Below, one piece after another: positions 1 to 64,000 of a stretch of 64,000 nt of DNA (positions are counted from its first letter, which is position 1; every line of letters starts with the position of its first letter). The notes below the pieces were generated by a model. That model did no database searches. It had not been told where the DNA came from and saw nothing but the letters and a program-made list of their open reading frames with translations. The stretch lies in the NCBI GenBank assembly GCA_026416295.1, contig JAOAFL010000097.1, forward strand, positions 1 to 64,000, read 5' to 3'. This DNA comes from Burkholderiales bacterium (lineage in GTDB: Bacteria > Pseudomonadota > Gammaproteobacteria > Burkholderiales > SG8-39). A program made the translations under genes and the position numbers.

Positions 1-76
1 GCGCGAGCGCGCGCGCGCCGACCGCGCGCCCCTCGGGCGCAAGGGGGTGCGCGCGGGCGGCGGGCGCGGCGCTCAT
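1..76 (-). CDS. 5' end of a CDS truncated by the window edge (possibly the transglutaminase-like gene that often follows DUF58)
   Basis: ATG at 76..74 overlaps the DUF58 stop codon (ATGA arrangement); open frame MSAAPAARAHPLAPEGRAVG runs to the window edge. Identity is inferred from usual gene order only. Confidence 0.4.
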   Translation of the reverse strand, partial: MSAAPAARAHPLAPEGRAVGARALA

Positions 77-1038
77 TGCGGTTCGCGCCAGAGCGCGAGC
101 GCGCGCAGGCACTCGGCGCGATGCGCCGGTCCGCGCCCGGGCGCGATGTGCAGGCCGGGCGCGCGCAGCCCGTAGCGCAGCCCGGCACGCTCGGCCTCGA
201 TCACCCAGCCGGCGAGGCGCGAAAGCCGCGCTTCGGCGCCGTCGGAAGCGGGCGCGAGCGCCCAGTCGAGCACGAGCTCGGCGCTCGCCTCGCCCCGGAA
301 CTGCTTGGTGAGCAGCTCGTCGGTGCGCGCGAGCGCCTTCCAGGCGACGTGGCGCGGCGAATCGCTGCGCTGGAACGCGCGCAGGCCGGCGAAGTCGTCG
401 GTGCCGCGCGCCTGCGCGTGCGCGCCGCCGCACGCCTCGAGCGCGCTCGCGGGCGGAAGCGGCGCGAAAAGCGGCCGCGGGTAAACGAGGCAGCGCGCCG
501 CCGGCTCGACGTGGCTCCAGGCGCGGAACAGCCCGAGCGGGAACCGCGTCTCGAGCGCGAAGCGCCCGAAGTCGAGCCAGCCGCGGCGCGCGGTCGGCAC
601 CGCGAGCGCCGCTTCGACGGTTTCGCCCGCGGCCAGCTCCACGGTGCACTGCGCGCCGCTCGCCAGATGCCGCACGAGGATCTGCGGGCGGTCGTGCGCG
701 GCGCGCTCGGCGAGCAGGAGCCGCAACTGCGCCGGCTGGCCCGCGAACACCGGCTCGGCGCGCGCCGCGCTCACGCCGAGCCGCGCGAGGTTGCGCGCGG
801 TGTGCACCATGCCGGCGAGGCCGAGGCCGGCGAGAAAGAACGTGAGCGCAAACCCGAGCGCGAGCGCGTAGTTGATCGAGCCGACGAGCAGGATCGCGAG
901 GGTGCCGCCGAACAGCCACCCGAGGCGCGTCGGCAGGATGTAGACGCGGCGGTGGCCGAGCACGACTTCGCCGTGCTCAGGGGGCACAAAGCCGTAGAGC
1001 CGGTTGCGCAGCGCGACGCGGTCAACTCGTCGCGCCAT
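73..1038 (-). CDS. DUF58 domain-containing protein
   Basis: 321 aa ORF with two N-terminal TM segments and the DUF58-type motif GTDDFAGLRAFQRSDSPRHVAWKALART. Confidence 0.85.
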   Translation of the reverse strand: MARRVDRVALRNRLYGFVPPEHGEVVLGHRRVYILPTRLGWLFGGTLAILLVGSINYALALGFALTFFLAGLGLAGMVHTARNLARLGVSAARAEPVFAGQPAQLRLLLAERAAHDRPQILVRHLASGAQCTVELAAGETVEAALAVPTARRGWLDFGRFALETRFPLGLFRAWSHVEPAARCLVYPRPLFAPLPPASALEACGGAHAQARGTDDFAGLRAFQRSDSPRHVAWKALARTDELLTKQFRGEASAELVLDWALAPASDGAEARLSRLAGWVIEAERAGLRYGLRAPGLHIAPGRGPAHRAECLRALALWREPQ

Positions 1039-1611
1039 CGTAGCCCCAGCGGCCGCGCCAGTGCGCGTGCACCGCCGTCGGGTACTGCGGGTCGGCGAGG
1101 CTGCCGTTGTAGCGGCCGAGCGCGCGAAAGAGGTCGCCCTTCTCCTCGTCGAGGTAGTGGCGCAGGATCAGGCAGCCGTAGCGGATGTTGGTGCGCATGC
1201 GAAAGAGGTTGTGGTCGGGCTGGCCGATCAGCTTCACCCAGAACGGCATCACCTGCATGTAGCCGCGCGCCCCTGCCGAGGAGACGGCGTATTTGCGAAA
1301 GCCGCTTTCCACCTCGATCACCGCGAGCACGAGTTGCGGGTCGAGCCCGGCGCGCACCGCCTCGTACTGCACCGTCTTCAGCAGCTCGATGCGCTCCTTG
1401 CGGTCGGGGATGCGCGCGCGCAGCCGCCGCGACATTTCGTGCACCCAGCGGTGCGCGTCCTCGGCGCGCGCGAAACTGAACACCGGCGGCGCGCGGTCGG
1501 CGAGCGCGGCCGACATGCGCTGCGCGACCGCGGCGGCGAGCGGCTCGTATTTCTGCGCGCCGGCCGCGGCGCCGAGCGGCGCGGCGAGCAGCGCGAGGGC
1601 GACCAGCCGCC

Positions 1612-1615
<4 letters not shown>
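1022..1615 (-). CDS. lytic transglycosylase (SLT domain)
   Basis: GTG start at 1615 overlapping the proS stop; signal peptide then [24 protein letters not shown]...[30 protein letters not shown], an SLT-type motif. Confidence 0.85.
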
Positions 1616-3321
<1,706 letters not shown>

Positions 3322-3413
3322 CGGAAGGTCCCGGATGACCGCGGCGCGCGGCGTTGTCTTCGGCGCAACGCTGTGGAAAAATGCCGCCGGATTCTAGCCC
3401 AGGTGGTGGCGCC

Positions 3414-3935
3414 ATGCTCGACCGAGACGGCTATCGACCGAACGTCGGCATGATCCTCGCCAACGCGCACGACCTCGTCTTCTGGGCGAGGCGCGCGAAC
3501 CAGAACGCCTGGCAGTTTCCCCAAGGCGGCATCAAGCCGGGCGAAAGCCCGACCGAGGCGATGTTCCGCGAGCTGCAGGAGGAAACCGGCCTTCAGCCGC
3601 GGCACGTGCGGATCCTCGGGCGCACGCGCGACTGGCTGCGGTACGAGGTGCCCGAGCGCTGGATGCGCCGCGAGTGGCGCGGCACCTACCGTGGGCAAAA
3701 ACAGATCTGGTTCCTCCTTCGACTGACGGGGCGCGACTGCGACGTGCGGCTGCGCGCGAGCGCGCGCCCGGAATTCGACGCCTGGTGCTGGCAGGACTAC
3801 TGGGCGCCGCTCGATGCGGTGATCGAGTTCAAGCGCGAGGTCTACCGCCGGGCGCTCACCGAGCTGCGGCCGTATCTGGAGGCCGACCGGCGCGGGCGGG
3901 CTGGGCGGCGCGCCCCGCTCGCGCGGCCGGAGTGA
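3414..3935 (+). CDS. rppH: RNA pyrophosphohydrolase (Nudix)
   Basis: [17 protein letters not shown]...[28 protein letters not shown]; Nudix box intact. Confidence 0.95.
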
Positions 3936-4348
3936 TTTCCGCGCGCGTCCCGCTCGAATCACCGGCGCTCGCGGTGATGACCGGCCTTGCGCGCACCAGC
4001 CGGGCGACGATCTGGCCGCAGGCGCCGATCGAGCGGGAGAACCGGTACACGATCTCGCGCGGCGTGCGGCGGCTGCCGGCGGCCGGGCCGCTTGCGCCGG
4101 CGGCGCGCCGCGCGATGGTGCGCAGCGTCGTTTCGATGTCGCAGATCCCGCGCCGGCGCGGCGTCGCGGCCGACCCCGGTGCACCGGTCGCGCACCTTCG
4201 CCGAGATAGAATCGGCGCTCGTTCACCGCGACGGGCCGCCGTACGTGCGATAGGCGAGCGCTATCGCGACGATCGCGACAAACGATTTGCCAGGCGGCGC
4301 CCGCGCCCTTAGCTTTTCGATTCCGCTTCAACGACGAAGGAGGCAGAC

Positions 4349-4771
4349 GTGAAATCGCTCAAAGGAACCAAGACCCACGAGAACCTGAAGTACGCGTTCG
4401 CCGGCGAATCGCAGGCGAACCGCCGCTACCTCTACTTCGCCGCGAAGGCCGACGTCGAGGGCCAGAACGACGTCGCGGCGCTGTTCCGCTCGACCGCCGA
4501 GGGCGAGACCGGTCACGCGCACGGGCATCTGGAGTACCTGGAGCAGGTCGGCGATCCGGCCACCGGCCTGCCGATCGGTCGCACACGCCAGAACCTCGCG
4601 GCCGCGGTCGCGGGGGAGACGCACGAGTACTCCGACATGTACCCGGGCATGGCGAAGACCGCGCGTGAAGAGGGCTTCCCCGAGATCGCCGACTGGTTCG
4701 AGACGCTGGCGAAGGCGGAGCGCTCGCACGCCAATCGCTTCCAGAAGGCGCTCGACGCGCTGCAGGACTGA
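4349..4771 (+). CDS. rubrerythrin family protein
   Basis: [64 protein letters not shown]; ferritin-like diiron residues. Confidence 0.9.
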
Positions 4772-5352
4772 TGCCGAAAATCCAGCGCGACAGTCTGCTC
4801 ACGCTGGAGGCCTACGCCCGGGAGCGGCCGGCGTTCCGCTCCCGGGTGATCGCGCACAAGAAGCCGCGCACGGTGCACCTCGGCGAGCATCTGACGCTCG
4901 TCTTCGAGGACGAGCTGACGATCCGCTACCAGGTGCAGGAGATGTTGCGCATCGAGCGGCTGTTCGAGGAAGAGGACATCCAGGGCGAGCTGGACGTCTA
5001 CAACCCGCTCATCCCAGACGGCACCAACCTCAAGGCGACGCTGATGATCGAGTACGACGATCCGGCGGAGCGTCGCCGGCGTCTGGCGGAGCTGCGCGGG
5101 ATCGAGGACCGCGTGTGGGTGCAGGTCGAAGGCGGCGCACGGGTGTACGCGATCGCCGACGAGGACCTCGAGCGCGAAACCGAAGAAAAGACCTCGGCGG
5201 TGCACTTCCTGCGCTTCGAACTCGACGAGGCGGATCGGCGGCGCCTGAAGGCGGGCGCCGGGCTCACGATCGGCGTCGATCACCCTCAGTACCAGGCGAC
5301 GACCGAAGCCTCGGCAGAGACGCGCGCGGCGCTCGCGGCCGATCTCGCGTAA
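4771..5352 (+). CDS. DUF3501 family protein
   Basis: 193 aa, start overlaps rubrerythrin stop; [97 protein letters not shown]. Confidence 0.85.
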
Positions 5353-5356
5353 CCCG

Positions 5357-5893
5357 ATGCGGCGCGCGGCGGCGCTCGCCTGCGCGCTGGGGGCGGCGGC
5401 CGCGCAGGCGCAGGCGCCGGGCCCGAAATCCGACTGGGAGCGCGCACAGGAAGCGCGCGAGTTCCGCGAGGCGCCGGTGACGCTCCCGCCTTTCTACCGC
5501 GAAGAGGACCTGATCGAATTCTCGGTCGGCCCGGCGGTCGCGTTCCGGTTCTACGTCGACCGCGCCTCGCTCTCGGTGGGCGAGGACGGCGTCGTGCGCT
5601 ACACGCTCGTCGCCCGCAGCGCGCAAGGGGCCGAGAACGTGAGCTACGAAGGGATCCGGTGCCGGACCGGCATGCACCGGGTGTACGCGCTCGGGCAGCG
5701 GGACCGGACGTGGCGGCCGGTCGAGCGCGACTGGCAGTCGACCGAGAGAGTCTGGACCCGAGTCCTGCGGCGCGACTACTTCTGCCCGATGCAGCGGACC
5801 ATCTTCAGCGCAGCCGAGGGGCTCGAGGCGCTGCGCCGGGGCGGGCATCCGGAGCGCGAGAACTGGGGCGCGGGCGGCGCTGGCGCGCGCTAG
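5357..5893 (+). CDS. CNP1-like family protein, predicted exported
   Basis: Signal peptide then [77 protein letters not shown]. Confidence 0.8.
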
Positions 5894-5958
5894 CGCCGGT
5901 CCTCGCTTTCCGGGGCTGCGCGGCGCGCGCTCGGCGGGGGTTCTCGATCGGTCGCCGT

Positions 5959-8438
<2,480 letters not shown>

Positions 8439-8457
8439 GTCTGCTCCCCGATCCGCG

Positions 8458-8772
8458 TCAGCCGGCGACGATCTGCTCGATGCGCACCTCGGTGAAGCGC
8501 TGCCGGTGCCCCTGGCGCTTCTGCGAGTGCTTGCGCCGGCGCAGCTTGAAGATGCGCACTTTCTCGCCGCGGCCGTGTCCGAGCACCGTCGCGCTCACCG
8601 ACGCGCCCGCGACGAACGGCGCGCCGACGCGCGCGGTCTCGCCCTCGCCGACGAGAAGCACCTTGTCGAACGAGACGCTCGCGCCGACCTCCGCGGAAAG
8701 CGCCTCGACGCGGATGCTGTCGCCCGGGCGCACGCGATACTGCTTGCCGCCGGCCTGAATGACTGCGTACAT
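8458..8772 (-). CDS. rplU: 50S ribosomal protein L21
   Basis: [25 protein letters not shown]...[27 protein letters not shown]. Confidence 0.97.
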
Positions 8773-8800
8773 GGTCGAACGCCCTGTGAAAAGGCAGAAG

Positions 8801-8829
8801 ATTATAGAGCACGCGCCGAACGCGGGCAA
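8801..8829 (-). promoter_or_regulatory. sigma70-type promoter for rplU-rpmA
   Basis: Minus strand TTGCCC (8829-8824), 17-nt spacer, TATAAT (8806-8801); 29 nt upstream of the rplU ATG. Confidence 0.75.
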
Positions 8830-8854
8830 AGCGCCGTGTGATAACTTCCGCGGC

Positions 8855-9823
8855 GTGACCCCGGCTCGCATCCTCGCGCCGATCGCCGACGAGATGCGCA
8901 GGCTCGAGTCGCGCATCGGCGAGCGGCTCGACTCCGACGTCGCCCTCGTGCGTCAGGTGGCGCAGTATCTGGTCGAAAGCGGTGGCAAGCGGCTGCGGCC
9001 GGCGCTGCTCCTTCTTGCGGCGGGGGCCTGCGGCTCGCGCGACGAGGCCCGCATCGAGCTTGCGGCGGTGGTCGAGTTCATTCACACCGCGACGCTGTTG
9101 CACGACGACGTGGTCGACGCCTCCGACCTTCGGCGCGGCCGAAGCACCGCGAACGCGCGCTTCGGCAACGCCGCGGCGGTGCTGGTCGGCGATTTTCTCT
9201 ATTCGCGCGCCTTTCAGATGATGGTGGGCGCGGGCAGCATGCGCGTGATGGCGGTGCTCGCCGAGGCGACCAACGCGATCGCCGAAGGCGAGGTGCTCCA
9301 GCTCATGCACTGCCGCGACCCGGACGTGGGCGAATCGGGGTACCTCGCGGTGGTGCGGCGCAAGACCGCGAAGCTCTTCGAGGCGTCGGCGCGCCTCGGG
9401 GCGGTGCTCGCCGGCGCGCCGCCGACGCTCGAAGAGCGGCTCGCCGAGTACGGCATGCGGGTCGGCACCGCGTTTCAGCTGATCGACGACGTGCTCGATT
9501 ACTCCGGGGACGTCGAGGCGATCGGCAAAAGCCTCGGCGACGATCTGGCCGAAGGCAATCCGACCCTGCCGCTCATCCGCGCGATGGCCTGCGGCAGCCC
9601 GGCGCAGGCGCGCCTCGTGCGCGACGCGATCGTCTCGGGCGGTCGCGAGGCGTTCGCCGCGGTGCTTGAGGCGGTGCGTGCCACCGGCGCGCTCGAGTAC
9701 ACGCGCGAGCTCGCGCGGCGCGAGGCCGAGGCGGCGCGCGCCGCGCTCGAGCCGCTTGCGCCCTCGGCGCACCGGGACTCTCTGCTAGAATTGGCCGCCT
9801 ACTCGGTGTCCCGTCGTTCCTAG
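8855..9823 (+). CDS. ispB: polyprenyl (octaprenyl) diphosphate synthase
   Basis: [25 protein letters not shown]...[18 protein letters not shown]...[10 protein letters not shown]; both Asp-rich motifs. GTG start at 8855 proposed. Confidence 0.93.
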
Positions 9824-9825
9824 CT

Positions 9826-9902
9826 CGGGGTGTAGCTCAGCCTGGTAGAGTACTGCGTTCGGGACGCAGGTGTCGCTGGTTCGAATCCAGTCACCCCGAC
9901 CA
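9826..9902 (+). tRNA. tRNA-Pro (anticodon CGG)
   Basis: CGGGGTG acceptor pairs with CACCCCG; anticodon arm CTGCG-TTCGGGA-CGCAG; T-loop GGTTCGAATCC; encoded CCA. Confidence 0.97.
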
Positions 9903-9943
9903 TCTTCCTTTTTCCGCGGCGACCGGCCGGCGATAATGCGCGC

Positions 9944-10168
9944 ATGGGTCGGCTGCTCCTGATCCTTCTCGTCGTCGTGCTGCTCGCCTGGCTGCTGCGA
10001 CGGGCGCTTGCCGGGCGGGCGCGCGGCGCGCCGCACGCCGACGCCGGCGTGCCGCTCGTGCGTTGCGCGCACTGCGGCCTCAACCTGCCGAAGACCGAGG
10101 CGCGCAGCGCGGGCGGCCGGCACTACTGCAGCGAGGAGCACTGGCGGCTCGGTCCGCGGGACGGCTGA
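9944..10168 (+). CDS. PP0621 family zinc-ribbon-like small membrane protein
   Basis: One TM segment then VRCAHCGLNLPKTEARSAGGRHYCSEEHWRLG. Confidence 0.8.
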   Translation: MGRLLLILLVVVLLAWLLRRALAGRARGAPHADAGVPLVRCAHCGLNLPKTEARSAGGRHYCSEEHWRLGPRDG

Positions 10169-11757
10169 TGCCCTCGGCCGCGGTTCCGGCGGCGCTTCGC
10201 GGCGGGCCGACGGCACCGGTCGAGGCGTACTGGACCGCGCTGCGCCTGTTCAGCGCGTACCGCATCGCGCTCGCGGCGCTGCTTCTCGGCCTGACGCTCG
10301 CCTACGGCGACGCCCTCAGCCTCGGCGCGCACCGCTTGGATCTTTTCCGCGGTGCGGCGGCCGCCTACCTCGTGCTCGCGGCGATGGCCCACAGCGTGCT
10401 TGCCCGCCTGCGGGTGCAGTTCGTCGCACAGCTTTCTTTGCACGTCGCGCTCGACGTGGTCGCGCTCACGGTGCTGATGTACGCGAGCGGCGGACTGCGC
10501 AGCGGCCTGGGGGCGATGGTCCTCGTTTCGCTGATCGGCGCGGCGCTGCTCGCACCGCTGCGCGTCGCGCTCGCCTACGCCGCGTTCGCGACGCTCGCGC
10601 TGCTGTTCGAGCAGGCGGTCTGGGTACTCTATTTCGACGCGCCGGGCGCGAGCTTCATGCAGCCCGGGATGCTCGCGATCGGCTGCTTCGCGAGCGCCGG
10701 CGTCACCGGCTGGCTGGTGCAGCGCGCCGGCGCGAGCGAGCGGCTCGCGCGCGAGCGCGAGCGGGAGCTCGCGCTGCAGCTGCGCGTGAGCCAGCTCGTG
10801 ATCGACGACATGCCGCACGGCGTGCTGGTGCTCGATGCCGCCGGACGGGTGCGGCAGCACAATCCGGGCGCCCAGCGACTCTTCGGTGCCGAGGCGTTGC
10901 GCGGCGCCGACCTCGCGCAGATCGCGCCGGCGGCGGCCGCGTGCTGGCGGCGGTGGCGGGCCGGCAGCGGCGCCGAGCGGACGGAGATCGAGCTGCGCGG
11001 CCGCGGTCTGCGGCTGCGCATGATCGAGGCGGGCGCCGGCGAGGACCTCACCGTGATGTTCGTCGAGGACACGACGCGCGCGCTCGAAGAGGCGCGCCAG
11101 CTCAAGCTCGCCGCCCTCGGCCGGCTCACCGCCAACCTCGCGCACGAGATCCGCAACCCCCTTTCGGCGATCAGCCATGCGGCCGAGCTGCTCGGCGAGA
11201 GCCCCGCCGAACGCGAGCGCGAGCGGCTGTGCCGTATCATCGCCGACAACACGCGGCGGCTCGAGCGGCTGGTGGCCGACGTGCTGCAGCTCAACCGCCG
11301 CGACCGAACGCGCAGCGAGCCGATCGAGCTCGCCGCGTGGCTCGGCCAGTTCGTCGAGGAGTTCGCGATGAGCGAGGGGGTGCCGCGCGAATGGATCGCG
11401 GTCGATGTGGCGCGTGCGGTCCGCGTCGAGTTCGACCGCGAGCATCTGCGCCAGGTGCTCTGGAATCTGCTGCGCAACGCGGTGCGGCACGCGCGGCCGG
11501 CGCGCGGCTGCGTGCGTCTGGTGCTCGGCGCCTTCGCCGGGCAGGTCGAGCTGAACGTCCTCGACAACGGCCCCGGCGTGCCGCGCGAGCGGCTCGCGCA
11601 GCTGTTCGAGCCGTTTTTCACGACCGACCGCGCAGGCACGGGGCTCGGCCTTTACATCGCGCGCGAGCTGTGCGCCGCCAACCGCGCCACGCTGGAATAC
11701 GTGCCGGGCGGCGAGGGCGCGCACTTTCGCCTGGTGTGCGCGGAGGCGCCCGCATGA
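10168..11757 (+). CDS. pilS: PilS-like membrane sensor histidine kinase (PAS domain)
   Basis: Multiple TM segments, PAS, LTANLAHEIRNPLSAISHAAELL H-box, N box and GTGLGLYIARELC; coupled to an NtrC-type regulator. Confidence 0.87.
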   Translation: MPSAAVPAALRGGPTAPVEAYWTALRLFSAYRIALAALLLGLTLAYGDALSLGAHRLDLFRGAAAAYLVLAAMAHSVLARLRVQFVAQLSLHVALDVVALTVLMYASGGLRSGLGAMVLVSLIGAALLAPLRVALAYAAFATLALLFEQAVWVLYFDAPGASFMQPGMLAIGCFASAGVTGWLVQRAGASERLARERERELALQLRVSQLVIDDMPHGVLVLDAAGRVRQHNPGAQRLFGAEALRGADLAQIAPAAAACWRRWRAGSGAERTEIELRGRGLRLRMIEAGAGEDLTVMFVEDTTRALEEARQLKLAALGRLTANLAHEIRNPLSAISHAAELLGESPAERERERLCRIIADNTRRLERLVADVLQLNRRDRTRSEPIELAAWLGQFVEEFAMSEGVPREWIAVDVARAVRVEFDREHLRQVLWNLLRNAVRHARPARGCVRLVLGAFAGQVELNVLDNGPGVPRERLAQLFEPFFTTDRAGTGLGLYIARELCAANRATLEYVPGGEGAHFRLVCAEAPA

Positions 11758-13160
11758 GGCGCGGCGTGCCGCAGGCGGCGGACGCCGCGCGCGCGAGCGC
11801 GCGCGTGCTGGTGGTCGACGACGAGCCCGACATCCGGGAGCTGCTCGAGCTCACGCTCGCGAAGATGGGGCTTGCGGCCGACGCCGTCGGCTCGGTCGCC
11901 GAAGCGAAGGCGCGGCTCGCCGGCGCGCGTTACGACCTGTGCCTCACCGACATGCGCCTGCCCGACGGCGACGGGCTCGAGCTCGTGCGCTACATCGCCG
12001 GTCTTGCGCGCGACTTGCCGGTGGCGGTGATCACCGCCTACGGCAGCGCGGAAAACGCGGTCGCGGCGCTCAAGGCGGGCGCGTTCGACTACATCGCCAA
12101 GCCGGTCGCGCTCGAGCAGCTGCGCGCGCTCGTGCGCTCGGCGCTCGCGCTGCCCGGGCTGCAGGAGCCGCCCGCGGCCGGCCAGGCGCTGCTCGGCGAC
12201 AGCCCGCCCTTGCGGGCCGCGCGCGAGCTGATCGCCAAGCTCGCGCGCACGCAGGCGCCGGTCTACATTTCCGGCGAATCCGGCAGCGGCAAGGAACTCG
12301 CGGCGCGCCTGATCCACGCCGGGGGCGCACGGCGCAAGCGGCCGTTCGTCGCGGTCAACTGCGGGGCGATCCCGGAAACGCTCATGGAGAGCGAGTTCTT
12401 CGGCTATCGCAAGGGCGCGTTCACCGGCGCCTTCCAGGACCGCGACGGGTTTTTCCAGGCGGCGAACGGCGGCACGCTGTTCCTCGACGAGGTCGCGGAT
12501 CTGCCGCTCGGGATGCAGGTGAAGCTGCTGCGGGCGATCCAGGAAAAGCGCGTGCGCAAGGTCGGCGCGACGCAGGAAGAGCCGGTCGACGTGCGCATCA
12601 TCTCGGCGACGCACCAGGACCTTGCGGCCCTCGTCGAGGCGGGTCGCTTCCGGCGAGACCTTTTTTACCGGCTGAACGTCATCGAGCTCAAGATGCCGTC
12701 CCTGCGCGAATGCCTCGAGGACGTGCCGCTCATCGCGACGCGGATCCTCGAGCGACTGGCGCGCGAGGAAGGGCAGCCGCCGCGCGCGCTGTCGCCGGCG
12801 GCGATCGAGGCGCTGAAAGCCTACGACTTCCCGGGCAACGTGCGCGAGCTGGAAAACATCCTCGAGCGGGCGGTCGCGCTCTCCTCCGGTCCGGTCATCG
12901 AACCGGCCGACCTTCGCCTGCATCCGGGCGGCGGCGAGGAGCCGGGCGTCGGCGGGCCCGCACAAGGGGCGATGCGGCATGAGCCGCTGCCCGACTACCT
13001 CGACCGGCTGGAACGGGAAGCGATCCTCGCCGCGCTCGCGCGCACCGGGTTCAACCGCACCGCGGCCGCCAAGCTCCTCGGCGTAACGTTCCGTTCGCTG
13101 CGCTACCGCATGCAGCGTCTCGGCATCCGCGGGCCGGGCGACGATGACGGCGACGGCTGA
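11754..13160 (+). CDS. pilR: PilR-like sigma54-dependent response regulator
   Basis: Receiver domain LVVDDEPDIRELLELTL; Walker A-type SGESGSGKELAARLIHAGGARRKRPFVAVNCGAIPETLMESEFFGYRKGAFTGA; FIS-like HTH. Confidence 0.88.
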   Translation: MRRGVPQAADAARASARVLVVDDEPDIRELLELTLAKMGLAADAVGSVAEAKARLAGARYDLCLTDMRLPDGDGLELVRYIAGLARDLPVAVITAYGSAENAVAALKAGAFDYIAKPVALEQLRALVRSALALPGLQEPPAAGQALLGDSPPLRAARELIAKLARTQAPVYISGESGSGKELAARLIHAGGARRKRPFVAVNCGAIPETLMESEFFGYRKGAFTGAFQDRDGFFQAANGGTLFLDEVADLPLGMQVKLLRAIQEKRVRKVGATQEEPVDVRIISATHQDLAALVEAGRFRRDLFYRLNVIELKMPSLRECLEDVPLIATRILERLAREEGQPPRALSPAAIEALKAYDFPGNVRELENILERAVALSSGPVIEPADLRLHPGGGEEPGVGGPAQGAMRHEPLPDYLDRLEREAILAALARTGFNRTAAAKLLGVTFRSLRYRMQRLGIRGPGDDDGDG

Positions 13161-13689
13161 CGGCGCCTTCGTCGGCCGCTTTCGCAAGGTGCCGTCGCCG
13201 AATTGCGACGACCGGCCGCCGGGTACCGCGATTACGCTGCTCGTTCTGCACGCGATCAGCCTGCCGCGCGGCTGTTACGGCGGCGATGCGATCGAGCGGC
13301 TGTTCACCAACCGGCTCGACCCGGCGGCACATCCGACGTTCGCCGAGCTCGCGGGTGTGCGCGTGTCGGCGCACTTTCTCATCCGCCGCGACGGCGAACT
13401 GGTGCAGTTCGTGCCGATCGCGAGGCGCGCCTGGCACGCCGGGGTCTCGCGCTGGCGGGGGCGCGCGCGCTGCAACGACTTCTCGGTCGGCATCGAGCTC
13501 GAGGGCACCGACGAAGACGAGTTCGCCGCAGCGCAATACGCGCGGCTCGACGCCCTCGTCGCCCGGCTGCGCGCGCGTCTGCCGCTGCGCGCGATCGCGG
13601 CCCACAGCGACATCGCGCCCGAACGCAAGCGCGATCCCGGCTCGGGCTTCGCCTGGCGGCGGCTGTTCGCGCATCTCGCCGTCGCCTGA
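13144..13689 (+). CDS. ampD: 1,6-anhydro-N-acetylmuramyl-L-alanine amidase
   Basis: SPNCDDRPPGTAITLLVLHAISLPRGCYGGDAIERLFTNRLDP...HFLIRRDGELVQFVPIARRAWHAGVSRWRGRARCNDFSVGIELEG. Confidence 0.93.
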   Translation: MTATADGAFVGRFRKVPSPNCDDRPPGTAITLLVLHAISLPRGCYGGDAIERLFTNRLDPAAHPTFAELAGVRVSAHFLIRRDGELVQFVPIARRAWHAGVSRWRGRARCNDFSVGIELEGTDEDEFAAAQYARLDALVARLRARLPLRAIAAHSDIAPERKRDPGSGFAWRRLFAHLAVA

Positions 13690-13748
13690 ATTTCCGAACG
13701 GCCTGCGGTCGCGGCCGCGCTTGTGCGCGGCGCGCGCGGATCCCGGGC

Positions 13749-13826
13749 TTGCAAATTTCTTTTCGCGTGGTACAGTGAGCCACAAGTTTTAGTTGCTGTG
13801 CCGACGTCCGGCACTAAATATTGTGG
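13749..13826 (+). promoter_or_regulatory. nrdAB promoter with paired NrdR boxes
   Basis: TTGCAA-16-TACAGT; box 1 CCACAAGTTTTAGTTG (13780-13795), box 2 GCACTAAATATTGTGG (13811-13826), 31 bp start to start; box 2 matches CACTATATATAGTG at 12/14. Confidence 0.75.
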
Positions 13827-13875
13827 TCGCTTGCCGCTGGCGTGCGGCGGGCAACCGCGCGGGAGCGAGGAGAGC

Positions 13876-16718
<2,843 letters not shown>

Positions 16719-16722
<4 letters not shown>

Positions 16723-17867
16723 TCCTGAACTTCGACGAAGACGCGGCACCCGGCGCGATTCCCGCGATCGCGGCAGTCCCGCGCGCGGCGTTCGCGCCGG
16801 GCGGCGGCGCGGGCGCGCGCAGCGAGCGCTATGCCGCCGGCAACGCCTGGCGGCGCATCACGGTCGAGGACAAGCGGGTGATCAACTCGCGCGCCGACGT
16901 CAACCAGCTCGTGCCGTTCAAGTACCGCTGGGCGTGGGAAAAGTACCTCGCGGCCTGCGCCAACCACTGGATGCCGCAGGAAATCAACATGAGCCGCGAC
17001 ATCGCGCTGTGGAAGGACCCGCACGGGCTGACCGAAGACGAGCGGCGCATCGTCAAGCGCAATCTCGGCTTTTTCGTTACCGCCGATTCGCTCGCGGCGA
17101 ACAACATCGTCCTCGGCACCTACCGCCACATCACCGCGCCGGAGTGCCGCCAGTACCTGCTGCGCCAGGCGTTCGAGGAGGCGATCCACACCCACGCCTA
17201 CCAGTACATCGTCGAGAGCCTCGATCTCGACGAGGGCGAAGTGTTCAACGCCTACCACGAGGTGCCGTCGATCCGCGACAAGGACGAGTTCCTCATCCCG
17301 TTCATCGATACGCTCACGGATCCGGCGTTTCGCACCGGAACGCCGGAGGCCGACCGCCAGCTGCTCAAGAGCCTGGTCGTGTTCTCGTGCCTGATGGAGG
17401 GGCTGTTCTTCTACGTCGGGTTCGTGCAGATCCTCGCCCTCGGCCGGCAGAACAAGATGACCGGCGCGGCCGAGCAGTACATGTACATCCTCCGTGACGA
17501 GTCGATGCACTGCAATTTCGGCATCGACCTGGTCAACCAGATCAAGCTCGAGAACCCGCATCTGTGGACGCCCGAGTTCCGCGCCGAGCTCGCGGAGCTG
17601 TTCCGGCGCGCGGTCGAGCTCGAATACCGCTACGCCGAGGACACGATGCCGCGCGGGGTGCTCGGGCTGAACGCTCCGATGTTCAAGGAGTATCTGCGCT
17701 TCATCTGCAACCGTCGCTGCCAGCAGATCGGGCTGGAGCCGCTTTATCCGGGGGCGACCAACCCGTTTCCCTGGATGGCCGAGATGATCGACCTCAAGAA
17801 GGAGCGCAACTTTTTCGAGACGCGCGTCATCGAGTATCAGACGGGCGGGGCGCTCAGCTGGGACTAG
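16719..17867 (+). CDS. nrdB: ribonucleoside-diphosphate reductase class Ia, beta subunit
   Basis: Overlaps nrdA stop (GTGA); [17 protein letters not shown]...[15 protein letters not shown] diiron motifs. Confidence 0.96.
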
Positions 17868-17871
17868 GGCG

Positions 17872-18144
17872 ATGCCGGCGAACGAGGAGCGGAAGATGCG
17901 CAAGGTAACGGCCTGCAGGGCCGAGCAAGACTACAAGCTCTGGATCCGTTTCGACGACGGACTGGAGGGTAGCGTCTTCCTCGGCGACTTGCTCGAGATC
18001 GGCGCGTTCAAGCTTTGGCTCGACGTGCGCGAATTCGAAAAAGTGAGGGTCGATCCGGAGACCGCGACGGTGACCTGGGAGGGCGGTATCCGGCTCGACC
18101 CCGAGGTGCTCTACCAGGATCTCGCCGCCCGCACGGCACGCTAG
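17872..18144 (+). CDS. DUF2442 domain-containing protein
   Basis: RKVTACRAEQDYKLWIRFDDGLEGSVFLGDLLEIGAFKLWLDVREFEKVRVDPETATVTWEGGIRLDPEVLYQ. Confidence 0.85.
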   Translation: MPANEERKMRKVTACRAEQDYKLWIRFDDGLEGSVFLGDLLEIGAFKLWLDVREFEKVRVDPETATVTWEGGIRLDPEVLYQDLAARTAR

Positions 18145-18175
18145 CGATGCGCTCGAGGACGCGAGATCACGAATT

Positions 18176-18212
18176 CGGCGAGCGGGCGAAGCGTCGTCTT
18201 CGCCCGCTGCCG
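18176..18212 (+). terminator. hairpin, probable terminator of nrdAB-DUF2442
   Basis: AGCGGGCGAAG-cgtcgt-CTTCGCCCGCT, 11-bp perfect stem, extendable by CGGC/GCCG across one bulge; no clear U tract. Confidence 0.6.
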
Positions 18213-18269
18213 GATAGGCCGGGGCGAAAGAGCCCGGCTTCCCTGTAACTTCTCAGAAAGGAGGCCGTT

Positions 18270-18566
18270 ATGGCGAAGAAAAAGGCGAAGAAAGCGGCGA
18301 AGAAGAAGAAAAAGAAGAAAGCGTCAAAGAAGAAGAAAGCGTCCAAGAAGAAACTGACGTTAAGGGCGGCGGGTAAAAAGAAAAAGGCCGCGAAGAAGAA
18401 GCCGGCGAAGAAAACAGCGGCAGAAAAACCCGCGCAACCCGTGGCCGGCACTGCGGCCGCACCGCAGGCGGCGCCGAGCGCGCCGGCTGCGTCCGGGGCC
18501 ACCGGCGCCTCGACGGCGCTGAACCCGGCAGCCGCATGGCCGTTTCCCACCGGTTCCAGGCCCTAG
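18270..18566 (+). CDS. lysine-rich histone H1-like protein
   Basis: SD GGAGG then MAKKKAKKAAKKKKKKKASKKKKASKKKLTLRAAGKKKKAAKKKPAKK...LNPAAAWPFPTGSRP. Confidence 0.75.
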   Translation: MAKKKAKKAAKKKKKKKASKKKKASKKKLTLRAAGKKKKAAKKKPAKKTAAEKPAQPVAGTAAAPQAAPSAPAASGATGASTALNPAAAWPFPTGSRP

Positions 18567-18586
18567 GCCAGGAGCCGTTTCGGGAA

Positions 18587-18618
18587 CTTGGCGAGGACGT
18601 CGGTGCGTCCTCGCCAAG
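18587..18618 (+). terminator. hairpin downstream of the lysine-rich gene
   Basis: CTTGGCGAGGACG-tcggtg-CGTCCTCGCCAAG, 13-bp perfect stem. Confidence 0.6.
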
Positions 18619-18836
18619 GCCCTTGGGGCCTTCCGGATCGACGCAACGCGTCGGCCGTGCCATATCGGGATGCGGAAAGCGATCCGGAAGGCTGCTTTCT
18701 TCCGAATTTTAACCTTTTACCGCGATCGCATCGTTTTCATAACCCTCTGAAAATTTGCGGGTTTTTATAGAGTCGGTAGAGCCCCGGGAGGAACCGCGTT
18801 TGACGACTCGGATTCCGCCGGACTATCATTTTCTTG

Positions 18837-18924
18837 TGCTGCAATGCAGCATATCTGCGCGATTCGACTCCCAAATCGCGCAAACGGCCTGAGACGGCTC
18901 TGATCGGCCCGATGTCAGGGCCGA
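18837..18924. repeat. three consecutive short inverted repeats in an intergenic region
   Basis: TGCTGC-AAT-GCAGCA (18837-18851); TGCGCGATT-N9-AATCGCGCA (18856-18882); TCGGCCC-N7-GGGCCGA (18904-18924). Confidence 0.7.
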
Positions 18925-19053
18925 CGAAGTCAGAGGTCGTTCGCCCTGTACCCGCTGCCCCTTACCGAGGGGTAGGCACGTGATTTCGCTGCATGCCGCT
19001 TCGCCGACCAACGAGAGCGCGGCGGACGCAGCAAAAGAAAGAGGAGTAAGACG

Positions 19054-19749
19054 ATGAGCGCAACGAACGGGTCCGTCCTTTCGCCCGCCTCGGGCGCGAT
19101 GGCGCGCCTTGCTGCGGCGACGCGGTCGGCGCTTGCGTTGATCGGTTTGGTGGCCCTGATCGTGTCGGCGTACCCCGCCGCGCGCGAGCCGCTGTTTCGC
19201 CAAGTGGCGCTGGCGGCGGCACCGGGCTGGGACGGCGAAGGGCCGGGCGTGGAGACCTCACCACGCGAGGCCGCAGACCGAGGTGCGGTGCACGAGCGCG
19301 AAACGCGCGCCCTGGTGGAGTTCATCGCGCGTCGCTATCGCGTCGCCGAGGAAGCGATCGCGGGGTTCGTCGCCGCGGCCTACCGCGCCGGCAGTGAGCT
19401 GCGGCTCGATCCGCTGCTCATCCTCGCGGTGATGGCGGTCGAGTCGCGTTTCAACCCGGTCGCCGAAAGCGTCCTCGGCGCCAAGGGCCTGATGCAGGTG
19501 ATCGGCCGCTTTCACCTCGACAAGCTCGCCGAGCACGGCGGCGAGCCGGCGCTGCTCGATCCCGAGGTGAACATTCAGGTCGGCGCGCGCATCCTGCGGG
19601 ACTGCTTGCGTCGCGTCGGCGACCTCGAGGGCGCGCTGCGGATGTACGCAGGCGCCGCATCCGAGGAGCCCGGCGCCCAGTACGCCGCGAAGGTGCTCGC
19701 CGAACGTGCGCGGCTTCAGCAGGCGCTGCGCGCGCGGCCGGCGAGCTGA
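19054..19749 (+). CDS. lytic transglycosylase (SLT domain)
   Basis: N-terminal TM; LILAVMAVESRFNPVAESVLGAKGLMQVIGRFHLDKLAEHGG. Confidence 0.85.
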   Translation: MSATNGSVLSPASGAMARLAAATRSALALIGLVALIVSAYPAAREPLFRQVALAAAPGWDGEGPGVETSPREAADRGAVHERETRALVEFIARRYRVAEEAIAGFVAAAYRAGSELRLDPLLILAVMAVESRFNPVAESVLGAKGLMQVIGRFHLDKLAEHGGEPALLDPEVNIQVGARILRDCLRRVGDLEGALRMYAGAASEEPGAQYAAKVLAERARLQQALRARPAS

Positions 19750-19764
19750 CTCCGCGCGCCTCGC

Positions 19765-20928
19765 TCAGCCCGCGAAACGCGCAAGGCGCTGCGCCGCCTC
19801 GTCCAGCTCCGCGAGCGGACGGGTATACGCGAAGCGCACGTACGCGGCGGTGCCGTTCGCCCCGAAGTCGACGCCCGGCGTCGCCGCGACCGCTTCGCGC
19901 TCGAGAAGTTCGATCGCGTAGCGCCGCCCGTCGCCGCTCGGGCAGCGCGCGTACACATAGAAGGCGCCCGTGGGCGTCGAGGGAACGTCGAGCCCCGCGC
20001 GCGCGAGCGCGGGCAGCAGAAAATCCCGCCGGCGCTCGAACTCCCGACGTCGCCGCTCCAGTTCCGCCAGCGTCTCGGGCAGGAAGCAGGCGAGCGCGGC
20101 GTGCTGCGCGAGCGCCGGCGCGCAGATGAAGGCGTGCTGCGCGAGCTTTTCCAGCTCGCGCACCCGCGCGTTGCCCGGTGCCTCGGGCAGCACGACCCAG
20201 CCGAGTCGCCAACCGGTCATGCAGAAGAACTTGGAGAAGCTGTCGACGAGCACCACTTCGCCGGGCAGGCCGAGCGCACTCTGCGGCGGCGCCCCGTAGA
20301 CCAGCTCGCGGTAGATCTCGTCGACGATCAGCACGCCGCCGCGCGCGGCGACGACCTCGGCGATGCGGGCGAGATCGGCGCGCGCAAGCCGCGTTCCGGT
20401 CGGATTCGACGGCGAGCCGAGCAGCACCCCTTTCGTGCGCGGCGTCCAGGCCGAACCGATGATCTCCGGCGTCGGCTGCCAGTTCGTCGCCGCCGACACC
20501 GCGAGCGCCCGCGCGCGACCTTCGAGCGCGCGCACGAGGTGGCGGTAGCCCGGATATCCCGGGTCGGGCACGAGGATCTCGTCGCCCGGCTCGACGTAGA
20601 GCGCGAGCGCGAGAAGCAGCCCTGCGGAGGCGCCTGCGGTGACCGCGACCCGCTCGGCCGGCGGCGCGGCGCCGTGCACGCGCGCATAGTGCGCGGCGAT
20701 CGCTTCGCGCAGCGCCGGCAGTCCGAGCGTCGGCGTATAGGCCGTGCGGCCCTCGCGCAGCGCGCGCATCGCCGCCTCCACCACCGCCGGCGGCGCGGTG
20801 AAATCCGGCTCGCCGATTTCCAAGTGGATCACGCGCCGCCCGGCGGCTTCGAGCGCCTGCGCGCGCGCGAGCACGTCCATCACCTCGAAGGGCGAGATCG
20901 CGGCGACGCGCTGCGCGGTGCGCGGCAA
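19765..20928 (-). CDS. class I/II PLP-dependent aminotransferase
   Basis: VIHLEIGEPDFTAPPAVVEAAMRALREGRTAYTPTLGLPALREAIAAHY...LLGSPSNPTGTRL...VDSFSKFFCMTGWRLGWVVLP; TTG start at 20928 proposed. Confidence 0.9.
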   Translation of the reverse strand: MPRTAQRVAAISPFEVMDVLARAQALEAAGRRVIHLEIGEPDFTAPPAVVEAAMRALREGRTAYTPTLGLPALREAIAAHYARVHGAAPPAERVAVTAGASAGLLLALALYVEPGDEILVPDPGYPGYRHLVRALEGRARALAVSAATNWQPTPEIIGSAWTPRTKGVLLGSPSNPTGTRLARADLARIAEVVAARGGVLIVDEIYRELVYGAPPQSALGLPGEVVLVDSFSKFFCMTGWRLGWVVLPEAPGNARVRELEKLAQHAFICAPALAQHAALACFLPETLAELERRRREFERRRDFLLPALARAGLDVPSTPTGAFYVYARCPSGDGRRYAIELLEREAVAATPGVDFGANGTAAYVRFAYTRPLAELDEAAQRLARFAG

Positions 20929-21018
20929 TCGTTCGGCCGGTTGCAGAAAGCGCGTGTTTATAATTTCGGCTCCCGGCGCAACATAGCTCGCCTGCGCGCG
21001 CCGGGCAAGGAGCCCGAC

Positions 21019-23313
<2,295 letters not shown>

Positions 23314-23316
23314 CGC

Positions 23317-24534
23317 GTGCGCATGCCGGGCGAAGCGACCGCTGGCAGCGTCGTCCCGTTTCCTTCGTCGGGGCGCGTCCGGCCGCGCGCCGGGCTCGTG
23401 CTCACCGGCGGCGGCGCGCGCGCCGCCTACCAGGTCGGCGTGCTCAAGGCGGTGCGCGACATTCTCGGCAACCCGGTGAAGAACCCGTTTCCGATCCTCA
23501 CCGGCACCTCCGCCGGCGCGATCAACGCGGCGACGCTCGCGGTGTACGCCGACAACTACACGCGCGCGGTCGGCAACCTGCTGGAGGTGTGGGAGCACAT
23601 GCGCTGCAGCCACGTGTACCGCACCGATGTGGCGAGCATCGTGAAAAGCGGCGCGCGCTGGCTCGGTGCGATGATGCTCGTATCGCGCCGCAACCCGGTG
23701 TCGCTGCTCGACAATACGCCGCTGCGCGAGCTCCTTGCGCGCACGCTGCCGTTCGAGCGCATTCAGGCGCACATCGACGCCGGGGCGCTCTACGCGGTCT
23801 GCGTCACCGCCTCCGGCTACACGTCCGGCCAGAGCGTGTCGTTCTTTCAGGGCGGACCGGGCGTCGAGGGCTGGCAGCGCAACCAGCGCGTCGGCGCCGC
23901 GGTGACGCTCGGTCTCGATTATCTGCTCGCCTCGAGCGCGCTGCCGTTCATCTTTCCGGCCGTCAAGCTGCATCGCGAGTATTTCGGCGACGGGTCGGTG
24001 CGCCAGATCGCGCCGATCAGTCCGGCGCTGCACCTGGGCGCCGACCGGGTGTTCGTCGTCGGCACCGGCCGCCAGGCGGCCGAGACCGCGCGCGCGCGTT
24101 CCAACGTCTATCCGTCGCTCGCGCAGATCGCCGGCCATGCGCTCAACTCGATTTTCCTCGACGGCCTGTCGGTCGACATCGAGCGCCTGGAGCGGATCAA
24201 TCGCACGGTGAGCCTGATCGCGCCGGAAAAGCTCGTCGAGGCGGGATTGCCGCTGCGCCCGGTGAGAATCTGCTTCATCGCGCCGTCGCAGCCGATCGAG
24301 CGCATCGCGGCGCGCTTCGTGCACGAGTTGCCGCGCACGGTGCGCTTTCTGCTGCGCCCGACCGGGGCGCTCAACCGCGCCGGTTCGAACCTCGCGAGCT
24401 ACCTGCTCTTCGAGGCGCCGTTCACCCGCGCGCTGGTCGACCTCGGCTACCAGGACACTGCGGCGCGCGCGCGCGAAGTCCGCGAGTTCTTCGCCGGCAC
24501 CGAGGTCGCGGCCGGCGCGGAGGCGTCGCCATGA
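23317..24534 (+). CDS. patatin-like phospholipase
   Basis: GLVLTGGGARAAYQVGVLKAV...PILTGTSAGAINAATLA (GXSXG) and DGSVRQIAPISPAL. Confidence 0.9.
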   Translation: MRMPGEATAGSVVPFPSSGRVRPRAGLVLTGGGARAAYQVGVLKAVRDILGNPVKNPFPILTGTSAGAINAATLAVYADNYTRAVGNLLEVWEHMRCSHVYRTDVASIVKSGARWLGAMMLVSRRNPVSLLDNTPLRELLARTLPFERIQAHIDAGALYAVCVTASGYTSGQSVSFFQGGPGVEGWQRNQRVGAAVTLGLDYLLASSALPFIFPAVKLHREYFGDGSVRQIAPISPALHLGADRVFVVGTGRQAAETARARSNVYPSLAQIAGHALNSIFLDGLSVDIERLERINRTVSLIAPEKLVEAGLPLRPVRICFIAPSQPIERIAARFVHELPRTVRFLLRPTGALNRAGSNLASYLLFEAPFTRALVDLGYQDTAARAREVREFFAGTEVAAGAEASP

Positions 24535-24809
24535 GCGAGCCGAACGCGCCGCAGGACCCGTTCGAGGTGTACCGGCGTCTGTGGGGCCCGCTCGGGGTGC
24601 CGGTGCCCGGCATGGCGATGCCGACGCTCGATCCGCAGGAGCTCGACAAGCGCATCCAGGAGCTGAAGGCGGTCGAGGCGTGGCTCGGCATGAATCTCAA
24701 CATGCTGCGGCTCGCGATCCAGGCCCTCGAAATGCAGAAGGCGGGCCTCGCCGCGATGCAGCAGGCGATGGCGGCCGCATCACCGCAGGACAAGGACCGC
24801 AAACCCTGA
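24531..24809 (+). CDS. PhaM-like polyhydroxyalkanoate granule-associated protein
   Basis: DPFEVYRRLWGPLGVPVPGMAMPTLDPQELDKRIQELKAVEAWLGMNLNMLRLAIQALEMQKAGLAAMQQAMA. Confidence 0.8.
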   Translation: MSEPNAPQDPFEVYRRLWGPLGVPVPGMAMPTLDPQELDKRIQELKAVEAWLGMNLNMLRLAIQALEMQKAGLAAMQQAMAAASPQDKDRKP

Positions 24810-24829
24810 AAACAGAGGAGACAGCAGCG

Positions 24830-25801
24830 ATGGCAAAGGCAGTGAGGTTTCACCGTACCGGCGGACCCGAGGTGCTGCAGACCGACGACGTACCCGTCGG
24901 CGAGCCCGGACCGGGCGAGGTGCGCATCCGGCACACCGCGATCGGCGTCAACTTCATCGACACGTATCAGCGCGCGGGCCTGTATCCGATGCCGCTGCCG
25001 CAGATCGCGGGCAACGAGGGCGCGGGCGTCGTCGAGGCGGTCGGCGCGGGCGTCGCCGACCTCAAACCGGGCGATCGCGTCGCCTACACCGGGCTGCCGG
25101 GCGCGTACTGCGAAACCCGCGTCGTGCCGGCCGATCGCATGGTGAAGCTGCCCGATGCGATCAGCGACGAGCAGGCCGCCTCGATGATGCTGAAGGGCCT
25201 GACGGTGCACTACCTTATCTTCACGACCTACGCGGTGAAGCCAGGCGAGACGGTGCTGTGGCACGCGGCCGCGGGCGGCGTCGGGTTGATCGCCTGCCAA
25301 TGGCTGCGCGCGCTCGGCGTCACCGTGATCGGCACCGCCGGCTCGGACGAGAAATGCGCGCTCGCCAAGGCGCACGGCGCGACACACGTCGTCAACTACG
25401 CGAAAGAGAACTTCGTCGAACGCGTCAAAGCGCTCACCGACGGGCGCGGCGTTCCGGTGGTGTACGACTCGGTCGGCAAGAGCACCTGGGACGGCTCGCT
25501 CGACTGCCTGCAGCCGCGCGGGCTGATGGTCTCGTTCGGCAACGCCTCGGGGCCGGTGCCGCCGGTGAACCTGCTCGTGCTCTCGCAGAAGGGCTCGCTC
25601 TACGTCACGCGCCCCACGCTCGCCACCCACATCGCCACGCGCGCCGACCTTCTTGCGCGCTCGAACGCGCTCTTCGAGGCGGTCGCCTCGGGCAAGGTGA
25701 AAATCGAGACCACCGCCCGCTACCGGCTCGCCGACGCCGCGCAGGCGCACCGCGATCTGGAAGGCCGCAAGACCACCGGCTCGGTGGTGCTCGTGCCCTG
25801 A
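24830..25801 (+). CDS. quinone oxidoreductase (zinc-independent MDR family)
   Basis: MAKAVRFHRTGGPEVLQTDDVPVGEPGPGEVRIRHTAIGVNFIDTYQRAGLYP...LWHAAAGGVGLIACQWLRALG. Confidence 0.93.
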   Translation: MAKAVRFHRTGGPEVLQTDDVPVGEPGPGEVRIRHTAIGVNFIDTYQRAGLYPMPLPQIAGNEGAGVVEAVGAGVADLKPGDRVAYTGLPGAYCETRVVPADRMVKLPDAISDEQAASMMLKGLTVHYLIFTTYAVKPGETVLWHAAAGGVGLIACQWLRALGVTVIGTAGSDEKCALAKAHGATHVVNYAKENFVERVKALTDGRGVPVVYDSVGKSTWDGSLDCLQPRGLMVSFGNASGPVPPVNLLVLSQKGSLYVTRPTLATHIATRADLLARSNALFEAVASGKVKIETTARYRLADAAQAHRDLEGRKTTGSVVLVP

Positions 25802-25867
25802 GGGGGCGCGCTGGACGCCGACTGGCTGCGGCGGCATTTCGCCGTCGCACGGCCGCCCGAGGCAGCG

Positions 25868-26407
25868 TTGCGCGCCGACGAAGGCGCGCAGCCGCACGCA
25901 GGCCCGCTCGTTCCGGCGTCGGTTCTCGTGCCGATCGTCGCGCGCGAGAACGCGCTCACGGTGCTCTTTACGCGCCGCACCGAGCACCTCAAGGCGCACT
26001 CCGGGCAGGTGGCGTTTCCGGGCGGGCGGGCCGAGCCGCAGGATCGCGGTCCGGAGGCGACGGCGCTGCGCGAGGCAAAAGAGGAGATCGGCCTCGAGCC
26101 GGACCGCGTCGAGCTGCTCGGACGACTGTCGGCGTACGACACGCGGACCGGATTTCGCGTCACGCCGGTGGTCGGTCTCGTGCCGACGCCGCTTGCGCTC
26201 GCGCCCGATCCGAACGAGGTCGCCGAGGTCTTCGAGGTGCCGCTCGCGTTCCTGCTCGATCCGCGCAACCACCGGCGCGACAGTCGCCTCTGGCAGGGCG
26301 AAGTACGCCGGTTCTACACCATCGCGTGGGGCGAGCGCGTCATCTGGGGCGCGACCGCCGCGATCGTGGTCAACCTGTCGCGCTACCTGCGCGCGGCGGC
26401 TCGTTAG
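25868..26407 (+). CDS. CoA pyrophosphatase (Nudix); frame is open back to 25811 (LDADWLRRHFAVARPPEAAL), so the true start may be upstream
   Basis: TRRTEHLKAHSGQVAFPGGRAEPQDRGPEATALREAKEEIGLEPDRVELLGRL. Confidence 0.85.
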   Translation: MRADEGAQPHAGPLVPASVLVPIVARENALTVLFTRRTEHLKAHSGQVAFPGGRAEPQDRGPEATALREAKEEIGLEPDRVELLGRLSAYDTRTGFRVTPVVGLVPTPLALAPDPNEVAEVFEVPLAFLLDPRNHRRDSRLWQGEVRRFYTIAWGERVIWGATAAIVVNLSRYLRAAAR

Positions 26408-27171
26408 CGGCGCGCTCCGGGCGCCGGCGCCCCCCGGGCGCGCGCCGCGACCTGCTCGCGCGCGTACAGCCGCGCGAAGTTCGCGAGCGAGTGCAGGTGG
26501 GCGTACACGCGGCTCGGCGTGCCGCGCTCGGCGAGAGACTTCAGGTCGGCGGCCGCGAGCGCGGCGAGACGCGCCTCGTCCACGCGATACATGCCCGCGA
26601 CGCGCGTCCTCGCGCGCGCCCCTTTCCGGACCTCCATCGTGAACGGGGCGAAAACACCGAGGCGCGCAAGCGTCGCGCACATGTCGGCGGGCCGGTCGAG
26701 GTCCGCCTCGTATTCGGCCAGCAGGCGCTCGATCGCCTGCCAGCGCGGGGTCGGCCGACCCTCGCCGTCGAACGGCGCGACCCTGCCCGGTTCGAGGCAG
26801 GCGCGCGCAACGCACACGAGCCGCTCGCCGCTCGGCACGCCATCGCGGTAGACCTTGGAGAGGCAAAAGGGGTAGCGCCGCACGTAGGCGGGCAGGTACG
26901 CCTGCGGGTCCCAGTCGCCGGGGGCGTCGACGAACAGGTTCGTGCCCTCGGCCAGCCCGAGCACGATCACCGGCGAGAAACTCGCGCCGCCGTCGCCCGA
27001 AGCGAACACGATCGGGTAATCGCGCGCGGCGGCGACGAACTCGGAATACGAGAGCGCGAGCGCGTTCAGCGCACGGCAGAACGAGGGCGCGCCGCCTGCG
27101 GGCAGCAGGACGCGGTCGGTTGTCTGCAGCGGAACGACCTCGTCGCAGCCGAACGGCGGCGCGATTCTCAG
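26404..27171 (-). CDS. SapC family protein (start codon uncertain)
   Basis: FCRALNALALSYSEFVAAARDYPIVFASGDGGASFSPVIVLGLAEGTNLFVDAPGDWDPQAYLPAYVRRYPFCLS. Confidence 0.75.
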   Translation of the reverse strand: MRIAPPFGCDEVVPLQTTDRVLLPAGGAPSFCRALNALALSYSEFVAAARDYPIVFASGDGGASFSPVIVLGLAEGTNLFVDAPGDWDPQAYLPAYVRRYPFCLSKVYRDGVPSGERLVCVARACLEPGRVAPFDGEGRPTPRWQAIERLLAEYEADLDRPADMCATLARLGVFAPFTMEVRKGARARTRVAGMYRVDEARLAALAAADLKSLAERGTPSRVYAHLHSLANFARLYAREQVAARARGAPAPGARR

Positions 27172-27198
27172 GGTAAAGGCATTGTATAGAATGGCCCG

Positions 27199-28104
27199 AT
27201 GGGCGTCGTCGCGATCGTCGCCGCGCTGATCCTCGAGCAATGGCGCCCGGTGGGCGACCGCAAGGCGGTGTTCGCGCTCGTCGCCGCGTGGGCCGACTGG
27301 CTGGAACGCACGTTCAACGCCGGCGATGCGCGCCACGGCGCGATCGCCTGGGCGATCGCGGTCTCGGTGCCGGTGGCGGCGGCGCTCGCGCTCCATGCGG
27401 CGGCGCTGTGGGCGAGCCCGTTCGCCGCGCTGCTCGTCGACATCGGGGCGCTCTACCTCACGCTCGGGTTCCGGCAGTTCAGCCACTGGTTTACCGGCAT
27501 CCAGACCGCGCTGAAGAGCGGCGAAGCCGAGCGCGCGCGCGAGCTGATCGGCGCCTGGCGCGGCGAGCCGGCCGAACATCGCAGCAGCGAGGAGGTCGCG
27601 CGGCTTGCGCTGGAGGAAGCGCTCGTCGCCTCGCACCGTCACGTGTTCGCGGTGCTGTTCTGGTTCGTGCTCCTTCCGGGCCCGAGCGGCGCGATCCTCT
27701 ATCGCCTTGCGGCGTTTCTCGCGCGCCGCTGGGCGGGCCTCGGGGCGTTCGGCGAGTTCGCCCAGCGCGCGCTCTACGCGCTCGAGTGGCCGACCGCGCG
27801 GCTGACCGCGGCCGCCTTCGCGGTGGTCGGCGACTTCGAGGACGCGGTGTACTGCTGGCGCACGCAGGCCGCGGCTTGGTCCGACCGCAATCTCGGCATC
27901 GTGCTCGCCGCCGGCGCGGGCGCGATGGGCGTGCGGCTCGGCATGCCGCTCGCCGGCGTCGCGGGGCTGGAACCCCGGCCGGAACTGGGCGTCGGCGCGC
28001 CGGCCGACCCGGCGTTCCTCGACAGCGCGGTCGGCCTGCTCTGGCGCAGCGTGGTGCTCTGGGTGTTCGTGCTCGCGGTCCTGTCGCTCGTGCGCGCGCT
28101 GTAG
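27199..28104 (+). CDS. CobD/CbiB family integral membrane protein
   Basis: MGVVAIVAALILEQWRP...LTLGFRQFSHWFTGIQTALKSGEAERARELIGAWRG...ASHRHVFAVLFWFVLLPGPSGAILYRLAAFLARRW. Confidence 0.75.
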   Translation: MGVVAIVAALILEQWRPVGDRKAVFALVAAWADWLERTFNAGDARHGAIAWAIAVSVPVAAALALHAAALWASPFAALLVDIGALYLTLGFRQFSHWFTGIQTALKSGEAERARELIGAWRGEPAEHRSSEEVARLALEEALVASHRHVFAVLFWFVLLPGPSGAILYRLAAFLARRWAGLGAFGEFAQRALYALEWPTARLTAAAFAVVGDFEDAVYCWRTQAAAWSDRNLGIVLAAGAGAMGVRLGMPLAGVAGLEPRPELGVGAPADPAFLDSAVGLLWRSVVLWVFVLAVLSLVRAL

Positions 28105-28147
28105 GGACTGCGCCGGGCGAGGAACCCGCGCGCGCGGCGCTGCCCGA

Positions 28148-29017
28148 TCACGGCGCGGCGACGATGCGGCGATAGAGCTCGAGCCGACGGAGCGGGACGA
28201 GGCCCGCCTGCGCCGCCGCCTGTACCGCGCAGTCCGGCTCGGCGAGATGGCGGCAGTCGCGGTAGCGGCAGCGCGCGGCGTGCGGCGCGAATTCCGGGAA
28301 TCCCTCGGCGATCTCGTGCGCCGAAAGGCCGGCCAGTCCGAACTCCGACAGCCCCGGCGTATCGACGATTTCGCTACGCGCATCGAGCGCGTACAGCCGC
28401 GCCGCCGTCGTCGTGTGCCGTCCGGTGCCGAGAAATCGGGAGATTTCTCCGATTCGCACCTCCGCGTCCGGCACGAGCGCGCGCACGAGGGTCGATTTGC
28501 CCATGCCCGACTCGCCGACGAGCACGCTGCGGTGACCGGAAAGCCGCGCACGCAGCGGGCCGGCGTCGCGCCTGGCCGCGATCTCGAGGACCTCGATGCC
28601 GGCGGCGCGAAACGGCGCAAGGCGCGCGCGCGCCTGCGCGAGCGTCTCGACGAGGTCGACCTTGTTGAGCACGACGAGCGCGCAGGCGCCGGCGCGGCGG
28701 GCGGCGACCAGCACGCGCGCAAGGAGTTCGTCCGAAAACGCCGGTTCGCAGGCCGCGAGCAGTACCACCTGCGAGAAATTTGCCGCGATCAGCTTGGTGC
28801 GCGCGCCGCTCGAGCGCGCGAGGACGTTGCGCCGCGGCGCGACCGAGGCGATCACGTCCGGCGCGCGCAGCTCGACGCGGTCGCCGGCCACGACCTGGAT
28901 ACGGCGGTTCGCCGTCCGCGCCGCGACCGGCGCGCCGCCGCCGTCGGGACGAACGAGCGCCGTGCGGCCGAAGCCGGCGACGACGGTCCCCCAGGCCGAT
29001 CGCTCGCTAGAGCTCAA
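28148..29017 (-). CDS. rsgA: ribosome small-subunit-dependent GTPase A
   Basis: SVLVGESGMGKSTLVRALVPDAEVRIGEISRFLGTGRHTTTAARLYAL...IVDTPGLSEFGL; zinc-binding CRYRDCRHLAEPDCAV. Confidence 0.95.
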   Translation of the reverse strand: MSSSERSAWGTVVAGFGRTALVRPDGGGAPVAARTANRRIQVVAGDRVELRAPDVIASVAPRRNVLARSSGARTKLIAANFSQVVLLAACEPAFSDELLARVLVAARRAGACALVVLNKVDLVETLAQARARLAPFRAAGIEVLEIAARRDAGPLRARLSGHRSVLVGESGMGKSTLVRALVPDAEVRIGEISRFLGTGRHTTTAARLYALDARSEIVDTPGLSEFGLAGLSAHEIAEGFPEFAPHAARCRYRDCRHLAEPDCAVQAAAQAGLVPLRRLELYRRIVAAP

Positions 29018-29336
29018 ACAGCGCGTCGCATTTCGCGGCGCAGATGAAGTCGTTCTCCGACAGGCCGCCGATCGCGTGGGTGACGTAGGTCACCCGGCAC
29101 TGGTTGTAGCCGACCTCGAGGTCGGGGTGGTGATCCTCGCGGTGCGAGATCCAGGCGAGCGCGTTCACGAACGCCATCGTCTCGTAGTGGTCGCGGAAGC
29201 GGTAGCGTTTGGCGAGGCGGCCGTCCTCGATCGCCCAGCCGTCGAGCCGGGCGAGCATCTGCTGCGCCTGCGCGCGATCGAGCGGGGGCACCCCGCCCTC
29301 GCAGGGCTTGCACCTTTTTCTTGCGAGCTCGTTCAT
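29007..29336 (-). CDS. 4a-hydroxytetrahydrobiopterin dehydratase
   Basis: YRFRDHYETMAFVNALAWISHREDHHPDLEVGYNQCRVTYVTHAIGGLSENDFICAAKCDAL. Confidence 0.93.
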   Translation of the reverse strand: MNELARKRCKPCEGGVPPLDRAQAQQMLARLDGWAIEDGRLAKRYRFRDHYETMAFVNALAWISHREDHHPDLEVGYNQCRVTYVTHAIGGLSENDFICAAKCDALFEL

Positions 29337-29352
29337 GCGGACCTCCTGCGGT

Positions 29353-30597
29353 TCAGGCCGTGCGCAGGCGCGCGATGCGCGCCGCCGCGGGCGGATGCGT
29401 ATCGTAGAACGCCGAGTGCAGCGGATCGGGCGTGAGCGTCGCCGCGTTGTCCCGGTAGAGCTTGACGAGGGCCTGCGCGAGGTCGCGCGCGCTCGATTGC
29501 GCCGCCGCGTAGGCGTCGGCCTCGTACTCGTCGCGGCGCGACAGCAGCCCGAGCAGAGGTTGCAGGAAGAACGCGAACACCGGCACGACGAGGAAAAACA
29601 GCACGAGCGCGGTGGCTGGCGTGCGCGTCTGGACGCCGAGCGCCGCGTAGAAGCCCTCGTGCGCGGCCGCCTGCGCGAGCAGCCACAGCAGCGCGAACGA
29701 GACGCCGGCGGCGAGCGCAAGGCGCTTCGGAACGTGCCGATGCCGGTAGTGGCCCAGCTCGTGCGCGAGCACCGCCTCGACCTCGGCGGGCGCAAGGCGC
29801 GCAAGCAGCGTGTCGAAGAGCACCACCCGTTTGGCGGCGCCGACGCCGGTGAAGTACGCGTTGCCGTGCGCCGAGCGCCGCGAGCCGTCCATCACGTACA
29901 CGCCGTCGGCGCGAAAGCCGCAGCGCGCAAGCAGCGCCGCGATCCGTCCGGCGAGCGCCGGATCGGCGAGCGGCGTGAAGCGGTTGAAAAGCGGCGCGAT
30001 CAGCGTCGGCCACGCCACGAGCACGAGCACGTTGAACGCCGTCCACGCGAGCCACGCCCACAGCCACCAGCGCTCGCCGGCCGCCTGCATCAGCCAGAGA
30101 ACGAGCGCGACGAGCGGCGCACCGAGCACGAGCGCGACCGCCGTCTGCTTGGCGAGGTCGACGACGAAGAGCCGCGGCGTCATGCGGTTGAACCCGAAGC
30201 GCGCCTCGATCGCGAACACCCGCCAGAGCGCGAAAGGCAGATCGAGCAAGGCAAGAAGCGCGGCCACCGAGCCGATCAGCGCAAGCCCGTGCGCGAGCCC
30301 CTCCGGCGCGAGCCACACCGCCCAGGCGCGCGCGAGCGCCTCGAGCAGCCCGCCGAACGTCAGCACGACGAGCGCGGCCGCATCGGCGAGCGCCTGCGCA
30401 GCGCCGAGCCGCGTGCGCGCGACCGCGTAGTCGGCGGCTTTCGCGTGCGCTTCGAGCGGAACGGCGTCGCGAAACGGCGGCGGCACCGCGCCGCGGTGCG
30501 CGCGCACGTGCCGCACCTGGCGGACCGCGAGCCACAGGCGAAGCGCGACGGCGGCCGCGAGCGCGCCGACGAAGAGTCCGGCGAAGGCGTTCGTCAC
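29353..30597 (-). CDS. M48 family (Ste24-like) metallopeptidase
   Basis: VEAVLAHELGHYRHRHVPKRLAL (HEXXH) with multiple TM segments; GTG start at 30597. Confidence 0.92.
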   Translation of the reverse strand: MTNAFAGLFVGALAAAVALRLWLAVRQVRHVRAHRGAVPPPFRDAVPLEAHAKAADYAVARTRLGAAQALADAAALVVLTFGGLLEALARAWAVWLAPEGLAHGLALIGSVAALLALLDLPFALWRVFAIEARFGFNRMTPRLFVVDLAKQTAVALVLGAPLVALVLWLMQAAGERWWLWAWLAWTAFNVLVLVAWPTLIAPLFNRFTPLADPALAGRIAALLARCGFRADGVYVMDGSRRSAHGNAYFTGVGAAKRVVLFDTLLARLAPAEVEAVLAHELGHYRHRHVPKRLALAAGVSFALLWLLAQAAAHEGFYAALGVQTRTPATALVLFFLVVPVFAFFLQPLLGLLSRRDEYEADAYAAAQSSARDLAQALVKLYRDNAATLTPDPLHSAFYDTHPPAAARIARLRTA

Positions 30598-30615
30598 CGC
30601 GTGAGAGAATAGACC

Positions 30616-31176
30616 ATGGCCGACGCGACGGACAACACGGGCGCCGACCGGCTGGTCTGGATCGACATGGAGATGTCGGGTCTTGCGCCCGAGCGCGACC
30701 GGATCCTCGAGATCGCGCTGCTCGTCACCGACGCGCAGCTTCGGGTGCTCGCCGAAGGGCCGGTGCTCGTCGTACACCAGCCCGAGGAGGTCCTTGCGGC
30801 GATGGACGCGTGGAACCGCAGCATGCACGCGAAGACCGGTCTCGTCGAACGCGTGCGCGCCTCGCGCCTCGACGAGGCGGCGGCGGAACAGGCCGCGCTC
30901 GCGTTCCTCGCGCAGCACGTACCGGCCGGCGTCTCACCCATGTGCGGCAACTCGGTCTGCCAGGACCGGCGGTTTCTCGCGCGCTGGATGCCGCGCCTCG
31001 AAGCGCATTTCCACTACCGCAATCTCGACGTCTCGACGCTGAAGGAGCTGGTGCGCCGCTGGGCTCCGGAAGTGTTCCGCGCGTTCAAGAAGGAGGGGCG
31101 ACACCAGGCGCTCGCCGACATCTACGAGTCGATCGAGGAACTGAAGTACTACCGCCGGACCGTGATGACGATCTAG
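30616..31176 (+). CDS. orn: oligoribonuclease
   Basis: [31 protein letters not shown]...[37 protein letters not shown]. Confidence 0.97.
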
Positions 31177-31682
31177 CGCCGGCGGTGCGCCGCTTTCCTG
31201 CGCGCCGGCGCGCGCCGGCGCTCCGGCGCCACCTCGACGACGCACTCGATCTCGACCGGAATCCCCATCGGCAGCGACGCCATGCCGACCGCCGAGCGCG
31301 CATGGCGCCCCGCCTCGCCGAACACCTCGACGAAGAGGTCGGAGCAGCCGTCGATCACCTTCGGATGGTCCTCGAACCCGGGCACCGCGTTCACCATGCC
31401 GAGCACCTTGACCACGCGGCGCACGCGGTCGAGGCTGCCGAGTTCGGCGCGCATCGCGGCAAGGAGCTCCAACCCTACCGAGCGCGCGTGGCGGTAGGCC
31501 TCTTCGACCGTGATCTCGGCGCCGACCTTGCCGCGCGGGCGCACGCCGCCCGCCTCGCGCGGTCCCTTGCCGGCGAGGAAAAGGAGGTTGCCGCTGCGCA
31601 CCGCGTTGACGTAATTCGCGACCGGCGCCGATCCGGCACCGAGTTCGATACCGAGCGCGCGCAGCCGCGCCTCGGCGCTCAT
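31173..31682 (-). CDS. RidA family protein
   Basis: [43 protein letters not shown]...[63 protein letters not shown]. Confidence 0.9.
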
Positions 31683-33079
31683 GCGAGCAGCTCGGCCGGC
31701 ACCACCTTGCCGGGGTTCATCAGATTGTGCGGGTCGAGCGTGCGCTTGATCTCGGCCATGAGCGCGACCGCGTCTTCGCCGAGTTCCCGTCGCATCGAGT
31801 CGATCTTGCCCATGCCGACGCCGTGTTCGCCGGTGCAGGTGCCCTCCATCCGGAGCGCGCGCTCGACGAGCCGCCGGTTGAACTGCTTGGCGAGCTCCAG
31901 TTCCTCGGGCCTCGCCGGATCGACGAGGAACATCAGGTGGAAGTTGCCGTCGCCGATGTGACCGAGCAGCGGCACCGGCGCGATATAGTGCTTGACGTCC
32001 TCCATCGTCTCGCGCACGCACTCGGCGAGGCGCGAGATCGGCACGCACACGTCGGTCGAGATCGCGCGCGCGCCGGGCCGAAGCTGCAGGCAGGCGAAAT
32101 AGGCGTGGTGGCGCGCCTCCCAGAGCTGCGAGCGCTCCTCCGGCCGCGTCGCCCACTGAAAGTCCATGCCGCCGTTCTCCTTCGCGATCGCCTGCACGGT
32201 TTCGGCCTGCTCGACGACGCTCGCCGACGAGCCGTGAAACTCGAAGAACACGGTCGGCGCGACGCGGTAGGCCGTCTTCTTGTAGCGGTTGATCGCGGCG
32301 ATCGTGTTCTCGCAGACGATCTCCGAGCGCGCGATCGGCACCCCGGCCTGGATCGTCTGGATCACGGTATTGGTGCAGCCGTCCACGGTCGCGAACGCGC
32401 ACACCGCGGCCGACATCGCCTCCTGGACCGGATAGAGGCGCACGGTCACCTCGGTGATGATGCCGAGCGTGCCCTCGGAGCCGACGAACAGGCGCGTGAG
32501 ATCGTAGCCGGCGGCCGATTTTTTTGCGCGGCGCGCGGTCTGGATGACGCGGCCGTCGGCGAGCACCACCTTCAGCGCGAGCACGTTTTCGCGCATCGTG
32601 CCGTAGCGCACGGCGTTCGTGCCCGAGGCGCGGGTCGCCGCCATGCCGCCGAGGGTCGCGTCCGCCCCGGGGTCGACCGGGAAGAACAGGCCGGTGTGCT
32701 TGATGTGCTCGTTCAGCTGCTTGCGGGTCACCCCCGCCTCGACCACCGCATCCAGGTCGGCCTCGTGCACCGCGAGCACGCGGTTCATCTGCGAAAGGTC
32801 GATGCACACGCCGCCGCGCACCGCGAGCACGTGGCCTTCGAGCGAGGTGCCGACCCCGTAGGGGATCATCGGCACGCGGTGCCGTCGCAGGACGTTGACG
32901 ATGTCGCGCACCTCGTCGGTGGAGCGCGGAAAGACCACCGCGTCCGGCGGCGCATACGGGAAATACGACTCGTCCTTGCCGTGGTGCTCGCGCACCGCGG
33001 AGGCGGTCGAGACGCGTTCGCCGAGCAGCGCGCGAAGCTCCGCGACGACCGACGGATCGAATTCCCTTGGCTTGTTCAT
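31679..33079 (-). CDS. FAD-linked oxidase (D-lactate dehydrogenase/GlcD type)
   Basis: PYGVGTSLEGHVLAVRGGVCIDLSQMNRVLAV...GTCTGEHGVGMGKIDSMRRELG. Confidence 0.9.
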   Translation of the reverse strand: MNKPREFDPSVVAELRALLGERVSTASAVREHHGKDESYFPYAPPDAVVFPRSTDEVRDIVNVLRRHRVPMIPYGVGTSLEGHVLAVRGGVCIDLSQMNRVLAVHEADLDAVVEAGVTRKQLNEHIKHTGLFFPVDPGADATLGGMAATRASGTNAVRYGTMRENVLALKVVLADGRVIQTARRAKKSAAGYDLTRLFVGSEGTLGIITEVTVRLYPVQEAMSAAVCAFATVDGCTNTVIQTIQAGVPIARSEIVCENTIAAINRYKKTAYRVAPTVFFEFHGSSASVVEQAETVQAIAKENGGMDFQWATRPEERSQLWEARHHAYFACLQLRPGARAISTDVCVPISRLAECVRETMEDVKHYIAPVPLLGHIGDGNFHLMFLVDPARPEELELAKQFNRRLVERALRMEGTCTGEHGVGMGKIDSMRRELGEDAVALMAEIKRTLDPHNLMNPGKVVPAELLA

Positions 33080-33118
33080 CTCCGGCTCCCTCGCCGCGCG
33101 GCGACAGCCGCTCGCGCG

Positions 33119-33325
33119 CTATTTTAGGCGGATCTCGCCCTCGAACGGCACCCGTACCCCGAGTGCGGGAATTTCGAGCGTGACGCGCGCCGCGAGCGCC
33201 TCGTCGCCGCCCAGCCGCTTCGCCTCGAGCGCCTCGCGTACCGCCTGCTCGATCTCGCGCTGCGAGTTGACGCCGACCATCTTCAGGAATTTGCGGATGC
33301 TCAGATTGAAGGTCTCCGGGTCCAT
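33119..33325 (-). CDS. DUF6494 family protein
   Basis: MDPETFNLSIRKFLKMVGVNSQREIEQAVREALEAKRLGGDEALAARVTLEIPALGVRVPFEGEIRLK. Confidence 0.75.
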   Translation of the reverse strand: MDPETFNLSIRKFLKMVGVNSQREIEQAVREALEAKRLGGDEALAARVTLEIPALGVRVPFEGEIRLK

Positions 33326-34740
33326 GTGCACTCTCCCTCGAGCAGCCGGGCGGCGAGCCGCTTGCCGAGCTCGACGCCCCATTGGTCGAAACTGTCGATA
33401 TTCCAGATGACACCCTGCGTGAACACCTTGTGCTCCCAGGCCGCAAGCAGCGCCCCGAGCGTACGCGGCGTGACGCCGCGCATGCGCAGCAGACTCGAGG
33501 GGCGATTGCCGGGGCAGCGCCGGAACGGGGCGAGCGCCGCGTCCTCGGCGCCGGTGCCGAAGGCGAGCGCATCGGCCTGCGCGCGCGCGTTCGCCGAAAG
33601 CAGCGGGTCCACCGCCGGATCGATGAAATCGACCGGCACCACCTGCGTGCCCTGGTGCAGTAGCTGGTGAAACGAATGCTGGCTCGGCGGGCCTTCCGCC
33701 CCCCAGAGCACCGGCGCGGTGTCGTAATCGACCGGAACGCCGCGATGGTCGACGCGCTTGCCGTTCGATTCCATTTCGAGCTGCTGCAGGTGTGCGGGAA
33801 GAAGCTTGAGCGCGTGCGCGTACGGCAGCACCGCGTGCGTGCGGCAGCCGAGGAAATTGACGTTCCAGACCCCGATCAGCGCCATCAGCACCGGAAGGTT
33901 GCGCGCGGGCGGCGCCGAGGCGAAATGCCGGTCCATCGCGCGCGCGCCTTCGAGCAGTTCGTGGAAGCGCCGCGCACCGAGCGCGGCAAACGCCGTAAAG
34001 CCCGCCGCCGACCACAGCGAATAGCGCCCGCCGACCCACTCGGGCATCGCGAGCACCTCGGCGGCGCCGAACGCGCGCGCCGCGGCGGTGTTGTTCGTCA
34101 CCGCGTAGATATGCCGCGCGCCCCAGCGCTTTGCCGCCTCGGCGTTCGCGAGGGTCTCGACGGTCGTGAAAGTCTTCGAGACCACGACGAAGAGCGTCGT
34201 GCGCGGATCCGCGCCCTCGAGCGCGCGCGCGAGCGCCCGCGGGTCGGGACTCGCGACGAACCGCGTCTCGAACGCAGCGCCGTCGGCGAGCGCGCTCGCG
34301 ACGAGCCGCGGTCCGAGGTCCGAGCCGCCGATGCCGAGGTTGACGATGCGGCGGATGCCCGCCTCGGCGAGGCCTGCCGCAAGCGCAGCCATGCGCTCGA
34401 GCGTCGCCTGCACTTCCTCGGGCGCCTCGGCCCCGGCGCGGAGCGCCGTGTGCCAGGCGGCGCGCTTCTCGGTGAAGTTGACGCAGCGACCTTCGAGCAG
34501 CGCCGCGCGCCACGCCTCGAGGCCCCGTTCGGCGGCGAGCGCAAAGAGCAGGTCGAGCACCTCCGCGTCGAGGCGCTGGCGCGAGTAGTCGAGCGAAAGG
34601 CCGCAGGCATCGGCGACGAGACGCTCGGCGCGCGAGGGCTCGGCCGCCAGCCGCTCGGCAAGATGTACCGTGCGCCAGCGCGCGGCCTGCGCCGCGAGCT
34701 GCGCCCACGCGCGGCATTCGGTGGGCGGGGTCGTGTTCAC
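33301..34740 (-). CDS. pgi: glucose-6-phosphate isomerase
   Basis: IVNLGIGGSDLGPRLVASAL...VSKTFTTVETLANAEAAKRW...SNGKRVDHRGVPVDYDTAPVLWGAEGPPSQHSFHQLLHQGTQ...GVELGKRLAARLL; GTG start. Confidence 0.95.
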   Translation of the reverse strand: MNTTPPTECRAWAQLAAQAARWRTVHLAERLAAEPSRAERLVADACGLSLDYSRQRLDAEVLDLLFALAAERGLEAWRAALLEGRCVNFTEKRAAWHTALRAGAEAPEEVQATLERMAALAAGLAEAGIRRIVNLGIGGSDLGPRLVASALADGAAFETRFVASPDPRALARALEGADPRTTLFVVVSKTFTTVETLANAEAAKRWGARHIYAVTNNTAAARAFGAAEVLAMPEWVGGRYSLWSAAGFTAFAALGARRFHELLEGARAMDRHFASAPPARNLPVLMALIGVWNVNFLGCRTHAVLPYAHALKLLPAHLQQLEMESNGKRVDHRGVPVDYDTAPVLWGAEGPPSQHSFHQLLHQGTQVVPVDFIDPAVDPLLSANARAQADALAFGTGAEDAALAPFRRCPGNRPSSLLRMRGVTPRTLGALLAAWEHKVFTQGVIWNIDSFDQWGVELGKRLAARLLEGECTWTRRPSI

Positions 34741-36362
34741 GGTTCGATCTCGCGCCGATACAGGCGATAGCGCTCCGATTTGTCGCCCGGTCGGCCGACG
34801 TCTGCGAGTTTCGTCCAGCCCGGTCCCGGCGCGCCCGCCTCGTGCTGCGGCCGGCCCTGCACCAGGAGGTAGCGGCACTCGGCCGGGGCCGCGACCGTGC
34901 GGATGCCGGCATGGTAGCTGAGCGCGGCGCGCTGCGGCAGACCGAGGTCGCGCCCGGCGATGCATCCGGGCGCGGCCGGCAGACTCGCGCGCAGCTGCAG
35001 CGCCACGGCGCGGTAGCTCTTCTGGTAGTCGGCCCACGGCATCCACAGCATCGCGAACGTCCCCCAGAGGAGCGCGACGCCGGCGGCCCAGCGAAGGAGC
35101 GCGCGCGCGGGCGAGGGCGCCGCAAAGAGCACGAGGTAGAGCCACCCGAGCGCGAGCGCGAGCGCAAACAGCACCGGCAGCCAGTCGAACTGCGCCGCGA
35201 ATCCGGGCGCGGTCTTCGCGAAATTGCGCGCGATGCGCGGCGGCCAGCCGCTCGTCATCGCGACGTACCCCAGCCACACGAGCGCGGTGAAAAAGCCGAA
35301 CGTCATGATTCCCAGCCAGTCGAGCGCGGCTGCGGCGCCGCGGCGAAGCTGCGGCACGCCCTGCGCCGCGAGCAGCGCGAGCGGCGCAAGCAGCGCGGCG
35401 GCGTGGATGTCGCGCATCGCGCCGTGCCAGGCGATCGCCGCGAGCGCCGCCACCGCCGCCGCGAGCGGCGCGAACACGCGCGCGGTGCGCCACTCGCGCC
35501 GCAGCGCCCAGGCGGCCCACAGCGCGAGCGGCCAGGCCGGCCACGCGAACCAGCTGGCGGTGACGAGGAAGTAGCGCAGCGCCGCGCCGAAGTCGCCGCG
35601 CGCGCGTACCGCCTCGCTCCACCAGGCGGCCGCGTGCTCGGGCGCGCGCGACCAGAGCGCGAGCGCCCAGAGGCCGGCCGCGAGCGCCGGAAGCGCGAGC
35701 GCCGGAAGCAGAAACGCGCCCGCACGGCGCGTGCGCAGCTCGTCGCAGACCGCGTGCGAGGCGAGCGCCGCGGCGGCGAGCGCGAGCGGCACCACGACCC
35801 CGGCCGACAGGAACGCGACCGCGAGCGCCGCGCCGAACGCGGCGCCGGCGGCGAGCGGCCGGTGCGGCGCGCGAAAGAGGAACAGGAACGCCGCGCACGA
35901 GGCCGCGAGCGCGGCGAGCTCAGGCACCGCCTCGTGCGCGTGCACGATCAGGCCGATCGAACCGGCAAGAGCGAGCATCGCGCAGGCGCCGGCGGCGCGG
36001 GCGTCGGCGCGCGTGCGCGCGCCGACGCCGTGCCGGGCCGCGAGATAGAGGAACCAGAACGCGAGGAGCACGCACGCGCCGCTTGCGAGCCGCGCCGCGT
36101 CGTGAAACGCGAGCGGGCCGGCGAACGCCGCACCGAAGAGCGCGGCGAGCCAGTGATAGAGCGGCGGATCCTCGAGCCAGGGCTCGCCCGCGACCCGCGG
36201 CAGCAGCCAGTCGCCCGAGGCGAGCATCTCGCGCGCGATCTCGATCGCGACCACGTCGAACGCCTTCCACGGGTCGTGATGCGCGAGTCCGGGAAAGACG
36301 AACAACGCCGCGAGCGCGACGAGCACCGCGCGCGGCGGCGGAAACGCAAGGCGCCGGATCAT
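34737..36362 (-). CDS. ArnT/PMT-like membrane glycosyltransferase
   Basis: 541 aa polytopic protein; HHDPWKAFDVVAIEIAREMLASGDWLLPRVAGEPWLEDPPLYHWLAALFG. Confidence 0.85.
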   Translation of the reverse strand: MIRRLAFPPPRAVLVALAALFVFPGLAHHDPWKAFDVVAIEIAREMLASGDWLLPRVAGEPWLEDPPLYHWLAALFGAAFAGPLAFHDAARLASGACVLLAFWFLYLAARHGVGARTRADARAAGACAMLALAGSIGLIVHAHEAVPELAALAASCAAFLFLFRAPHRPLAAGAAFGAALAVAFLSAGVVVPLALAAAALASHAVCDELRTRRAGAFLLPALALPALAAGLWALALWSRAPEHAAAWWSEAVRARGDFGAALRYFLVTASWFAWPAWPLALWAAWALRREWRTARVFAPLAAAVAALAAIAWHGAMRDIHAAALLAPLALLAAQGVPQLRRGAAAALDWLGIMTFGFFTALVWLGYVAMTSGWPPRIARNFAKTAPGFAAQFDWLPVLFALALALGWLYLVLFAAPSPARALLRWAAGVALLWGTFAMLWMPWADYQKSYRAVALQLRASLPAAPGCIAGRDLGLPQRAALSYHAGIRTVAAPAECRYLLVQGRPQHEAGAPGPGWTKLADVGRPGDKSERYRLYRREIEP

Positions 36363-36385
36363 CGGCCGCTATTGTCGGCCAGGCG

Positions 36386-36414
36386 AAAAGAAAAGGGGCA
36401 GCCGGCGCTGCCCC
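36386..36414 (-). terminator. intrinsic terminator of rpmE2
   Basis: Minus strand GGGGCAGC-gccg-GCTGCCCC followed by TTTTCTTTT. Confidence 0.88.
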
Positions 36415-36438
36415 TCGTTCGCGCGCGCCGCGGCCGTC

Positions 36439-36699
36439 TCAGGCGGCCGGCTTCTTCGCGTAGCGGCGCTTGAACTTTTCCACGCGCCCGGCGGTGTCGA
36501 CGATCTTGTGCTTGCCGGTATAGAACGAGTGCGACTCCGAGGACACCTCGACCTTCACCACCGGATACTCGTTGCCGTCGGCCCACTTCATGGTCTCGCG
36601 CCCGCGGGTATCGATCGCCGAGCGCGTGAGGAACGCGTGGTTCGAGGCAGTGTCGAGAAAAATCACCGGGCGGTAGACGGGGTGGATGCCTTTTTTCAT
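36439..36699 (-). CDS. rpmE2: 50S ribosomal protein L31 type B
   Basis: [76 protein letters not shown]; no CxxC, so type B. Confidence 0.95.
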
Positions 36700-36726
36700 G
36701 GTCTCGGCCTGCAAAAACGGGCTGAC

Positions 36727-36755
36727 ACTATACGGGAGCGCGCCCCCGCGCGCAA
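36727..36755 (-). promoter_or_regulatory. sigma70-type promoter for rpmE2
   Basis: Minus strand TTGCGC, 17-nt spacer, TATAGT, 27 nt upstream of the ATG. Confidence 0.7.
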
Positions 36756-36765
36756 TCGGCGGCGG

Positions 36766-38025
36766 TTAGCCGCGACGCATCGATTCGAAGAACTCGGCGT
36801 TCGACTTGGTGGCGCGGATCTTGTCGATCAGGAATTCGGCCGCCTCCAGCTCGTCCATCGGATATAGGAGCTTTCGCAGGATCCAGATCTTCTGCAGCTG
36901 CTCGCGCGGCAGCAGCAGTTCCTCGCGCCGCGTGCCCGAGCGGTTGACGTTGATCGCCGGGAAAATGCGCTTTTCGTGCATGCGCCGGTCGAGGTGGATC
37001 TCGAGGTTGCCGGTGCCCTTGAACTCCTCGTAGATCACGTCGTCCATGCGGCTGCCGGTGTCGATGAGCGCGGTCGCGATGATCGTGAGCGAGCCCCCCT
37101 CCTCGATGTTCCGCGCCGCGCCGAAGAAGCGCTTCGGTTTCTGCAGCGCGTTCGCGTCCACACCGCCGGTGAGCACCTTGCCCGAGGCGGGCTGCACGGT
37201 GTTGTAGGCGCGCGCAAGGCGCGTGATCGAGTCGAGCAGGATCACCACGTCCTTCTTGTGCTCGACCAGGCGCTTCGCCTTTTCGATCACCATCTCGGCG
37301 ACCTGCACGTGGCGCGAGGCGGGCTCGTCGAAGGTCGAGGCGACCACCTCGCCGCGCACCGACCGGCTCATCTCGGTCACCTCCTCGGGCCGCTCGTCGA
37401 TCAGCAGCACGATCAGCACGATGTCCGGGTAGTTGGCCGTGAGCGCGTGCGCGATATGCTGCAGCATCACGGTCTTGCCCGCCTTCGGCGGCGAGACGAT
37501 GAGGCCCCGCTGGCCCTTGCCGATCGGCGCGATGATGTCGATGATGCGGCCGGTGATGTTCTCCTCGGCTTTGATGTCGCGCTCGAGCTTGAGCTGCTCG
37601 TCCGGGTGCAGCGGCGTCAGGTTCTCGAACAGGATCTTGTGCTTGGTCGCCTCGGGCGGCTCGCCGTTGATGCGGTCCACCTTGACGAGCGCGAAATAGC
37701 GCTCGCCGTCCTTGGGCGTGCGGATCTCGCCCTCGATCGTGTCGCCGGTGTGCAGGTTGAAGCGCCGGATCTGGGAGGGCGACACGTAGATGTCGTCGGC
37801 CGAGGCGAGGTACGAGGTGTCGGGCGAGCGCAGGAACCCGAAGCCGTCGGGCAGCACCTCGAGCGTGCCGTCGCCGTAGATCGTTTCGCCCTTCTTCGCC
37901 TGGTTCTTGAGCATGGCGAAGATCAGGTCCTGCTTGCGCATGCGATTCGCGCCCTCGACGCCGCTTTGCGCCGCGCGCTCCATCAACTCCGATACGTGCA
38001 GGCTCTTCAGTTCCGACAGGTGCAT
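36766..38025 (-). CDS. rho: transcription termination factor Rho
   Basis: [18 protein letters not shown]...[53 protein letters not shown]. Confidence 0.98.
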
Positions 38026-38169
38026 GACTCGCTACAGGAAAAGGCCGTCAGACGCCCGGCGCGGGTGCGGTTGCGATCGGAAGACGCGCCGGAGTCCGGC
38101 GCCGGATGTGTGCTGCTTCGCCGCCGCGCCGCTCCGCGACGCAGCGATCGCGTCAAAGACTAGTCGAGT

Positions 38170-38496
38170 TCAAATGTTGCTGTCAAGAAACGCCGTGAGC
38201 TGGGACTTGGTGAGCGCGCCCACCCGCGTCGCCTCGACGTTGCCGTTTTTGAACAGCATCAGCGTCGGGATGCCGCGGATGCCGAAGCGCGCCGGAACGG
38301 TCTGATTCTCGTCGACGTTCATCTTCGCGACCTTCAGGCGGCCGTTGTATTCGCGCGCGACCTCCTCCAGAAGCGGCGCGATCGCCTTGCACGGCCCGCA
38401 CCACTCGGCCCAGTAGTCCACCAGCACCGGAATGTCGCTTTTCAGCACCTCGGGTTCGAAGGTCTCGTCGGTCACCTGAATCGTCGAACTGGCCAT
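38170..38496 (-). CDS. trxA: thioredoxin
   Basis: PVLVDYWAEWCGPCKAIAPLLEEVA. Confidence 0.98.
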   Translation of the reverse strand: MASSTIQVTDETFEPEVLKSDIPVLVDYWAEWCGPCKAIAPLLEEVAREYNGRLKVAKMNVDENQTVPARFGIRGIPTLMLFKNGNVEATRVGALTKSQLTAFLDSNI

Positions 38497-38629
38497 GATC
38501 CTCGGACTCTGCGTGTCGGGGAAAAAGCGGAACGAAGTTCGACCGATATTATGGGGGCGCGTCGCGGCAAACCCAAGCTTCGTGCTAAATTATTGATTGC
38601 AAACCCGTTCCCCGAACCGCGCCCGGTCC

Positions 38630-38953
38630 ATGGCTTACGTCGTCACGGAAAGCTGCATCAAGTGCAAGTACACCGACTGCGTGGACGTCTGCCCGGTCGA
38701 CTGCTTCCGGGAAGGCCCGAACATGCTGGTGATCGACCCCGACGAGTGCATCGACTGCACGCTGTGCGTGCCCGAGTGCCCGGTCGAGGCGATCTACGCC
38801 GAAGACGACGTGCCCGACGGCCAGCGCGAATGGATCGCGCTCAACCGCGAGCTCGCCGCGCTCTGGAAGCCGATCATCGAGCGCAAGCCGGCCCCGCCGG
38901 ACGCGGACGAGTGGGCGAAGGTGCGGGAAAAGAAACACCTCCTCGAGCGATAG
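38630..38953 (+). CDS. fdxA: 7Fe-type ferredoxin
   Basis: [62 protein letters not shown]. Confidence 0.96.
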
Positions 38954-39037
38954 CGGGACGCGCGAGGGCGCGCGCCCTGCGCGCGGGCGACCGCGACGCC
39001 TAGGGCGCGTCGCGGCGAGGCTCGCCGCCTGAGCCCG

Positions 39038-41647
39038 GTGCGCCGATACACTCGCGCCGTGGACGCGCCGCCGCTTTCGAAGGAAGAGCTGTTCGCCCGG
39101 CTCGCCGAAGGCCGGGCGGCTGGCGTCACGGTGGTGACCCCGAACGCCCGGCTCGCCCGCGAGCTCGCCCGGGAGTTCGACGAGCGGCAGTCGGCCTGCG
39201 GCCGCGAGCGCTGGGAAACCGCCGACATCCTGCCGCTCGCTGCGTTCCTCGAGCGCACCTGGGAGGAGGCGCTCTATGCGCCGGGCGGCGCCGCGCTGCC
39301 CGTGCTGCTCGCGCCGGCGCAGGAACGCGAGCTGTGGGAAGAGGCGATCGCGGCCTCGCGCTGGGCGGACGCGCTCCTTGACGTTGCGCGCACCGCGGCG
39401 CAGGCGATGGACGCCTGGCGGCTCGCGCACGCCTGGCGCATCCCGCTCGCGGCGGGTGCCGCAGCCGGCACCGAGGACGCGCGCGCGTTCGCCGCCTGGG
39501 CGACGGCGTACGCAAGGCGCACTCGGCGCGGCGGGTTCACCGACGGGGCGCGCCTTGCCGATCTGGGGCTGGTTGCGCGCGGCACACGGCTGCTCGTCGC
39601 CTACGGCTTCGACCTGCTCACCCCGCAGGCCGAGGCGGTGCTTCGGCGCTACCAGCATCGCGTCTGCGCCCCGGCGCCGCGGCGCGCGCGCGTCTTGCGC
39701 GCGGGCTTTGCCTCGGCGGCCGAGGAGCTGGAGGCTGCGGCGTGGTGGGCGCGGGCACGGTTGCAATCCGGCGCGCGGCGAATCGGCGTCGTCGTGCCCG
39801 ATCTCGCCGAGCGGCGTCGCGAGGTGGCGCGCGTCTTCGCCCGCGTGCTCGCGCCCGCGAGCGTGCTCGCGGGCGCAGGCGGCGCGCCGATGCCGTTCGA
39901 GCTTTCGGCCGGCGCGCCGCTCGCCGAGTGGCCGCTCGTCGCGAGCGCGCTCGATCTGCTCGATGCTGCGCACGGCGAGGTCGCCTTCGAGGTCGCGAGC
40001 CGGCTGCTGCGCTCGCCGTTCCTCGGCGGCGCCGAATCCGAGCGCGAGGCGCGCGCGCTGCTCGATGCGCGGCTGCGGCGCGACTGCGGCCCGCGCATCG
40101 GCCTCGCCGGACTCGCCGCGCGCGCCCGCGACTGCCCGCGGCTCGCCGCGCATTTTTCCGCGGCGCTCGAGGTGCGGCGCGCGGGCGAGGCGCCGCGCGA
40201 CTGGGCGCAGCATTTCGCCGCGATCCTCGCGGCCGCCGGGTTTCCGGGCGAGCGCACCCTCGACTCGAGCGAATACCAGGTGCGCGAGAAGTGGCATGCG
40301 CTGCTCGCCGAGTTCGCGCGGCTCGGCACGGTGCGCGCGCGGCTTGCGCCGAGCGAGGCGCTCGCGCGGCTGCGACGGCTCGCGGCCGAGACCCCGTTTC
40401 AGCCCGAGGCGGGCGATCCGCCGATCCAGGTCCTCGGTCTGCTCGAGGCGGCCGGGCAGCAGTTCGACGCGCTGTGGGTGAGCGGTCTCACCGACGAAGC
40501 CTGGCCGCTTCGCGTGCAGCCGAACCCGTTCCTGCCGATCGCGGCGCAAAAACGCGCGGGCGTCCCCCAGGCGTCGGCCGAGCGCTCCTTCGCGCTCGAT
40601 CGGCAGCTCACCGCCGCCTGGGCGGCGTCGGCCGACGAGGTGGTGTTTTCCTGGCCGCGGCGCGAGGAGGACCGCGACCTCGCGCCGAGTCCGCTGATCC
40701 TGCCGTACGAGGAGCGCGTGCCCGAGGTCGAGCGCGGTCCGCGGCATCGCGATCTGATCCATGCGGCGCGCGCGCTCGAGGAAGTCGCCGACGCGAGCGC
40801 GCCGTTCGCCGAGCGCGCGGCGCGCGGCGGCACGCGGCTCGTCGCCGATCAGGCGGCCTGCCCGTTTCGCGCGTTCGCGCGCCATCGTCTCGCCGCCGAA
40901 GCGCTCGAGACGCCGCAGCCTGCGCCCGATGCGCGCACCCGCGGCAAGCTCGCGCACGTGCTGATGGCCGAGATCTGGCGCGCGCTCGGCTCGAGTGCGG
41001 CGCTCGGCTCGGCGGACCACGCCGCGGTGATCGCCGAGGCGGCGCGCGCCGCGGTGCGCAAGGTGGGCCTATCCGGAGCGCTCGCCGATCTCGAGACCGA
41101 GCGCCTTGCGCGGCTTGCGCGCGAGTGGCTCGCGCTCGAGCGCGCGCGCGGCGCCTTCGAGGTGGTGCGCATCGAGGCGCGCATCGAGTTCGCGATCGGC
41201 GGCCTTTCGCTCGCCGGGGACCTCGATCGCATGGATCGGCTGGCCGACGGCACCTTCGCCGTGATCGACTACAAGACCGGCAGCCGAGCGAGCGTGCGCG
41301 ACTGGCTGGAGGAGCGTCCCGACGACCCGCAACTGCCGCTCTACGCGATCGCGGCGCGCGAGCCGGTGACCGCGGTCGCGTTCGCCCGGCTGCGAAGCGG
41401 CGCGCTCGGCTTCGTCGGTCTGGCTGCCGGCGAGTGCGGCATTCCCGGCGTCTCGCCCGCCGCCGACTGGGACGCGCTCGTGCGCGACTGGCGCGCGCGG
41501 CTCGACGCGCTCGTGCGCGAATTCGCCGCCGGGCACGCGGCGGTCGCGCCCAAGCGCGGCCTCGCCACCTGCCGCGACTGCGACCTGCAGCCGCTCTGCC
41601 GGGTGTACGAGACACTCTCGGCGCTCGACGCCGAGGAGCAGACGTGA
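39038..41647 (+). CDS. AddB-like probable DNA repair exonuclease, PD-(D/E)XK nuclease family
   Basis: 869 aa; C-terminal FAVIDYKTGS...CRDCDLQPLCRVYE (RecB-type nuclease with Cys cluster); precedes a UvrD-like helicase gene. Confidence 0.85.
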   Translation: MRRYTRAVDAPPLSKEELFARLAEGRAAGVTVVTPNARLARELAREFDERQSACGRERWETADILPLAAFLERTWEEALYAPGGAALPVLLAPAQERELWEEAIAASRWADALLDVARTAAQAMDAWRLAHAWRIPLAAGAAAGTEDARAFAAWATAYARRTRRGGFTDGARLADLGLVARGTRLLVAYGFDLLTPQAEAVLRRYQHRVCAPAPRRARVLRAGFASAAEELEAAAWWARARLQSGARRIGVVVPDLAERRREVARVFARVLAPASVLAGAGGAPMPFELSAGAPLAEWPLVASALDLLDAAHGEVAFEVASRLLRSPFLGGAESEREARALLDARLRRDCGPRIGLAGLAARARDCPRLAAHFSAALEVRRAGEAPRDWAQHFAAILAAAGFPGERTLDSSEYQVREKWHALLAEFARLGTVRARLAPSEALARLRRLAAETPFQPEAGDPPIQVLGLLEAAGQQFDALWVSGLTDEAWPLRVQPNPFLPIAAQKRAGVPQASAERSFALDRQLTAAWAASADEVVFSWPRREEDRDLAPSPLILPYEERVPEVERGPRHRDLIHAARALEEVADASAPFAERAARGGTRLVADQAACPFRAFARHRLAAEALETPQPAPDARTRGKLAHVLMAEIWRALGSSAALGSADHAAVIAEAARAAVRKVGLSGALADLETERLARLAREWLALERARGAFEVVRIEARIEFAIGGLSLAGDLDRMDRLADGTFAVIDYKTGSRASVRDWLEERPDDPQLPLYAIAAREPVTAVAFARLRSGALGFVGLAAGECGIPGVSPAADWDALVRDWRARLDALVREFAAGHAAVAPKRGLATCRDCDLQPLCRVYETLSALDAEEQT

Positions 41648-41661
41648 GCCGCGGCGCTCGC

Positions 41662-42195
41662 CTACGCCGAGCCGCGCGGCTCGGGCAGATTGCGCGCGAC
41701 GAAGTTGTCGACCGCGGTGAGGATCTCGGCAAGATGCGGGCGCGCGTACGGCGTCGACTGAATCCAGGCCGCGTACAGCTCGCCTTCGGGGCGCACGAGC
41801 AGCAGTCCCGGCTCGGTGAACAGCATCGGCTCCTTCAGGCCGGTCTCCGGGTTGAGCCCGCGGCCCTCGGAGATGTAGAGGCCGGCCTTTCGCGCGTCTT
41901 CCGGATCGACGCCGTAGCCGACGCGCAGGTGCCGCAGGTTCCATTCGGCGACCGCGCGCTCGGCGCCCTCGCGCCGATCGCACGAGAGCGCGATCACGGA
42001 CACGCCGCGCTTTTCGAACTCGGGCGCGAGGCGATCGAGGTCGACGAGCCAGTTGCGGCAGATCGGGCAGAAGATGCCGCGGTAGAACGCGAGCAGCGCG
42101 AGCTTGTCGGGCTTTTCGCGCGCGAGCGCCCAGCGACCGCCGCCCGCGAGGCGGGCGTCGATCGCGGGCATCGTGTCGCCGGGAATCACGCGCAT
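41662..42195 (-). CDS. peroxiredoxin-like (AhpC/TSA) family protein
   Basis: LLAFYRGIFCPICRNWLVDLDRLAPEFEKRGVSVIALSCDRREGAERAVAEW. Confidence 0.88.
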   Translation of the reverse strand: MRVIPGDTMPAIDARLAGGGRWALAREKPDKLALLAFYRGIFCPICRNWLVDLDRLAPEFEKRGVSVIALSCDRREGAERAVAEWNLRHLRVGYGVDPEDARKAGLYISEGRGLNPETGLKEPMLFTEPGLLLVRPEGELYAAWIQSTPYARPHLAEILTAVDNFVARNLPEPRGSA

Positions 42196-42206
42196 CGCAG
42201 CGTCTC

Positions 42207-45143
42207 GTGAGCGCCTCGGACGCGATCATAGCGGATGCCGACGAGCGCGCACGCGCGCTCGATCCGACGCGCTCGTTCATCGTGCAGGCGCCGGCGGGCT
42301 CGGGCAAGACCTCGCTGCTGGTTGCCCGTTACCTTCGGTTGCTCGAGACTGCGCGTCGCCCCGAGGAGGTGCTCGCGATCACCTTCACGCGCAAGGCCGC
42401 CGCCGAGATGCGCCGGCGCGTGCTCGAGGCGCTGCCCGCGCGCGCCGACGTCGCGCACCGGCTGCGCATCGAAACGATCGACGCGTTCTGCCTCTCGCTC
42501 GCGCGGCAACTGCCGGTGCCGGCGAAATTCGGCGTGCCGCCGGGCATCGCCGAGGACGCGCGCCCGCTCTATCGCGAGGCGGCGCAGCGCGCGCTCGCGG
42601 ACCCCGCGTGCCCGGCGGTCGCGCGGCTGCTCGCGCACCTCGACGGCCACGTCGCGCTCGCGGTCGATCTGCTCGCGGCGATGCTCGCGCGGCGCGACCA
42701 GTGGCTGCGCCACGCCGGCCGCACGCCGACGCGCGAGGACCTGGAGGCGGCGCTCGCGCGCGAGCGCGAGCGGCTCATCGCGCAGGCGCGCGCGCTCGAT
42801 GCGCGCGCCTCGGTCGAGTTCGCGCGCGAGGTGCTCACCGCGAAGGGCGAATGGCGCAAGCGCGCGCCGGCGGCGCTCGCGGCCGCCGGCAACGAGCGGC
42901 TGCGCGCGGCGCTCGCGGCGCTCCTTGCGCTTCCGCCCGAGCGCTACAGCGACGCGCAGTGGGAGGCGCTCGAGGCGCTCCTTGCGGTGCTGCGGCTCGC
43001 GGTGGCCGAACTGAAGCTCGTGTTCGCCGAGGCCGGCGCGTGCGATTTCACCGAGATCGCGCAGGGCGCGGTGCGCGCGCTCGGCACGCCCGACGCCCCG
43101 ACCGACCTTCTGCTCGCGCTCGACTACCGCATTCACCACGTGCTGGTGGACGAGTTCCAGGACACCTCGCTCAGCCAGCGCGAGCTGCTCGTGTGCCTCA
43201 CCGCCGGCTGGACGCCGGGCGACGGCCGGACGCTGTTTCTCGTCGGGGACCCGATGCAGAGCATCTACCGGTTTCGCGACGCCGACGTCGGCATCTTCCT
43301 GCGCACCTGGCGCGAAGGGCTGCCGAACGTCGCGCTGGAGCGCATCCGCCTGAAGACCAACTTCCGTTCGCAGGCGGCGCTGGTCGCCTGGGTGAACGAG
43401 ACGTTTCGCCGCGTGCTGCCCGAGCGCGAGGACGAGGCGAGCGGCGCGGTGCCCTTTTCGGCGGCCGCGCCGCACCCGGCGAACGAGGCGCTGCCCGGGC
43501 CGGCGGTGCAGTGGCACGCGCCGGCCGACGAGGCCGAGCAGGCGGCGCTCGTCGTGCAGCTCGTTCGCGCGGCCGAAGGCGATTGCGCGCTGCTCGTGCG
43601 CAACCGCAGCGCGCTCGCCGAGATCGTGCCGGCGCTCAAGCGCGCGGGCGTGCGCTTTCGCGCGATCGAGATCGAGCACCTGGGCGAGAAACAGGTGGTG
43701 CAGGACCTGTTCGCCCTCGCGCGCGCGCTCGCGCACCCGGCCGACCGCGTCGCCTGGCTCGCGCTCGCGCGCGCGCCCTGGTGCGGCATGACGCTCGCGC
43801 AACTCGGCCGCGCGCTCGAAGGCCGAAGCGGCACCGTCTGGTCGCTGCTTGCCGAGGTGCCGGAGGCGGCGCGCCTTCGCGCGGCGCTCGCGCCGGCGCT
43901 CGAGGCGCGAGGGCGCGCGAGCCTGCGCAGCCGGGTCGAGGGCGCTTGGCTCGCCCTCGGCGGCCCGGCGTGCGTCGCCGATCCGACGGAGCTCGAGGAC
44001 GCCGAGATCTTCTTCGACGCGCTCGAGCGGCTCGAGCGGGCGGGCGAGGCGGACTTCGCGCGCCTTTCCGAGCTGATCGAGGAGCTTTACGCCGCGCCCG
44101 ACACCGCCGCCGGCGAGCGCGACCTGCAGGTGATGACCATCCACAAGGCAAAAGGGCTCGAGTTCGACACGGTCATCGTGCCGGGGCTGCACCGCGGGCC
44201 GGGCGCGAGCGAGCCGCCGCTCATGCTCTGGCGCGAGCGCGCCGACGCCTCGCTCCTGCTTGCGCCGATCAAGCCGACGGGCGCTGACGCCGATCCGCTC
44301 TACGAGTACCTGAAGAGGCTCGAGCGCGAGGCCGAGCAGCACGAGGCGGGACGCCTGCTCTACGTCGCGGCGACGCGCGCGCGTCGCCGCCTGCACCTTC
44401 TCGCCTGTCCGCAAAGGACGATGCCGCCGCGACGCAGCCTGCTCGCCTGCGCGTGGGAGGCGGCGAAGCCGCACTACGAGGGCCTCGTGCCGCCGGCGCG
44501 CGAGGCGCCGCGCGCCGAGCAACGGTGCGCCCCGTTCGTGCTGAAGCGGCTGCCGCCCGAGTGGCGGATTCCCGAGCCGCCGCCCGCCGCTGCGTGGCAG
44601 CCGCGCCCGCCGGCGCAGCGGACGCACGAAGACGTCGAATTCAGCTGGGCGGGCGAAACGATGCGCCAGGTCGGAACGGTCGTTCACCGCTGGCTGCTCG
44701 TCATCGCCGCAGACGGCCTGCGCGGCTGGAACGCGCGGCGCGTCGCCGCGCTGCGCCGCGAGTTCGAGCGCGACCTCGCGCGCCGGGGGGCGCAGGCGCC
44801 GCGCGCGGCGGCCGCGCTCGTCGCCGCGGCGCTCAGGAACACGCTCGCCGATCCTCGCGGGCGCTGGCTGCTCGGCCCGCATCGGGAAGCCTTGAGCGAG
44901 TACCGGATCTCGACGCCGTGCGGGCGCTACGCGATCGACCGCGTGTTTCGCGACGCCGACGGCACGCTTTGGGTGGTCGATTTCAAGACCGGCCGGCACG
45001 AGGGCGCCGACCTCGAGGGCTTTCTCGAGCGCGAAATGCAGCGCTACGCCGCGCAGCTCGACGCCTACGCGCGCGCGCTCGGTGGCGCGCGCCGCGGACT
45101 CTACTTTCCGCTGCACGCCGCCTGGCGCGAGTATCCGGACTGA
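42207..45143 (+). CDS. AddA-like UvrD/Rep helicase with C-terminal nuclease domain
   Basis: SFIVQAPAGSGKTSLLVARYLRLL...VLVDEFQDTSLSQRELL...LFLVGDPMQSIYRFRDADVGIF...VMTIHKAKGLEFDTVIVPGL...WVVDFKTGRHEG. Confidence 0.92.
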   Translation: MSASDAIIADADERARALDPTRSFIVQAPAGSGKTSLLVARYLRLLETARRPEEVLAITFTRKAAAEMRRRVLEALPARADVAHRLRIETIDAFCLSLARQLPVPAKFGVPPGIAEDARPLYREAAQRALADPACPAVARLLAHLDGHVALAVDLLAAMLARRDQWLRHAGRTPTREDLEAALARERERLIAQARALDARASVEFAREVLTAKGEWRKRAPAALAAAGNERLRAALAALLALPPERYSDAQWEALEALLAVLRLAVAELKLVFAEAGACDFTEIAQGAVRALGTPDAPTDLLLALDYRIHHVLVDEFQDTSLSQRELLVCLTAGWTPGDGRTLFLVGDPMQSIYRFRDADVGIFLRTWREGLPNVALERIRLKTNFRSQAALVAWVNETFRRVLPEREDEASGAVPFSAAAPHPANEALPGPAVQWHAPADEAEQAALVVQLVRAAEGDCALLVRNRSALAEIVPALKRAGVRFRAIEIEHLGEKQVVQDLFALARALAHPADRVAWLALARAPWCGMTLAQLGRALEGRSGTVWSLLAEVPEAARLRAALAPALEARGRASLRSRVEGAWLALGGPACVADPTELEDAEIFFDALERLERAGEADFARLSELIEELYAAPDTAAGERDLQVMTIHKAKGLEFDTVIVPGLHRGPGASEPPLMLWRERADASLLLAPIKPTGADADPLYEYLKRLEREAEQHEAGRLLYVAATRARRRLHLLACPQRTMPPRRSLLACAWEAAKPHYEGLVPPAREAPRAEQRCAPFVLKRLPPEWRIPEPPPAAAWQPRPPAQRTHEDVEFSWAGETMRQVGTVVHRWLLVIAADGLRGWNARRVAALRREFERDLARRGAQAPRAAAALVAAALRNTLADPRGRWLLGPHREALSEYRISTPCGRYAIDRVFRDADGTLWVVDFKTGRHEGADLEGFLEREMQRYAAQLDAYARALGGARRGLYFPLHAAWREYPD

Positions 45144-45162
45144 GGACGGGTCGGCTGCGCGC

Positions 45163-46776
45163 TCAGGTGCCGGCGCCGTCTGCGCGCGCGCGCGGGTCGG
45201 CGCGCCAGGCGAGCGCGCACCAGTCGTAGTCCTTGCCCTGCTCGAAGAGTTCGGTGAGCTTCGCGAAGCGGCTGCGCGTGCCGTGCAGCACCTCGGCGAC
45301 GAGTCCGGGGATGAAGCGCCCGCGCGGCAGTACGAGCGTGGGTGTCCGGCTCGCCCCGTCGGCGAGCACGATCGCTTCCACGTGCTCGTAGGCGAGCGCG
45401 CCGGTCGCGCTTTCCCAGTGGCCTGCCATGCGGTCTTCCGGCCCGAGCACCCGCAGCCAGACGCTCACCGGCTTTTTCGAGAGCAGCTCGAACTCGGCCT
45501 GCAACACGCCGCCCGCGCCCATCTCCAAGCGGCGGATGACCGCGAGCCACCATTGACCGGCGTCCGCCGCGCGCAGCGCCGCGAGCGTACCCACCTCGGC
45601 CCAGTCGCCTTCGGGCGGCGGGGCGATCGCGTGCAGCACCCGGCGTCCGGCCTCGCGCAGCGGCCAGGTTTCGAGCGGCTCGAATTCCGCCGCGTCTTCG
45701 TCGGCGAGCCCCACGTTCGCCGCGTGCGGCAGGTAGTGGCACACGGTGTGAAAGCCGTGCGCGACGACGAGCCCCTCGCGCAGTTCGACCAGGCCGCGCT
45801 CGTCCGGCGGCGGCGTCGCGCCCCAGTACTTCAGGAACTGGCGCAGCACCGTCACCTTCTGACCGGGCGAGAATTCGCGCGCAAGGCGCGCATCCTCGTC
45901 GAGCATCGACAGTTCCTGATGCGCGATCATGCGCGCGAGCTTGGCGAGCGCCTCCTGCGCGCCGAGATAGCGCAGGCCGGGGGCCGGCGGCCGCGGCGCG
46001 CGGGCGTCGAGGCGCGCGGGTGCGACGCCCGCGGCGAGGTCGAGCGCATGCGTTGCGCCCGCAAACGGCTCGGGCGAGAGCCGGCCGGCGCCGGCGAAGC
46101 GCTCGGCGATCCGCCAGGCGGCGTCGATTTCCTCCGGCGGCAGGCGCTCGGGGGCCGCGATCGCGACGAGCAGACACTTCATCGCTTCGGCGAGCGGCGT
46201 GCTGTAGCGCGCCTCCCGCGGATAGGCGTGCGTCGGCGCATCGAGCAGGCCGGCGTGTTCGCAGCGCAGGATGAGCCCGTAGAGCCCTTCCCAGGAGGCG
46301 GCGGGCAGCGGCTCGTAGTGCAGCATGCGCAGGCGCATTTCGCCGGCGCGCGCGCGGATCGCGCGCGCGGCGATCGCCGCAAGGGGCCCGCGCACCGCCT
46401 CGTCGGCGCGCGCCGCGGGCAGCGATTCGCGCGCGCAGCGCGCATACGCCTCGGCGAGTGCCGCCCAGAACTCGTGCGCGACGGTCCATGCGAACCGGCC
46501 GCTCGCGCTGCGCAGCCGCGGGTCCTTGAAGTAGCGCAGCATCAGCGCCCGCTCGGGCGCGCGGCCCGCGTCGTCGAGCAGCTCGATCACCGCAAGGCGC
46601 GTCGTCGGCCGGAAATCCGGCGCCTCGGCGACCGAGCGCAGCCACTGCGCAAGCTCGCCGAGAAAGCGGTGCATGTCGTCGGCCGGAAGCGCGGCGACGA
46701 GCGCTTTCGCCGCCTCGACGCTGTGCAGCGGATGCCGCTCGTCGCCCCGCCTGAGGCGGTCGAGAAAATCGAGCAT
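45163..46776 (-). CDS. uncharacterised 537 aa protein
   Basis: Long unbroken ORF; MLDFLDRLRRGDERHPLHSVEAAKALVAALPADDMHRFLGELAQWL...GQWWLAVIRRLEMGAGGVLQAEFELLSKKPVSVWLRVLG. Family not recognised with confidence. Confidence 0.75.
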   Translation of the reverse strand: MLDFLDRLRRGDERHPLHSVEAAKALVAALPADDMHRFLGELAQWLRSVAEAPDFRPTTRLAVIELLDDAGRAPERALMLRYFKDPRLRSASGRFAWTVAHEFWAALAEAYARCARESLPAARADEAVRGPLAAIAARAIRARAGEMRLRMLHYEPLPAASWEGLYGLILRCEHAGLLDAPTHAYPREARYSTPLAEAMKCLLVAIAAPERLPPEEIDAAWRIAERFAGAGRLSPEPFAGATHALDLAAGVAPARLDARAPRPPAPGLRYLGAQEALAKLARMIAHQELSMLDEDARLAREFSPGQKVTVLRQFLKYWGATPPPDERGLVELREGLVVAHGFHTVCHYLPHAANVGLADEDAAEFEPLETWPLREAGRRVLHAIAPPPEGDWAEVGTLAALRAADAGQWWLAVIRRLEMGAGGVLQAEFELLSKKPVSVWLRVLGPEDRMAGHWESATGALAYEHVEAIVLADGASRTPTLVLPRGRFIPGLVAEVLHGTRSRFAKLTELFEQGKDYDWCALAWRADPRARADGAGT

Positions 46777-46809
46777 GCGCCGAGGCTAGCGCCCGGTGCC
46801 GCCCGTCGT

Positions 46810-46823
46810 TTGACGCCGGTCAA
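46810..46823. promoter_or_regulatory. FNR/CRP-family-like palindrome upstream of the 537-aa gene
   Basis: TTGAC-GCCG-GTCAA, perfect dyad, centred about 40 nt upstream of the 46776 start. Confidence 0.45.
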
Positions 46824-46836
46824 GCGTGCCGCGCGT

Positions 46837-47118
46837 TCACTCGAGCCCTGCGCGGCGCAGCCGGGCGCGCAACGCGTCGAGCTCTTCCAGCGCGTCGGCG
46901 ACGAGCGCTGCGAGCTCCGGCACCGCCTCGAAATCGCGCTCGAGCCCGCGCATGCGGCGCGCGCGCCGCAGCGCCGCGGCTCCGAAGCGCCACTCCTCGA
47001 CCGTCGCACCCGCGGCCGGAAACAGCCCTTCGCGCACCCGCGCGATCACCCACTCGCGCTCGACCGCGCAGGCGGTGCACAGCTCTTCCAGCGTGAGCCA
47101 GTCGTCCTCGTGCGTCAT
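46837..47118 (-). CDS. cbpM: chaperone modulator CbpM (MerR-like)
   Basis: [30 protein letters not shown]...[45 protein letters not shown]; follows cbpA. Confidence 0.87.
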
Positions 47119-48023
47119 CGGTGCTGTTCGCTCCATTGCCGGCGCGCGTCGAAGGCGGTCTCGCGCGCGAGCGCTTCGTAAAGCTCGCGCACGCGGGCGC
47201 GGTCGGCCGGCGGCACGACCACCTGGATGTGGAGATAGAGGTCGCCCGGCGGCTGCGACGGAATGCCCTTGCCGCGCACCCGCAGCGCGCGGCCGCTCTG
47301 CGCGCCGGGCGGGATGCGGACGTTCAGCTGTCCGCCCGGGTAGTGGACCGGAACGACCGCACCGAGGGCCGCCTCCCAGGGCGCGACCGGCAGCGTGAGA
47401 TGCACGTCGCGGCCGTCGGCGCGGTAGCGCGGGTCGGGCCGGAACTGCACTTCGAGCAGCAGGTCGCCCGAGGGCGCCTGTCCGGCAAGGCGAAGGATCT
47501 GCCCTTCGCGCACCCCTTGAGGAATCCGCACTTCCAGCGTGCGCGCGGCGCTCGCCAGTCGCCCGTGCGGGTCGAGGTGCGGCACGCGCAGCGTCACCTG
47601 CCGCGTCGCGCCGCGGTAGGCGTCTTCCAGATCGAGCAGGATCTTCGCGTAGTGGTCGCCGCGGTGCATTCCGGCGCGCGCGCCCATGCGCCCGAAAAGC
47701 TCCGAGAAGAAGTCGCTGAACTCGAAGGCCTCGGGACCGAAGTCGCGCGCGCTGAACTCGAACCCCGCGTCCCAGCCCGGCGGGGGGTGAAATTCCTCGC
47801 CCGCGCGATGGCCGGCCGCGAGCCGATCGTACGCGGCGCGCTTTTCCGGGTCGGAAAGCACCGCGTACGCCTCGTTGATCTCCTTCATGCGCTCGGCCGC
47901 GTCCGGTTCCTTGGACACGTCCGGGTGGTACTTGCGCGCGAGCCTGCGGTAGGCGCGCTTGATCTCCTCGGCGGTCGCGCCGCGCGCAACCCCGAGCGTC
48001 TCGTAATAGTCCCTGAACTGCAC
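47115..48023 (-). CDS. cbpA: curved DNA-binding protein / DnaJ family
   Basis: [66 protein letters not shown] (HPD); C-terminal DnaJ domain without zinc fingers; GTG start. Confidence 0.93.
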
Positions 48024-48062
48024 GCAAGCCCTCGCCGGCTGGCCGCTGATCGGACCGCAGGT

Positions 48063-48131
48063 ATATCCGGGCCGACCGCGGGATTTCAAGCCGCGCCGGG
48101 GCGCTTGAAATCGCGCACGGCTCCCCCACCT
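48063..48131. promoter_or_regulatory. divergent sigma32 (RpoH)-type promoters for cbpAM (-) and hsp20 (+)
   Basis: Plus: CTTGAAA (48104-48110), 13 nt, CCCCACCT (48124-48131). Minus: CTTGAAA (48090-48084), 13 nt, CCGGATAT (48070-48063). The -35 elements form the perfect dyad GATTTCAAGC-N11-GCTTGAAATC. Confidence 0.75.
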
Positions 48132-48162
48132 GCGGGTCGAGGCATCCGACGACGGGGGACTC

Positions 48163-48600
48163 ATGAACGAACTTTCGCTTTTTCCGCGCGATCTGCTCGC
48201 GGAGATGGATCGCCTGCAGCGCCGCCTGATGCAGGCGTTCGACCTGTCGCCGAGCATCCGTGGCTTTGCCCGCGGCTACCCGGCGCTGAATGCGGGCGGA
48301 ACGCCCGAGTCGGCCGAGATCTACGCGTTCGCGCCGGGACTCGATCCGGCGACGATCGAGGTTCAGGTCGAGCGCGGCGTGCTCTCGATCTCGGGCGAGC
48401 GCAAGTCCGAACTGCCCGAGGCGGACGACAAATCGACCGTGCACGTCAACGAGCGGTTCGCGGGACGGTTTCACCGGGTGGTGACGCTCGCCGACGACCT
48501 CGACCCGAACGCGGTGCACGCGCGCTATCGCGACGGCGTGCTGCACGTGAGCATCAAGCGCAAGGCGGCGGCGCGTCCGCGCCGGATCGCCGTCGAGTGA
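48163..48600 (+). CDS. Hsp20/alpha-crystallin small heat shock protein
   Basis: [36 protein letters not shown]...[25 protein letters not shown]. Confidence 0.92.
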
Positions 48601-48612
48601 CAGGAGGACGCG

Positions 48613-48999
48613 ATGAACGCCAACATCCAGGAATCCGCGACCGCGCGGCGCAGCGGTCAGCCTGAACCGGCGGCGCTCGTGCCGCCGGTCGACGTGATCG
48701 AGGACGCCTCCGGCATCACGCTCTACGCCGACGTGCCGGGCGTGCCGAAGGACCGGCTGAACCTCCGCGTGGACGGCGATACGCTGATCATCGAGGGCGA
48801 GATGGCGCTCGAGATCCCGCGCGACATGGAGGCGACGCATGTCGAGGTGAGCGTGCCCCGCTACCGGCGCGTGTTCACGCTGTCGCGCGATCTGGACACC
48901 GAGAACATGAGCGCCGAACTCCGGCACGGTGTGCTCAAGCTGCGCATTTCGAAAGCCGAGGCGGCGCGCCCGCGGCGAATCGAGGTGCGGGCGGAGTAG
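48613..48999 (+). CDS. Hsp20/alpha-crystallin small heat shock protein
   Basis: VDVIEDASGITLYADVPGVPKDRLNLRVDGDTLIIEGEM...LRHGVLKLRISKAEAARPRRIEVRAE. Confidence 0.92.
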   Translation: MNANIQESATARRSGQPEPAALVPPVDVIEDASGITLYADVPGVPKDRLNLRVDGDTLIIEGEMALEIPRDMEATHVEVSVPRYRRVFTLSRDLDTENMSAELRHGVLKLRISKAEAARPRRIEVRAE

Positions 49000-49054
49000 G
49001 CGCACCGCGGCGAGCGATTGCGGCCGCCGTCTGCGCGCAAGGGTAGGGCGAGAC

Positions 49055-49931
49055 TTGGCCCTGCGGGCGCTCGCGCGCGTCATCGCCTCGGTGCCGGCCT
49101 CCGACGGCGCGGGGGTGCAGCTGCGGCGCAGCCTCGGCGCGACGCCGCAGGCGCGGCTCGATCCGTTTCTGCTCTTCGACGAGTTCGGCTCGGACGAGCC
49201 GCGCGACTACCTCGCCGCTTTTCCGGCGCATCCGCACCGCGGCTTCGAGACGGTGACGTACATGCTCGAAGGCCGCATGCGTCACGAGGACAGCGCCGGT
49301 CACCGTGGCGACCTCGGCCCGGGCGACGTGCAGTGGATGACGGCCGGGCGCGGGATCGTTCATTCCGAGATGCCGCAGCAGAGCGACGGGCGCCTGCGCG
49401 GCTTTCAGCGCTGGCTGAATCTGCCGGCGGCCGAGAAGATGAAACCGGCGGCCTGGCGAGACATCCCGGCCCGCGACATCCCCCAGCTCGAACCGGCGCC
49501 CGGGGGTGCGCGTTCGGCTGATCGCCGGGCGACCGGGCGCGACGCGCGGGCCGGTCGCGGGCGGCTCGACCGATCCGTACGATCTCGATCTGGAGCTCGC
49601 CGCCGGGGCGTCGTTCGCCGTGCCGCTGCCTGCGGGGCACAACGCGTTCGTCTACGCGTTCGAGGGCGACGCGGCGGTGGACGAGGGGCGCGGGGTCGCC
49701 GCGCTCGCGCGGCACGCCGCCGGCGTGCTCGGCGCAGGCGATGCGGTCGCGCTGCGCGCCGGCGGCGAGGGCGCGCGCGTGCGGGTGCTCGCCGCGCGAC
49801 CGATCGGCGAGCCGGTGGTTCAGTACGGCCCGTTCGTGATGAACACGCGCGAGGAGATCGAGCAGGCGATCGCCGACTATCGCGCCGGGCGGCTCGGCGG
49901 CTCGCAGGCGCGCGACGCCGCCGCGCCCTGA
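49055..49931 (+). pseudogene. pirin family protein split by a +1 frameshift at the G5 tract 49502-49506
   Basis: Frame 1 gives VQLRRSLGATPQARLDPFLLFDEFGSDEPRDYLAAFPAHPHRGFETVTYMLEGRMRHEDSAGHRGDLGPGDVQWMTAGRGIVHSEMPQ...QLEPAPG; frame 2 continues VRVRLIAGRPGATRGPVAG...VMNTREEIEQAIADYRAGRLG. Removing one G restores APGVRVRLIAG. A sequencing error is possible. Confidence 0.8.
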
Positions 49932-49960
49932 TGCGGCCTGACCGCGGCGTCGCCGCGGCC

Positions 49961-51220
49961 TCAGGCAGCGTCGCGCGGCGCGCGGGCCGGCCGGGGCGGC
50001 TTCTTTGCGAGGAGGAAGAACACCGAACCGATCCCGGCGAGCGCGGCGAGCAGCGCAAAGCCTGCGCGGTAGTCGCCGGTCGCATCCGCGAGCAGCCCCG
50101 GGATCATCGGGCCGCCGACCTGCCCGACGAGGACCACCATGAACGACAGGCCGAGGATCATGCCGATGCTGCTCGGGCCGAAGTAGTCGGCGCGGATCGC
50201 CTGCATGAACGGCCCGCGCAGCCCCCAGGCGACGCCGTGCAGCAGCGCGAACGCCGCCACCATCGCGGCATTCTGCGCGAACGCAAGCAGCGCAAGGCCG
50301 CTCGCGTGCGCGAGCATGCAGCCGGCGCACAGCAGCCGCTTGTCGAAGCGGTCGCCGATCGCCCAGCCGAGCGCGATGCCGCCCACCTGCGCGACCGTCA
50401 CGAGCGTGACGACCGAGGCGGCCGCCGCGAGCGGATAGCCGAGGCTGTCGCGCAGGTGCACGATCGCGTGCACGAGCACCGCGTGCACCGCAAAGAGCGC
50501 GAACGCGTGGCCGAGCGAGAGCAGCCAGAACGCGCGCGTCGCGATCGCCTCGCGCCAGGTGAAATCGCGCGTCGCCTCGCGCGCGCCGGCGCGCGCGGCG
50601 GCGGGGTCGGCGCCCGGCGCGGTCCGCTCGCCGTCGGCCACCGCGCCGACGTCGGCCGGCCGGTCGCGGAACACGCGCGCGAGCGGCACGGCGAGCACGA
50701 GATAGAGCAGGCCGGAGGCGAGCGCCGTGCGCCGCCAGCCGAACGCGTCGATCGCTGCCGCGACCAGCGGAACGAGCATGCCGCCCACGGCCAGCCCGAA
50801 CGAGAGCGCCGATATCGCCCGCGCGCGCTTGCGCTCGAACCAGTGAATGATCGCGACGTTGAGCGGGAAGAACCCGGCGAGGCTCGCCCCGAGCGCGATC
50901 ACCGCGAACGCACCGTAGAAGCCGGCGAGGGACTGCGCCCGGCTCATCGCGACGAGCCCCAGCCCGAGCAGCAGCACGCCGGCGCGGATGAAGCGGCGCG
51001 GCCCGTAGCGGTCCATCGCCCAGCCGATCAGCGGGCCGAGCAGCGCCGTCTCCATCTGCTGCAGCGCCGCCGCCCCCGACAGACTCGTCTTGCTCCAGCC
51101 CATGTCGGCCGCGAGCACCGCGACGTAGGCGCCGAAGGCGTGGCCGATCAGCGCCGCCTGCAGCGCCTGGAGCGTTGCCCCCGTTCCGACGATCTTCCAG
51201 CCGTAGAAGATGCGCCGCAC
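49961..51220 (-). CDS. MFS transporter
   Basis: 419 aa polytopic; ALIGWAMDRYGPRRFIRAGVLLLGLGLVAMSRA...HWFERKRARAISALSFGLAVGGMLVPL. Confidence 0.88.
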   Translation of the reverse strand: MRRIFYGWKIVGTGATLQALQAALIGHAFGAYVAVLAADMGWSKTSLSGAAALQQMETALLGPLIGWAMDRYGPRRFIRAGVLLLGLGLVAMSRAQSLAGFYGAFAVIALGASLAGFFPLNVAIIHWFERKRARAISALSFGLAVGGMLVPLVAAAIDAFGWRRTALASGLLYLVLAVPLARVFRDRPADVGAVADGERTAPGADPAAARAGAREATRDFTWREAIATRAFWLLSLGHAFALFAVHAVLVHAIVHLRDSLGYPLAAAASVVTLVTVAQVGGIALGWAIGDRFDKRLLCAGCMLAHASGLALLAFAQNAAMVAAFALLHGVAWGLRGPFMQAIRADYFGPSSIGMILGLSFMVVLVGQVGGPMIPGLLADATGDYRAGFALLAALAGIGSVFFLLAKKPPRPARAPRDAA

Positions 51221-51237
51221 CGCGCCGAGTATGCCGG

Positions 51238-51522
51238 CTACTTCTTCAGCAGGCTTTCGATGTCGAGATCATCGGCGCTGAAGCTCCGGCGCTTGCGTTC
51301 GGCGGCGAGCGCCTCGGCGTTCGCTTCCTCCCAGGCCTGCATGAACGCGGCCGCAAGCCGCAGGCTCAGCTTGCCGAGTTCTTTCGCGTCCGCCTCGCCC
51401 GCCTTGCCGCCGCCGTAGGTCGCCGCCGCGAGCCGCGCGAAGATGTCCTTCGCGAGCGCTGTGACCGGATCGTCGGCCTTCGCCGGCGCGCCCGGCGACT
51501 TGGAACCGTCGTGTTCGCTCAT
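51238..51522 (-). CDS. small hypothetical protein
   Basis: MSEHDGSKSPGAPAKADDPVTALAKDIFARLAAATYGGGKAGEADAKELGKLSLRLAAAFMQAWEEANAEAL; no recognised domain. Confidence 0.6.
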   Translation of the reverse strand: MSEHDGSKSPGAPAKADDPVTALAKDIFARLAAATYGGGKAGEADAKELGKLSLRLAAAFMQAWEEANAEALAAERKRRSFSADDLDIESLLKK

Positions 51523-51686
51523 GCGTCGTGTCGCGAGTCGGGGCGCAATGCTAACCGAAGCGGCGAGACGCGTCGCGCCCTACAATCGCGCGCGATGCCG
51601 CAGCGAACGAGACGATGCCGAAACGCCCGCGTCGGTGCCTCGGGGCGAATGCGCCCGCGGCGCGGGCCGCGGCCGGGGGCCGGGCG

Positions 51687-52139
51687 ATGATCGCGCTGCT
51701 TCAGCGCGTCGCCGAGGCGAGCGTCTCGGTCGCGGGCGAGACGGTCGCCGCGATCGGCCCGGGGCTCGTCGTCTTCGTCGCGGTCGAGCGCGGCGACGCC
51801 GAGGCGCAGGCCGCACGGCTCGCCGAGCGCGTGCTCGGCTACCGCGTATTCTCCGACGACGCCGGACGGATGAACCGCTCGCTCGCCGACACCGGCGGCG
51901 CGCTCCTTGCGGTTCCGCAGTTCACCCTCGCCGCTGACACCGCGAGCGGCACGCGCCCGAGCCTTTCGCGCGCGGCCGATCCGGCGCTCGGCGCGCGGCT
52001 CTTCGAGCACTTCGTCGCCTGCGCGCGCGCGGCCGGGGCGAGCGTCGCCACCGGGCGCTTCGGCGCGCACATGCGGGTGCGGCTCGTCAACGACGGGCCG
52101 GTGACGTTCTGGCTCTCGGTGCCGCCGCGCGGCGAATGA
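51687..52139 (+). CDS. dtd: D-aminoacyl-tRNA deacylase
   Basis: MIALLQRVAEASVSVAGETVAAIGPGLVVFVAVERGD...LLAVPQFTLAADTASGTRPSLSRAADP...ATGRFGAHMRVRLVNDGPVTFWL. Confidence 0.96.
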   Translation: MIALLQRVAEASVSVAGETVAAIGPGLVVFVAVERGDAEAQAARLAERVLGYRVFSDDAGRMNRSLADTGGALLAVPQFTLAADTASGTRPSLSRAADPALGARLFEHFVACARAAGASVATGRFGAHMRVRLVNDGPVTFWLSVPPRGE

Positions 52140-52151
52140 AGCGCGGCGCGG

Positions 52152-52424
52152 CTACGCCGCCGGTTTCTCGATGCGCACGACGCTTTCCAGCTCGCCCACC
52201 TGGTCGAGCACCTTGCGCGCATAGCGGTAGAGCTGGACCCCTTTCGCCGTCGGGGTCACGTTGCGGTGCACGCGGTGAAAGAGCGGTGCGCCGACGAAGT
52301 TCTCCAGCCGGCGGACCCGCGTCGAGACGCTCGACTGCACGGTGTTCAGCGCGCGCGCCGCGCGCGCGAACCCGCGCAGCTCGTACACGGCGACAAAGCA
52401 GCGCAGGTCCTTCAGATCGAGCAT
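52152..52424 (-). CDS. LysR-type DNA-binding domain only (90 aa, no effector domain)
   Basis: MLDLKDLRCFVAVYELRGFARAARALNTVQSSVSTRVRRLENFVGAPLFHRVHRNVTPTAKGVQLYRYARKVLDQVGELESVVRIEKPAA stop; dtd lies immediately beyond on the other strand. Confidence 0.85.
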   Translation of the reverse strand: MLDLKDLRCFVAVYELRGFARAARALNTVQSSVSTRVRRLENFVGAPLFHRVHRNVTPTAKGVQLYRYARKVLDQVGELESVVRIEKPAA

Positions 52425-52750
52425 CGGGCCTCGTTCCCCCTCGCGCTCCCGCCCCAACGCCTGCCGATTTGACTTTACCGCCGACACGCCGTCAATCCGC
52501 GACCGCCGCTCGCGCGCAGCGAGCCGCGCGCGTCCCGCGCCTCGGGGCGGTCGGCGCGAACGGTGCACCGGAGCCTCCCGTTCGGCGAGGAACAGCGTCC
52601 GGTCCATGACGCAATTTGACGGTCGCGGGACCTTTCCGCGTGCCGCGATGCGCCGATTTGCGCGTGCGGGGCGGCGGGGCGCATACTTCGCAGCCCCCGG
52701 GCGTTCCGGGCGCAGCGCGCCACCGGGGCACCGGCACAGGAGACAGAACG

Positions 52751-53710
52751 ATGAAGCGATTCGCGGTCGCCGTCCTCCTTTCGCTTGCGGCGCAGGGCGC
52801 GCTCGCGCAGCCGTTTCCCTCGCGCCAGATCACGATGATCGTCGGGTTCGCGGCCGGCGGCGGCGCCGACACCGCGGCGCGCATCATCGCCAGGCGGCTC
52901 GCCGAGACGATCGGTCAGCCGGTCGTGATCGACAACCGCGCCGGCGCCGGCGGCAACATCGCCGCCGATCTGGTCGCCAAAGCGACCCCCGACGGCCACA
53001 CGATCGGCCTCGCTTCGCCCGGACCGCTCACGGTCGCCCCCCACATGGTGGCGAAGCTGCCGTACGACCCCCTGCGGGATTTCGCGCCGCTCACGATGGC
53101 GGTGACCTTCCCGAACGTGCTCGTCGTGAACGCGTCGGTGCCGGCGACCACCCTCGCCGAATTCGTGCGCCTTTCGAACGCGCGCCCGGGCACCGTGACC
53201 TGCGGCAGCTCCGGCATCGGCGGGATCGGCCATCTGTCGTGCGAGCTGCTCAAGATGGTCGCGAAGGCCGATCTGGTGCACGTGCCTTACAAGGGCGGCG
53301 CGCCCGCGATGACCGATCTCCTGAGCGGCCAGATCTCGTCGATCTTCGCGACGCCGATCACCGCCGGCCCGCACATCAAGGCGGGCAAGATCCGGGCGCT
53401 CGCCACCACCGGCGCGACGCGCGCGAGCGCCCTTCCGGAGGTGCCGACGGTCGCCGAGTCCGGCTATCCGGGGTTCGAAGCGATCAACTGGTACTGCTTC
53501 ATCGCACCGGCGAAGACGCCGAAGGAGACGCTCGAGCGGCTGCGCCGCGACCTCGTCGCAGTGCTCTCCGAGCGCGACATACGCGAGCAGCTCGCCGCGC
53601 ACGGCATGGATCCCGCGCCGGGTACCCCCGAGGAACTGAGGCGTTACATCGAGCGCGAGTACGCGACCTGGGGCCGGGTGGTGAAGGCGGCCGGGATCAC
53701 CGCGAACTGA
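52751..53710 (+). CDS. Bug/tripartite tricarboxylate transporter substrate-binding protein
   Basis: Signal peptide; QPFPSRQITMIVGFAAGGGADTAARIIARRLAETIGQPVVIDNRAGAGGNIAADLVAKATPDGHT...LVHVPYKGGAPAMTDLLSGQ. Confidence 0.95.
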   Translation: MKRFAVAVLLSLAAQGALAQPFPSRQITMIVGFAAGGGADTAARIIARRLAETIGQPVVIDNRAGAGGNIAADLVAKATPDGHTIGLASPGPLTVAPHMVAKLPYDPLRDFAPLTMAVTFPNVLVVNASVPATTLAEFVRLSNARPGTVTCGSSGIGGIGHLSCELLKMVAKADLVHVPYKGGAPAMTDLLSGQISSIFATPITAGPHIKAGKIRALATTGATRASALPEVPTVAESGYPGFEAINWYCFIAPAKTPKETLERLRRDLVAVLSERDIREQLAAHGMDPAPGTPEELRRYIEREYATWGRVVKAAGITAN

Positions 53711-53768
53711 AGCGGCGAAGTAGCGCACGCGCGCGCCCGGCCGCCGCCGCGGCGCGCGGACGGCGCAT

Positions 53769-56060
53769 TCAGCCGCGCTCGTGCTTTCGCTCGAGCGCGC
53801 GCCAGACGGTTTCGGGCGTGAGCGGCATCTGCACGTCCTCGACGCCGAGGGCATCGACGATCGCGTTCATCACCGCGGCGAGCGCGCCGACCGTGCCCGC
53901 CTCGCCCGCGCCCTTTGCGCCGAGCGGGTTGAGCCGCGTCGGCACCGGGTTGTGCCCGAGGCGAAAGCCGCAGACGTCGGCGGCGCGCGGCATCGCGTAG
54001 TCCATGAACGAGGCGGTGAGGAGCTGTCCCGACTCCGGGTCGTAGACGATCTGTTCCATCACGATCTGCCCGAAGCCCTGAACGATGCCGCCCATCACCT
54101 GGCCGGCGAGCGTGAGCGGATTGATCTCGGTGCCGACGTCGTCCACCACCGCGTAGGCGACCGGGGTGACCGCGCCGGTCTCCGGGTCGATCTCGACCTC
54201 GCAGACGTGCGTGCCGTTCGGAAACGTCTCGGCCGCAGGCGAGAACGCCGCGCGCTCGAAGAGCCCCGGTTCGACCCCGGGCGGCAGCCGCGCAGGCACG
54301 TAGGCGAGGCGCGCGACCTCCGCGAGCGCGATGCCGCGGTCGGTGCCGGCGATGCGGAAGCGCCCGTCGTCGAAGACGACATCGGCTTCGCTCGCCTCGA
54401 GCAGGTGCGCGGCGATGCGCTTCGCCTTGGCGATCACCTTGTCGGCGGCGAGCCAGAGGGCGGTGCCGCCGATCACCGCCGAGCGCGAGCCGAAGGTGCC
54501 GTAGCCGAAGGCGATCGCGTCCGTGTCGCCGTCGGCGACGCGCACCTCGGCCGGATCGAGCCCGAGCCGCGCGGCGACGATCTGGCGATACATCGTCTCG
54601 TGGCCCTGGCCCTGGCTTTTCGTTCCGACGAGCACGCTCGCGCGACCGTCGGGGTCGAAGCGAATCTCGGCGGTCTCGACGCTCGGGGCGCCGGCGCGCT
54701 CGATCGCGTTCGCGAGCCCGATGCCGCGCAGCTTGCCGCGCGCCTGCGCCTGCGCGCGCCGCGCCGCAAAGCCGTTCCAGTCGGCGAGCGCGAGCGCCTT
54801 GTCCATGCCGCGCTCGAACTCGCCGCAGTCGTACGTGAACGTGAGCGCGGTCTTGTACGGCATCGCGGTCGGCGGAATCAGGTTGCGCCGGCGCAGCTCG
54901 ACGCGGTCGGCGCCCAGCTCGCGCGCCGCGTCGTCGATCAGCCGCTCGAGGGCGTAGATCGCCTCGGGGCGACCGCTGCCGCGGTACGGCGCGATCGGAT
55001 TGCGGTGCGAGAACCGCGTCGTCACGCGCACGTACGCGGCCGGAATCGCGTAGACGCCGACGAGGGAGCCCAGGTTGGCGAAGCCGGGCATCAGGTTGCG
55101 GTCGGAGGAGACGTAGGCGCCCACGTCGTCGGTCTTTTCCGCCCGCAGCGCGAGAAAGCGGTGCTCGCGGTCGAGCGCGAGCGCGATGTCGAACGCGCAG
55201 TCGCGGCCGTGCTCGTCGGCGAGCGGCGCTTCGCTGCGCTCGCAGAGCCACTTCACCGGGCGGCGCAGCCGGCGCGCGAGCCACAGCACCAGGCGGTGCT
55301 CGAGGCTCGTCCAGCCCTTCGCGCCGAACGCGCCGCCGACGTCGCGGCACACGACCCGGATGCGGTGCTCGGGCACCGCGAGCACGGTCGCGAGCACCTC
55401 GCGGATGCGGTGCGGGTACTGCGCGTCGCAGTAAAGCGTGTAGCGCCCTTCGCCCTCGTCCCAGACGCCGAGCGCGCCGCGCGGCTCCATGAACTGCGCG
55501 TGCACGCGCGAGACGGTGTAGCGGCGCTGAACGACGTGCGCGGCACGCGCGAACGCCTGCTCGGTCGCGGCGCGGTCGCCCAGCTCGAACGCGCAGCAGA
55601 CGTCGTCGGGGCATTCGTCCCACACGGGCGCCGAGGCGGGCAGCGGCTCGTAGTCGACCGCGACGAGCTCGGCGGCGTCCTTTGCGAGCGCCGCGGTTTC
55701 GGCGACCACCGCGGCGACCGGATCGCCGACGTGCTGCACTTTGCCGCGCGCAAGCCCCGGGTGCGGCCGCCAGAACATCGGCGTGCCGTCCGGGCGGCTG
55801 CGCTTGAGCGTCGGCGCGGTGGTGCGCAGGCCGTCGCGCGCGAGGTCCTCGGCCGTGAATACGCCGAGTACGCCGGGTGTGGCGAGCGCCGCGGCGGCGT
55901 CCACCGCGACGATGCGCGCGTGCGCATGCGGCGAGCGAACGAGCACCATGTGCGCTTCGCGCGCCAGCTCCAGGTCGGCGACGAAATGCCCCTCGCCCCG
56001 CAGCAGGCGCGCATCCTCGAAGCGGGGGACCGGCTGGCCGATTCCGAATTTCTCGTTCAT
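53769..56060 (-). CDS. xanthine dehydrogenase/CoxL family molybdopterin-binding subunit
   Basis: 763 aa; IGQPVPRFEDARLLRGEGHFVADLELAREAHMVLVRSPHAHARIVAVD...VVCRDVGGAFGAKGWTSLEHRLVLWLARRLRRPVKWLCERSEA...KGAGEAGTVGALAAVMNAIVDAL. Confidence 0.93.
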   Translation of the reverse strand: MNEKFGIGQPVPRFEDARLLRGEGHFVADLELAREAHMVLVRSPHAHARIVAVDAAAALATPGVLGVFTAEDLARDGLRTTAPTLKRSRPDGTPMFWRPHPGLARGKVQHVGDPVAAVVAETAALAKDAAELVAVDYEPLPASAPVWDECPDDVCCAFELGDRAATEQAFARAAHVVQRRYTVSRVHAQFMEPRGALGVWDEGEGRYTLYCDAQYPHRIREVLATVLAVPEHRIRVVCRDVGGAFGAKGWTSLEHRLVLWLARRLRRPVKWLCERSEAPLADEHGRDCAFDIALALDREHRFLALRAEKTDDVGAYVSSDRNLMPGFANLGSLVGVYAIPAAYVRVTTRFSHRNPIAPYRGSGRPEAIYALERLIDDAARELGADRVELRRRNLIPPTAMPYKTALTFTYDCGEFERGMDKALALADWNGFAARRAQAQARGKLRGIGLANAIERAGAPSVETAEIRFDPDGRASVLVGTKSQGQGHETMYRQIVAARLGLDPAEVRVADGDTDAIAFGYGTFGSRSAVIGGTALWLAADKVIAKAKRIAAHLLEASEADVVFDDGRFRIAGTDRGIALAEVARLAYVPARLPPGVEPGLFERAAFSPAAETFPNGTHVCEVEIDPETGAVTPVAYAVVDDVGTEINPLTLAGQVMGGIVQGFGQIVMEQIVYDPESGQLLTASFMDYAMPRAADVCGFRLGHNPVPTRLNPLGAKGAGEAGTVGALAAVMNAIVDALGVEDVQMPLTPETVWRALERKHERG

Positions 56061-56189
56061 GGCGCGCCGGATTCTAAAAGCGCCGCTGCGCGCGGCCTAC
56101 CGGCCTTTCGACGCCCCGAGCGGCGGCGGACCGCAGCGCAACCGGCGCAGCCTCGTCGAGCCGCTCGGTGCACGAGCGCGCGCGCTCGC

Positions 56190-56939
56190 TCAGCCCTGCA
56201 CCGAGTAGCCGCCGTCCACCGGGATCGCGGCGCCGGTGACGAAGTCCGAGGCGCGGCTTGCGAGAAACACCGCGATGCCGGCGAGGTCCGAAGGCTCGCC
56301 CCAGCGGCCGGCGGGCGTTCGCGCGAGCACCCGCTCGTAGAGGCCCGCCACCTGCTCGCGCGCGCGGCGCGTGAGGTCGGTGTCGATCCAGCCCGGCAGC
56401 ACCGCGTTCACCTGGATGTTGTCTTTCGCCCAGGCGCAGGCGAGTGCGCGCGTGAGCTGCACGATCCCGCCCTTGGAGGCGGCGTAGGGCGCGGCGAAGG
56501 AGGCGCCGAAGAGCGACATCATCGAGCCGACGTTGACGATCTTTCCGCCGCCTGCGCGCTTCATCCGCGGGTAGGCCGCCTGCGAGAGGAGAAAAGCGCT
56601 CGTGAGGTTGGTTTCCAGCACCTCGCGCCATTCCGATGCGGCGTACTCTTGCGGTTGTTTACGGATGTTGATGCCGGCGTTGTTGACGAGGATATCGAGC
56701 CGCCCGAGCGCGGCCACCGTCCGTTCCACGACCTCGCGACAGGCGGCTTCCTCGCGCAGGTCGGCTTCGAACGCGACGCCGCCCAGCTCGCGCGCCGCGG
56801 CGGCGTTTTTCCGCGCGTCGCGGCCGACGATCGCAACGCGCGCGCCGGCGGCGGCAAGCCCCCGCGCCATGCCCAGGCCGATCCCGCCGTTTCCGCCGGT
56901 GACGAGCGCTGCCTTGCCTTCGAGATCGAACAGGTTCAT
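56190..56939 (-). CDS. SDR family oxidoreductase
   Basis: MNLFDLEGKAALVTGGNGGIGLGMARGLAAAGARVAIVGRD...ILVNNAGINIRKQPQEY...YAASKGGIVQLTRALA...VDGGYSVQG. Confidence 0.95.
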   Translation of the reverse strand: MNLFDLEGKAALVTGGNGGIGLGMARGLAAAGARVAIVGRDARKNAAAARELGGVAFEADLREEAACREVVERTVAALGRLDILVNNAGINIRKQPQEYAASEWREVLETNLTSAFLLSQAAYPRMKRAGGGKIVNVGSMMSLFGASFAAPYAASKGGIVQLTRALACAWAKDNIQVNAVLPGWIDTDLTRRAREQVAGLYERVLARTPAGRWGEPSDLAGIAVFLASRASDFVTGAAIPVDGGYSVQG

Positions 56940-57002
56940 CGCGAGTCCCTCGTCGGTGGGCCGCAGATTTTAAGCGCGGCGCGCGCGGCTATCATCGCGG
57001 CG

Positions 57003-59087
57003 GTGAGGATTTTCTCGAACCGCCGCCGTCCGGTGCACCTCGGGCCGCTGCCGCTCGAGCGCGTGCGGCGCGCAGCCGCCGTGCCCGACCTTTCCAGGGT
57101 CGAGGACGCGTTTCCCGCGCGAAGCCGCACCGCGCTCGGCCGCATCGTGAACGACTACATCGCGCTCTTCGAGCAGTTCCGCGCCGAGCCTGCGGCCCCC
57201 GAGCGCGCGCCGTACCCGCGCGACCCGCAGCGCCTCGCGAACGAACTGAAGGCGAACTGCTACTTTCTCGATGCGACGCTCGCCGGCTGCTGCGAGGTGC
57301 CGGCGTCGGCCTGGACAGGGCCGAAGCGGCCGGAGGAGCGCTGGGCGCTCGCGATCGCGGTCGAGTTCGGTCGCGAACCCGATGCGGAGGACCTCGCCGC
57401 CCGCTGGGTGCGGGGAAGCGAATACGACTGCGCGCTCCTTCGCGCCGCCGAGATCGCGCTCGTCTGCGCCTCGTTCCTTCGCCGGCTGGGATTTTCGGCG
57501 ACCGCGCACACGCGCGATGCGACCGAGGTCTCGCATGCGCGCATCCTCGTCGCCGCCGGGCTTGCGCGCTGGAAGGAAGGCAGGCTCGTCGCCCCCTTCA
57601 TCGGCAGCCGCTTCGCCTCGGCGGTCGTCACCACCTCCGAGCCGCTTGCGCCGGATGCGCCGCTCGCTGACGGCTTCTTCGACGGCGGGCTCGGCTGGTG
57701 GCTCGGGGCAGGCGGCACCGAGACGTGGTGGAACCGGCGGTTTCTTCGCCGCCGGCCGTCGCACGCGGGGCGCTATCCGATGGAGAAAATCCGCCGCGTC
57801 GCCACGCCGACGACGCTCGTCCTGGAAGACGAGGTGCCGCGTGTTCCGAAGCGCGCCAATTTCTTCACCCGGGCCGCGGCCGGCGACCTCGGCGAGAAAG
57901 CGCAGCGCGAGCGCTCGCGCTTCGCCTACAAGACGCCGATCGCCGATGCCTACGTGAAGCTCATTCGCGCGATGGTGCCGAGGCAGGGCGGCGACTGCGC
58001 CCCGGCGCGCGATCCGGCGACCCACGATCCGGCGGCGAACGCCCGAGCGCTCAAGTCGCTCATGTATTTTCTCGGCGCCGACATGGTCGGGCTGTGCGAA
58101 GCGAAGCCCTACTGCTGGTATTCGCACCAGGAGGACGGAACGCCGATCGCGCCGTATCACCGCAACGCCGCGGTGATGCTCGTGGACCAGGGCTTCGAGA
58201 CGATGGAGGGCGCCTCGGGCGACGACTGGATCTCGGGCGCGCAGTCCATGCGCGCGTACCTGCGCGGTGCCGAGATCTGCGGGGTGGCCGCCGCCTTCAT
58301 CCGCTCGCTCGGCTGGAGCGCGCGCTCGCAGACGAACGCCGATTCCGACGTGGTGCAGCTTCCGCTCGTGCTGCTCGCGGGGCTCGGCGAGCTTTCGCGC
58401 ATCGGCGAGCTGGTGCTCAATCCCTTCGTCGGCCCGCGCTTCAAGAGCGCCGTGGTGACCACCGACCTGCCGCTTGCGCCCGACCGGCCGGTGGACTTCG
58501 GACTTCAGGACATGTGCGCGAAATGCAGCAAGTGCGCGCGCGAGTGTCCGTGCAGCGCGATCTCCTTCGGCGAGAAGGTGATGTTCAACGGCTACGAGAT
58601 GTGGAAGCCGGATGTCGAGCGCTGCACGCGCTATCGCGTCACCAACCCGCACGGCTCGGCCTGCGGGCGCTGCATGAAGACCTGCCCGTACAACCACGAG
58701 GGGTTGCTCCTGCACCGGGCGTTCCTGTGGGCGGCGATCCGGCTGCCGTGGACGCGGCGCGCGATCGTGCGCCTCGACGACTGGGTCGGCAACGGCGCGA
58801 TCAACCCGGTGAAGACCTGGTGGACCGATCTCGAGATCGTCGAGGGCAGGGTGGTGAAGCCGCGCGGCGCGAACCGCCGGGGCCTTTCGCTCGACAAAGG
58901 CACTGCGCCGCCGCCGGGACACCGGATCGCCTACTACCCGGCCGCGGTCAATCCGCCGGCCGATGCGAAGAATCCGGTGCCGGTGGACAGAAAAGCGGCG
59001 CTTTCCGTGCGGCTGGAAACGCCCGAGGAGGCGCGCCGCAGGCGGGGCCTCGCCGCTCAGAGGGGCACGAGCAGCTCCTCGACGTAG
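57003..59087 (+). CDS. reductive-dehalogenase-like corrinoid/iron-sulfur protein (catabolic, no Tat signal)
   Basis: 694 aa, GTG start; CAKCSKCARECPCSAI (CX2CX2CX3CP) plus CTRYRVTNPHGSACGRCMKTCP (CX12CX2CX3CP); LKSLMYFLGADMVGLCEAKPYCWYSHQEDG; GAEICGVAAAFIRSLGWSARSQTNAD. N-terminal half is a degenerate repeat of the central domain. Confidence 0.85.
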   Translation: MRIFSNRRRPVHLGPLPLERVRRAAAVPDLSRVEDAFPARSRTALGRIVNDYIALFEQFRAEPAAPERAPYPRDPQRLANELKANCYFLDATLAGCCEVPASAWTGPKRPEERWALAIAVEFGREPDAEDLAARWVRGSEYDCALLRAAEIALVCASFLRRLGFSATAHTRDATEVSHARILVAAGLARWKEGRLVAPFIGSRFASAVVTTSEPLAPDAPLADGFFDGGLGWWLGAGGTETWWNRRFLRRRPSHAGRYPMEKIRRVATPTTLVLEDEVPRVPKRANFFTRAAAGDLGEKAQRERSRFAYKTPIADAYVKLIRAMVPRQGGDCAPARDPATHDPAANARALKSLMYFLGADMVGLCEAKPYCWYSHQEDGTPIAPYHRNAAVMLVDQGFETMEGASGDDWISGAQSMRAYLRGAEICGVAAAFIRSLGWSARSQTNADSDVVQLPLVLLAGLGELSRIGELVLNPFVGPRFKSAVVTTDLPLAPDRPVDFGLQDMCAKCSKCARECPCSAISFGEKVMFNGYEMWKPDVERCTRYRVTNPHGSACGRCMKTCPYNHEGLLLHRAFLWAAIRLPWTRRAIVRLDDWVGNGAINPVKTWWTDLEIVEGRVVKPRGANRRGLSLDKGTAPPPGHRIAYYPAAVNPPADAKNPVPVDRKAALSVRLETPEEARRRRGLAAQRGTSSSST

Positions 59088-59647
59088 GGCAGCCGGTCCT
59101 GCCCGAAGTGCATCTGGTTTCCGACGAAAAACGTCGGTACGCCGAAGACGCCGCGGCGCACCGCGGCGTCGGTCGCTGCGCGCAGCGCCTCCTTGATCGC
59201 CGGATCCTGCGTCGCCGCGAGGATCCTTTCGCCATCGAGCCCGGCCTCGCCGAGCGTTCTCGACAGCTCCTGCGGATCGGCGAGGTTGCGCCGCTCGGCC
59301 CAGAGCGCGCGGAACACCGCGTCCGAGTACGGCTGGAGAAAGCCCTGCTGCTGCGCGTACAGCGCGCCGCGCATGAGCCCGAGCGTGTTCACCGGGAAAT
59401 GCGGATTGCGCGCGAACGGCACGCCGTAGCGCGCGGCGAACCATTGCAGGTCGCGGAACATCCACGCGAGCTTCGCCGGCACCTCGGCCGGCGAACGGTT
59501 GCCGGTCGCCTGGAACACGCCGCCGAGGAGGATCGGGTGGTAGTTCACCCGCGCCCCGGTGCGCCGCGCGAGCGCCGGCACCTGCGTCCAGGCGAGGTAG
59601 GCGGCCGGGCTGCCGTAATCGAAATAGAAGTCGAGCGTCGCGCTCAT
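59057..59647 (-). CDS. 2-hydroxychromene-2-carboxylate isomerase-like DsbA-fold protein
   Basis: MSATLDFYFDYGSPAAYLAWTQVPALARRTGARVNYHPILLGGVFQATGNRSP...RRGVFGVPTFFVGNQMHFGQDRLPYVEELL. Confidence 0.92.
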   Translation of the reverse strand: MSATLDFYFDYGSPAAYLAWTQVPALARRTGARVNYHPILLGGVFQATGNRSPAEVPAKLAWMFRDLQWFAARYGVPFARNPHFPVNTLGLMRGALYAQQQGFLQPYSDAVFRALWAERRNLADPQELSRTLGEAGLDGERILAATQDPAIKEALRAATDAAVRRGVFGVPTFFVGNQMHFGQDRLPYVEELLVPL

Positions 59648-59803
59648 GGCGAACGCCGCAGCAGCGCGAACCTTGCGGCGCAAAACGCCGTGTCGGACAT
59701 CGGGTCACCTCCTCGGCTGCGTATCGAAACCGCGCGCGGCGCGCTGGCGGCGCACCGCCGCTTGGCCTATTATCCGCCGACCCCGAACGCAGGAGATGAA
59801 ACC

Positions 59804-60769
59804 GTGATCCGATCGCTCGCTGCCGTACTCGCGCTCTGGATCGCCGCGGCGCCTGCCGCGGCCGCGCAGGACTGGCCGGCCCGTCCGGTGAGCTTCGTCG
59901 TGCCGTTCCCGCCCGGCGGATCGGTCGACCCGCTCGCGCGGCTGCTCGCCGGAAAGCTCTCCGAGTCGCTGCGGCAGCAGTTCATCGTCGAAAACAAGCC
60001 CGGCGCCTCCGGCTCGATCGGCGCCGCGCACGTCGCGAAGGCGAAGCCCGACGGCTACACCTGGCTGTTCGTGTTCGACACGCACGCGGTCAACCCGGCG
60101 CTCATCCCGAACCTGCCCTTCGATACCGCAAAAGACTTCGCGCCGGTGATGCTCGTCGGCACCGCGCCGATGGCGATCGCGACGCAGACGGCGAAGCCCT
60201 ACAAGACCTTCGGCGACGTGGTCGCCGCCGCCAAGGCGAAACCCGACACCGTCACCTTCGGCACCGTCGGCAACGGCTCGCTCGGGCACCTCACGATGGT
60301 GCTCGTGCAGCAGGCCGCGGGCATCAAGCTGGTGCATGTGCCCTACAAGGGCGGCGGACCGATGACGGCGGATGCGATCGGCGGGCAGGTGGAACTCGCG
60401 ATCGGCTCGGTCGCGGTGATGGCGCCGCACGTAAAGAGCGCGAAGCTGCGCGCGGTCGCGGTGACCGGCGACAAGCGCTCGCACGCGATGCCCGATGTGC
60501 CGTCGCTCGCGGAGCAGGGCTTTCCGGGGTTTTCGGCGCATGCCTGGTGGGGCATTTTCGGTCCCGCGGGCACGCCGAAGCCGATCCTCGATCGCCTGCA
60601 CGCCGAGCTCGTCAAGGCGCTCAATCTGCCGGACGTGCGCAAGACCCTCACCGAGACGCTCGGCATGGACCTCGTCGTTTCCAGCCCCGAGGCGTTGCAG
60701 CGCTTCCTCCTCGACGAGATGGCGCGCTGGGGCAAGGTGGTGCGCGACCACGGAATCCGGCCCGACTGA
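59804..60769 (+). CDS. Bug/tripartite tricarboxylate transporter substrate-binding protein
   Basis: Signal peptide; WPARPVSFVVPFPPGGSVDPLARLLAGKLSESLRQQFIVENKPGASGSIGAAHVAKAKPDGYTWLFV...LVHVPYKGGGPMTADAIGGQ. Confidence 0.95.
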   Translation: MIRSLAAVLALWIAAAPAAAAQDWPARPVSFVVPFPPGGSVDPLARLLAGKLSESLRQQFIVENKPGASGSIGAAHVAKAKPDGYTWLFVFDTHAVNPALIPNLPFDTAKDFAPVMLVGTAPMAIATQTAKPYKTFGDVVAAAKAKPDTVTFGTVGNGSLGHLTMVLVQQAAGIKLVHVPYKGGGPMTADAIGGQVELAIGSVAVMAPHVKSAKLRAVAVTGDKRSHAMPDVPSLAEQGFPGFSAHAWWGIFGPAGTPKPILDRLHAELVKALNLPDVRKTLTETLGMDLVVSSPEALQRFLLDEMARWGKVVRDHGIRPD

Positions 60770-60770
60770 C

Positions 60771-61748
60771 GTGCGCGCGGCGGTGCTGGACGACTACCAG
60801 CGGCTCGCGGAGTCGCTCGCCGACTGGGGAAGGCTGCGCCGGCGCGGGATCGAGGTCACGGTATTCGACCGCGCGTTCGCCTCGGAGGACGAGGCGGCGG
60901 AAAAACTCGCGCCCTTCGAGATCCTCGTTCTGATGCGCGAGCGAACGCCGTTTCCGCGCTCGCTCGTCGAGCGGCTGCCGAGGCTGCGCTTCATCGCGCT
61001 CACCGGCCTTCGGTCGGCGAGCCTCGATCTTGCCGCCTGCACCGAGCGCAGGATCCCGGTGAGCAACACCGGCGCCGGCTCGACCTCCGCCGTCACCGCG
61101 GAGTTCGCCTTTCTCATGATCCTCGCCGCGGCGCGCGATTTCGCGCGCGCCGTACGCAACATGCGCGCAGGGCTCTGGCACGAGGGGCTGCGCGGCGGCA
61201 CGATCCTCGAAGGAAGGCGTCTCGGCGTGATCGGCCTCGGCAAGCTCGGCGCGCGCGTCGCCGGCTACGGCAAGGCGTTCGGCATGGACGTGGTCGCCTG
61301 GAGCCAGAACCTCACGCCCGAGCGCGCGCGCGAGGCAGGCGCCGCGTACGTCTCGAAGGAGGAACTGCTTCGCACTTCCGACTTCATCACCATCCACCTC
61401 GTGCTCTCCGAGCGCACCCGGGGCTTGATCGGCGAACGGGAACTCGGGCTGATGAAGCCCGGCGCCGTGCTCGTCAACACCTCGCGCGGGCCGATCGTGG
61501 ACGAAAAAGCGCTCCTTGCCGCGCTCGCCTCCGGGCGCCTTTCCCACGCCGCGCTCGACGTCTACGACACCGAGCCGCTTCCCGCCGATCATCCGCTGCG
61601 CCGCATGGAGAACGTGACGCTGTCGCCTCATCTCGGCTACGTGAGCGAGGAAGTGCTGCGCACGTTCTGGACCGACGCGATCGAGAACGTCGAGGCCTGG
61701 CTCGAGGGCCGGCCGATCCGCGTCATGAACCCGGCGGCGCTCGGCTAG
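60771..61748 (+). CDS. D-2-hydroxyacid dehydrogenase family protein
   Basis: RLGVIGLGKLGARVAGYGKAFGMDVVAWSQNLTPERA...SERTRGLIGERELGLMKPGAVLVNTSRGPIVDEKALLAALASGRLSHAALDVYDTEPLP; GTG start. Confidence 0.93.
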   Translation: MRAAVLDDYQRLAESLADWGRLRRRGIEVTVFDRAFASEDEAAEKLAPFEILVLMRERTPFPRSLVERLPRLRFIALTGLRSASLDLAACTERRIPVSNTGAGSTSAVTAEFAFLMILAAARDFARAVRNMRAGLWHEGLRGGTILEGRRLGVIGLGKLGARVAGYGKAFGMDVVAWSQNLTPERAREAGAAYVSKEELLRTSDFITIHLVLSERTRGLIGERELGLMKPGAVLVNTSRGPIVDEKALLAALASGRLSHAALDVYDTEPLPADHPLRRMENVTLSPHLGYVSEEVLRTFWTDAIENVEAWLEGRPIRVMNPAALG

Positions 61749-61752
61749 CGCC

Positions 61753-62643
61753 TTGGCGCCGCAGCCGCTTCCGCGCTGGGTCGGGGTGTGCGCGCTCGCC
61801 TCGATCTCGGCGCTCTTCGGCTCGAACCATGTCGCTGCGCGCGTCGCGTTCGAGCACGGGGCGAACGTTCAGACCGCGGTCGCGTTCCGCTCCGCGGGCA
61901 CCGCGCTCTTCGTGCTCGCGCTGATCCTCGCGCAGCGCGTGCCGCTCGCGCTGCCGCGCGCGACCCTCGCGCGCGCCGGCGCGATCGGGCTGCTCCTTGC
62001 GGTTCAGAGCTATTGCCTGTACTCGGCGGTCGCGCGCATTCCGGTCGCGCTCGCGCTCCTCGCGTTCCAGACCTTTCCGATGGTGCTCGCGCTCCTTACC
62101 TGGGCGGCCGAAGGCAGGCGGCCGCGGCCGCGCACGCTCGTCGCGATGCCGGTCGCGCTCGCGGGCCTTGCGCTCGCGCTCGACGCGGCGGGCGCCGGCG
62201 GCTCGGTCAAGGAGCGCTGGAACGAGATCGGCGCGGGCGTGCTCTGGGCGAGCGCCGCCTCGCTCGCGTTCGCCGGGGTGCTCCATCTCACCGAGCGCTG
62301 GCTGCCGGCGCTCGATGGCCGGCTGCGCACGCTCGTCATCATGGCGGTGGTCGCCGCGGTGACGATCGTCGCGAGCGCGGCGACCGCGAGCTTTCGCCTG
62401 CCGGCCGACGCGACCGGCTGGGCGGGCCTTGCGCTGCTCACGCTCCTCTATGGCAGCGGCATGATCGCGTTCTTCGCTGTCCTTCCGCGCGTCGATGCGC
62501 TGAACACGTCGTTCGCGCTCAACTTCGAGCCGGTGGCGGTGCTCGCGATCGCCTGGGTCGTGCTCGATCAGGCGCTCGCGCCGGTGCAGATCCTCGGCAT
62601 GGCGGTGGTGCTCGGCGCGATCGTGTTCGGAGCGCGAAAGTGA
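61753..62643 (+). CDS. DMT family (EamA) transporter
   Basis: ALISISALFGSNHVAARVAFEHGANVQTAVAFRSAGTALFVLAL-type EamA N-terminus, about 10 TM segments; TTG start. Confidence 0.87.
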   Translation: MAPQPLPRWVGVCALASISALFGSNHVAARVAFEHGANVQTAVAFRSAGTALFVLALILAQRVPLALPRATLARAGAIGLLLAVQSYCLYSAVARIPVALALLAFQTFPMVLALLTWAAEGRRPRPRTLVAMPVALAGLALALDAAGAGGSVKERWNEIGAGVLWASAASLAFAGVLHLTERWLPALDGRLRTLVIMAVVAAVTIVASAATASFRLPADATGWAGLALLTLLYGSGMIAFFAVLPRVDALNTSFALNFEPVAVLAIAWVVLDQALAPVQILGMAVVLGAIVFGARK

Positions 62644-63263
62644 CGCGGCTCGTGATCGTGCGCCACGGCGAGACCGCGTGGAACGCGCAGCGCCGCGTGC
62701 AGGGGCAGATCGACGTGCCGCTGAACGAGACCGGGCGCAGGCAGGCCGAGGCGCTCGCGGCGGCGCTCGCCGGCGAGCGCTTGGCCGCGATCTGGTCGAG
62801 CGACCTTGCGCGCGCGCGCGAGACCGCGGCCGCCGCGGCGGCGCGGCTTGGCCTTCCGGTGCGGCTCGAACCGGCGCTGCGCGAGCGGCACTACGGGATC
62901 TTCGAGACGCTCACCTACGCCGAGGCGAAGGCGCGCTATCCGGAGGACTACGCGCGCTTCGAGCGGCGCGAGCCGGACTACGACTTCCGCACCGGAGAGT
63001 CGCTGCGCGCGTTTTACGAGCGCGCGGTCGGCTGCGTGCGCTCGATCGCCGCCCTGCACGCGGGCGAATCGGTCCTCGTCTTCACCCACGGGGGCGTCCT
63101 CGACAAGGTCTATCGGTTCGTGACCGGCATGGCGATCACTGCGCCGCGCGACTTCGCGATCCCGAACTGCGGCATCAACCGCCTCGCCGCGGATCCGTGG
63201 CGGATCCTCGTCTGGGCGGACGTTTCGCACCTCGAATCCGCGCTCGACGATCTGCCGGAATAG
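62640..63263 (+). CDS. histidine phosphatase family protein
   Basis: TRLVIVRHGETAWNAQRRVQGQIDVPLNETGRRQAEALAAAL...LRERHYGIFETLTYAEAKARYPEDY...VFTHGGVLDKVYRF. Confidence 0.94.
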   Translation: MTRLVIVRHGETAWNAQRRVQGQIDVPLNETGRRQAEALAAALAGERLAAIWSSDLARARETAAAAAARLGLPVRLEPALRERHYGIFETLTYAEAKARYPEDYARFERREPDYDFRTGESLRAFYERAVGCVRSIAALHAGESVLVFTHGGVLDKVYRFVTGMAITAPRDFAIPNCGINRLAADPWRILVWADVSHLESALDDLPE

Positions 63264-63349
63264 CCGCTCGCGCGCGGTGCCGGGCGCCGGACGGCGCGAT
63301 CGCCGGCGGCGCCGCGCGGGGGCGGATTCTCGCGCGCCGCGCGCGGCGA

Positions 63350-63363
63350 CTGACGTAGATCAA
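63350..63363. promoter_or_regulatory. candidate FNR/Anr-type box upstream of DUF2703
   Basis: CTGAC-GTAG-ATCAA; right half-site perfect, left half degenerate. Confidence 0.35.
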
Positions 63364-63441
63364 GACGCGAGCCGCGCTCTCGGCGAAACTTGCGCATTGC
63401 GACGAGGACGATCGTCCGAGTCGATCGCGACGGAGCGACGA

Positions 63442-63927
63442 ATGAAGCGGATGCCGATCGTATGGCAGCGGCTCGTGAGCCGAGGGCAGACCTGCGCGCG
63501 CTGCGCGAACACGCACCGCGAGCTCGAAGCGGCGGTGGAAAAACTCGCCGCGGCGCTGCGCCCGCTCGGCATCGAGCCGGTGCTCGAGATGCGGGAGATC
63601 GCCGAAGACGCGTTCGCCGCCGCGCCGCTGGAATCGAATCGCGTCTGGATCGCGGGACGGCCGATCGAGGCGTGGCTCGGAGCGCGGGTCGGTGCGAGCC
63701 GCTGTTGCTCGGTGTGCGGCGAGGCGGATTGCCGAACGCTCGAGGTCGGCGAGCGCACGTTCGAGACGATCCCGCAGGCGCTGATCGTCAAGGCCGGATT
63801 GATCGCGGCGGGCGAATCGATCGCAGCCGAGGCGTCGCAGGACCCGGGTGCGCGCTCGTGCTGCGACGAGCGCCGGGCGAGCGCACCGCTTGGCGCAGAG
63901 CGCGCGCAGTCCGGGTGCTGCGCCTGA
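63442..63927 (+). CDS. DUF2703 domain-containing cysteine-rich protein
   Basis: MPIVWQRLVSRGQTCARCANTHRELEAAVEKLAAALRPLGIEPVLEMREI...NRVWIAGRPIEAWLGARVGASRCCSVCGEADCRTLEV; Cys-rich tail SCC...SGCCA. Confidence 0.82.
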   Translation: MKRMPIVWQRLVSRGQTCARCANTHRELEAAVEKLAAALRPLGIEPVLEMREIAEDAFAAAPLESNRVWIAGRPIEAWLGARVGASRCCSVCGEADCRTLEVGERTFETIPQALIVKAGLIAAGESIAAEASQDPGARSCCDERRASAPLGAERAQSGCCA

Positions 63928-64000
63928 CGCCGCGCGCGCGGCGCTCGCGCTGAAGGCGCGGCCGGCTCAAGTTTTCCGGCGCGCGTCCGTTATTCGGCGG

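Follow-up and report, generated by a model that had tools for sequence, protein, structure and literature searches.

A predicted catabolic reductive dehalogenase of the non-fused NpRdhA type beside tctC in a Burkholderiales genome

Which kind of corrinoid and iron-sulfur enzyme is encoded at positions 57003..59087 of this Burkholderiales contig, and what might it act on? The window (the whole stretch of DNA that was analysed, 64,000 nucleotides) contains a gene of 694 codons on the + strand, with a GTG start and a stop codon ending at 59087, which we call rdhA. A sequence-only reading of this DNA had proposed that the product is a cytoplasmic, catabolic reductive dehalogenase similar to NpRdhA. 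Characterised examples of catabolic (aerobic-type) reductive dehalogenases are still few. Profile, sequence, structure, and active-site comparisons all agree with the proposal, and they identify the product, on sequence and modelling grounds, as a catabolic reductive dehalogenase (RdhA) of the non-fused NpRdhA type. The type of enzyme is already known, and this protein is a further member of the NpRdhA family.

Assignment to the catabolic reductive dehalogenases

We compared the protein to all PDB sequences with phmmer. The top match is NpRdhA from Nitratireductor pacificus pht-3B (PDB:4RAS; other structures are 6ZXU, 6ZXX, 6ZY0, and 6ZY1), with E = 1.4e-208, aligning residues 1-681 to 1-693 at about 50% identity. 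This alignment also supports the GTG start, as MRIFSNRRRPVHLGP aligns with MRLYSNRDRPNHLGP at residue 1 (Met1) of NpRdhA. Respiratory enzymes come next, namely 8Q4H and PceA, with E values of about 1e-26 to 1e-25. A full-length AlphaFold (AF2) model of the protein (pLDDT 91) superposes on 4RAS with TM 0.93-0.94 over 699 columns.

We considered whether the protein could instead be QueG, an epoxyqueuosine reductase, or some other corrinoid/Fe-S enzyme that is not a dehalogenase. QueG has a related corrinoid/Fe-S fold, so the proteins have a core and Fe-S motifs in common, and there is a weak match to the QueG profile TIGR00276. But that match scores 22.7 bits, far under the curated cut-off of 200, while the score for the reductive dehalogenase profile TIGR02486 (184.1 bits) is above its curated cut-off of 160.35. 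Among the PDB matches, QueG ranks after the respiratory enzymes (E = 0.0016). The genome also encodes a separate QueG-like protein of 350 amino acids on another contig (C124), which is likely this organism's QueG. We rejected QueG identity on the TIGR00276 score, the PDB ranking, and the structural match to 4RAS, and we consider any non-dehalogenase of this kind extremely improbable. The gene in the window is the sole RdhA that we found in the genome.

A respiratory reductive dehalogenase, exported and anchored at the membrane, would belong to the same superfamily. PceA from Sulfurospirillum multivorans, which matches with E about 1e-25, has the corrinoid core, the domain with two [4Fe-4S] clusters, and the catalytic tyrosine in common with our protein. 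However, respiratory enzymes are Tat-exported and membrane-associated, and PceA is a dimer that lacks a vestigial duplicate of the core. In the rdhA product, a motif scan found no Tat motif in the first 45 residues and a hydrophobicity scan found no strongly hydrophobic segment. There is also no RdhB-like small membrane ORF near the gene. These results bear out what had been claimed from the sequence about the Tat signal and RdhB. Because the Tat motif and RdhB are absent, we rejected a respiratory identity, and the duplicated corrinoid domain described below, which is typical of catabolic enzymes, makes a respiratory role similarly remote.

Within the catabolic group, BhbA from Comamonas sp. 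7D-2 (plasmid pBHB) is 44% identical to our protein. BhbA, JtRdhA, and other self-sufficient catabolic RdhAs have the duplicated core and the catalytic residues in common with it. Unlike our protein, the BhbA/JtRdhA type carries a C-terminal NAD(P)H-dependent module that resembles phthalate dioxygenase reductase. The rdhA product has nothing C-terminal that could be such a fused flavin or ferredoxin reductase (694 amino acids versus 1071 for BhbA), as had been noticed at the outset.

Duplicated core, active site, and iron-sulfur clusters

The N-terminal half had been described as a degenerate copy of the central domain. BLASTP aligns the two halves at 37% identity over 209 columns (E = 3e-28), and profile-profile comparison with hhalign gives a probability of 99.95% (E = 1.3e-38, 181 columns). 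For one reversed and 20 column-shuffled controls, the probability was at most 2.8%. The vestigial copy spans residues 45-222 (57135..57668, + strand). When residues 45-236 are modelled by themselves with AlphaFold (pLDDT 93), the result matches NpRdhA in the PDB, then PceA (E 1e-8 to 1e-9) and QueG (E about 1e-6), with a weak match to the B12 chaperone CblD. In this copy, the equivalents of the catalytic Tyr419 and Lys481 are Leu145 and Ala205, so it is presumably catalytically dead. All of this upholds the description. The duplication is not new, as it is a published hallmark of catabolic RdhAs: it separates them from respiratory RdhAs, and the vestigial domain imitates the other subunit that respiratory RdhAs have in their dimer (PMC10463259).

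We then examined the functional core, which corresponds to about residues 285-500 (57855..58502, + strand) and includes F288, G412, S415, M416, Y419, and K481. We read the active site from an alignment of 91 sequences, including NpRdhA, using published NpRdhA residues (PMC7565698, PMC10463259); the functions of these residues are described in PMC7565698. Of the NpRdhA residues, F291, S422, M423, Y426, K488, and R552 are all kept (as F288, S415, M416, Y419, K481, and R545), and so are F290, F310, and N452. Tyr419 (codon 58257..58259, + strand; NpRdhA Y426) is the predicted proton donor and is invariant in 91 of 91 sequences. Lys481 (codon 58443..58445, + strand; NpRdhA K488) is equally invariant (91/91) and, by homology, would be the partner of the tyrosine and a ligand of the substrate's hydroxyl group. 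The sequence-only reading had named two outcomes that would speak against its proposal, a best match to QueG and the loss of the tyrosine and basic residues. We checked both, and neither is the case: Tyr419, Lys481, and Arg545 are retained.

Two [4Fe-4S] motifs follow, at C505-C515 and C541-C561 (58515..58685, + strand), with Arg545 (NpRdhA R552) in between and a Fer4_7 match to residues 505-564. The spacing is C505-x2-C508-x2-C511-x3-C515-P and C541-x12-C554-x2-C557-x3-C561-P, exactly as previously read from the translation, and all eight cluster cysteines are present.

The pocket differs from that of NpRdhA at three positions: Gly412 replaces A419, Ala308 replaces P311, and Arg304 replaces K307. 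(In NpRdhA, K307 contacts the carboxylate in one non-productive pose of the ligand.) Glycine at position 412 is the majority state (83 of 91 aligned sequences). Changing A419 of NpRdhA to methionine shifted the enzyme towards mono-halogenated substrates (PMC7565698). From this effect, we can reasonably infer that Gly412 would give a wider pocket for the second halogen.

Overall, our protein has in common with NpRdhA the full-length homology, the predicted fold, the duplicated corrinoid domain, the non-fused architecture, the catalytic Tyr/Lys/Arg/Ser/Phe residues, and the cysteines. It differs from NpRdhA in these pocket residues, in belonging to a separate subclade, and in having no adjoining genes for ferredoxin or ferredoxin reductase.

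Substrate, pathway, and electron supply

What would this enzyme act on? According to PMC10463259, every catabolic RdhA characterised by 2023 has ortho-halogenated phenols as its substrates. By analogy, the substrates are most likely ortho-halogenated phenolic acids, such as halo-4-hydroxybenzoates. The genome, whose gene content outside the window we assessed by single-family searches, encodes PobA (668 bits, cut-off 538.7) and homologues of LigA and LigB. The latter share 47-52% identity with their counterparts beside rdhA on plasmids pBHB and pOM-1. With PobA and LigAB, a route from halo-4-hydroxybenzoate to 4-hydroxybenzoate, protocatechuate, and ring cleavage is genetically possible. A caveat is that pobA and ligAB are not linked to rdhA and lie on other contigs.

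By analogy with characterised enzymes, an ortho-halogenated phenol would bind through its halogen directly to base-off cobalamin in the central domain. Its hydroxyl group would be held by Lys481, Arg545, and Ser415, and Tyr419 would give the proton. A ferredoxin or ferredoxin-type reductase, encoded elsewhere as a separate protein, would pass electrons to the two [4Fe-4S] clusters and on to cobalt. The N-terminal half would be a dead copy of the core, occupying the place that a second subunit has in the dimer of respiratory RdhAs. Bromine or chlorine would probably be taken off 4-hydroxybenzoate-like acids, and the ring would then be degraded by PobA and LigAB. Our analysis establishes the family, the predicted fold, the conserved residues, the duplication, and the lack of a fused reductase. 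We infer the activity, oligomeric state, substrate, electron donor, and pathway, and we hold with good confidence that, taken together, this is a cytoplasmic, monomeric, NpRdhA-type catabolic RdhA with a corrinoid and two [4Fe-4S] clusters, working by this mechanism in this role.

Several observations do not fit so easily. First, there is no ferredoxin or reductase gene among the neighbours of rdhA, while the NpRdhA cluster includes both (PMC10463259). Such genes are reported in the clusters of some catabolic RdhAs, NpRdhA for example, and they are neither universal nor strictly defining. A motif search for a redox partner also found no recurrent ferredoxin among the neighbours of 80 homologues. 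Elsewhere in the genome, we found two NAD_binding_1 reductases, a Fer2-FAD-NAD protein (contig C88) and an Fpr-like ferredoxin-NADP reductase (contig C32), and both are candidate electron donors. Second, we did not find CobS in this genome (a 94% complete MAG, which may miss genes). This and the presence of one cobalamin riboswitch suggest that the enzyme probably depends on scavenged corrinoid. Third, the changes from A419 to Gly and from P311 to Ala alter the pocket near the second halogen site, and K307 is replaced as well.

The changes to Gly and Ala in the pocket would also fit a catabolic RdhA with another natural organohalide as its substrate, for example a natural halophenol, a halo-indole, or a haloaliphatic acid. 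A scan of species-level genomes gave 180 stretches that encode relatives, of which 80 were kept. They come from Alphaproteobacteria, Gammaproteobacteria, Acidimicrobiia, and a few Betaproteobacteria, and nearly all are MAGs. In the tree, the rdhA product groups with strong support with the proteins from L045 (79%) and from L035 in genome G059 (77%), and more distantly with L050; this clade stands apart from that of NpRdhA. Furthermore, no aromatic ring-cleavage gene adjoins rdhA, and the neighbours differ among relatives (SDR, VOC dioxygenase-like, and TRAP or TctC transporter proteins). Yet the residues for the phenolic hydroxyl group (S415, K481, and R545) are strictly conserved, and specificity for ortho-halophenols is reported for the catabolic RdhAs that have been characterised (PMC10463259). 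We therefore regard a different organohalide as possible and rather unlikely.

Two observations on the relatives are worth recording. A VOC/glyoxalase (catechol dioxygenase-like) protein lies near rdhA in 12 loci, including L069:2929-3468, and is a possible pathway partner. Also, in some relatives (L079:10200-11423, L111:2311-3552, and L076:10279-11247), a second, single-domain RdhA-like gene directly follows the duplicated RdhA. The L079 protein has 408 amino acids and scores above the TIGR02486 cut-off. The single-domain protein keeps the tyrosine and the cysteines, has arginine instead of the lysine, and lacks the phenol-binding serine and arginine. A paired enzyme with the duplicated RdhA is possible.

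The tctC-adjacent site within the genus

Upstream of rdhA in the window are a TctC gene (52751-53710, + strand), the large subunit of a molybdopterin hydroxylase resembling CO dehydrogenase or 4-hydroxybenzoyl-CoA reductase (53769-56060, - strand), and an SDR (56190-56939, - strand). (The hydroxylase has no adjoining small subunits and is under every NCBIfam cut-off that it matched.) Still further upstream (52152-52424, - strand), a 90-residue LysR-type helix-turn-helix without an effector domain is a truncated regulator or a gene remnant. At the other end, a DSBA-like thioredoxin-fold protein (59057-59647, - strand) is encoded on the strand opposite to rdhA; its gene overlaps the 3' end of rdhA and lies between rdhA and tctC (59804-60769, + strand; PF03401), which encodes a substrate-binding protein of the tripartite tricarboxylate transporter type. 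The DSBA-like gene is not present between rdhA and tctC in G059. Other neighbours are a D-2-hydroxyacid dehydrogenase, an EamA transporter, and a histidine phosphatase.

Is tctC linked to the function of rdhA? The two genes adjoin in sister genomes and overlap in G059, and on pBHB, tctC adjoins the rdhA gene bhbA, with LigAB nearby. We compared the block tctC-(hydroxyacid dehydrogenase)-eamA-phosphatase across the genus, where 7 of the 13 genomes have an RdhA match. Three sister genomes (G302, G307, and G308) keep the block and have no RdhA beside it. TctC itself (PF03401) has 39 matches in the 2.87 Mb genome that contains the window, which is a strong expansion of this receptor family. As the block persists without rdhA and TctC matches are so numerous, TctC is insecure evidence on the substrate. 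We downgraded a functional rdhA-tctC operon for the same reasons, and the functional link is uncertain.

The RdhA type of the window lies intact beside the tctC block in its own genome and in G059, and it is broken in two others. From the copy in G241 (L040, 9263-10196), the N-terminal 234 residues and the Fe-S domain are missing; in G300 (L141, 5795-7851), the reading frame shifts near residue 343 and there is also a stop. These two copies raise the possibility that the gene is decaying or non-functional in this lineage. Against this, the copies in the window and in G059 (77% identity) are both intact, the one in the window with all of its catalytic residues, and the broken copies may reflect either real decay or MAG assembly errors. 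We think that decay of the gene in this lineage is very improbable.

Three other genomes of the genus (G211, G301, and G306) have a second RdhA type upstream of tctC in the opposite orientation (L142:7259-9445, L143:8358-10532, and L043:3-1871). It shares only 54% identity with the first type and 70-72% with RdhAs from other bacteria. The two types share one slot and are not sisters in the tree, which suggests repeated acquisition or replacement of RdhA at this site. The variable occupancy beside a conserved tctC (two types, broken, or empty) is a mildly new point. More speculatively, unrelated catabolic RdhAs might be acquired at this site again and again, with a general ferredoxin or reductase of the host as the donor and with an uncharacterised clade that has a wider halogen pocket (Gly412). 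If this were true, it would imply that the aerobic removal of halogens from naturally occurring aromatics is selected for. The known mechanism of reductive dehalogenases is left unchanged by our finding. What rdhA offers is a testable enzyme for aromatic dehalogenation: it is intact, belongs to a betaproteobacterial clade that is so far uncharacterised, and shares its genome with a possible downstream pathway.
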